Assembly: GCA_019894885.1 (NCBI GenBank)
Contig: JAGXNP010000009.1
Coordinates: 1-38,549 of the forward strand
DNA: 38,549 nucleotides
Direction: 5' to 3'
DNA from: Promethearchaeota archaeon
GTDB lineage: Archaea > Asgardarchaeota > Lokiarchaeia > Sigyniarchaeales > SOKP01
In this document: piece by piece, positions 1 to 38,549 of the stretch
How the letters are laid out: the number at the start of each line of letters is the position of its first letter
Position numbering within the stretch: position 1 is the first letter of the stretch
Program-made: the position numbers and the translations under genes
The notes under the pieces: model-generated
Told to the model about the DNA's origin: nothing
Database searches by the model: none
What the model saw: only the letters and a program-made list of their open reading frames with translations

Positions 1-663
1 CCATTATATTATCTAAATCGCGTAATAAACCTAAAATATTATCAAAGATTATTAAGAATATTGAATGCCAAACCAAGAGAACTTCAATCTCACCTCCTTC
101 CGTGGTTAAAATATCCATATAACACGCACACTGATGGAATTATCTTAATAGGTGATGCAGGAGGATTTCCTTGTCCACTTGAAGCTGAAGGAATATATCC
201 TGCTATGGTAACAGGGAAAGCTGCAGCAGAAGTAGCAGCAGAAGCAATCGCCTCTGAAGATTTTTCAAAAACCTTTCTCTCAAAATATGACAAAGTATGG
301 AAAAATACAAGTATTGGTGAGGAATTCGAAACTGGAGAAGAATTATATAATCTATGGAAAGCACTCCCTTTCAGTCCACAAGAAACGATGTCTTGGTTTG
401 TTCCAATGTTTATGGAGGTAATGGGAGGAATATATGATTGGTCTCAGCCACATGCAAAGCGAGTTCGACAGATAGCATCCCAAATTAAATCATATATGCC
501 TAAAGCTCTACCCTTCATAATGAAATATGTCTTTCCCCTTGCAGCTAAAATTTTTGAGGAAGATCTTGATAAAATGATGGATCCTCAGAAATTAATGTCT
601 GTAATTCCTAAGGTAATGGATTTAATTCCTAAGAAAAAAAAACCAAGGAGGGATGATACGTGA
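1..663 (+). CDS. FixC-like / geranylgeranyl-reductase-family FAD-dependent oxidoreductase, C-terminal part (truncated at window start)
   Basis: Frame is open from base 1 with no stop upstream of the listed TTG at 61. Contains the flavoprotein motif ILIGDAGGFPCPLEAEGIYPAMVTGKAAAE. Followed immediately by a FixX-like ferredoxin. Confidence 0.85.
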   Translation, partial: PLYYLNRVINLKYYQRLLRILNAKPRELQSHLLPWLKYPYNTHTDGIILIGDAGGFPCPLEAEGIYPAMVTGKAAAEVAAEAIASEDFSKTFLSKYDKVWKNTSIGEEFETGEELYNLWKALPFSPQETMSWFVPMFMEVMGGIYDWSQPHAKRVRQIASQIKSYMPKALPFIMKYVFPLAAKIFEEDLDKMMDPQKLMSVIPKVMDLIPKKKKPRRDDT

Positions 664-923
664 AATCCAATGGTTTAACAAAACACATATCTGGCACAAA
701 GGATTTTATATCAATTGATCAAAATAAATGTAATAGATGCGGGCAATGCATTCTAGTTTGTGTAGCTAATTTATGGCGTAAGATCGACAGTGCAATTTCT
801 ATTTCAGAAGATTATAAAGAGAGATGTTTAGAATGTGCTGCGTGTTATCAAGTTTGTGAGGCTGATGCCATTGAATTTCATTATCCATCAGGCGGTACAG
901 GAATAATATATGAAAAAGGGTAA
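660..923 (+). CDS. FixX-like 4Fe-4S ferredoxin-like protein
   Basis: Two Cys clusters, CNRCGQCILVC and CLECAACYQVC, with a C-terminal FHYPSGGTGIIYEKG resembling FixX. Overlaps the end of the upstream FixC-like gene. Confidence 0.85.
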   Translation: MKSNGLTKHISGTKDFISIDQNKCNRCGQCILVCVANLWRKIDSAISISEDYKERCLECAACYQVCEADAIEFHYPSGGTGIIYEKG

Positions 924-1029
924 ACTCCTTCTTTGATCTAAATTTTCGGATAAGAAATTTTGTATTGTTGATGTAATAAATACGCTAAAATTAGTATTAC
1001 GATTCACATAGAGTACTTAAGGAAAGATA

Positions 1030-1521
1030 TTAAAGTTTTTTTTTTAGTTGGTTAATTACACCATCGTTCTCTAATATATCCATTAAAAAATCTGGAATCT
1101 TTTCAAAATTAAGTGTAATATTTTTTGATTTGTTAATAATAATCCCTTTTAGTAATGAAATTTTTATAACATCTTCTTTAGCAAACTGATTTAAGTCCCA
1201 TTTCAAACTAATAGCCGGTATACCGTTATTCATAAGATTTCTAAAATATATTCTAGCAAAAGATCTAGCAACAACAGCCTTGATACCTAAAAACTTAAAG
1301 ACATGAACAGCTTCTTCACGAGAACTACCCGTTCCAAAGTTTTCTCCCGCGATAATGATATTTCCTTTGTCAACATTTTTAGAAAAATACGGGTCTATGA
1401 ATTCTAATGTGTGTTTAACCATATCATCAGAATCTCTCATTGTTAGAGTATGACTTGGAACGATATCATCAGTGCTAATATCATCACCCAGAATATACGC
1501 ATACCCTTTTATTAGATCCAT
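1030..1521 (-). CDS. leuD: 3-isopropylmalate/homoaconitate dehydratase small subunit (LeuD-like)
   Basis: GDDISTDDIVPSHT and GENFGTGSSREEAVHVFKFLGIKAVVARSFARIYFRNLMNNG swivelling-domain motifs of the aconitase family. Confidence 0.9.
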   Translation of the reverse strand: MDLIKGYAYILGDDISTDDIVPSHTLTMRDSDDMVKHTLEFIDPYFSKNVDKGNIIIAGENFGTGSSREEAVHVFKFLGIKAVVARSFARIYFRNLMNNGIPAISLKWDLNQFAKEDVIKISLLKGIIINKSKNITLNFEKIPDFLMDILENDGVINQLKKKL

Positions 1522-1523
1522 AA

Positions 1524-2783
1524 TTAGAGCAACCCCCGTGGATCTTTTATACTTCCATTTATTGCTGACGCGGCAACTGTAGCTGGTGATGCCAAATATA
1601 CTTCTGAAGTTGGATCCCCCATTCTACCTTTAAAATTACGATTTGTGCTACTAATACATACTTCATTAGGTCCTAAAACCCCTAAGTGCCCCCCAATACA
1701 CGCACCACAAGTCGAATTAGTAACTATAGCATTAGCGCGTAAAAAAATTTCTAATAATCCCTCTTTTAAGGCTTGTAAGTAAATTTCTCTTGAGGCAGGA
1801 GTTACTATCATTCGAACTTTAGGGTGAATTTTGTTTCCCTCTAAAATTTTGGCTGCTATTCTTAAATCTTCCATTCTACCATTAGTACAACTACCTAAGA
1901 AAGCTTGATCTATTTCAATTCCCTCTACTTCTTCAATCTTAGCTATATTTCCTGGATTGGAGGGTTTTGCAACCGTTGGAGTAATTTCTGATAAATTGTA
2001 AGTTAATTCTCGTTGGTATTCTGCTGTTTCGTCTGGAACAACATTTCTATATTGCTTGCTTGTTCGCTTTGCTAGCCATTCTTTTAATCTATCGTCGGGG
2101 AGAAAAATCCCGAATTTAGCTCCCGCTTCTACAACCATATTAGTGATTGTCATTCTAGAATCTATTGTTAGATTTTTAGCACCATCTCCATGAAATTCCA
2201 GAGATTTATAAATCGCTCCCTTAGTTGAAATATCTCCGATCAGTGACAATATAAAATCTTTAGCCATTGTTCCTTTTTCAAAGTGTCCATGTAAATTTAT
2301 CTTGATCGATTCAGGAACTTTGAACCACAATTTACCAGTAGCAAAAACCACAGAAACATCGGTTGCACCTATTCCTGTCGAAAGACAGTTAAAAGCCCCA
2401 TAGGTGGTTGTATGGCTATCAGAACCAACAATTAACATACCCGGTCTTGCAAAGCCCATTTCTGGTAACACTTGATGACATATTCCTTTATCCATTCCCA
2501 TATTATGAATAAAACCATATTCCTCAGCAAATTTTCTACAATCTTGGTGCATTTGAGCTGCCGAAATTGTTGGAGCAGGAACCCAATGATCCAATATGAA
2601 AAATATTTTATTTGGATCCCAAACAGTATCTAATCCAAGTTTTTTATATTCTAAGTGAATTCTTCCACCTAATTGTTCGTGTACCATTATTAAATCAATA
2701 TCTGCCTCAACAAATTGTCCGGGCGAAATTTCATCCACATTAGAATGTGTTTTTAATATTTTTTCTGCTAGTGTATAACTCAT
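1524..2783 (-). CDS. leuC: 3-isopropylmalate/homoaconitate dehydratase large subunit (LeuC-like)
   Basis: Aconitase-family motifs GSDSHTTTYGAFN, FLGSCTNGRMEDLR, TNSTCGACIGGHLGVL. Adjacent to the small subunit. Confidence 0.92.
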   Translation of the reverse strand: MSYTLAEKILKTHSNVDEISPGQFVEADIDLIMVHEQLGGRIHLEYKKLGLDTVWDPNKIFFILDHWVPAPTISAAQMHQDCRKFAEEYGFIHNMGMDKGICHQVLPEMGFARPGMLIVGSDSHTTTYGAFNCLSTGIGATDVSVVFATGKLWFKVPESIKINLHGHFEKGTMAKDFILSLIGDISTKGAIYKSLEFHGDGAKNLTIDSRMTITNMVVEAGAKFGIFLPDDRLKEWLAKRTSKQYRNVVPDETAEYQRELTYNLSEITPTVAKPSNPGNIAKIEEVEGIEIDQAFLGSCTNGRMEDLRIAAKILEGNKIHPKVRMIVTPASREIYLQALKEGLLEIFLRANAIVTNSTCGACIGGHLGVLGPNEVCISSTNRNFKGRMGDPTSEVYLASPATVAASAINGSIKDPRGLL

Positions 2784-4072
2784 ACAATATCACATTTAAG
2801 TTCTTGATTATCACATAAAATGCTATAATCGTTATCAATCAACTTTATTGTTTCTCGAAACAAATTGCATGTGTCAAGTAAAATTTTTGGATCTACTTTC
2901 TCAGGAGTATCTTTTACTGTATGAGTATATAACGATGCTGCTCCAGTAGTAATATCAATTGCATCGTATTTCCTTATCCGAAAAGGAACTGTGTCTGAAT
3001 GTGCCCCAGTGCTTAAATGAAGCCCTTTCACTTCTAAATTTGCTCTTTTTGCTGCAAGCAAAATGTATCTACTTAGAAGTGGGGCAATCAATCTGTGTAT
3101 ACCTACTCCGTAAGATTTAAAGTATTCAATCCTATTATTTTTATGACATTCACAAGAAACCATATCAAAATTGATTTGAAATACTCTTCCTTTAACGAAC
3201 TGTTTTTCATATTCATTTACAAACACGCGTGAACCCATTGTTCCTAATTCTTCCGCTGAAAACTGGCAAAACCAAATGTTGAAATTATCTAAAGGATTTA
3301 TAATGAAGAAAGAACTTAATTCGAATACTATTGCCATTCCAGATGCGTTATCTAAAGCTCCAGGAGATTTATTATGTGTGTTAAGGAAAAGTAAGCAAAT
3401 ATTTGTAAATGAGATTAATATTATTGATATCCAAGCTCCATACATAGTAATATTAAAGGAAATATTCAAATTCCCAAAAAAAATGATTAAATAAAAAATA
3501 TAAACTCCTCCTAATATTATTACGCTATACAACCAAATTTTATACAAAACAACTCTCCAAAAAGTATTTATTGATTGAGATTTAGAATCGAGGTGCGCTG
3601 AAATTACTATATTTCCAGCATCCTTGTCGGGTATCTTTTTAGCAGGAATTTTAGTAAAAACATTAGTAGAAGAAATAGTTTCACCAAAATATTCACCCCA
3701 AAAACCGGGGATTTCCGGGTGCTTTAAACCTCTAATTATTAAATAAACAATTATAACCATAAAAATTATTAAAAGCATTGTTAACGAAACATGAATATAT
3801 GAGAATAATAACAGAATTAAATTAAATATCAAATTTAACATCATAAACAATTTCATTAAGCTTGTAGAATAAAAATCTGAAAAATCAAAAGTCTTTTTCT
3901 CTATTTGATCTTTTTTAAATCCTATCTCATTGAATGTGTCGTAGGCTAACTTAACCGCTTTTTTTTCACCATCAGTGCCTGCTAATCGTGGAAAACTAAA
4001 AGTGTTAACAAATTTTGACAGCCTATCCTGATTAAAATAAGTTTTATTTAATGTTTGGTTTCGAGATATTAT
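2780..4072 (-). CDS. M28-family zinc exopeptidase-like membrane protein, with an N-terminal extension and a proposed AUA start
   Basis: The listed ORF starts at 3856. The same frame stays open upstream and encodes SRNQTLNKTYFNQDRLSKFVNTFSFPRLAGTDGEKKAVKLAYDTFNEIGFKKDQIEKKTFDFSDFYSTSL before the listed Met; FPRLAGTDGEKKA is typical of M28/PA-type N-termini. Catalytic-type motifs: ISAHLDSKS, GALDNASGMA, SAEELGTMGSRVF. No ATG/GTG/TTG is present upstream in frame; AUA at 4072/4069 follows GAGGG. Confidence 0.8.
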   Translation of the reverse strand: MISRNQTLNKTYFNQDRLSKFVNTFSFPRLAGTDGEKKAVKLAYDTFNEIGFKKDQIEKKTFDFSDFYSTSLMKLFMMLNLIFNLILLLFSYIHVSLTMLLIIFMVIIVYLIIRGLKHPEIPGFWGEYFGETISSTNVFTKIPAKKIPDKDAGNIVISAHLDSKSQSINTFWRVVLYKIWLYSVIILGGVYIFYLIIFFGNLNISFNITMYGAWISIILISFTNICLLFLNTHNKSPGALDNASGMAIVFELSSFFIINPLDNFNIWFCQFSAEELGTMGSRVFVNEYEKQFVKGRVFQINFDMVSCECHKNNRIEYFKSYGVGIHRLIAPLLSRYILLAAKRANLEVKGLHLSTGAHSDTVPFRIRKYDAIDITTGAASLYTHTVKDTPEKVDPKILLDTCNLFRETIKLIDNDYSILCDNQELKCDIV

Positions 4073-4094
4073 ATTTTCCCTCGTTTTAAATGAA

Positions 4095-4724
4095 TTAATT
4101 TTTAGTTTGAATTCCTCTTTGATTTAATTTTTCTATAACAACTTCTTGGATCTTTGCTTGAACTAATTCGATTATATCATCTGTATTAATTACAAAATAT
4201 CCCTCATTTTTAGCACGATTTAGATACACTTTTCTTACCTTTTCTAACAATGAAGTGTCTTCGAATTTGTCCAAAGCCTTTTGATGTTTCCTGGCTAATG
4301 AAAATTTAGGATCGATATCTAGAATTATTGTTAGATCGGGTTTACCTGCAAATTTATTTATGTTTTTCACCCATTCTATACTTATATTTTCAGATTGACT
4401 TGATTGGTAAGCAATCGAGGACTCTATATACCTATCCGATATTACTATATAACCATCTTCTAATTTTTTTTTAATTTCGTTTTTATAATGAAGAACTCTA
4501 TCAGCAGCAAATAGTAAAGCATCAGTAGAAGCAGGAATTCTTTCATTTTTTAAATAAGTTCTTAATAACTTCCCAATTTCGCTACTTGAGGGTTCTTGGG
4601 TTAAAAAAGTTTTTAAACCTTTTAAGGATAAAAATCCCGCTAGTAAATTGCTATGTGTTGATGTACCTGAGCCATCTATTCCGTCGAGAACAATAAATAA
4701 TGATTGGTGCATAGTTTTTATCAT
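4095..4724 (-). CDS. tmk: Thymidylate kinase
   Basis: FIVLDGIDGSGTSTHSNLLAGFL P-loop and the DRYIESSIAYQ motif. Confidence 0.92.
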   Translation of the reverse strand: MIKTMHQSLFIVLDGIDGSGTSTHSNLLAGFLSLKGLKTFLTQEPSSSEIGKLLRTYLKNERIPASTDALLFAADRVLHYKNEIKKKLEDGYIVISDRYIESSIAYQSSQSENISIEWVKNINKFAGKPDLTIILDIDPKFSLARKHQKALDKFEDTSLLEKVRKVYLNRAKNEGYFVINTDDIIELVQAKIQEVVIEKLNQRGIQTKN

Positions 4725-4978
4725 GTATTTCTATTATTTGAATCTATAAAAATTAATTGTAATTATTGGTCTATTTTATATTATATAACACGAAGCCTAA
4801 CAATTCTAAGTTTTAGGTTATTAAGAAGTTTTATCAAATTATTTTGCTTAAATTTTACTATTTAACAATTTTTTGGAATTTAAAGATATCAACGGTAAAA
4901 ATTTTAAAGTGGATATTTTTTACATTATCTTAATATATCTTTAAAAATTAGATGCTTAAGAACTATTTAAGATAAATT

Positions 4979-5365
4979 ATGTCAACAAGAAATCGTGTAG
5001 GATATTGCCCTTTTTGCAAACAAAACGTGTTGTTAGTAAGAGAGGCGTTAAATTGGCCACTTATAATAATTTTATTGATTTTTACCGCTGGAATTGGTTT
5101 AATTATTTATTTAATTATATATTATAATAAACCTGAGAGTCATTGTATTCACTGTCACACGCAAATATCCTTGAAATCAAACCAGAGTATTCAATCTTCA
5201 ACCTATTTTCAAGCTGAAAATCAAATAACACCGCATAGCGATATTCACGCTGATATAAAGGTTAAAGACGACGAAACTTCAACACATAAGCACTGTCCAT
5301 TTTGTGGGGAGCTAATACTAAATGAACGCGCAAAGTTTTGTCCTCATTGCGGATCAAAAGTTTAA
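4979..5365 (+). CDS. Zinc-ribbon / short membrane segment / zinc-ribbon protein (LITAF-like arrangement)
   Basis: YCPFC - hydrophobic stretch (WPLIIILLIFTAGIGLIIYLIIYY) - CIHC, then a second zinc ribbon HCPFCGE...FCPHCGSKV. Paralogous to 5778..6173. Confidence 0.8.
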   Translation: MSTRNRVGYCPFCKQNVLLVREALNWPLIIILLIFTAGIGLIIYLIIYYNKPESHCIHCHTQISLKSNQSIQSSTYFQAENQITPHSDIHADIKVKDDETSTHKHCPFCGELILNERAKFCPHCGSKV

Positions 5366-5777
5366 TCAATAGATTTTTAGAGGTACAATCTGCATCTTAT
5401 GCTAAATACATCCTTTTGATGAATAGAATAAATATTGGGATGTTTTTCCTTTTTCAAGTAATTTTCTTTGCTTGTTATTATTTCTCTTACCCTAAAATAA
5501 ATTCTATTGTTGTTTACCCATATCTTATCAACCAAGATATTAAGTACACCAAAATTTCCTGTGGTATAAACTTGAAAGGATGTTAAATTTTCCGTTGTTG
5601 AACCCTCAATACAAGATTCATATAATTACTTTTCAACTATGTTATTTTTAACTCCACGAATTTTATTTTCGAAATATTTTTGTCCCAAAACTGCTGTCTA
5701 AAAACTGGACTCCAGATTTTTTATAATTAATCAAATTTATGTTTTAATTAAGTAATCATATTTTTATACAATAATAA

Positions 5778-6173
5778 TTGAAAGAGGTAAAGTATATGGC
5801 ATTTAAATATTGTCCGAATTGTAAAATGAATGTTCTCACAGTAAGAGAGGATATAGATATTTGTTTAATCATTATATTAGGTATTTTTACTGCCGGTATT
5901 GGGGTCCTTATATATCTCGCAATCTACTACGAAAAAGAACCAAATCGTTGTGTTCACTGCAAATCGATTTGCCAACCTATCTCTAATATACAAAATGATA
6001 GCGTTCTTAATTCAAAACCATCGCAGATTAATAAATACCAAGAAGCAGAAAACTACGTAGAAAAAAATGCTCAAATTGCTGTTGAGTCGAAATTCTGCTC
6101 TAATTGTGGAGTGAAAATCGGCGAAAGAGAAGGATTGAAATTTTGCGCGTTCTGTGGAACTAAAATTAACTAA
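5778..6173 (+). CDS. Zinc-ribbon / short membrane segment / zinc-ribbon protein (LITAF-like arrangement), paralogue
   Basis: YCPNCKMNVLTVRE...IIILGIFTAGIGVLIYLAIYYEKEPNRCVHC, then FCSNCG...FCAFCGTKI. Actual start may be the ATG at 5796 (MAFKYCPNC). Confidence 0.8.
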   Translation: MKEVKYMAFKYCPNCKMNVLTVREDIDICLIIILGIFTAGIGVLIYLAIYYEKEPNRCVHCKSICQPISNIQNDSVLNSKPSQINKYQEAENYVEKNAQIAVESKFCSNCGVKIGEREGLKFCAFCGTKIN

Positions 6174-6189
6174 AATATACCTATTTTTT

Positions 6190-7092
6190 CTATTTTCCTT
6201 TTAAAATCTTCAAAAATTCATAAAAATACTTATAAGAATTCTTAAAATGATTATCTTCTTTGGAATAATCTAATCCTTGGGAAAAAATCTCGCTAAAGCC
6301 TTTTATATCTTTATTTTCGATTATTTTCCTATATTTGTTTACTAATTTTTCAAACTTTTCTAAAATTATAAGAAATTGTTGATTTTCCATCTGAATCTCA
6401 CCAAACATTTCCATTTCTCTCTGGATAATACTCTCAGCAAATACTTTTTGAAGTAAGAAAGTCGTTCCACTATATTTGGTTAATTCATTCAGTGGTTCAT
6501 TTGCATTATTAAGAAGTTTTAAAAAAAGAATGTTCAACATATGTGGTACGCCCAAGGTAAGGGCTACCCTTTTATCATGAATATCTGGTAAGGTTTCGGT
6601 TATGATTAATCCATCTGATCTGAATATATCTAAGAGATCATTAATGATTATGTCGTATTTGTCAGTTCCTCCTATTTTTAGTACTAATATAACATAATTT
6701 TTCATGTCCTTAATTCCAGGACCAAACATAGGATGTAACGAAATGCAATTTACAGGAAATGCATTTTTCAAATCTTTTAAGGCTTCGAATACTTCTTTCT
6801 TTAAAGATGTGATATCAAAGATTAAAGCGTTTTCTTTCAAATAAGGCCCAATTCTTTTAATTATTTCTGGAGTTGAGATAATTGGAATAGTTACCATTAC
6901 AATATCGGCATGTTTTACGCTCCTTTCGAGGGAAGATTCATAATTTACACCCATTTCATTAGCTACATCCTTTAATCTTTCCTTATTACGAGCATATATT
7001 GTTACGTCAAAACCATGGCCTTTAAAGTAACGTCCAAAAACCTTACCCATACCGCCAGAACCACCAATAATTGTGATTTTTTTTTGCTTCAT
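6190..7092 (-). CDS. tyrA: Prephenate dehydrogenase-like protein
   Basis: N-terminal Rossmann GGSGGMGKVFGRYF, then ISLHPMFGPG typical of TyrA. Coupled to aroE. Confidence 0.85.
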   Translation of the reverse strand: MKQKKITIIGGSGGMGKVFGRYFKGHGFDVTIYARNKERLKDVANEMGVNYESSLERSVKHADIVMVTIPIISTPEIIKRIGPYLKENALIFDITSLKKEVFEALKDLKNAFPVNCISLHPMFGPGIKDMKNYVILVLKIGGTDKYDIIINDLLDIFRSDGLIITETLPDIHDKRVALTLGVPHMLNILFLKLLNNANEPLNELTKYSGTTFLLQKVFAESIIQREMEMFGEIQMENQQFLIILEKFEKLVNKYRKIIENKDIKGFSEIFSQGLDYSKEDNHFKNSYKYFYEFLKILKGK

Positions 7093-7961
7093 TATTTACT
7101 ACCTAATTGCTCAATAATTTTTTCTTTCATTAATTTAATATTCGGTTTTTTACCTGTCCACCACTCAAATGCTAAAGCTCCTTGATTAATGAACATATCT
7201 AATCCGTTTAGGATTTTAGAACCAATTTCTTTCGCATCCTTTAGTAATTGAGTCTGGAAAGGATTGTATATGATATCAAATATAAATAAGTTTTCATTAA
7301 GTAAATCTTTAGATATTGGTGATATATTAATCAGGGGATACATTCCAATCGGAGTTGTGTTTATGAGTATATCAACAGAATATGTTAGACTTCTTAAAGT
7401 CTTTTCACTCATATCCTTACCTGTCGCTTTTATTTTTGTCTTATCATGTAATTCTTTAGCTAACTTAATTGCTCTCTCTTTCGTTCTATTACTTATAAAT
7501 ATTTCGTCAATTTTTTCGGACAAAGCAAAACTAATCGCCCTAGCAGCCCCACCTGCGCCCAATATTAACGCTTTTTTCCCTTCAATTTTGAATCCAGCAT
7601 CCCTTAAAGCTTGTTTAGCTCCAAAAACGTCTGTATTTCTGCCTAAGAGCACACCCCCCTCATTTTTAACGGAATTAACTGCTCCAATTTGTTTTGAAAG
7701 AGGTTCAAGTTCGTCTAAATAAGGGATTATTGCTTCTTTATGAGGAATCGTGACATTTATACCTATGATATTACTTTTTTTAAATCCTACTATTGCTTTC
7801 TTTAGATCATTTGGGGGTATATCAAAAGCTAAATAAATATAATCTAAGGATAGATCATTAATTGCCGCATTATGCATTACCGGACTCATAGTATGCTCGA
7901 TTGGGTGCCCAATTACGCACAGAATATTAGTACTTGCTCCTATATACGGGTTATTCAGCAT
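7092..7961 (-). CDS. aroE: Shikimate dehydrogenase
   Basis: IGHPIEHTMSPVMHNAA, GINVTIPHKEAI, GAGGAARAISFAL, NTTPIGMYP motifs. Confidence 0.95.
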   Translation of the reverse strand: MLNNPYIGASTNILCVIGHPIEHTMSPVMHNAAINDLSLDYIYLAFDIPPNDLKKAIVGFKKSNIIGINVTIPHKEAIIPYLDELEPLSKQIGAVNSVKNEGGVLLGRNTDVFGAKQALRDAGFKIEGKKALILGAGGAARAISFALSEKIDEIFISNRTKERAIKLAKELHDKTKIKATGKDMSEKTLRSLTYSVDILINTTPIGMYPLINISPISKDLLNENLFIFDIIYNPFQTQLLKDAKEIGSKILNGLDMFINQGALAFEWWTGKKPNIKLMKEKIIEQLGSK

Positions 7962-8069
7962 ATTATTACAATAATTATTAAATTTAGAACTATTAATAAG
8001 TTTAAGAATAAAATTAATATATAATTAATTAGCTAACCGAAGAATAATACAAAAGGATGGATTTGAAAA

Positions 8070-8624
8070 ATGAAAAAGATTCCTCTTAATACTGGAATAT
8101 CAGCCTTCCCTATGCCCGCAGCAGTTATATCTGTAGGAATTGGTGAAGAAGCGAATTTAATCACTCTTGCTTATGTAGGTAAAGTATGCTTACAACCTCC
8201 AATCATCGCAATATCAATGCAACCGAGGAGACATTCCTATGGATTAATCGAAAAACATAGAGAGTTTGTCATTAATTACCCTACTAAAGAACAATTGAAA
8301 GAAATGGATTATTGTGGGACGAGGTCGGGAAGAGATGTGAATAAATGGAAAGAATTGAACCTAACAAAAGAACAAGGAATAGTGGTTAAAGTTCCGATGG
8401 TGAAAGAGTTTCCATGGAACATGGAATGCAAAGTCATAAAAAGAATTGAGTTTGGTTCTCATGTTTGTTACTTTGGTGAAGTAGTAGCGACACATTCTGA
8501 TGAGAAATTTGTCACAAATAATAAATTAGATGCTGAAAAATTTAGTTGTTTTGCCTATATAAACGGAAATTATATCGGATTAGAGAATCGTGTATTAGAA
8601 ACGCACGGTTTTTCAATGAAATAA
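8070..8624 (+). CDS. Flavin reductase-family protein (FMN-binding split barrel)
   Basis: ITLAYVGKVCLQPPIIAISMQPRRHSYGLIEKHREFVINYPT is typical of the flavin reductase-like family. Confidence 0.85.
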   Translation: MKKIPLNTGISAFPMPAAVISVGIGEEANLITLAYVGKVCLQPPIIAISMQPRRHSYGLIEKHREFVINYPTKEQLKEMDYCGTRSGRDVNKWKELNLTKEQGIVVKVPMVKEFPWNMECKVIKRIEFGSHVCYFGEVVATHSDEKFVTNNKLDAEKFSCFAYINGNYIGLENRVLETHGFSMK

Positions 8625-8685
8625 CTAATCTGAATCTTTTTTTCTTTTAAATGAAGTAAATATAAATAGAATGGTGTTTGGATAG

Positions 8686-9213
8686 ATGCCTAAAGATTCT
8701 ATTGCTTTAATCGGGTTTATGGCTACAGGTAAATCTATTGTAGGAAAAGCATTGAAGGATCATTTAGGAAAGAATTATACTTTTATAGAAACTGATCTCT
8801 TAATCGTGAAGATGGCAGGTAAATCAATTCCAAAAATATTTTCTGAAGACGGCGAAGCTTTGTTCAGAGAATATGAGCTTGAGGTGTGCAAAAAAGTAGC
8901 TCAATTAAAAAAATCGATTATATCTTGTGGTGGGGGAGTTGTATTAAATAAAGAAAATATTGAAATTTTAAAGCAGACATGCCAAATGGTTTTATTAACT
9001 GCCTCGCCCGAAGAAATATATAATAGAGCTATAAAAGATGGGAAAGAGAATAGACCTATTATAGATAAAGAAGACCCATATAAAGAAATAGAAAGTTTTT
9101 TACTTTATAGGAAACCCTATTATTATTCTGCAGCAGAAATTATTATTGATACTACACATAAATCGATTGAAAGAATTGTTAAGGAAATTCTTACGCGAAC
9201 TAAACTGCTTTAA
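8686..9213 (+). CDS. aroK: Shikimate kinase, bacterial AroK type (P-loop NMP-kinase fold)
   Basis: ALIGFMATGKSIVGKAL Walker A, ETDLLI, FREYE, SCGGGVV and NRPII motifs. Confidence 0.9.
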   Translation: MPKDSIALIGFMATGKSIVGKALKDHLGKNYTFIETDLLIVKMAGKSIPKIFSEDGEALFREYELEVCKKVAQLKKSIISCGGGVVLNKENIEILKQTCQMVLLTASPEEIYNRAIKDGKENRPIIDKEDPYKEIESFLLYRKPYYYSAAEIIIDTTHKSIERIVKEILTRTKLL

Positions 9214-9246
9214 ATAATAAGAAAAAAAAAGTTGTTTTATGTTCAG

Positions 9247-9996
9247 TTATTTTTCAATCCTGTCTACTAGCCATTTTGGCATAATTAATGAGAGATAGGA
9301 GAATATAAAGAATAAAACCGCAAAGATCCACGCAATATAAACGAACTCAGAATAACCAGGATGATCAACAAATGTAATAAGTAGAGTGTCAAAAATAAAC
9401 ATTAAGAAAAAGGCAATCATAGAAATCATGGATAAAAACAAAAGCGTTAAACCAGCTTTTGCTTTAGCATCTTCTGTTTGTTTCCTTGCTTTTCTACAAA
9501 ATCCGGCAATGAAAATATAAACTATATAGGAATAAAGAATGACAGAAAGCGTTGTATAGAGTCGAATATTTAATTGTCCTACATAATCTTCAGGGGGTAC
9601 CCCCCACCAGTTCCAAGGAAGGAATAAAACGACAATTATGACAACTCCAAAAGCAATTAAAGGAACTAGTGCTTTTTTTCCTCTACTGGTAATTACTTCC
9701 GCAAAGACAAATAAAAAGATATCTGCTATTATCATCATGCTATAAGCAAACGGCAAAGAAAATCGATAAATCTCCTGAAAATAACCTGTCAGTACTGCTT
9801 CACCTAAACCAATAGTCAGAGCTATTAAAGCAACCGTAAGCAATATAAATACGACTGAAAGATAGAGGGGGGGATTTACTTTTCTCTCTCTCCACTTCTT
9901 TATCATCAATACTGTCATTACGATACTGAAAACAATAAGACCAATGTAATAGATGAAGATTGGCAAAATAATATTACTAAATGGTGTATATGTCAT
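9247..9996 (-). CDS. Polytopic membrane protein, unknown function (about 7 TM)
   Basis: Long ORF with about seven hydrophobic segments; no recognised family. Confidence 0.7.
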   Translation of the reverse strand: MTYTPFSNIILPIFIYYIGLIVFSIVMTVLMIKKWRERKVNPPLYLSVVFILLTVALIALTIGLGEAVLTGYFQEIYRFSLPFAYSMMIIADIFLFVFAEVITSRGKKALVPLIAFGVVIIVVLFLPWNWWGVPPEDYVGQLNIRLYTTLSVILYSYIVYIFIAGFCRKARKQTEDAKAKAGLTLLFLSMISMIAFFLMFIFDTLLITFVDHPGYSEFVYIAWIFAVLFFIFSYLSLIMPKWLVDRIEK

Positions 9997-10224
9997 ACAT
10001 ACATAATTTTAATTTTCTTTTAAAAATCTTTAGAGTATAATTTATTTAAATGAAAATTGCTGTTGATAGAGATGCAATAGATTTTATTAGTTACCTGTTT
10101 AAAACAGCTATAACTCTTTTAGAAATTAATGATACATAAAAATTATAAAAAAACTTATTAACTAATATAAGATAATTATTCTAGTCGGTTTTAGAATAAA
10201 TCATATATCTCAAAGTGTTGCGTC

Positions 10225-10644
10225 TTGGTTTCAAATAAAATTATACGAGACATATGGGTAATATCAGAAGGGGGTATAGTTGTTTTTAGTAGGGTTTATG
10301 AAAAAACTTTAGATGAACAACTTTTTGGAGCCCTATTAACTGCACTAAATTCGTTTGCTGAAGAAATCGCCCAAGACGGATTGTCCAACTTTGAATTGCG
10401 CGATATGCGCTTCACAATACTAAAAAGGGCTCATTTTATCTTTATTGCAAATTCAGATAATAAAATTAAATCGAAAAAAGTCCTTCAAGAATTACAAGAT
10501 GTAATGGACAAGTTCTTTACGGTGTACTCTAAAGAAACTATAGATAATTGGGATAACGATGTGTCTGTTTTTTCTAATTTTGATAAAGAAATTGAAGATT
10601 CTTTAGACGATCCGATAAAAAAAATGGAAAAGGCATTTTGGTAA
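10225..10644 (+). CDS. Small longin-like-domain protein (TTG start), Asgard type
   Basis: IRDIWVISEGGIVVFSRVYEKTLDEQLFGALLTALNSFAEE...RFTILKRAHFIFIANSDNK. The pattern resembles a longin beta-hairpin plus helix, and resembles 22690..23538 by eye. Confidence 0.6.
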   Translation: MVSNKIIRDIWVISEGGIVVFSRVYEKTLDEQLFGALLTALNSFAEEIAQDGLSNFELRDMRFTILKRAHFIFIANSDNKIKSKKVLQELQDVMDKFFTVYSKETIDNWDNDVSVFSNFDKEIEDSLDDPIKKMEKAFW

Positions 10645-10860
10645 TTTTATAAAATTTATACTGTTTTAACTATAGGATTAAAATCCTTGATTTCTCGACA
10701 ATATTCAACGCATTTCTGCGCATCTACCTATTTTTCAAGAAAAAGTTCGGAATAAGAACGCCATCGAACATATTTCTCGTATTGATTACTCACCATGGTT
10801 AACAATCCCAATAAATATTGATTTTTTATTTTATCTAATTTTATCTAATTATATATGTTG

Positions 10861-10876
10861 AGATTCTCCAGAATCT
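10861..10876. repeat. Perfect inverted repeat AGATTCT-CC-AGAATCT
   Basis: agattctccagaatct: 7-nt arms with a 2-nt centre, in the intergenic region upstream of the ABC-transporter operon. Confidence 0.7.
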
Positions 10877-10928
10877 TGAATTTGATGAAAATCAAAACAT
10901 TTTATTATTTTTGGTTATTAAAAATTAG

Positions 10929-11047
10929 CTTTGTATAATAAAGTCTCATTTTTAAGGAGAAAAAAGATTTCTAATAAACTCTGTTGCATAAAGTTTAAAT
11001 ATTAATGTTGTCTATCTTTAATTGTAAACTCTGTAAGATAAAGTATC
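10929..11047 (+). repeat. Three copies of CTYTGTNNNATAAAGT at exact 50-nt spacing (starts 10929, 10979, 11029)
   Basis: 10929 ctttgtataataaagtctc; 10979 ctctgttgcataaagttta; 11029 ctctgtaagataaagtatc. Copies 1 and 3 share about 38 nt (10929-10966 / 11029-11066). Confidence 0.7.
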
Positions 11048-11130
11048 ATTTTTTAAGAGAAGAAAGCTTTAATTCATAAATTAAAAAATTAATTAGTTCA
11101 ATTTTGGTTTGAAAAAAAGTAAAAAAAAAG

Positions 11131-11391
11131 ATGAAAAATATGGATAAATATCAAAAAATGGCCATAGGAATTTTGATAGTGGGAGTTTCTATAGCATTGA
11201 TATATGTTTTCGTTGTATTTGGTGGAACTGGAATCAATGGACCTAGTTCTGATGACTCTGGGTTTCCATTTTTTATTATATATTCGAGTTGGCCGGCAAT
11301 TTTTGTGGCAATTTCTGTATCAATTATAGCCCAGAAAAGACAGGAAGCAAAAAGGAAAGAAGAAGAGTTAAGAAATCAATTAGAGGAGTAA
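11131..11391 (+). CDS. Small two-TM membrane protein, first gene of the ABC operon
   Basis: MAIGILIVGVSIALIYVFVVF ... FPFFIIYSSWPAIFVAISVSIIAQKR. Same strand and close to the following genes. Confidence 0.65.
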   Translation: MKNMDKYQKMAIGILIVGVSIALIYVFVVFGGTGINGPSSDDSGFPFFIIYSSWPAIFVAISVSIIAQKRQEAKRKEEELRNQLEE

Positions 11392-11396
11392 AAAAA

Positions 11397-11606
11397 ATGC
11401 TTTTTAAGAAGAAAAAAGAAGAAATGTTTATTATTGGCATGTTTTCCCTTTTAATAGCTATTTTATTAGGGAGATTCGGTGGACAATATGTTTTAACTGA
11501 TTTTCTGGAAGGATTGTTAACAGGAATCTCCTTAGTAATGAATCTATGTTTTTTAGTTAGGTACGGAAAAGAAAGAAGAATGAATGATAAAATATCGCAA
11601 AATTAG
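11397..11606 (+). CDS. Small membrane protein
   Basis: The internal Met of the listed 11289 ORF at 11397 (MLFKKKKEEMFIIGMFSLLIAILLGRFGG) avoids overlap with the preceding gene and follows an AGAGGAG SD. Confidence 0.6.
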   Translation: MLFKKKKEEMFIIGMFSLLIAILLGRFGGQYVLTDFLEGLLTGISLVMNLCFLVRYGKERRMNDKISQN

Positions 11607-11618
11607 GAGTTAAAGAAA

Positions 11619-11744
11619 ATGTTTACAATAAATAGGAGGGGTGGGTATAAAATATCAATTTATATTATTATTTGGGTTCCTATCCTCTTTGTTTCATCTA
11701 TTTCCTCACGAGTATATTTTTCAAATGTACTATTAATAAATTAA
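11619..11744 (+). CDS. Possible very small membrane protein (41 aa)
   Basis: ATG after TAGGAG; MFTINRRGGYKISIYIIIWVPILFVSSISSRVYFSNVLLIN. Not in the ORF list (too short) but fits the operon layout. Confidence 0.35.
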   Translation: MFTINRRGGYKISIYIIIWVPILFVSSISSRVYFSNVLLIN

Positions 11745-11782
11745 AAATAAAAATTAAATAAAAAAAGAGATGATAAAAAAAA

Positions 11783-12622
11783 ATGACTGAAAGTTATGCT
11801 ATAATTGCTAACGATCTGACAAAAAATTTCGGTAAGGTCTGTGCGGTTAACAAGCTTAACTTAAAAATCCCATATGGTAAAACTTATGGATTGCTCGGCC
11901 CAAATGGAGCAGGTAAAACCACGACTGTTAGGATGTTTAACGCTATTATTTCAAATACTTCTGGTAACGCTTCGGTCGGTGGTTATGATTTACTTACTCA
12001 GAACGAAGATATCAGAAGAATTTGCGGATTTTTACCCGAATCTCCTGGTTTATATTCCAAGCTTAGCGCAAAAGAATTCTTAGAATTTATCGGAGAATTG
12101 TATTATTTGCCAAAAGATATAATTTCCGTCCGTATAAATGAGTTACTGGAGCTTTTTGATTTAGAAGGTAGAGAAAACGATCTCTTAGAAGGATATTCTA
12201 GGGGTATGAAACAAAAAGTTTGTTTATGTGCAGCACTAATCCAAGATCCTGAAATCATATTCTTAGACGAGCCTACATCGAATTTAGATCCTGCAACTGC
12301 AAGAATGGTAAAGAATCTCATTTCCGAACTAGCCAAAAAAGCAGAGAAAACTGTTTTTATTTGTACTCACCTTCTTGATTCCGCAGAAGAATTATGCGAT
12401 ATTATCGGTATTATCGTTAATGGTGAGCTTAAAATGGAAGGGACTCCAAAAGAAATAATTGAGTCAGTTGGCGCCAAAGACTTAGAAGAAGCTTACCTAA
12501 AGATTACTGGAGCCTCTCATATTGACGATTTATTAGCGTGGAGAGAAGAAAACTCGAATAACAACACCGTTAATAACAAAAGGCAGAAGAAAAGCAAGAA
12601 AAAAAACAAAACTTCGAGGTAG
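11783..12622 (+). CDS. ABC transporter ATP-binding protein
   Basis: GLLGPNGAGKTTTVRM Walker A, YSRGMKQKVCLCAAL signature, IIFLDEPTSNLDP Walker B. Confidence 0.95.
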   Translation: MTESYAIIANDLTKNFGKVCAVNKLNLKIPYGKTYGLLGPNGAGKTTTVRMFNAIISNTSGNASVGGYDLLTQNEDIRRICGFLPESPGLYSKLSAKEFLEFIGELYYLPKDIISVRINELLELFDLEGRENDLLEGYSRGMKQKVCLCAALIQDPEIIFLDEPTSNLDPATARMVKNLISELAKKAEKTVFICTHLLDSAEELCDIIGIIVNGELKMEGTPKEIIESVGAKDLEEAYLKITGASHIDDLLAWREENSNNNTVNNKRQKKSKKKNKTSR

Positions 12623-12629
12623 ATTTTAT

Positions 12630-14309
12630 ATGACTTTATTGACCACTGAAAAGAAGTTAGAATCATCTGAAAGCACAAGTGTTCAGAATAGAATACTTGA
12701 ACTGCAATATGAAAAAAAGAGCTTATGGAGAGTAATAGCAAAGAACGAGATTAGGGTAAGAACAAGCAGTTTTCGAAACCACCGAAAATCAATCTTTATC
12801 CTAGTGTATGCACTGTTATTCTTATGGGCGTTTGTAATCGCTCCCTTCATATTTGACATGTTTATGCCTACTTTGGCAGCTCAGTATTCAACCATTTTTA
12901 AGCCTGTAGTTGCAATACTCATTGAGACTTTCATGATGACTTTCTTTTTAATCCTGGTGATGTACCCCTTGAATAATGTATACAGAGAAATGGAAGTTGG
13001 ATTTAAAGAATCATTATTAGCGACTCCGGTTAAAGCAAATGATATTTTTCTTGGAGAATTTTTAGGTAAAGCGCCTTTGTATTCAATGGTGATATTAATC
13101 TTGGCTCCTATAGTAGTTGGTATGGTAAATCCGCTTATAGATATAACAATTGTTCAATACATCGTAATATATGGAAGTGTTTTTGGACTTTTATATTTTG
13201 CAAACTTGGTTGGATCAATATTAGCAAGTTGGCTTGAACATAAAATATCCAAAAGCGAAAAAGCAAGGGATTTAGGGAAGGCTTTGATAATGATTTTCAC
13301 GATTATAATGATAGTCATAATGTACGGAGTGATATTCTTCCTCAACGAACTGATGGCAAATCCAGAATTAAAGAATTGGTTAGCCTTTTACCCCTCGCTA
13401 TGGTTTTCAAACATTATTCTATACAGCATAGATCCGATTTTACTTGACGCGTTTATTTTGAATATTTGGATAAGTCTTCTATTAGTAATAGTCATTCCTA
13501 TAACCATCTTATATCTTTCTTATAGTAAAGCTGAAGTTTTCTATAGTTTAGAAGGGGGAATCGAAAAAAGTAGCATTACAGTTGTAGAACGCGAAAATTT
13601 CTTCTATAAGATTGTCAGGAGAGTAATTAGTCGTAAATGGGCAGGTTTAACTGTTATGCAACTAAAAAGATTTTTACGCAAGAAAGCAAATTATGCAAAA
13701 ATTGCCTATGTCGTTGGACTTTTAGGATTTATGACTTGGTTTATAGCTGCAAATACATCAGATATTTTCGGTATATCGTTTGGAACGACCATATTAATCG
13801 CTATTGGAGGAGGGATCGGAAGTATGATGCTTGGACATCTTGGTTTCGTAGATTCGAAGGATTTAATCTGGGTCTATAAAAGATCACCAAGAGGAATAAA
13901 AGGTTTAGTTTATTCTTACTTACTTGCCATGTTTATTTTGAACATATTCATTGCGGCGTCCATTTCGATTATATTCAACATAGTTGCAAACCTCGATATT
14001 GTTAACACTATTATATTCTTTGTAGAATTTTTGATCTTTTCGCAGATATCAATGTGTCAAGCTATGGGAATTGAATGTATTTCCCCGGCTTATGGAGAAA
14101 AAGATTCAAATATGAAAAGCAACGCTATGATTTCCATGCTTCTCCTACAACCCTTAATCTTCATACCTATAATGATGTTGATATTCATTGATGTAGATTC
14201 TTGGACTATGAAAATGGTAATTTCACATGGGGTAATCTTCCTCTATAATTTTTGCACAAGCATTCCATTATTAATATTTGGTATGAAGAAATTAAATAAA
14301 ATAGAATAA
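12630..14309 (+). CDS. ABC transporter permease
   Basis: 559-aa polytopic membrane protein directly downstream of the ATPase, ABC-2-like (NVYREMEVGFKESLLATPVKANDIFLGEFLGK). Confidence 0.85.
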   Translation: MTLLTTEKKLESSESTSVQNRILELQYEKKSLWRVIAKNEIRVRTSSFRNHRKSIFILVYALLFLWAFVIAPFIFDMFMPTLAAQYSTIFKPVVAILIETFMMTFFLILVMYPLNNVYREMEVGFKESLLATPVKANDIFLGEFLGKAPLYSMVILILAPIVVGMVNPLIDITIVQYIVIYGSVFGLLYFANLVGSILASWLEHKISKSEKARDLGKALIMIFTIIMIVIMYGVIFFLNELMANPELKNWLAFYPSLWFSNIILYSIDPILLDAFILNIWISLLLVIVIPITILYLSYSKAEVFYSLEGGIEKSSITVVERENFFYKIVRRVISRKWAGLTVMQLKRFLRKKANYAKIAYVVGLLGFMTWFIAANTSDIFGISFGTTILIAIGGGIGSMMLGHLGFVDSKDLIWVYKRSPRGIKGLVYSYLLAMFILNIFIAASISIIFNIVANLDIVNTIIFFVEFLIFSQISMCQAMGIECISPAYGEKDSNMKSNAMISMLLLQPLIFIPIMMLIFIDVDSWTMKMVISHGVIFLYNFCTSIPLLIFGMKKLNKIE

Positions 14310-14440
14310 AAAGAGGTGAACTAAAAACTTCCTTTTATTCTATAAATTTTTGTTATTAATTACAAAATAAAAATAAATAAATGAAATTATTGCGTAAGGT
14401 GTACAGTAATTACACATTCAAGATGTAAGGTGATAAAAAC

Positions 14441-15064
14441 ATTAATCAAGAAATTGGGCTTGATGAACTAGAGAAGAAAGCGTGGAGGACTACTTTTGAT
14501 GATGGAATCATGGATATATACTTTGGAATTTTAATCGCAAGTTTTGCTCCTAGTCTTTCCCTTACTGAAATTTTACCCTTTCCTTTAAATGTCTTGTTGG
14601 GGCCAATAATGATTGGATTTGGTCTCGCTTTTTTTATTCTTAGCAAGAAGTTTCTTATTAAACCGCGCATAGGAGTTGTAAAATTTGGTCGTAAACGAAA
14701 AGTCAGAAAAAGGAGAACAATGGTAGTTTTATCAATTAATATAGTGATTCTACTAATCCTATTTCTTCTCAGAGTATCTGACATCGGAGGAAGTTTTAGT
14801 CTCCCCTTCCTCATAGAAGGCTATTTGTTTTTAACTGTTCCACTATGCATCGTGGCTTATTTTCTGCAATTTACTCGGTTATATATTTATGGTTTTCTAT
14901 TGGGATCTGGATTTTTTTTAGCAGATATTTCTTCAATTATCGTACCAATCCCTTATAACTTTTTATTCACATATCTTCTACTAGGAGGTATTATTGTCAT
15001 AATAGGTGTTACATATCTGATTCGATTTCTAAGAAAGTATCCATTACCAAGAGAGGAGACATAA
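14441..15064 (+). CDS. Membrane protein, tandem paralogue 1 (proposed AUU start)
   Basis: The listed ORF starts at ATG 14510, but the conserved N-terminus [M]NQEIGLDELEKKAWRTTFDDGIMDIYFG is encoded in frame from ATT 14441, 6 nt after AGGTGA. It aligns with MNEYIDVKEMEKKAWKSTFQDGLWDIYFG and MNEHIDLKGLEKKAWRSAFQDGIWDIYFG. Confidence 0.85.
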   Translation: MNQEIGLDELEKKAWRTTFDDGIMDIYFGILIASFAPSLSLTEILPFPLNVLLGPIMIGFGLAFFILSKKFLIKPRIGVVKFGRKRKVRKRRTMVVLSINIVILLILFLLRVSDIGGSFSLPFLIEGYLFLTVPLCIVAYFLQFTRLYIYGFLLGSGFFLADISSIIVPIPYNFLFTYLLLGGIIVIIGVTYLIRFLRKYPLPREET

Positions 15065-15069
15065 CAGAA

Positions 15070-15714
15070 GTGAACGAATATATTGATGTAAAAGAAATGG
15101 AAAAAAAAGCGTGGAAATCTACTTTTCAAGATGGTTTATGGGACATATATTTTGGTTTGATAATCGCAGGGATAGGTTTTTCTTGGTTGGGGGGATTTTT
15201 TGGACTACCAGAGACTGTGAATGTTTTAGTCACTGTTTTCAGTTGGGATATTGGAGCGATGCTCATTTTTTTTCTTGGTAAGAAATACATTACTCGGCCT
15301 AGGATGGGTTTTGTTAAATTTGGGCAAATACGAAAAAAGCGAAATAAATTTTTAGCACTATTTATGGGTTTGATGGTTGCTCTTACTTTCATAACATTTA
15401 TATTTACATTATTAGGTATGTTTCAATTGCAGTTACCAGAATTCTTGGTTATGTTATTAATAGGACTACTATTTATTACAGTGCCTTTTAGCGTATTAGC
15501 ATATTTCCTACAATTAAAGCGTTTGTGTTTATACGCTTTATTAGGAGGTTTAGGTTTATTTATTAGTGAACTATTACTGCCAATTTTTGGGGCACCATAT
15601 CATGAAATTATACCGTTTGGAGGGATAGGATTAGTTATTACAATCACAGGACTAATCATTTTTATTAAGTTTCTTAAAAGATATTCACTAAAGGAAGACG
15701 AGGGATTAAATTAG
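15070..15714 (+). CDS. Membrane protein, tandem paralogue 2
   Basis: Shares EKKAWKSTFQDGLWDIYFG and GKKYITRPRMGFVKFG with its neighbours. Confidence 0.85.
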   Translation: MNEYIDVKEMEKKAWKSTFQDGLWDIYFGLIIAGIGFSWLGGFFGLPETVNVLVTVFSWDIGAMLIFFLGKKYITRPRMGFVKFGQIRKKRNKFLALFMGLMVALTFITFIFTLLGMFQLQLPEFLVMLLIGLLFITVPFSVLAYFLQLKRLCLYALLGGLGLFISELLLPIFGAPYHEIIPFGGIGLVITITGLIIFIKFLKRYSLKEDEGLN

Positions 15715-16350
15715 GTGAATGAGCATATTGATCTAAAGGGATTGGAAAAGAAAGCCTGGAGATCAGCTTTTCAAGATGGTATTTGGGACATATATTTTGG
15801 TTGGTTATTTTTAGGATTGGCGATTGCTCCTTTTGGAGATACTTTTGGTTTGCCTGCAGAATTAGGTAGTATGATAATCGTACTTTGCTGGAATTCAATG
15901 GCAGTACTATTCTTAATTTTAGGCAAGAAATTTATTACGATACCTCGTATGGGTTTTGTTAAATTTGGTGCCAAAAGAAAAAAAATGAAGAAAAGACTCT
16001 TAGCATTTTTAATTTTTAACGTAATCTTAGCTTTTTTGCTACTATTTATAAACATAAGTGGATTTTTCAAAGCGTTAAATATAGGAGGTTTAACCGAACC
16101 ACTAGTTATTGGATTAATATTAATAACAGTTCCTCTAAGTATCTTAGCTTATTTTTTAGAATTTCATAGATTATATGTATATGCTATTTTCTTCGGATTA
16201 GGTTTTTTCAACTCAGAACTATTATATCCTTTGGTAGGTTCTCCTTTAGACTTGTTTTTGAGTCAAGGTTCGGTAGGGATTGCTATCATTTCTATTGGTT
16301 TAGTTTATTTCGTTCAGTTCCTCCGTAAATACTCATCATCGCAAAAGTAG
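15715..16350 (+). CDS. Membrane protein, tandem paralogue 3
   Basis: Shares EKKAWRSAFQDGIWDIYFG and GKKFITIPRMGFVKFG. GTG 15715 lies inside AGGTGA; ATT 15727 (ATT GAT CTA) is 6 nt after it. Confidence 0.85.
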   Translation: MNEHIDLKGLEKKAWRSAFQDGIWDIYFGWLFLGLAIAPFGDTFGLPAELGSMIIVLCWNSMAVLFLILGKKFITIPRMGFVKFGAKRKKMKKRLLAFLIFNVILAFLLLFINISGFFKALNIGGLTEPLVIGLILITVPLSILAYFLEFHRLYVYAIFFGLGFFNSELLYPLVGSPLDLFLSQGSVGIAIISIGLVYFVQFLRKYSSSQK

Positions 16351-16360
16351 GTGATATCCA

Positions 16361-16702
16361 ATCGCTAAAAAGAAAATGAAATCAGACGAATCTGAAGGAA
16401 AGATACAAATCCTTACAGAGATTAACAAACTTATTCACGAACCAGCTCGTTTGATGATCATTTCTCTTTTATATGTTATTGAGAACGCTGATTTCGTTTG
16501 GATTAAAGGACAGACTGGATTAACTGATGGAAATTTATCATCTCATCTTAGCAAACTTGAAAGTGCTGGTTACGTCACTGTTGAAAAGAGTATTAAAAAT
16601 AAGAAGACTAACACCTTACTTAAGCTTAGTGAGGGGGGTAGGAAAGCTTTTGAAGAGTATCGGAAAAAATTAACGCAAATTCTGGGAAGTACCGATAATT
16701 AA
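16361..16702 (+). CDS. Winged-helix DNA-binding transcriptional regulator (proposed AUC start)
   Basis: ILTEINKLIHEPARLMIISLLY...TGLTDGNLSSHLSKLESAGYVTVEKSIKNKKTNTLLKLSEGGRKAFEEY. The only ATG (16376) has no SD; ATC 16361 is 6 nt after AGGTGA and gives [M]AKKKMKSDESEG. Confidence 0.85.
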   Translation: MAKKKMKSDESEGKIQILTEINKLIHEPARLMIISLLYVIENADFVWIKGQTGLTDGNLSSHLSKLESAGYVTVEKSIKNKKTNTLLKLSEGGRKAFEEYRKKLTQILGSTDN

Positions 16703-16844
16703 TTTAGTATATTTTTAACAAAAAGTCTATTTACATTTTCACTTCTATTTGTATAGTTAGCATAACACAAAATTATGTTAAACCCTAAATTTATATTTAT
16801 AGAAACTATTATTTTTTCAAAATATAACCGAGAATTATTTAAAG

Positions 16845-17018
16845 ATGACAGACACGAAACGATTTAAATGTACAAATTGTGGGGAAGAAAACCCAAGAAA
16901 GTTGCATGAAGAATCTGATAAAACGCAGGTGCTCTATTACTCAATGCAGGGAGCTCCGGTTTATAAAAAGAGAATAAAATGCGGTAATTGCGGATTAGTA
17001 TTTGACAAAGCTGAATAA
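16845..17018 (+). CDS. Small zinc-ribbon protein (57 aa)
   Basis: Read from the sequence: MTDTKRFKCTNCGEENPRKLHEESDKTQVLYYSMQGAPVYKKRIKCGNCGLVFDKAE. Two CxxC pairs; below the ORF-list length cutoff. Confidence 0.75.
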   Translation: MTDTKRFKCTNCGEENPRKLHEESDKTQVLYYSMQGAPVYKKRIKCGNCGLVFDKAE

Positions 17019-17031
17019 ATCATAGATTTCA

Positions 17032-17781
17032 TCAATTTTCAAACAACAATTGATGTATTTCTCTAATTTTTTCTATTTTGATTTGCCCAGGAGCAGTTTT
17101 TTCTACCAGAGAGCCATATGTCCATAAAGATCCAAAGTTAACGCATAAAATTCGAGACAAAACACCTAAATCACTCATAGCAAAACATACAAATTTTATT
17201 TCTTGCTGAGAAAGTTTTTTGCAGATGTTTAAAGCTATAACATTATCATCAAAATGTTGAGCTGTTAAAATAATTTTATAAACGCACCCATATACCTTAT
17301 CTAAGCCAATTAGTAAGTCATGCATTAATTTATTATTAAAATTGTTAAGAAGAGCAGTTACCTCTTTATAACTAATGGTTCTATCAAAATTATGATATGA
17401 AAGAATTAGTCTGACTTCATTTTCGTATGCTAAATTTATTATTTGGTTTAAATTCTCTAATTTTAAATTAATTTCGATATCTATATAATCAGGTTTTCCC
17501 TCTACCAATAGTTTTAAAACTCGTAAATGATCATCAGTTTTGAGATTCAATTTACCTCCCTCATGGTAACTTCTAAATGTAAAAATTTTTAGAATATTAG
17601 AGGGAGTTATTTTCAATAAGTCCTTTAAAAAAGGAATTGTGATCAATTTAATGTCTTTTATATAGTCGAATCTAAATTCAATTAAATCAGGACTTTTTTC
17701 TAACGCAGTTTCAACGAGTTGAGTGTTGGCATTAGGATCATCAGATTTAATTGGAATTGCAACACAAATCTTATATTTCAT
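17032..17781 (-). CDS. aroD: Type I 3-dehydroquinate dehydratase
   Basis: ICVAIPIKS...DLIEFRFDYIKD...KIFTFRSYHEGGKL...LILSYHNFDRT, then CFAMSDLGVLSRI. Confidence 0.9.
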   Translation of the reverse strand: MKYKICVAIPIKSDDPNANTQLVETALEKSPDLIEFRFDYIKDIKLITIPFLKDLLKITPSNILKIFTFRSYHEGGKLNLKTDDHLRVLKLLVEGKPDYIDIEINLKLENLNQIINLAYENEVRLILSYHNFDRTISYKEVTALLNNFNNKLMHDLLIGLDKVYGCVYKIILTAQHFDDNVIALNICKKLSQQEIKFVCFAMSDLGVLSRILCVNFGSLWTYGSLVEKTAPGQIKIEKIREIHQLLFEN

Positions 17782-17817
17782 TATAATCTAATAAAAAAAA
17801 TAATATTAAATGTAAAT

Positions 17818-18480
17818 TTACACTTCTAATATCTTTTTAATATCATTTACGGTTAATTCTAAAGTATTTTCAGCGTTTACTTTTTTCAATTTTTTTTTTT
17901 TCTTGTAATATTTTATTATTGGTTTCGCATTCTTTTCGTAAGTGTCTAACCTATTTTTTAAAGTTTCCTCATTATCATCGCTTCTTTGTTCGAATTTAAT
18001 TTCAGCGCCACAATTATCGCAGACACCTTCTGTTTTTGGTGGAAGAGTGTATTTATTATAGATTTCACCGCAACTTTTACAAGAATATCTCCCTAAGATC
18101 CTTTTAGTTATGATATCGCGACTAACATCTAAGAGAAGGAATAAGTCTACTTCAGTTATCTCTGTTAAAGCTTCTGTTTGAGTAATAGTTCGTGGAAAGC
18201 CATCTAAAATAAATCCATTTTCTTTTACATCCTCTTTACTTAGCCTATCACTCACCATATCAATAGTCACTTCGTCTGGTACTAATTCACCTTTATCCAT
18301 ATATTCTTTGGCCTTTAAACCGAGAGGAGTTTCGTTTTTTAAGTTCTCTCGAAATATATCCCCTGTGCTAATATGAGGTATCTCTGGTAAAACTTTCTTT
18401 ATTTGAGAAGAGAATGTGCCTTTTCCACTTCCTGGAGGTCCGAACAGAACTAGACGCACTTTTGTTTTCAATTTAATCAT
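17818..18480 (-). CDS. adk: Adenylate kinase with zinc-type LID
   Basis: LVLFGPPGSGKGTFSSQI, ISTGDIFRENL, FILDGFPRTITQTEAL, LID CKSC...CDNC. The ATG at 18480 lies within an AGGAGATGAT SD; TTG 18471 is an alternative start. Confidence 0.95.
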   Translation of the reverse strand: MIKLKTKVRLVLFGPPGSGKGTFSSQIKKVLPEIPHISTGDIFRENLKNETPLGLKAKEYMDKGELVPDEVTIDMVSDRLSKEDVKENGFILDGFPRTITQTEALTEITEVDLFLLLDVSRDIITKRILGRYSCKSCGEIYNKYTLPPKTEGVCDNCGAEIKFEQRSDDNEETLKNRLDTYEKNAKPIIKYYKKKKKLKKVNAENTLELTVNDIKKILEV

Positions 18481-18654
18481 CTCCTATAATAAGCGTAATT
18501 ATTTATTTTTTAATTATTAAAGAGTATGAGTGTATTAAATAACTTTCTTAAATAATTGTTCCCAAAAATAATGATACTTAACATTTTTTTTCTTTCTTAT
18601 ATAAATTAAGTAAAAACCGTATCTACAAGGTATTAAGTAAAATTAGAAAAAAAA

Positions 18655-19506
18655 CTAAGTTTGACCCTCGCCATAAAGAAAGAAATCTGGTATGAGTCGA
18701 GCGTTGGGTATAATAGAATATTTTCCAAGATCAGTTACTCCATTTTCAATCAAAACTTCATCGTCAATGAAAAAATTACCAGTATAATCTCTGCTGGGTC
18801 TTGTTAAAATAATATACGCTGCATCAGCCACAATTTCCGGTTTTCTCGAATGTTTAAATGCTGTCTCTCCTCCTAATAGATTTTTTACTGCAGCAGTAGC
18901 AATTGCTGTACGAGGCCATAAAGCGTTAACTGCAATTCCATCTTTTTTGAATTCTTCAGCCATACCAAGAACGCACATGCTCATCCCATATTTCGACATA
19001 GTATAAGCTACATGGTGAGCAAACCATTTTGAGTCCATGTTTAAAGGAGGTGAGAGATTTAATATGTGAGGATTATCAGATTTTTTTAAATATGGGAGGC
19101 ATAACTTTGAACATAAAAAAGTTCCACGAACATTAACTGAAAACATAAGATCAAATCGTTTCATTGGAGTTTTTAGAGTGGGTGTCAGACTTATCGCACT
19201 TGCATCGTTAATCAAGATATCTATTCCTCCAAATTCCTTAATCGTTGTATCTACAGCTGATTGAATTTGTTTTTCAATTCTTACATCAGCAATGCATGGG
19301 ATTGCCTTAGCCCCAACAGATTCAATATCTTCAACAGCGGAATAAACGGTTCCAGACAGTTTCGGGTGTGGATCTTTGGTTTTAGCTACTACTGCGATAT
19401 TCGCGCCATTTTCAGCTAATCTCATAGCTATCGCTTTCCCAATTCCTCGACTTGCTCCCGTAATGAAAGCTGTTTTTCCTTTTAAACTAGACAATCTATT
19501 ATCCAC
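18655..19506 (-). CDS. SDR-family oxidoreductase (HSDL2-like)
   Basis: GKTAFITGASRGIGKAIAMRLAENGANIAVVAKT and downstream HVAYTMSKYGMS. Confidence 0.9.
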   Translation of the reverse strand: MDNRLSSLKGKTAFITGASRGIGKAIAMRLAENGANIAVVAKTKDPHPKLSGTVYSAVEDIESVGAKAIPCIADVRIEKQIQSAVDTTIKEFGGIDILINDASAISLTPTLKTPMKRFDLMFSVNVRGTFLCSKLCLPYLKKSDNPHILNLSPPLNMDSKWFAHHVAYTMSKYGMSMCVLGMAEEFKKDGIAVNALWPRTAIATAAVKNLLGGETAFKHSRKPEIVADAAYIILTRPSRDYTGNFFIDDEVLIENGVTDLGKYSIIPNARLIPDFFLYGEGQT

Positions 19507-19649
19507 CTTTAAAAATCCTCATTTATTTAGTATTAAGTTAGTAATTTCACTAACTAATTTGGTATTTGATTGTAAATATTTGAACTGATTATTATCATTT
19601 ACAATTATAATTTAAAAGAAAAATTATCAAATCAAAAAAGAAAAACAGA

Positions 19650-20237
19650 TTAAGTTGTTGTAAAAGAGTTTTCTACATTTTTTATAAGAGATTCAACTTT
19701 TCTCTTCTCTTTGATGCTTATTAGTTTCGAAAATTTACTATTAATTGATGATCCATAATAAGAATTTCCAAAAAAAGTATTTGATTTACTTATCGTGTTA
19801 ATTAAGTATTTATTGCTCCCTAAGTGTAAGTATAATGAGATATCGTTGATGATTAACACTGGAGTTGGGCTAATGTTATAAATTTCCATAATTTCATATA
19901 TTTTATTAAAATTATGACATATATTGCTATAAATTTCTTTCTTATTATTAGCTTTTAGACGAGGAGGAATAATTTCTCCTTTAAAATTTATATTATTGCA
20001 TTTTACGCTATTTTCATAGTAATCTTGTATTCTTCCACCGATCTTTAAATTATTAAAATAGACTAATTTTGGAGCAAAATCCAAGATACTTATATCTTTA
20101 GGGTTAATTTTTTTAATTTCTAAGAGATATTGGATAAATTTCGCAGTGTAAAAGGTTTTACCTGTATTCGTTTCTCCGTAGATTAGCGTCTTTTTACCGA
20201 TTAAAATGTTCAAATCAAGTTTTTTGCTAAATTTCAT
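19650..20237 (-). CDS. P-loop ATPase, function unknown, paired with thiW
   Basis: KTLIYGETNTGKTFYTAKFIQYLL Walker A. Starts 5 nt downstream of the ThiW-like gene. Confidence 0.7.
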   Translation of the reverse strand: MKFSKKLDLNILIGKKTLIYGETNTGKTFYTAKFIQYLLEIKKINPKDISILDFAPKLVYFNNLKIGGRIQDYYENSVKCNNINFKGEIIPPRLKANNKKEIYSNICHNFNKIYEIMEIYNISPTPVLIINDISLYLHLGSNKYLINTISKSNTFFGNSYYGSSINSKFSKLISIKEKRKVESLIKNVENSFTTT

Positions 20238-20242
20238 AAATT

Positions 20243-20812
20243 TTACTGTTTGGATAAGTTTTGTGCGGGTTTAAAAAAAGTTTCTCTTGAATATCCAGAT
20301 CGTTTAAGAATTTTTAATATCAAGAATCCGATTATGCATCCAACTAAGGAACTCCAGAAAAAAAGCCACCAGTAAAGTAACAGACCACCTAGCGAGATTG
20401 AACCATAAATTGGTAATAAAAGTTCTCCAATTGTTCCCCCTATGAATACGGTACCAATTGGTTCTGTAAACGCAGCATATTCAACATATTTAGGTTTTTT
20501 CTTCCAAATAATATAAGCCACTATCCCAACAACTACAGCCCCCGAAATACCACCATGAAAAGCGTGAATAGTTCCAAGGTATGTCGTATATCGAATGATA
20601 GCAATCCCTAAGGCAGTCAGGCTTGAAAAAGCAATTCCTATTAGCACAGCTGTAATCACATTTATTAAATGCGCGAATGGATTAATTTTTGTACCAAATA
20701 ATATGATATATCCAAATGGATTTAGGGAACTCAAAACGACCCCAACAGCTATGAAAATGGCTGTTAATACAATTTTTATTGTTAAGATTGGGCTTTTTTC
20801 ACTCATAATCAT
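20243..20812 (-). CDS. thiW: ThiW-like ECF-transporter S component
   Basis: ILTIKIVLTAIFIAVGVVLSSLNPFGYIILFGTKINPFAHLINVITAVLIG...YTTYLGTIHAFHGGISGAVVVG. Listed ORF extends to 20854; ATG 20812 or 20806 is likelier. Confidence 0.75.
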   Translation of the reverse strand: MIMSEKSPILTIKIVLTAIFIAVGVVLSSLNPFGYIILFGTKINPFAHLINVITAVLIGIAFSSLTALGIAIIRYTTYLGTIHAFHGGISGAVVVGIVAYIIWKKKPKYVEYAAFTEPIGTVFIGGTIGELLLPIYGSISLGGLLLYWWLFFWSSLVGCIIGFLILKILKRSGYSRETFFKPAQNLSKQ

Positions 20813-20988
20813 CAAACTTTGATAGACATATCCTTTTTTTTTAACTAGAAGCAATTGTTACTATCTGAAAATTAATTATCTTTAAAATTTAAACCTTATT
20901 TAATTATATAATTATCTCATTCTAAATAACTATGGATTAAACTCTCGTTCAGTAGAATTATCGAAAAAACTTTAAGGTGTAAAATAGT

Positions 20989-21672
20989 ATTATTGAGATT
21001 GGAAAAGAAACAATTAACCCAACAAAAATAATATGCATTGGTACGAACTATATGGATCACATAGAAGAAACTAAGTTAGAAGTGCCAAAAGAACCAGTTC
21101 TTTTTCCAAAGACTATAAACTGCCTTATCCCACACGGTGCACCGATTATTTATCCTAGATGGATTCACGACAATCGTAAATTCAACAGGATTGATTACGA
21201 AGTAGAACTAGCTTTTATTATAAAAGATAAATGTAAGTATGTAAAAGCTAACAAAGCGTACGATCATATTTTAGGGTATACGATATTTAACGATATTACC
21301 GCTAGAAAGATACAGGTTAAAGATATAGCTTCAAGATTACCTTGGTTTCGCTCTAAAGCTTTAGATACCTTTGGTCCAATAGGTCCCAGAATTGTAAGCC
21401 ATCCGGAAATCGAAAATCCCCACAATCTTAAAATCGAACTAAAATTAAATGGAGAAATTAAGCAATCGTCAAATACAAAACATTTATTATTCAAAATCCC
21501 TGAACTTTTAGAAAATATTTCACAATTTTTTACTATGGAACCGGGCGATATTGTAGCTACAGGTACCCCGTCAGGTATAGGTCCAATCAAACCCGGAGAT
21601 CGTATAGAAGCTTCGATCGAAAAAATTGGAACCTTATCAAATAGGGTTATTCTAGAGGAGGAGTTGAGTTAA
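20989..21672 (+). CDS. Fumarylacetoacetate hydrolase-family protein, copy 1 (proposed AUU start)
   Basis: The listed ORF starts at ATG 21052. Upstream in frame [M]IEIGKETINPTKIICIGTNYMDH aligns with copy 2 MIKIGKTTINPTKILCLGRNYLDH. Stop at 20980 and no ATG/GTG/TTG between; ATT 20989 aligns with the TTG start of copy 2. Confidence 0.9.
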   Translation: MIEIGKETINPTKIICIGTNYMDHIEETKLEVPKEPVLFPKTINCLIPHGAPIIYPRWIHDNRKFNRIDYEVELAFIIKDKCKYVKANKAYDHILGYTIFNDITARKIQVKDIASRLPWFRSKALDTFGPIGPRIVSHPEIENPHNLKIELKLNGEIKQSSNTKHLLFKIPELLENISQFFTMEPGDIVATGTPSGIGPIKPGDRIEASIEKIGTLSNRVILEEELS

Positions 21673-22350
21673 TTGATTAAAATTGGAAAAACTACGATAA
21701 ATCCAACAAAAATTTTGTGTTTAGGGCGCAATTACTTAGATCACATTAAAGAAACAAACGCACCTGTTCCTACGGAACCTGTTTTTTTTGTTAAGACTTT
21801 AAATACGCTTATAACTGACAACGAACCAATAATTTACCCGAAAATTCTATATGAAAGTGAGAAGTATAATAGAGTCGATCACGAAGTAGAACTCGCTTTT
21901 ATTATTTTTCAAACATGTAAAAAAGTTTCAGCGGATGTTGCATTCGATTATATCCAAGGTTACACGATTTTTCTTGATTTAACTGCGAGAACTATGCAAA
22001 AAAGCGATAGAAATATAAATTTACCATGGTATAGAAGCAAAAACTTCGATTCATTTGGGCCTATAGGACCAAGAATAGTTCCATGTAGTGAAATTTCCGA
22101 CCCTCATAACTTATCAATTCAATTAAAAGTTAATGGACAGACAAGACAATTTTCGAATACCAAACATATGTTGTTTAGAATCCCTCAAATACTAGAATAT
22201 TTATCTAAATTTGTAACATTGAAAAGAGGAGATATAATCGCTACAGGTACTCCAAGTGGAATAAGTCCGATACAACCAGGAGATATAATAGAAGCATCTA
22301 TTGAAAAAATAGGTACGATTACGCACGAAGTTATTTTAGAACTGGATTAA
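21673..22350 (+). CDS. Fumarylacetoacetate hydrolase-family protein, copy 2
   Basis: GRNYLDHIKE, VDHEVELAFII, GYTIFLDLTAR, SFGPIGPRIV, ATGTPSGISPIQPGD motifs. Confidence 0.92.
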   Translation: MIKIGKTTINPTKILCLGRNYLDHIKETNAPVPTEPVFFVKTLNTLITDNEPIIYPKILYESEKYNRVDHEVELAFIIFQTCKKVSADVAFDYIQGYTIFLDLTARTMQKSDRNINLPWYRSKNFDSFGPIGPRIVPCSEISDPHNLSIQLKVNGQTRQFSNTKHMLFRIPQILEYLSKFVTLKRGDIIATGTPSGISPIQPGDIIEASIEKIGTITHEVILELD

Positions 22351-22474
22351 TTTGTTTTCTAATATTTTATAGAAGTTTCAGGAGATTAGCATTATTAAAT
22401 CTTTATAATATATTATATTTTTTTTTAAAAATTAACGATAATATTTTTCTTATAATATATTTAATAATAATTAT

Positions 22475-22678
22475 ATGACAGAAGAAATATCGAAAGAAGT
22501 TAAGAATGAGATCTTTAGATTAGTTTCAACTCCCGGAGTAGAAATTGAGGATATTCCTGATAGGGTAAATAAGGTTTATAAGACAGAATTGAATTATGAA
22601 GAAGTTATGAAAATATTATCTGATGAATATCTAAAATATAATCTCGATTACGGTAGACGTCTTTGTTGTAGGTTCTGA
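22475..22678 (+). CDS. Conserved-looking small protein, unknown function
   Basis: ATG ORF of 67 aa, MTEEISKEVKNEIFRLVSTPGVEIEDIPDRVNKVYKTELNYEEVMKILSDEYLKYNLDYGRRLCCRF, coding-like composition with TATA-like A/T upstream. Confidence 0.55.
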   Translation: MTEEISKEVKNEIFRLVSTPGVEIEDIPDRVNKVYKTELNYEEVMKILSDEYLKYNLDYGRRLCCRF

Positions 22679-22689
22679 AAAGGCGTATT

Positions 22690-23538
22690 TTACTTGATAA
22701 ATAAAAATATTTCTAAAAAAAACATGTCTAAATTTAAATCCTTTAAGAGTTCCATGTTATTGTAAATATAAGAGTAAATTCTTTCTTCATTAAAGTATTT
22801 TAAACACAAATTTTTACCCTTTACTTCTTTTAAGATTGAAACTGTTTCGTAAAGGATTGACTTCAAATACTTCGTGATTACATCTTTTTCGCACTTTAAT
22901 AAGTTAATATCAATAAAGTTAAACCAAGATTCTTTAGAAAAAGTAATATTTTCCAATTCTGGTTGTGATTTGTACACTTCCTCTTTTTTAAAATTGTTGT
23001 AAACTTTTTGCATTTGATCTAGGACTACTTGCTTTGACTTATTGTACATTTTCTTCTCTAAAATATTTCTTAACATGATAAAAATCTGTTGAAATACCCC
23101 TAAAATATCAAAAAAATCTGCAACTTGGTTTAAGGATTCTACTTCCTCCCACTGGCCGTAATAATCTTCAATAACTTTAAGGAATGGCATATAGACGTTC
23201 ATATTCCCATCCCAACTATGTTTTTTTTTAATCCAAACTTTTTCGAATTCTTTTAAAAACGCTTCTTTTAGCACATTAAGCCTGCCCATTAAAATCTCAG
23301 TTTTTACTTCTTTTACATCTGCAACTACGAATAACAATTTGAATTCCGGTTCTAATATGTAAATCCACTTTAATCCACCCATTTCTATAGATTCTAATGA
23401 TTGATGAAATTCCTCAATAGAAAAATGATGAAAAGCTGTTAGAAATCCAGATACGATATCCTCATCAGCGTCCGTTTTCAAAAAGGATTTATACAATAAT
23501 TTTATTCCCGAATCGCTATTAAGAATCCAAATTATCAT
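22690..23538 (-). CDS. Longin-like N-terminal domain plus helical C-terminal region
   Basis: MIIWILNSDSGIKLLYKSFLKTDADEDIVSGFLTAFHHFSIEEFHQSLESIEMGGLKWIYILEPEFKLLFVVAD resembles a longin pattern and 10225..10644. Confidence 0.6.
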   Translation of the reverse strand: MIIWILNSDSGIKLLYKSFLKTDADEDIVSGFLTAFHHFSIEEFHQSLESIEMGGLKWIYILEPEFKLLFVVADVKEVKTEILMGRLNVLKEAFLKEFEKVWIKKKHSWDGNMNVYMPFLKVIEDYYGQWEEVESLNQVADFFDILGVFQQIFIMLRNILEKKMYNKSKQVVLDQMQKVYNNFKKEEVYKSQPELENITFSKESWFNFIDINLLKCEKDVITKYLKSILYETVSILKEVKGKNLCLKYFNEERIYSYIYNNMELLKDLNLDMFFLEIFLFIK

Positions 23539-23867
23539 CTTACAACCTCAACCTTTAAGAGTTCTTAAATTTGAATAGATTTAGCTCTTAAATCATTCTT
23601 TTTTTTTCTCAAATAATGATATCATTAATAAGATAAATAAATTCAGATCGACAGCATTTATAAAATTTCATAAAATTTTTTAGGTTCACTTCATTCAAGA
23701 ATTTACTAAGTTCAAAATTAGTTTTTGAAGGACTTAGAACGTAAAAATAATACGGTTTCAATATATTTTAGATATTGGAATGAATAAATTGGTAAAATTT
23801 AGCATTATTTTTAAGTTTCTTAGCCTTCAAATTACTAACTTTGAATTTCCAATTTGAATAAAAATTA

Positions 23868-24377
23868 ATGACGAGTAATATGAGCAAAACAAGTAAAATC
23901 GTAGTCAAAGCTCTCGTAAAAGGCGGATCGGCAAGTGGTGGACCACCTATTGGCCCTGCTGTTGGTCCAACAGGCATAAATATCAAAGATGTGGTAGATG
24001 CGGTTAACGACAAAACCATGCTTTTTAAGGGTTTGACAGTACCAGTCAGAATCGAGTGCGATCCTGAAACCAAGCAATTTGAGATTTTCGTAGAAACCCC
24101 AAGCACAGCCTCACTCCTTTTGAAGGAATTGGGCATAGAAAAAGGAAGCATAAATAGCTCTGAAAAGAAATCTGGTGATTTAACTCTTGAACAGGTGGTT
24201 AATGTTGCAAATGCTAAAAAGGACATCTTCTTAGCTAAAACCTTTAAAAACGCTGTAAAAACAGTTTTAGGCACAGCTCTTTCTATTGGTGCAACAGTTG
24301 AGGGTAGTGATCCAAGAGATATACAAAAAAGAATTGACACCGGAGATTATGATGATAAAATCCAGGGGGAGATGTAA
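23868..24377 (+). CDS. rpl11: Ribosomal protein uL11
   Basis: VKALVKGGSASGGPPIGPAVGPTGINIKDVVDAVN. Followed by uL1-uL10-P1. Confidence 0.97.
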   Translation: MTSNMSKTSKIVVKALVKGGSASGGPPIGPAVGPTGINIKDVVDAVNDKTMLFKGLTVPVRIECDPETKQFEIFVETPSTASLLLKELGIEKGSINSSEKKSGDLTLEQVVNVANAKKDIFLAKTFKNAVKTVLGTALSIGATVEGSDPRDIQKRIDTGDYDDKIQGEM

Positions 24378-24380
24378 TAT

Positions 24381-25109
24381 ATGAAAATCGACGATAAATT
24401 GTTAAAAAAATCGATTAACGCAGCTATCGAGTACTCTGTTATAAAAAAGGATGGATTTAAAGATAAGATTAGGAAATTTGATGAAACTATTGATTGCATT
24501 ATAAATCTGAAAGACCTTAATTTAAACGACCCTAAACAGAGGATAGACAAGGAAATATTACTTCCTCACAATATTATAACAAGAGATAAACCCAATGTAT
24601 GCGTAATAGCGTCAGATGAAATTCTATTAGAAGCACGAAACATAGGAATTGAAACGATTGATAACGATGGATTAATACAATTGAATAACGAGGAGAAAAA
24701 AGTAAAGAAGAAATTCGTGAAGAAATACGATTTCTTTATAGTTGAAGATAAAATGATGCCAAGTGTAGCGCGATATTTGGCCAGGTTTCTTGGACCATTA
24801 GGGAAGATGCCAAAACCATTTCCAAGTGGTTATGGTATTATTTCAAGTCCAGAGGATCTAAATGTAGCGATAGAACGATACCTGAAAATAATCAGAATTC
24901 AGCTGAAAAAACAACCGCTCATCCAAGTAAAAATAGGGAAAAAATCAATGGAGAATGATAGGGTCTTCGAAAATTTAAAAGCGGTAGTGGATTATATCGC
25001 TGATCAAATGCCCCATAGATATAACAATATAAAATCTATGTTTTTGAAAACAACCATGGGACATCCTATTAAGATTGACGAACAATTTTTAAAGAGTATA
25101 GAGGTGTGA
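24381..25109 (+). CDS. rpl1: Ribosomal protein uL1
   Basis: FIVEDKMMPSVARYLARFLGPLGKMPKPFP; operon position. Confidence 0.96.
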   Translation: MKIDDKLLKKSINAAIEYSVIKKDGFKDKIRKFDETIDCIINLKDLNLNDPKQRIDKEILLPHNIITRDKPNVCVIASDEILLEARNIGIETIDNDGLIQLNNEEKKVKKKFVKKYDFFIVEDKMMPSVARYLARFLGPLGKMPKPFPSGYGIISSPEDLNVAIERYLKIIRIQLKKQPLIQVKIGKKSMENDRVFENLKAVVDYIADQMPHRYNNIKSMFLKTTMGHPIKIDEQFLKSIEV

Positions 25110-25113
25110 AACA

Positions 25114-26091
25114 GTGATAGGAAAACATGAAATACCTCAATGGAAGATGGATGAAGTTGAGCAATTAGTGAGTTTGTTTAAAGATTATAGTAATGTCGCT
25201 GTAATAGAGGTGGCAAAACTTAACGATAAGCAAATTCAAGAAATGCGTAAAATTTTAAGAGGAAAAGTAATCATAAGGATGTCAAAAAAGAGCCTTCAAC
25301 TTAGAGCGATCGATAAATATAGACAAGAATCTAAAAAGGAAGATCTAAATGAATTTGCTGAGAGAATTCCTGGACAAGCCGCATTATGTTTCACAGATCT
25401 GAATATCTTTGAGTTAAAAAAGATTTTTAATCAAAGCGAATGGATGGTTCCTGCTAAACCTAATGAAATTACACCCGTTGATATTTGGGTAAGAGCTGGT
25501 GACACAGGCTTACCCACTGGACAAGTTATTAGCGAATTAAACATGACTCTACGGCTTCCAACGAGAATTCAAAATGATACCATTTGGATTAGAGAAGATA
25601 CCCAAACGCATCAAGCAGGGGCTTTTGTTGATGTAAAACAAGCTGCCGTTTTAAAGAAGTTGGGAGTAAATCCAATTAAATCTCTTATAAAGATTCATTA
25701 CGCTTGGAGCGATGGTGAAATTATTCCAGAAGAAATACTATACATGGACTTAGAGCAGTTCCAAAAGGACTTAACTTCAGCATTTTTCTCTGCTCAGAAT
25801 TTAGCTTTAGAACTAGGTATTGTAGACAAAGAAACCATAAAACCAATGATTCAAAAAGCACATCGAGGAGCTCTTGGACTATTATTCGAATTACCCGTCT
25901 ATTTTGAGGATTTACGGGATGAGTATGTTCGAAAAGCTGTCTTAAATGCTAACGCTATAAACGCTATGGTTCTTGGTGGGGATCTACCAATTCCTAAAAC
26001 GGAAGATAAAAAAGAGAGTAAAGTAGATGAATCCGAAGATGAGGAAGATGAGGAAGATGAAGAAGTCGGTATCGGAGGATTATTTGGATAA
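25114..26091 (+). CDS. rpl10: Ribosomal protein uL10 (P0)
   Basis: stalk protein, GTG start after GAGGTG; acidic tail EDEEDEEDEEVGIGGLFG. Confidence 0.96.
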   Translation: MIGKHEIPQWKMDEVEQLVSLFKDYSNVAVIEVAKLNDKQIQEMRKILRGKVIIRMSKKSLQLRAIDKYRQESKKEDLNEFAERIPGQAALCFTDLNIFELKKIFNQSEWMVPAKPNEITPVDIWVRAGDTGLPTGQVISELNMTLRLPTRIQNDTIWIREDTQTHQAGAFVDVKQAAVLKKLGVNPIKSLIKIHYAWSDGEIIPEEILYMDLEQFQKDLTSAFFSAQNLALELGIVDKETIKPMIQKAHRGALGLLFELPVYFEDLRDEYVRKAVLNANAINAMVLGGDLPIPKTEDKKESKVDESEDEEDEEDEEVGIGGLFG

Positions 26092-26168
26092 TTAAATAGA
26101 TTTTTTGATAAAATAAACTAACACTAATTTCAAAATTAATTGGATAAAATAAAAAAGAGGTTAAAAAA

Positions 26169-26468
26169 ATGGAAACAATATACGCTGCCTTAATATTGCA
26201 TAAAGCACAAAAAGATATCACTGAAGCCAACATTGAAAAAATATTAAAAGCTGCAAATGTAGATGTTGATAAAACCCAACTTACAAAAGTTGTAGCTGGG
26301 CTTAAAGAAGCTGACATTGAGACGATTATTAGTTCTGCTGCAGCTGCTCCCGTAATGGTCGCTCCTGCAACTTCTGCAGAACCTGCATCAGGTGCATCAA
26401 AGAAGGAAAAGAAAGAAGAAGAGGAAGAAGAGGAAGAGGAACCTACTGGTATTGGATCCTTATTCTAA
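26169..26468 (+). CDS. rpl12: Ribosomal stalk protein P1 (archaeal L12)
   Basis: METIYAALILHKAQKDITEANIEKILKAANV... and acidic tail EEEEEEEEPTGIGSLF, matching the uL10 tail. Confidence 0.96.
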   Translation: METIYAALILHKAQKDITEANIEKILKAANVDVDKTQLTKVVAGLKEADIETIISSAAAAPVMVAPATSAEPASGASKKEKKEEEEEEEEEPTGIGSLF

Positions 26469-26524
26469 TTCCAAAAAGCTAAGGCATATAAAGAAATTGA
26501 GTTAAATTTAATTTTGTAAGCAAC

Positions 26525-26562
26525 TAATTTATTTTTTTTTATTATTTTTTTTCTGCTTTTTA
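26525..26562 (+). terminator. Probable T-rich archaeal terminator after the stalk operon
   Basis: attta ttttttttta ttattttttt tctgcttttt: long oligo-T tracts about 60 nt after the P1 stop codon. Confidence 0.4.
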
Positions 26563-26735
26563 TTTATTTAAGCACTATTTATTTGCTAGGAAATAAGTTA
26601 TTCTAGTTAAACCTACTCAGTCAAATCAAAAAGTTTTTTTAAAATTCAATTTTTTGTTTAATTACATTTCTCATTCGAGAAAATTTAATTTTACTTAAAA
26701 AGAATATACTCGCTAAAGTTTTAAACTGATGAACT

Positions 26736-28187
26736 ATGACCGGAAAATTCCTAAAATTCTTTACTCCATTCGTACGGGTAATGCCTGAACTTAAATCGCC
26801 GCAAAGAGAAGTAAGTTTCAAAGAAAAATTATTATGGACTATAGTGGCACTAGTAATTTATTTGATTATGTCAAACATTCCTCTTTTTGGGGTAAATGTT
26901 TCAGAGACAACAGACTATTATTATTGGTTAAGAGTTATATTGGCAAGCCAGCGAGGAACGCTTACAGAATTAGGAATTGGTCCAATAGTAACAGCTGGAT
27001 TAATTATGCAGTTATTGCTTGGTTCTAAAATTATTAAAGTTGATATGAGCGATCCCTACGATAGATCGATGTTTAGCGGTTCTCAAAAAGTTTTCGCGAT
27101 GTTTCTCACAATATTCAATATAGTTGCTTATATTCTTAATGGAGCTTTTGGAGATCTAACTATTACCAGCGGAACAATTGTATTTTTGCAGTTGTTTCTT
27201 GCTGGAATCGTTATCATCTTACTTGATGAATTATTGCAAAAAGGATGGGGGATTGGCAGCGGAGTCTCATTGTTTATCGCTGCGGGTGTCGCGGGTCAAG
27301 TCTTTTGGAATTTATTTAGCTTTATCGGAGCTGATGATGGTGTCGCTAGAGGTGTTATAGTAGGATTTTTCCAAGCATTAGCAGATCCAGATTACAATAT
27401 TGCAGAATTTATATTCAGAAGTAATAGACTACCATCTCTTTTTGGAGGTATTACTACACTAGCTATTTTTCTTATTGTAATATGGTTCGAGTCCACCCGG
27501 GTCGAAATTCCCTTGGCGTACAAGGGATATCGAGGTTTCAAGGGCAAATATCCGATGAAATTACTCTATGTCTCAAATATCCCCGTCATTTTGGTTAATG
27601 CATTATACGCTAATTTCCTATTTATTGGACAGATAATCGCAGGGCCTAATTCAGCTCTAAGAGGATCAGGCAATAATGTTCTGATAGATCTGATCGGCGT
27701 TTTCGATGATGTACCAGCTGGCGGATCAACAGGTAGCTATTTGATTCCAACTGGTGGTTTGCTTTATTACCTCACCCCACCTCAAGGTTTGGATCAGTTA
27801 CTGGCCGATCCATTAAGAGCTATTATATATCTTCTGTTCTTTATATTCCTCTGTGTGATGCTCGGCCGTGTATGGGTTGACGTCTCTGGGCTTGCCCCGC
27901 GTGATATAGCTCAGCAAATAATTGATTCTGGAATGCAAATTCCGGGATTTAGAAGTTCAGATAAAATCATTGAGCGGATTCTAAAGCGATATATCCCAAC
28001 ACTAGTGATAATGAACGGTATTATAATTGCAGTAATGAGTTTCTTCGCCGATTCTCTAGGGGCATTGACTTCAGGTACGGGACTATTGATAGCAATAGGA
28101 ATCATCCATCAGTACTCAGAGTCACTCGCGAAAGAAATGGCGGCGATGCAGTATCCGGGCATGCGGTCGTTCTTGGGTATGGATTAA
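26736..28187 (+). CDS. secY: Preprotein translocase subunit SecY (Sec61 alpha)
   Basis: ELGIGPIVTAGLIMQLLLGSKII, ELLQKGWGIGSGVSLFIAAGVA, ESTRVEIPLAYKGYRGFKGKYPMKLLYVSNIPVILVNALYAN. Confidence 0.97.
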   Translation: MTGKFLKFFTPFVRVMPELKSPQREVSFKEKLLWTIVALVIYLIMSNIPLFGVNVSETTDYYYWLRVILASQRGTLTELGIGPIVTAGLIMQLLLGSKIIKVDMSDPYDRSMFSGSQKVFAMFLTIFNIVAYILNGAFGDLTITSGTIVFLQLFLAGIVIILLDELLQKGWGIGSGVSLFIAAGVAGQVFWNLFSFIGADDGVARGVIVGFFQALADPDYNIAEFIFRSNRLPSLFGGITTLAIFLIVIWFESTRVEIPLAYKGYRGFKGKYPMKLLYVSNIPVILVNALYANFLFIGQIIAGPNSALRGSGNNVLIDLIGVFDDVPAGGSTGSYLIPTGGLLYYLTPPQGLDQLLADPLRAIIYLLFFIFLCVMLGRVWVDVSGLAPRDIAQQIIDSGMQIPGFRSSDKIIERILKRYIPTLVIMNGIIIAVMSFFADSLGALTSGTGLLIAIGIIHQYSESLAKEMAAMQYPGMRSFLGMD

Positions 28188-28365
28188 TGGATATAAATTA
28201 AATCCTCTAAATTTTTAATTAATCTAGAGAGGACAAGAATCACCCATTCTTTTTATTGAAAAAAACCATAGAATTACACATCTTATAAAAAAGCGCAATT
28301 ATCGAGCAGATCCTTATAAAATTTGAACCCCAAATTTATAAGATGAGAATGAGAGGTGAATAAAA

Positions 28366-28578
28366 ATTACAATAGAATATCCAGAATATATAGTTTGTCC
28401 TAAGTGTGAAATTAAAATGAAAATTGATCATACTCATAAAAGAATCTCGCGTACAGATGGTATTATTAATATGGAATCTCCTGTGTGTGTGGTTGCTGGA
28501 AAAATAGAGGATAGATTTACTCTGGTAAGTATATCTAATAATTGTAAAGTAATACTTGGGATGAATTCAAGAGGTTAG
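28366..28578 (+). CDS. Small Cys-containing protein between secY and the EMC3-like gene (proposed AUU start)
   Basis: Frame gives [M]TIEYPEYIVCPKCEIKMKIDHTHKRISRTDGIINMESPVCVVAGKIEDRFTLVSISNNCKVILGMNSRG. Stop at 28357, no ATG/GTG/TTG before the CPKC motif; ATT 28366 is 6 nt after AGGTGA. Not in the supplied ORF list. Confidence 0.65.
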   Translation: MTIEYPEYIVCPKCEIKMKIDHTHKRISRTDGIINMESPVCVVAGKIEDRFTLVSISNNCKVILGMNSRG

Positions 28579-28701
28579 ATTGTGTATTAACTATAAAATT
28601 AATCCTTTAAAAGAATTTTTTTTTCATTTTTTAATCCTTGAATATTATTTGTTTTTCTGCTAAAAACTTTAATATATTATTAAAATTTCTTCTATATAAC
28701 T

Positions 28702-29376
28702 ATGCTTCTGTTATTATTACAGGAATCAAATGCTTTTCTAGATTGGATAAGCTACCCGCCGGGGTCCATGATTTTCATTATTTTAATGGCTACAACGACG
28801 GCTCTTATTAGTACTGGATTAACGAAATGGTTAGTTGACACTGGCGAGATAAATAGAAAACAAATCATTAAAAAAGCACACGACGAAGAGAAAGCCAAAA
28901 TTATAGATATAGCTGAGACTGACCCAGAAAAATACAGGAAAATGAGAAAGCGTTGGGAACGGTTAGATAGTATGATCAAACAATCGCAACAAAAAATGTC
29001 GTTAAAGCGTATGGTACCATCGTGCATTACTTTCGTTCCAATGATAGTTATATTTTCTATAGTAAGAGGTCTGTTTGGAGAATCCAATCCAGTTGCGTTA
29101 TCACCAATGAACGCTAACGACCTACCACTTATTGGATCCATGATGGCTGGTTGGACGAGTGGAAGTCCAGAATGGACAGCTCTTGTATATGGAGTGATTA
29201 GATCTATTGGGGTGAACGCCGGATGGATAAATTTTACTGCGTGGTATTTCCTCTGTAGCTTTGGAATTAACACCCTTATTCAGAGATTATTGAAACTACA
29301 AACCCAAGCACAGGGAGGAATGGAACAAATGATGGGTGGAAGTAAGGCAAAAGCAATGGAGTTTCCGGACGTTTAA
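28702..29376 (+). CDS. DUF106 / EMC3-TMCO1-like membrane insertase homologue
   Basis: TM at the N-terminus, charged coiled coil (MRKRWERLDSMIKQSQQKMSLKRMVPSCITFVPMIVIFSIVRGLFG), two C-terminal TMs; near secY as in other archaea. Confidence 0.85.
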   Translation: MLLLLLQESNAFLDWISYPPGSMIFIILMATTTALISTGLTKWLVDTGEINRKQIIKKAHDEEKAKIIDIAETDPEKYRKMRKRWERLDSMIKQSQQKMSLKRMVPSCITFVPMIVIFSIVRGLFGESNPVALSPMNANDLPLIGSMMAGWTSGSPEWTALVYGVIRSIGVNAGWINFTAWYFLCSFGINTLIQRLLKLQTQAQGGMEQMMGGSKAKAMEFPDV

Positions 29377-29403
29377 CTAGCCTCCAATCGAGTAAAATTA
29401 AAA

Positions 29404-29503
29404 CGCAGACAGAGGGATTCGAACCCTCGAGTGTTTTCACACACTGGCTTTCTGGTTAAGGTTACCACTCCAAGCCAGCGCCGTACCGCTTGGCTATATC
29501 TGC
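29404..29503 (-). tRNA. tRNA-Ser(GGA) with an 18-nt intron at 37/38 (intron 29450..29467)
   Basis: Acceptor GCAGATA/TGTCTGC, D arm GCC-AAGCGGTAC-GGC, anticodon stem CTGGC/GCCAG, loop TT-GGA-G|intron|A, long variable arm GTGT-GAAA-ACAC, T arm GAGGG-TTCGAAT-CCCTC, discriminator G. The intron-exon 4-bp helix TTGG:CCAG is flanked by AG|T and AA|A bulges (BHB). Confidence 0.93.
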
Positions 29504-29578
29504 AAAAAAAAAAGATAACGACGCTTTTTAGCGACGTTTATTTATACTACTATATTTATTCTGTTTATTAATTTATTT

Positions 29579-29851
29579 TTATTTTATAGGAATGGAAACC
29601 CTTTCCTTTAACTTCTTCTCGAGTTTAGCCTTTTTAATAGCTTCCTCTAAATCGCTATGCTTTGCTCCTTTTTTAATATCGATCGTTTCGGATATGGGTT
29701 CGAGATGCTTATAATTAGCTCTTCGTCTCCTAACATTCAACCCATCAATTATAACATAATTTTTATCGATAATATCAACTACAACGCAATACTTTCCAGC
29801 TTCCCTTCCAGTTGTTTTGACGCAAACGCGTCCTATGTCATATACGCTCAT
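29579..29851 (-). CDS. rpl14e: Ribosomal protein L14e
   Basis: [48 protein letters not shown]. Confidence 0.95.
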   Translation of the reverse strand: [90 protein letters not shown]

Positions 29852-29975
29852 TTAATTTGTCACCAAATTAATATTATTAGCTTTATCTTTTCTGAATTTT
29901 TTAGCTATCAGAAAAGATATACTATTTTTAGTAAATTTAGGAATAATTTTAATAATAAATTTTTTACGATTTTTA

Positions 29976-30524
29976 TTAGAAATCGTTTTGCTTTATTTTT
30001 TCTAACTCTTTAAGGATTATTTGCAGCACTTCTTCGATTGACAAATTTTCTGTATCAATAATTAAATCGAAGAAATTAAGAATAAAGTCGTTATCACTTA
30101 AATCAATGTTATAGAGTTCATTAAAGCGTTTTAACTCAGATTCTTCCCTCAAAGTCGTTTCCTTTAATTTTGCATTATAGGAGCTCTGATCTCTGGCTGT
30201 CATTCTTTTTACGCGAATTTTCAGTGGGCAAGTTAAGTGAATTTTGAAATCCGCAATGGATTTTAACAAATGTCCACTTAATTGACTATCAATAATAATA
30301 CTGCCCTTTTTTGCCATTTCGACTACCTTTTTATCCAAGCTTTTGTCGATCTCTGGATTCTTCTCAACATAGTTAGTATATTCCTCCAATGTCATATCAT
30401 TTTCTTCTGCTAAATCCCGAAACGCCTGACCCGTTGAGTAATAGAGTATTCCAAGGTTTTCTGCTAATAATTTGGCAATTGTAGATTTTCCAGTTCCGTG
30501 TAATCCAGATATAGCAATTATCAT
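29976..30524 (-). CDS. cmk: Cytidylate kinase (archaeal type)
   Basis: MIIAISGLHGTGKSTIAKLLAENLGILYYSTGQAFRDLAEE. Listed start GTG 30536 is inside a TGTGATT SD-like sequence; ATG 30524 is preferred. Confidence 0.92.
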   Translation of the reverse strand: MIIAISGLHGTGKSTIAKLLAENLGILYYSTGQAFRDLAEENDMTLEEYTNYVEKNPEIDKSLDKKVVEMAKKGSIIIDSQLSGHLLKSIADFKIHLTCPLKIRVKRMTARDQSSYNAKLKETTLREESELKRFNELYNIDLSDNDFILNFFDLIIDTENLSIEEVLQIILKELEKIKQNDF

Positions 30525-30608
30525 TTTCTTAATCACATAACTGACAGTAACTATTATATGAAATAATAACTAGAAAATATTTAATATTAATGAAATTTCG
30601 AGAGTGAG

Positions 30609-30884
30609 TCATTCTGAAGGTTGCCAAACTGCTTCTTTGAGAAGAGTTTGTAAGCAATTAGCACAATACCTTCCGCTCTCGGGTCGATTTGCCCTTCTTG
30701 AAACGTGATTTGTTTTTGTCATTTTGGAGGGTCTTAATCTTGGTACGGCTTGAAGTGGTTTTTTACAGATAGCACACTCTGCCTTACTAGGTTTTTTTCT
30801 CCAATAATGAGTAACATTAAGGTTTCCCGGAGTTTTCAACTTTTTTCGTAGCTGAGCTTTCGATCTTAAACCTGGTCTTGGCAA
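30609..30884 (-). CDS. rpl34e: Ribosomal protein L34e
   Basis: MPRPGLRSKAQLRKKLKTPGN...CAICKKPLQAVPRLRPSKM...VSRRANRPESGRYCANCLQTLL. Confidence 0.95.
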   Translation of the reverse strand: MPRPGLRSKAQLRKKLKTPGNLNVTHYWRKKPSKAECAICKKPLQAVPRLRPSKMTKTNHVSRRANRPESGRYCANCLQTLLKEAVWQPSE

Positions 30885-30977
30885 GTAGATTACCTTTATT
30901 GTATCAATTACTTAAATTCGAAACTTTAGTTTCTATACTGTTAAAGCATGAAAAGTTAATTAATTTTATCATTTTTA

Positions 30978-31607
30978 TTAAAGCTCCAGATTCAACTTTC
31001 TTTTAAAATCATTAAACAATGCGTATAATTCGTCTGCGATCAAATCTCTATAGTTCTTATTTGTGCTAATTCTTCGATGGTTATGCTCATATTCTTGATA
31101 AATTTTTTGGAGCTTTACTTTACTTAATTCCAAACCTGGAAACTTGTTAAATTGATTTTTCAACTCAGTGAAAAGACCGAAGATTAAATCTTCGTCCTGA
31201 AAATCGTTCAATTTTAACGCATCCATAAGCGTTATAAACGAAGAAGTTATTTCAGAGGTGATTTTAGGGATTTCGAGAAATGAGGAACTCACCGATTTCG
31301 AGTATATTTCAGCAGGAAATTCAAGCGGGGATATTTTATTAATAATATCAATTGCTCGATAGTATTCATCTGCATAATTCATGCTTTTCAGCATTTCTGA
31401 AAGTATTAAATTATGTTTATTTAATGAGATATTAATTGTAAGTAAATCATTCGTAGCATTTTTTATTGATTTCTGAAAGAAATTATCTTTTAAACTACCA
31501 CCTTGATATTTTTGAGCTAAATTTAAAATTGTTTTAATTACAGCGAATATTTCGGATTCTAATTTAGATTTTATCTCTATATCATTTTTTCTGTGATTTT
31601 TCATCAT
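30978..31607 (-). CDS. Predicted helical protein, unknown function
   Basis: 209-aa ORF with helix-rich composition, no recognised motif. Confidence 0.6.
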   Translation of the reverse strand: MMKNHRKNDIEIKSKLESEIFAVIKTILNLAQKYQGGSLKDNFFQKSIKNATNDLLTINISLNKHNLILSEMLKSMNYADEYYRAIDIINKISPLEFPAEIYSKSVSSSFLEIPKITSEITSSFITLMDALKLNDFQDEDLIFGLFTELKNQFNKFPGLELSKVKLQKIYQEYEHNHRRISTNKNYRDLIADELYALFNDFKRKLNLEL

Positions 31608-31628
31608 CCAGGTCGTATTAATCTTTTA

Positions 31629-32528
31629 CTAAAAAATAAAAGTAGGGCGCAAGAAATAAAAGAGTACGGCAACAATTATCCCTATAATTATTGATGATAT
31701 TAACACTCGGAATGTGGATGAGTTGGATAATTCTCTAATAGAGAGAGAAATTAGAATGGGAACCCAGATAGCAATTGTTAACGCTTCAATTAGGTGTAGA
31801 ACAGTCCAAACTGGCGTAGCAAACAACGGAGCATTTAAAATTTCAAAAGAAGATATGTTTGGAATAGTGATGGTAGGTAATCCTATCAGAATTATCAGAA
31901 TCTCAATTGCGTTTACCAATAAATAGGGTGCAAACGCAGTAAGCATCATTTTGAATTTTGAAGCTTGTTGTTGATTTAATGTCCCTCCTTTATAGATGCT
32001 AAAAACGCTCATTTCAGCTGCGCTGTATTTCTCGGATTCATCTTCCTTATCTCCAAAACGAGATTCTAATCGTGCTGAAAAATCTACGGCAATGTTTGCT
32101 CCTTTGGAAAAAATCCAAATAAGAATAAATGCAAAAATGATATAAAACAAAAATCCAAATGCAAAAAACGCTATGAAAGCAGCCAAATCAATAAAAAACC
32201 TCCCAAATGTTAAGGGTGGTATTGAGATGATATTAATATGTGAAAAAAAAGCTAAACCCATTAATCCATACAACAACGCGTTAAATAACAGAATTTTCAT
32301 CCCCGGTGCGTCTTTCCTTTTGTGGTTAATGCTCCAAAAAGCTCTATTTGGTTTAGTAAATAACCACAGTATTGTAACATACCAACGAGCAGGAGAAGTG
32401 AAATCCTCTTCGATACGCTTAAAAATAGAAAAGTTTTCTATCCTTTCAATTCTAAGTCGTCTACCACAAAAAGCACATACGAATGAATCCATTCGGTTAT
32501 CGTTACCACATCTAGGGCATCTTGGCAA
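31629..32528 (-). CDS. Zinc-ribbon plus polytopic membrane (Yip1-like) protein
   Basis: MPRCPRCGNDNRMDSFVCAFCGRRL, then five hydrophobic segments with the PNRAFW...KDAPGMKILLFNALLYGLMGL pattern of Yip1-domain proteins. Start TTG 32528 preferred over GTG 32537, which lies in the SD-like AAGTG. Confidence 0.65.
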   Translation of the reverse strand: MPRCPRCGNDNRMDSFVCAFCGRRLRIERIENFSIFKRIEEDFTSPARWYVTILWLFTKPNRAFWSINHKRKDAPGMKILLFNALLYGLMGLAFFSHINIISIPPLTFGRFFIDLAAFIAFFAFGFLFYIIFAFILIWIFSKGANIAVDFSARLESRFGDKEDESEKYSAAEMSVFSIYKGGTLNQQQASKFKMMLTAFAPYLLVNAIEILIILIGLPTITIPNISSFEILNAPLFATPVWTVLHLIEALTIAIWVPILISLSIRELSNSSTFRVLISSIIIGIIVAVLFYFLRPTFIF

Positions 32529-32689
32529 TTTTAGCACTTCTAATTTTTTATACTAATCATATAACTATCATCATTTAAAAATTTCTTTTATGTAAGGTTT
32601 TTTTTGAATTTAAAGGTATTTTTAAATTAAATTCGAACACTTTTCGATTCGATAATATAAACTTATATTCATTTCGTATAAAGCCATTT

Positions 32690-33760
32690 TTAAAAATGAA
32701 TTTTATAGAAGTTGCTAAATTTAACAATTTTATAATCTTTTTTAGTAAATCGTTTAGTTAACTCTAAATTCGTTCTTGTATGATTAGTTATTTCTGATAC
32801 TTTTATACATGACTTTTCTTCGATATAACCCATTAGCGGTATTAATTGATCGCTAAGGTAATTATCTACAGGAATTTCATTTTGTATGTAAGAGATTATT
32901 TTTTGAGCTGTTATATTACCCAGCTTCTCGGATGAGGTTTTTTTATCTCCTAATATCGTACCTGATGAAATTACTCCCCCCGTGTCTGACTGAGCCCACA
33001 AGGACACTCCTACGCCCGGACTAATTGAATCTACCCATGTGAATTTGATGTCTGTTTCAACATTTAAGTCTCTTTTTAATCTCTGTTGAATAGTTTTTCT
33101 AATTCTAATTCCAATGTTATCTCGATTCCTCCTTAATTGATTTGTTATAATTATATCGCCATGGATTCTTTCTATATTACCCAATTCTATTAAATTTATT
33201 GGATTTAAGGGTTTTTTGGGGGGATGAATATGACAATTTACTTGTGCTCCTCCTTTTGGATAGAATCCATGCTTAAGGATATCAATCTTGATTTTTAATC
33301 CTGATGCTTCAAAAATTTTATAGGTAACTGCTTTAAGATAATTTAAACCAGGTGCCCATTTGCCATATGTGCCACCACCTCTAATTTTTATCTCAATTTT
33401 TTCAGGCTTATTATGCCCTAAACATGCAATTTGAACGGGCTGTAATAACAAACCAATACTCGCTGCTGTATTAATATTTAAGCTAATGTTACTCTTTACT
33501 TCGTTTTTAATATTAGGTGTTAGCGATAATTCTCGCGTTCCAATATTACAAGAACTTAATGTACTATTTGTTAGATCTGACAATATTTTTAATCCGAGAA
33601 GATGTTGTAGCCTTAAACCAGGATTTGGTCTATTAGCACGGATATTTTTTATTACTATAGGTTTTTTAAATAAAACAGAATAAGCTGCGCTAAGGCGTAA
33701 AATAGCTCCCCCTCCTTCTCCCAGAGAACCGTCGATCTCTAAATAATTCTTGTTATTCAA
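32690..33760 (-). CDS. rtcA: RNA 3'-terminal phosphate cyclase
   Basis: EIDGSLGEGGGAILRLSAAYS, IRANRPNPGLRLQHL, RGGGTYGKWAPG, HGFYPKGGAQV. Confidence 0.95.
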   Translation of the reverse strand: MNNKNYLEIDGSLGEGGGAILRLSAAYSVLFKKPIVIKNIRANRPNPGLRLQHLLGLKILSDLTNSTLSSCNIGTRELSLTPNIKNEVKSNISLNINTAASIGLLLQPVQIACLGHNKPEKIEIKIRGGGTYGKWAPGLNYLKAVTYKIFEASGLKIKIDILKHGFYPKGGAQVNCHIHPPKKPLNPINLIELGNIERIHGDIIITNQLRRNRDNIGIRIRKTIQQRLKRDLNVETDIKFTWVDSISPGVGVSLWAQSDTGGVISSGTILGDKKTSSEKLGNITAQKIISYIQNEIPVDNYLSDQLIPLMGYIEEKSCIKVSEITNHTRTNLELTKRFTKKDYKIVKFSNFYKIHF

Positions 33761-34908
33761 GCTGAATCAACTTTATTAAATAAAATTTTGATACGTTCAA
33801 TTCCATCGTAATCTTTTATTAAATTTACAACCTCTTTTGGGACTAAAGTCGTCCAGTTCCGGTTATCCTTGCAAATTAATTTTCTAACATTTGATGCGTT
33901 ATATTTTTTCTTAAAAATTCCAATTTTTTCACCTATGATATATCCCTCATTCTGAAAAAGTTGGCGAACCCAATCGCTATTAGAAAAAATAGTATCAAAA
34001 CTTCCAACAATAGAAATAACATGATTTACCCACTTACTTGCATTGAAAATGTCGGGAATGGGATATATACTAAACCTTTCTGAGGTTATACCTCTCTTGT
34101 TTAACGCAGATGTTATAAAATTGACCCTCTCCTCATAGGTAAAAGGATTGATTTTTGTTTTAGAAAACTGAGAGCTTCCTACTCCAATTTTAATTTTTTT
34201 GTATAATTTTAATATCTTGTTAAGCATGTAAATATGACCATGATGAAATGGTTGAAATCTCCCAAGAAATAAAGCAACTTCTTTTTTTGATGAAATTTTC
34301 TTATTCTTGCTAGTATTAAGCCCAAAAATTTCGTCTAAGTCTACTAAAAATAGTTTATTCCATATAACTTTAGAATAATCTACTGAATTTTCGTTCTTTA
34401 ATATTGATGATAATTCAGATTTCGTATAAAAACGACTACCACGAACTTCTAATTCATTTGGATTTGGTTTTAATTCTGCATCCTGATTAACTAATCCTAA
34501 GAAAACATAAGCAATTTCAGTTGTCCCCTTATTTTCCTCTGAAATTAAATCGTAAAATATTAATTTTTCAAGATGTTTTGGGAGTATACCAAATTCTTCC
34601 ACTAATTCTCTTTTTGCTTCCTCCTGTATATCATATAAATTTAGATTTTTTTTATATAAAACATGCCCCGAAGCAGAGTCTGTATAGTATTCAGGGAAGC
34701 TTTGTTTCATTTTACCACGTTTTTGAACTAGATAATAAATTTGGTTATTAAGAGTTATTGTGATAACAAATAAGCGAATTATAAGATGACTAATTCCTTT
34801 TTTATGTGCTTCTCCTCTACGCATAGGAAATATATACTTTTCTATTTGCCCCGAGTGTAAAAATTTTATATTCTCATCAGAAATGCAAGCTATTACTTCT
34901 TCATCCAT
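33757..34908 (-). CDS. nadM: Nudix hydrolase - nicotinamide-nucleotide adenylyltransferase (NadM) fusion
   Basis: N-terminal Nudix box-like SGHVLYKKNLNLYDIQEEAKRELVEEFGI; C-terminal EVALFLGRFQPFHHGHIYMLNKIL and ASNVRKLI. Confidence 0.88.
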   Translation of the reverse strand: MDEEVIACISDENIKFLHSGQIEKYIFPMRRGEAHKKGISHLIIRLFVITITLNNQIYYLVQKRGKMKQSFPEYYTDSASGHVLYKKNLNLYDIQEEAKRELVEEFGILPKHLEKLIFYDLISEENKGTTEIAYVFLGLVNQDAELKPNPNELEVRGSRFYTKSELSSILKNENSVDYSKVIWNKLFLVDLDEIFGLNTSKNKKISSKKEVALFLGRFQPFHHGHIYMLNKILKLYKKIKIGVGSSQFSKTKINPFTYEERVNFITSALNKRGITSERFSIYPIPDIFNASKWVNHVISIVGSFDTIFSNSDWVRQLFQNEGYIIGEKIGIFKKKYNASNVRKLICKDNRNWTTLVPKEVVNLIKDYDGIERIKILFNKVDSA

Positions 34909-34919
34909 ACTTTTACCTC

Positions 34920-35729
34920 CTATAGTTCAACTGTTATAATATCTCCAACCTTTAACCCCAAATCACTTGCTGCATTGCCCTGATTTTTCGATATTTCTAG
35001 AAATCCACTCGATCCTACAGTAAATAATAGCGAATTAACAAATACTTCTTCGAAAAATTTTACAAAATTTCCCCTTATTTTTTGTTCTCCTGTTTTTATT
35101 GCCATTTCTGTATCTTCCTTAAAAATTAAGGAATTTCCTTTAAGGTTTGTAATTATATTGCCAAAATCATCAATATATTGGATTGTGCATCTAAACTCAT
35201 TATTTGAAATTTTTTTAAGCTCGACCGGGAAGTCAATTAGTTTGGTAATAGGGAATTTTGGCCCGAATTTATCAATGTCAACACCTTTGGATAAATATGC
35301 TCCAATAGGAGCCATGATATCTCTTCCGTGGAATGTTTTTGAGACGGGGGAATTAAAATATTGTTTGTTTTTAATATTAATACATTTCGAAATTTCGCGA
35401 GTGTCAAATACATTTGTAAGAATTCCATTATTTGGACCAATAAAAAAATAGCCTGATTTAGTTTTTATTATTATAATTTCTCGGCTACTACCTACTCCAG
35501 GGTCTACTACAATTATAAAGATGGTATTTTTAGGGTAGTGTGAATATGTAGATTTGATAATATAGGCAGCTTCTATGATTGAGAAAGGTGTTATGCTATG
35601 AGCGATATCAATAATATTCGCTCTAGGATTAATGTTTAGTATACTCCCCTTTATGCTTGCGACATAGTGCTGCCCCCTAGCCCCAAAATCAGTAATCAAA
35701 CCGATGATTTGGTGATTTAATTTTTCCAT
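34920..35729 (-). CDS. SAM hydroxide adenosyltransferase (DUF62 / SAM chlorinase-fluorinase family)
   Basis: LITDFGARGQHYVASIKGSI, DIAHSI, VVDPGVGSSR, GPNNGILT, FHGRDIMAPIGAYL, IDDFGNIITNL. Confidence 0.93.
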   Translation of the reverse strand: MEKLNHQIIGLITDFGARGQHYVASIKGSILNINPRANIIDIAHSITPFSIIEAAYIIKSTYSHYPKNTIFIIVVDPGVGSSREIIIIKTKSGYFFIGPNNGILTNVFDTREISKCINIKNKQYFNSPVSKTFHGRDIMAPIGAYLSKGVDIDKFGPKFPITKLIDFPVELKKISNNEFRCTIQYIDDFGNIITNLKGNSLIFKEDTEMAIKTGEQKIRGNFVKFFEEVFVNSLLFTVGSSGFLEISKNQGNAASDLGLKVGDIITVEL

Positions 35730-35799
35730 CTTGTTGAAACTTTATTAAAAAGTGTTTAAAAATCGTTTTAAAATAAACATACATGTTTTTTGGGTAAAA

Positions 35800-36702
35800 T
35801 TATTTTTTCTTATATTTTTCATCAACTTTATAGAATTCTTCAAGCGCTTTCGATTTTAATCTGTATTCTTCTTCTTTTTCAAAATCGACGAGTTTTTTAG
35901 AAAATTCGCTAGCTTTCTTGTAAGATATATACGCTGAATGAAAATCTTCTCCTCTTAGGAAATTTCTTGCATCATGAACTAATTTTTCTCTTGCTTTTGC
36001 CATACTTGGGACATCTCCCGAAAAATTAGATTTCTCTTTTAACGATTCTGCAATATCGATAATATATAATTCTTCAGCAATTTCAGCAGCCCTCCTAAAT
36101 AGTTTCGATGCTTTATCGTATTCTAAAGTTTTCAGAGCGCTATTCGCATTATTAAAGTTTTCTGTGATTTTGATGTGTTCTCCTTCTTCTACTTTTTTCA
36201 ATAAATCTTGGGCTATTTTTCTTTCTTGTTTTCCCCCGCTTAACATCAATTTCGTTATAGCGATAATGCTAGCTTTTAAAGCTTCGGGCTTGAGGATATC
36301 AACTAACGGCTCTAAATGCTCTAAGTAGATATCTTTCAATAACGGCTCAAATTCTTCGGGATTCATGGTTAAAACTTGTAATCCGAAAACTTCAACTGCC
36401 TCAGCTCCTTCTTTTAAAGCAGAACGGAACTTTTCTGGTTTGTCATTTTCATTAAGTAATAATCCAATGATGACTCCAGAAGCTTTTCGTGCTAGTTTTC
36501 CTTTAAAATTGTATACATATGAAAATATTCTATGTTCCTTTAGTTTCAATAAGCTAAATTCATCCTTTGAGTGATCTAAATTAAGTCTAAGAAACAAATC
36601 GTTTGTAATTTCAAATTCAGATTTTCCTTCCTTATTATAATAACCTAATATCTTGTAATCAGCGTCTAAAGGAAGTAATACCACAAAACTACCCATCGGC
36701 AT
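35800..36702 (-). CDS. Longin-like N-terminal domain plus helical/TPR-like C-terminal region
   Basis: SFVVLLPLDADYKILGYYNKEGKSEFEITNDLFLRLNLDHS...RIFSYVYNFKGKLARKASGVIIGLLLNENDKPEKFRSALKEGAEAV, then repeated helix pairs (NANSALKTLEYDKASKLFRRAAEIAEEL). Confidence 0.65.
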   Translation of the reverse strand: MPMGSFVVLLPLDADYKILGYYNKEGKSEFEITNDLFLRLNLDHSKDEFSLLKLKEHRIFSYVYNFKGKLARKASGVIIGLLLNENDKPEKFRSALKEGAEAVEVFGLQVLTMNPEEFEPLLKDIYLEHLEPLVDILKPEALKASIIAITKLMLSGGKQERKIAQDLLKKVEEGEHIKITENFNNANSALKTLEYDKASKLFRRAAEIAEELYIIDIAESLKEKSNFSGDVPSMAKAREKLVHDARNFLRGEDFHSAYISYKKASEFSKKLVDFEKEEEYRLKSKALEEFYKVDEKYKKK

Positions 36703-36769
36703 AATTTTTCTACTCTATAAATTAATTAATAATAATATAAATCAAGCGAAATTAAAAAAATTAAGCGTT

Positions 36770-37192
36770 TTACTGGTCTTTACTACTGATAATCCTATTA
36801 GTTTCTTCTCTTATGGACTGAATTACATTTAATAATTGAGCATAATAAAGATTATTAGAAACAGCTTTAGAAGCTTGCTTTATCATCTCAATAGCTTTTT
36901 TTTCCTCCTCAGTTATAAGTTCAATAGCTTTTTTTTCGTACAGTTCTTTTATTTTCGCATTAAAATCGTCTGAAATTTCTTGTATGTTCTCACTTGACTT
37001 CATACGAAATTGTTTTAGGACTTCTACTATTAATCTGATGTTTTCATTAACAGAAATCGTTTCCTCAGAGAATCGTTGGGACATATTTTGAATAGCAGTG
37101 CTCATTTGGGTGATTTGAGCAATTGTTCCGTCAAGCGATGTTGTAATTTGATTAATTTTAGTAATCATGTTATCCAACAATTTTTCGGCCAT
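36770..37192 (-). CDS. Coiled-coil protein, unknown function
   Basis: 140-aa heptad-rich ORF; SD-like GAGAATGAT before the ATG. Confidence 0.65.
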   Translation of the reverse strand: MAEKLLDNMITKINQITTSLDGTIAQITQMSTAIQNMSQRFSEETISVNENIRLIVEVLKQFRMKSSENIQEISDDFNAKIKELYEKKAIELITEEEKKAIEMIKQASKAVSNNLYYAQLLNVIQSIREETNRIISSKDQ

Positions 37193-37230
37193 ATCATTCT
37201 CAACTCTTTAAAATTTACTCATGTATTATA

Positions 37231-37635
37231 TTATATTTTAGATTGGTTTACTTTTTTCATGTTTTTTACAGAACTAATTGCTTCGGAAAGTAACAAATTA
37301 ACGGTATCTTGGTTAAGTACTTCTCCTGATAATTTTTCAAACTCTTCCAGATTTGATATTAATGTTGCAAGCGCATCTAATCCTAATCCTTCTTGAATCT
37401 TTACCAACTCTCGTTTTGTACCTTCTCCAATTTCTCTTAAGACTTCAATATGCTTGCCTTTAGTAGTATCTATTTCAACAGAGAATTCTTTTAATTTTTC
37501 ATTTAAATTGGAGATTTTCTGCTCAATATTCTGGTTGAGCCCATCTAAAGATGTTTTCAATCCTTGGATTGCTTGACCTAGTTGAGCTATTCTTGTGTAT
37601 ATGGAGTTTAGAAGGTCTGTAAGCATTTCTGCCAT
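37231..37635 (-). CDS. Coiled-coil protein, unknown function
   Basis: MAEMLTDLLNSIYTRIAQLGQAIQGLKTSLDGLNQNIEQKI. Listed GTG 37644 is inside the AGGTG SD; ATG 37635 preferred. Confidence 0.65.
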   Translation of the reverse strand: MAEMLTDLLNSIYTRIAQLGQAIQGLKTSLDGLNQNIEQKISNLNEKLKEFSVEIDTTKGKHIEVLREIGEGTKRELVKIQEGLGLDALATLISNLEEFEKLSGEVLNQDTVNLLLSEAISSVKNMKKVNQSKI

Positions 37636-37784
37636 TATGCGCACCTATTTTGTTTTAACGAATTTTTTGAAAGTTCTCTTTTTATTATTTTAATTATTAA
37701 TATAACAGATTACACCAATAAAAAAATTTTTATGTTTTTGTGCTTTTTGATTTTATTATAGAAGTAATAAAAAAATAATTCCAT

Positions 37785-37935
37785 GGGCCATTTGCTTAGC
37801 CTGGTTAACGGCATTTATAGCAAGCGTGGCCAACAAGCGCAGGTCTTATAAGTGACCCGCAGTCAGACAAATAAAGCTGAAATTGACTGTGGCAGTAAAA
37901 GCCTGAGAGCCGGGGTTCGAATCCCCGATGGCCCA
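37785..37935 (+). tRNA. Candidate tRNA-Ile(UAU) with two introns (37808..37834 at 21/22 and 37851..37899 at 37/38)
   Basis: Mature fold: GGGCCAT TT GCTT-AGCCTGGTTA-AAGC G CAGGT-CTTATAA-GCCTG AGAGC CGGGG-TTCGAAT-CCCCG ATGGCCC A (75 nt). Anticodon TAT at 37847-37849. Removing the 27-nt and 49-nt segments restores every stem. Confidence 0.85.
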
Positions 37936-38152
37936 CTTTTTTTTAATTTAAATTAATCAAAAATGATTTAAATATTTAAAATTAACCAAAGTATCTATCT
38001 ACTTTTCTCCAGATTGAATATCATCATAAACCACTAAACATTGCCAACAAGAATTCATATATCTTATAATAATGACATTAAACTATAAAATCGTTTTATT
38101 AAATTATTTTAAAAAAGAAAATAATAAAAAAGGTAAAAATAAAAAATAAATA

Positions 38153-38549
38153 TTAGGTGTACTTTTCAATAAATTCCTTTAACTTTGCTAATACCTCGTC
38201 TCGTAAAGAACCAACAATTAATTTATCTGACGATTTGGCTTTGATATCTTTGGCAAATTGCATAAATTGATGCAATACCGGTCCAGGGGGAAATTGATCT
38301 CTCATATCTTCTATGAAAATTCCTAAAATTTCTCCAGTTACGGTTTGATCTATTTTTTTAAAAATATTTAAAAAGAGATCGTTAATAATCGCACTTTGGT
38401 CAGGACGCATAATCGAAACTGAACCATCAACACTTTTTTCTACTTTATCTGGTCGTATATCAGAAGAATGGACAGATTCTGAGCTTTCACGGCCTTGAAC
38501 AAGGATTTCTGGCTCATATCTTGGATATTCACCTTGTCCAGTACAACTA
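38153..38549 (-). CDS. Protein of unknown function, C-terminal part (truncated at window end)
   Basis: The listed Met (38410) is internal: the frame remains open to base 38549 (SCTGQGEYPRYEPEILVQGRESSESVHSSDIRPDKVEKSVDGSVSI upstream of MRPDQS). Confidence 0.65.
   Translation of the reverse strand, partial: SCTGQGEYPRYEPEILVQGRESSESVHSSDIRPDKVEKSVDGSVSIMRPDQSAIINDLFLNIFKKIDQTVTGEILGIFIEDMRDQFPPGPVLHQFMQFAKDIKAKSSDKLIVGSLRDEVLAKLKEFIEKYT

Follow-up and report, generated by a model that had tools for sequence, protein, structure and literature searches.

Apparent AUU and AUA start codons in a genus of Asgard archaea: a membrane-protein gene of Sigyniarchaeales and its genomic context

A tandem trio of membrane-protein genes and its first start codon

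The window (the whole stretch of 38,549 nucleotides that was analysed) belongs to a contig of a 3.2-Mb draft genome, with 32% G+C, of a Promethearchaeota archaeon of the order Sigyniarchaeales in the class Lokiarchaeia. Three tandem genes for paralogous membrane proteins lie on its forward strand. Paralogue 1 (14441..15064) encodes 207 amino acids counted from an AUU codon and has no match in Pfam or NCBIfam, and paralogues 2 (15070..15714) and 3 (15715..16350) both begin with GTG. Directly 3′ of the three, on the same strand, is the gene for a winged-helix regulator (HTH_34, E=2.9e-25; 16376..16702).

An in-frame TAA (14426..14428) closes the frame upstream of paralogue 1. The sequence then reads AGGTGAT (14428..14434), the six nucleotides AAAAAC, and ATT (14441..14443). 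None of the in-frame codons from GGT at 14429 to ATC at 14507 is ATG, GTG or TTG, the first canonical codon being the ATG at 14510, and the ORF terminates at the TAA of 15062..15064. An earlier, sequence-only reading of this DNA had described the same upstream stop, the lack of a canonical codon before 14510, and an ATT exactly 6 nt past a Shine-Dalgarno (SD) motif, and the window sequence bears it out on each point. The anti-SD that it invoked is real as well. The assembly itself holds no 16S rRNA gene; the 3′ end of 16S rRNA in congeners is GGATCACCTCCT, with the anti-SD intact. The SD of paralogue 1 (14428..14434) pairs with the congener 16S 3′ end, AUCACCUCCU, in a duplex of -9.5 kcal/mol, and its spacing from the ATT is normal.

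From their start codons on, the three paralogues align residue by residue, with N2, I5 and E11-W15 invariant; the first begins at the ATT and the others at GTG codons at 15070 and 15715. The sequence-only reading had also described a residue-by-residue alignment. That this alignment proves the AUU start is too strong a claim. It lends the start support, and much stronger support comes from orthologues, a comparison that the sequence-only reading had proposed. Relatives of paralogue 1 were found in 12 of the 39 genomes searched. Three congeners whose proteins are 74–79% identical and whose leaders are near-identical (G008, G009, G021) have ATG where this genome has the ATT of 14441, one carries TTG (G019) and one ATA (G020). 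The presence of ATG, TTG or ATA at this codon in relatives settles by comparison that the start lies at 14441, with AUU in the place of AUG.

Translation from the ATG at 14510, with the conserved stretch upstream either untranslated or a decayed N-terminus, would make use of the first canonical codon of the ORF. It is nonetheless extremely improbable, since the 23 residues it would leave out are conserved with paralogues and orthologues alike, up to the exact codon that is ATG or TTG in relatives, and since the placement of the SD suits 14441. AUU initiation at 14441 is thus the best reading of the start of paralogue 1, and one that comparative sequence evidence supports.

The strength of the SD duplex also differs among these orthologues, at -9.5 kcal/mol for the gene with ATT, -8.3 for that with ATA, and -4.0 for those bearing ATG. 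A stronger SD in company with a weaker start codon fits compensation, as judged from a handful of cases in which the association is confounded with phylogeny.

Near-cognate starts elsewhere in the window and the genome

The sequence-only reading counted five such loci in 38 kb. A partial check confirmed one other, a gene of the FAH-domain family (FAA_hydrolase; 20989..21672, forward strand), which has an SD of AGGTG at 20975..20979 and an ATT start at 20989 or 20992. Its first canonical codon, at 21052, would drop the first 21 residues, including the conserved TINPTKIICIG. The second of the two candidate codons is ATG in eight congeners and ATA in three, and the orthologue in genome G002 has ATT at the first. 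The gene is followed on the same strand by a paralogue with a TTG start (21673..22350), for which most congeners have ATG. In genome G019, the FAH paralogue (L233; G019:C106:13815-14486) has an in-frame TAA inside the matched stretch. Elsewhere in the window, about 89 coding-like codons (3857-4123, reverse strand) precede the first canonical start, ATG 3856, of an M28 peptidase gene, whose true start may be another near-cognate codon.

A well-defined case is pheT, which encodes the beta subunit of phenylalanyl-tRNA synthetase and opens with ATA-CCA-ACC behind GAGGTGA. Within the genus its start codon is ATA in 13 genomes, the present one included, and ATT in one; five other genomes of family f1 and nearly all outgroups have ATG, and proline always comes next. 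In a genome of another family (G035), pheT has ATT. The first position of the NCBIfam profile TIGR00471 aligns to the near-cognate codon. The association between SD and start codon in pheT tracks phylogeny and is not independent evidence. Orthologues with a canonical start at the homologous codon were therefore found for pheT, as for paralogue 1 and the FAH-domain gene.

The genes for TatD, GcvT, a GFO/MocA oxidoreductase and a Ras-type GTPase also begin at ATT or ATA, and in each the first canonical codon after that, which comes 34, 19, 52 and 77 codons later, respectively, falls within the conserved domain. Three coiled-coil paralogues that share GRFLLDLRAK (L094:17853, L094:18682 and L039:7972) all appear to start at ATT. 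Apparent CTG starts behind a good SD are seen in gatB (L094:3184) and in a ThiI-like PP-loop gene (L067:7944).

The use of ATT and ATA was examined across 1.64 Mb of the genome, window included (51% of the total), in which 1086 genes were called with a coding model. ARAGORN reported four tRNAs only in these 1.64 Mb (L003-L101), for which introns in most tRNA genes are one possible explanation. A first SD-anchored codon census was underpowered. The frame-controlled test that carries the genome-wide claim took SD motifs near gene starts from which no canonical in-frame start was reachable, and scored the codons at normal spacing from them. ATT or ATA accounted for 24 of the 82 in-frame codons, as against 10 of 193 for the other two frames (p=1.5e-7). 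The same test showed no in-frame enrichment of ATC, AAA, AAT/TTT or GAA. The ORF at 14441 was outside the tested gene set, so it contributed nothing to this result. Set against the 184 SD sites with a reachable canonical start in the same scan, the 24 in-frame codons suggest that roughly one in ten SD-led genes uses ATT or ATA.

A model of start-codon use in which all 61 sense codons were free and SD energy was a term gave ATG.68, TTG.12, ATT.043, ATA.038 and GTG.037, with ATC at about 0 and an AAA component also present. When the SD term was removed, ATT and ATA were not recovered and AAA was favoured. The estimated rate across the genome is accordingly based on SD-led genes, and the genome-wide claim on the frame-controlled test. 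The AAA component is treated as a boundary artefact: it grows without the SD term, and its SD energy is no different from that of the control. Best-guess starts among the 1086 calls include 28 ATT and 26 ATA, some of which are wrong (at L064 15284, for instance, an ATG four codons on is the likely start), and a fair range for the share of genes with ATT or ATA is 3 to 8%. Such starts appear to stand mostly behind a good SD. The opinion that AUU initiation is very rare does not hold for this lineage, where AUU and AUA recur as starts.

In a more distant relative, G030, the frame test tends in that direction too (p=0.06 and 0.04). The expectation-maximization (EM) start model was too noisy at the 400-kb scale, both for a relative and for matched 400-kb subsamples, and a whole-genome comparison of orthologues with G030 left 10 usable genes only, among which the clear ATA case is pheT. 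An SD-led ATA start is also seen in G030 in the gene of a HAD-type protein (L211, reverse strand, 2784-5976).

These observations bear on the simplest objection to the ATT at 14441, namely that the gene is an ordinary one whose ATG was misread in sequencing or assembly. A single base separates the two codons, and three close relatives do have ATG there. Even so, an error is very improbable. Changes at the third base recur at homologous starts in independent genomes (ATA in pheT of 13, AUU in aIF1 of 21), ATT and ATA linked to an SD are enriched genome-wide, and it is implausible that errors would cluster on start codons. The SD of paralogue 1 differs too, being GGTGAT as compared with GGTAATT in the ATG-bearing relatives. 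The ATT at 14441 is very probably the start of paralogue 1 and one case of a genus-wide use of AUU and AUA beside AUG, UUG and GUG. Sequence comparison establishes where the starts lie and that ATG, ATA, ATT and TTG replace one another at homologous sites.

The gene for initiation factor aIF1

The present genome encodes aIF1 at L188:104-442 (G000:C118), with AUU as the apparent start codon. The product belongs to the SUI1 family (PF01253, E=1.3e-14) and matches aIF1 of M. jannaschii (4mo0, E=9e-22); its predicted N-terminus extends two residues beyond that of the solved protein. Canonical in-frame codons occur only at numbers 72 and 107 of 113. The leader AAAGGTTGTGA-N9-ATT-AAR-GAN-GAN-GAN is exact in 21 of the 24 genomes of the genus, the other three being incomplete drafts. 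All 21 genomes with an intact leader have AUU as the predicted start codon, and NTG is found at this position in none of the 24. Hence, aIF1 appears to be without a usable canonical start throughout the genus.

The codons preceding the ATT vary freely, and the ATT is fixed. This pattern is relevant to another possible route of initiation, by way of a short upstream GTG frame, by frameshifting, or at AAA, AAG or AGT codons before the ATT of aIF1. The gene does have an out-of-frame GTG, whose short frame is closed by a TAA that overlaps the AUU, an arrangement that might couple the two. Such a route is very improbable, however: the three codons ahead of the ATT show non-synonymous differences between genomes (AAA/AGA/AAT/AAC/ATA, AAG/AGG, AGT/AAC), the short GTG frame is only two codons long in G019, and aIF1 of family f2 has ATA or TTG at the aligned codon. 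AUU as the initiation codon of aIF1 is thus the preferred reading. A second, divergent aIF1 is present in G004, G013 and G018 (L163, L165, L166); its SD contains an in-frame GTG, and ATT stands at the aligned start.

In other Asgard lineages, the aIF1 gene starts at ATA (G044; G053, G061, G068), CTG (G048), GTG (f21, G045) or, in several, ATG. Near-cognate starts (ATA, ATT or CTG) are found in 5 of the 18 Asgard lineages sampled, which exceeds the background of 3 to 8% at p of about 0.0002 to 0.01 in a rough test with assumed backgrounds and partly dependent lineages. Loss of aIF1 was entertained as a cause of relaxed start choice and rejected, since 34 of the 39 relatives, with the present genome among them, have a SUI1 gene.

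Whether the start of aIF1 has been kept weak for a reason is a separate question. Near-cognate starts, that of aIF1 among them, could be the product of neutral drift in an AT-rich genome, a view that rivals only the regulatory part of the interpretation and for which the chances are a little short of even. It accords with the low G+C content, with the free variation of the homologous codon between species (ATG, ATA, ATT, TTG) and with the absence of ATC, which AT-biased mutation would seldom yield. The invariance of AUU in aIF1 of 21 genomes of the genus speaks against it, as does the excess of near-cognate aIF1 starts among the 18 lineages. The regulatory proposal is that Asgard aIF1 holds down its own production by means of a start that is weak on purpose (AUU in the genus; AUA, CUG or UUG elsewhere) and that the level of aIF1 tunes a regulon of AUU- and AUA-started genes, so that IF3, eIF1 and aIF1 would form a three-lineage pattern. 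It is put forward tentatively, as something that could well be so but on balance falls slightly below the halfway mark.

Probable mechanism and known systems

Initiation at these codons probably begins with the SD/anti-SD duplex, which would hold AUU or AUA at the P site. There the initiator tRNA (CAU) would pair with A1 and U2, presumably bringing in methionine, and the mismatch at the third position would be tolerated through compensation by the SD duplex. In this genus aIF1, which normally rejects non-AUG codons, itself lies behind an AUU and could thereby restrain its own production in the manner of bacterial IF3; the arrangement predicts a feedback comparable to those exerted by IF3 on infC and by eIF1 on its own mRNA.

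Archaeal start codons named in a review are AUG, GUG and UUG, with no mention of either AUU or AUA; the review also states that in one annotated Lokiarchaeal genome SD motifs are not prevalent (PMC7531240). The present genus resembles known SD-led initiation in archaea in its intact anti-SD and usual SD spacing, but differs in that it also uses AUU and AUA. Searches of openly available journal literature, which carry little weight as proof of absence, returned no report that Asgard archaea start genes at AUU or AUA, and none on the start codon of aIF1. In practical terms, the assumption of AUG, GUG and UUG by gene finders and archaeal reviews alike truncates or loses genes here, including those for aIF1 and the essential pheT product, and hides N-terminal motifs. 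Asgard initiation, the system nearest to the ancestor from which eukaryotic scanning arose, also becomes a testable case of relaxed start choice.

Two bacterial systems invite comparison. The E. coli infC gene, for IF3, has an AUU start and is autoregulated, and ATC has also been noted in Streptomyces (PMC5472188). The analogy to infC drawn in the sequence-only reading proved apt: as with infC, a start-codon fidelity factor, and one that is the functional counterpart of IF3, has a gene that begins at AUU in this genus. The factor here is instead archaeal aIF1 of the SUI1 family, AUU and AUA are spread over many other genes, and autoregulation is hypothetical. The sigR gene of Streptomyces starts at GTC, is repressed by IF3 and has been mis-annotated by gene finders (PMC5472188). 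Near-cognate starts in the genus similarly occur in ordinary genes and are mis-called by gene finders. In contrast to sigR, a single gene with a demonstrated regulatory role, they form a recurrent feature of the genome and are not known to have a role.

The eukaryotic homologue of aIF1 is eIF1, whose own start site is suboptimal, with the result that its synthesis is self-limited. PMC6237735 cites Ivanov et al. 2010 for the autoregulation of eukaryotic eIF1 by way of its initiation context, and it also cites work reporting that aIF1 disfavours non-canonical start codons. The two systems differ in that the eukaryotic gene uses an AUG in poor context, whereas the codon of aIF1 is itself near-cognate. 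With infC and eIF1 as precedents, aIF1 suggests a third case in which a fidelity factor is encoded behind a weak start and, if the proposal is true, such factors in each of the three lineages would owe their autoregulation to the very error they prevent.

Follow-up and report, generated by a model that had tools for sequence, protein, structure and literature searches.

A tandem pair of FAH genes

The window, by which we mean the whole 38,549-nucleotide stretch of DNA analyzed here, a contig from a Lokiarchaeota MAG, contains two FAH genes arranged in tandem and transcribed rightwards. Copy 1 (20989–21672, + strand) encodes 227 amino acids plus a stop codon, and copy 2 (21673–22350, + strand), which has a TTG start, adjoins the copy 1 stop. 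Both belong to PF01557 (FAA_hydrolase; curated cut-off 23.9 bits), with copy 1 scoring 232.9 bits (E 4e-69) and copy 2 scoring 221.8 bits (E 1e-65), and the two align without gaps from codon 1 with 62% identity over 223 residues. Copy 1 is HpcE/FAHD1-like and its best solved relative is HpcE (1gtt; 2e-54, with the alignment running from residue 14). The FAH sequence family and core region are shared with HpcE, FAHD1 and YcgM, although the FAH proteins here fall under the equivalog cut-off of every NCBIfam model.

A sequence-only reading of this DNA had proposed that copy 1 starts with AUU behind an AAGGTG core, in a frame bounded by a TAA and with no ATG, GTG or TTG open to it, and these features are confirmed. 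From 20974 the codons run AAGGTG, TAA, AAT, AGT, ATT (20989), ATT (20992), GAG, ATT, GGA, AAA. The Shine-Dalgarno (SD) core AAGGTG (20974–20979, +) is followed by an in-frame TAA (20980–20982, +) that closes the frame 5′ of copy 1, and no ATG, GTG or TTG occurs in the copy 1 frame from this TAA to codon 22, where the first canonical start codon is an ATG (Met22; 21052–21054, +).

Two adjacent codons could serve as the start, the ATT at 20989–20991 (+) and a second ATT at 20992–20994 (+), the latter corresponding to the ATG position in most congeneric orthologues. Genome-wide, most starts lie 8–13 from the final G of the aligned GGAGG; the last G of the GG lies 12 from ATT 20989 and 15 from ATT 20992, which favors 20989, as does the presence of TTT at codon 2 in one orthologue (L004). 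Judged from spacing and alignment, the start is probably ATT 20989, with initiation at ATT 20992 being rather unlikely. The tandem duplicate had been offered as support. Copy 2 begins TTG ATT AAA ATT GGA AAA at 21673, but it says little about precisely which codon is the start, because most congeneric copy 1 orthologues have ATG at 20992. We note that nearly all congeners have ATG where copy 2 of the window has TTG (21673–21675).

Start codons among FAH orthologues

Orthologues were compared across approximately 65 genomes of the family, with the FAH gene found in 45 of the 65. First, the ATT site and the AAGGTG core are kept, the latter identically, in two separately assembled congeners, G021 (L005) and G002 (L004). 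Codons 1 and 2 are ATT ATT in the window and in L005, and ATT TTT in L004. The in-frame TAA is also present in L005 and is AAA in L004, where an in-frame GTG that is part of the AAGGTG core, three codons 5′ of codon 1, is open to the coding frame. Secondly, ATG occupies the next codon in most congeners, with codon 2 (20992) being ATG in L006, L007, L008, L010, L012, L014, L015 and L018. The equivalent codon is ATA in L009, L011 and L013, a second clade that has ATT ATT ATA behind a strong AAGGAG and whose sisters L010, L012 and L014 have GTG/ATG...ATG. Thirdly, in genus g8 the start codon of copy 2 is variously ATG (L043, L081, L098), TTG (L048), ATA (L047) or ATT (L051, L053, L084), at a constant distance from GAAGGTGAA. 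Canonical starts are lacking before the conserved coding sequence in copy 1 of the window, L005, L009, L011 and L013, and in copy 2 of L047, L051, L053 and L084. On the FAH protein tree at least three changes of start state are forced by well-supported branches, and five is the simplest reconstruction.

The sequence-only reading had named two ways in which it could fail, and both can be rejected. A sequencing or assembly error at 20989–20994 is conceivable in a MAG assembly in which a one-base change would create a start codon, but the ATT is common to independent assemblies (G002/L033, JAHQWJ; G021/L034, JAEOTS), so error is ruled out to a negligible residue; a second clade and other genes are also alike. 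The other is that copy 1 is a decaying pseudogene with a lost start while copy 2, which has a canonical start in the window, is the working gene. However, dN/dS in the AUU clade is low over the whole gene (0.069 for codons 3–21 and 0.088 for codons 22–220), there is no stop or frameshift within copy 1, two other species, with proteins 86–90% identical to copy 1, have retained the startless state, and the same state is found in the single-copy pheT and in aIF1 (see below). Codons 3–21 of copy 1 are under purifying selection with a constraint equal to that of the remainder, which fits neither a pseudogene, a most unlikely reading, nor a start at ATG 21052.

Initiation at ATG 21052 would require the upstream conservation to be that of a regulatory or overlapping element, and an ATG or TTG is indeed present at that codon in most copy 1 orthologues. 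We nevertheless consider it very unlikely, with Met22 being internal, as the upstream conservation is at the amino acid level with synonymous change, ATG is at codon 1 or 2 in most orthologues, and the FAH domain, including GTNY, begins upstream. The PF01557 model starts at copy 1 residue 13, and a protein begun at 21052 would lack the first nine residues of the model, including CIGTNY. A further alternative, translation that begins out of frame at TTG 20993 and relies on a programmed −1 frameshift, draws on a TTG lying across codons 2–3 in the window, L004 and L005, but there is no common slippery site, frame-1 codons are conserved from residue 4, and other AUH (AUU, AUA or AUC) genes have no such TTG, making this extremely improbable. 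Together, the orthologues, the constraint on codons 3–21 and the SD spacing argue for an AUU start of copy 1.

Probable non-canonical starts in pheT and a longin/roadblock-like GTPase gene

In the window's own genome the PheT gene (L115, 69–1748, − strand) has an AUA start, preceded by AGGTGA and 6 nt. All 12 of the closest genomes, comprising that of the window and those of 11 congeners, have ATA immediately ahead of P-T-L-E-L, and position 1 of the NCBIfam pheT_arch model maps to this codon. Elsewhere the same codon is ATT in L169 and L222, and ATG, TTG or GTG in the others. L222 (G047), with ATT at the start position, is of another family and independent of f1, and contains an in-frame TTG upstream.

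A gene for a longin/roadblock-like protein with a small GTPase (L110, 4813–6126, − strand) has AUU, AUA or AUC starts across the family. The Arf/Ras domain is recognized by Pfam, and we take the N-terminal part to be longin/roadblock-like. Of 30 family genomes, 28 have ATT, ATA or ATC at the start codon, one has ATG and one has ACG; each of the 17 loci outside the family has ATG, GTG or TTG. The SD is of the GGTGA form, with its TGA usually the in-frame stop, and (A/T)GGTGA plus 6 nt precedes the start in most of these genes. The C-terminus of the window-genome protein contains proline-rich repeats (EPPKPIETPPTPK) and a masked stretch.

None of the 92 codons in the PheT and longin start columns lies outside AUG and its single-base neighbors, whereas 22% of codons in internal aliphatic (I/V/L/M-exchanging) columns do (305/1370; 209/759 plus 96/611). 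We therefore conclude that selection is for an initiator and not for isoleucine.

The aIF1 gene

The aIF1 (SUI1) proteins score above the cut-off of the archaeal subfamily PRK00939. In family f1 the gene typically has AAAGGTTGTGA, nine nucleotides, and then ATT AAA GAC GAC GAN ATT TGT. Of the 45 family loci, 38 lack any canonical start in the interval from the in-frame stop to the zinc knuckle, seven have GTG alone, and none has an ATG. The conserved leader AAAGGTTGTGA with an AUU start is found in L285 (G000:C118), L284, L286, L287 and L294–L316; this leader alignment was drawn with a pattern that requires ATH, and the 38/45 count comes from a separate analysis. The leader also contains an in-frame TTG followed at once by TGA, a start-stop pair. 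Readthrough of the stop 5′ of aIF1 was considered and rejected, as tandem TGA TAA stops are present in many genomes.

Other Asgard families differ in the codon used; outside f1 the exact codon is the author's reading, and several families contribute just one genome or a few. AUA is seen in f2 (in part), f5, f7, f12, f13 and one of f22; f8 has either CUG or GUG at a single aligned position, f25 has CUG and f15 has GUG, and many further families have ATG. Within f8, CTG is present in L372, L374, L375, L378, L381 and L348 where sister genomes carry GTG.

Initiator tRNA and a model for initiation

The initiator tRNA anticodon is CAU (CAT in the gene) in relatives of the window genome; a pattern search of the genome itself did not find the gene, perhaps reflecting an incomplete assembly or an intron. 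A changed initiator anticodon was considered and rejected, as the true initiators have CAT only and other pattern matches are not tRNA-like. The initiator tRNA genes in L250, L253, L254, L259 and L261–L269 contain insertions, probably introns, that follow the anticodon arm or interrupt the T arm, and ARAGORN misses most of these insertion-bearing genes.

In the mechanism that we propose, the SD element would position the 30S subunit and the CAU initiator tRNA would accept AUU, AUA or AUC as a near-cognate codon, such that the AUU of FAH copy 1 would be read as methionine by the ordinary initiator. Copy 1 is very likely an intact gene that is translated from AUU by means of its SD and a CAU initiator tRNA, and one of several genes, including aIF1, with near-cognate starts; we infer that ribosomes initiate at the AUU and that the first residue is Met. 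A canonical start could instead arise in the RNA, by editing of the first codon or from a short spliced leader that supplies AUG. The DNA alone is compatible with this and tRNA-intron-like insertions occur in these genomes, but the SD spacing fits a DNA-encoded AUH codon and we know of no editing of mRNA start codons in archaea; we regard this as highly improbable.

Near-cognate initiation from AUH codons may be sensitive to aIF1. Data from Pyrococcus show that aIF1 destabilises P-site accommodation of the initiator tRNA (PMC6237735), and because of this activity the yield of AUH genes should drop at high aIF1, with an aIF1 gene that has its own AUU being self-limiting. Given the established role of aIF1, we assume that it discriminates against near-cognate codons in Lokiarchaeota, and the level of aIF1 would then set the output of both the AUU-started genes and aIF1 itself. 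We put at about even the chances of the broader proposal, that Asgard aIF1 is under infC-like autoregulation through AUU, AUA, AUC or CUG starts that evolved repeatedly, and that a small AUH regulon (FAH copy 1, pheT and the longin/roadblock GTPase) reads the aIF1 level.

Relation to known systems

To our knowledge aIF1/SUI1 and IF3 are not homologous. In bacteria, where AUU starts are known (PMC4611024), the IF3 gene infC has an AUU start through which IF3 autoregulates (Butler et al. 1987, as cited in PMC9845219). The parallel is that the gene for the fidelity factor itself has AUU, here aIF1 in f1, while other lineages have AUA or CUG; the differences are that the domain here is Archaea and that autoregulation is a proposal. 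Eukaryotic eIF1 autoregulates through an AUG in poor context (Ivanov et al. 2010, as cited in PMC6237735 and PMC9845219) and is similar in that a homologue of aIF1 has a suboptimal start site of its own, although the weakness there is in the AUG context and here is in the near-cognate codon itself. If the proposal for aIF1 is correct, it would connect IF3 feedback in bacteria with eIF1 feedback in eukaryotes, whether through convergence or through a common logic.

Lokiarchaeota are relatives of eukaryotes. A review of archaeal SD-led initiation names only AUG, GUG and UUG as starts, with AUU, AUA and non-AUG absent (PMC7531240); the genes described here share the SD-like element and CAU initiator tRNA of that system, but use AUU, AUA and AUC codons. 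A recent Asgard review describes SDs as rare in Lokiarchaea (PMC12993045). A search of mainly open-access literature outside bioRxiv found no paper on Asgard non-canonical starts or the aIF1 start. As judged by comparative analysis, AUU, AUA and AUC starts appear to be a property of several genes of this Lokiarchaeota family at conserved positions, and not a curiosity of one gene. Because archaeal gene finders and reviews admit AUG, GUG and UUG only, Asgard annotation probably shortens or overlooks AUH-started genes, among them the essential pheT and aIF1.

Frequency of non-canonical starts and further candidates

The search for candidates sampled approximately 370 kb of the window's own genome and 338 kb of the congener G010. 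Among the orthologue pairs in the sampled stretches of these two genomes, FAH copy 1 is the only one lacking a canonical start. As a rough estimate, non-canonical starts account for about 2% of the sampled genes, and for this reason the efficiency of AUH initiation may be low; an SD-only scan was too noisy to give a genome-wide rate. A sugar-binding-protein candidate in L152, with a perfect SD and ATA, was rejected, as a downstream ATG seems the likelier start and the contig may be contamination. A further AUH candidate is an acyl-CoA synthetase gene (L105, 6330–8162, − strand), in which 31 codons without a canonical start follow an in-frame TGA.
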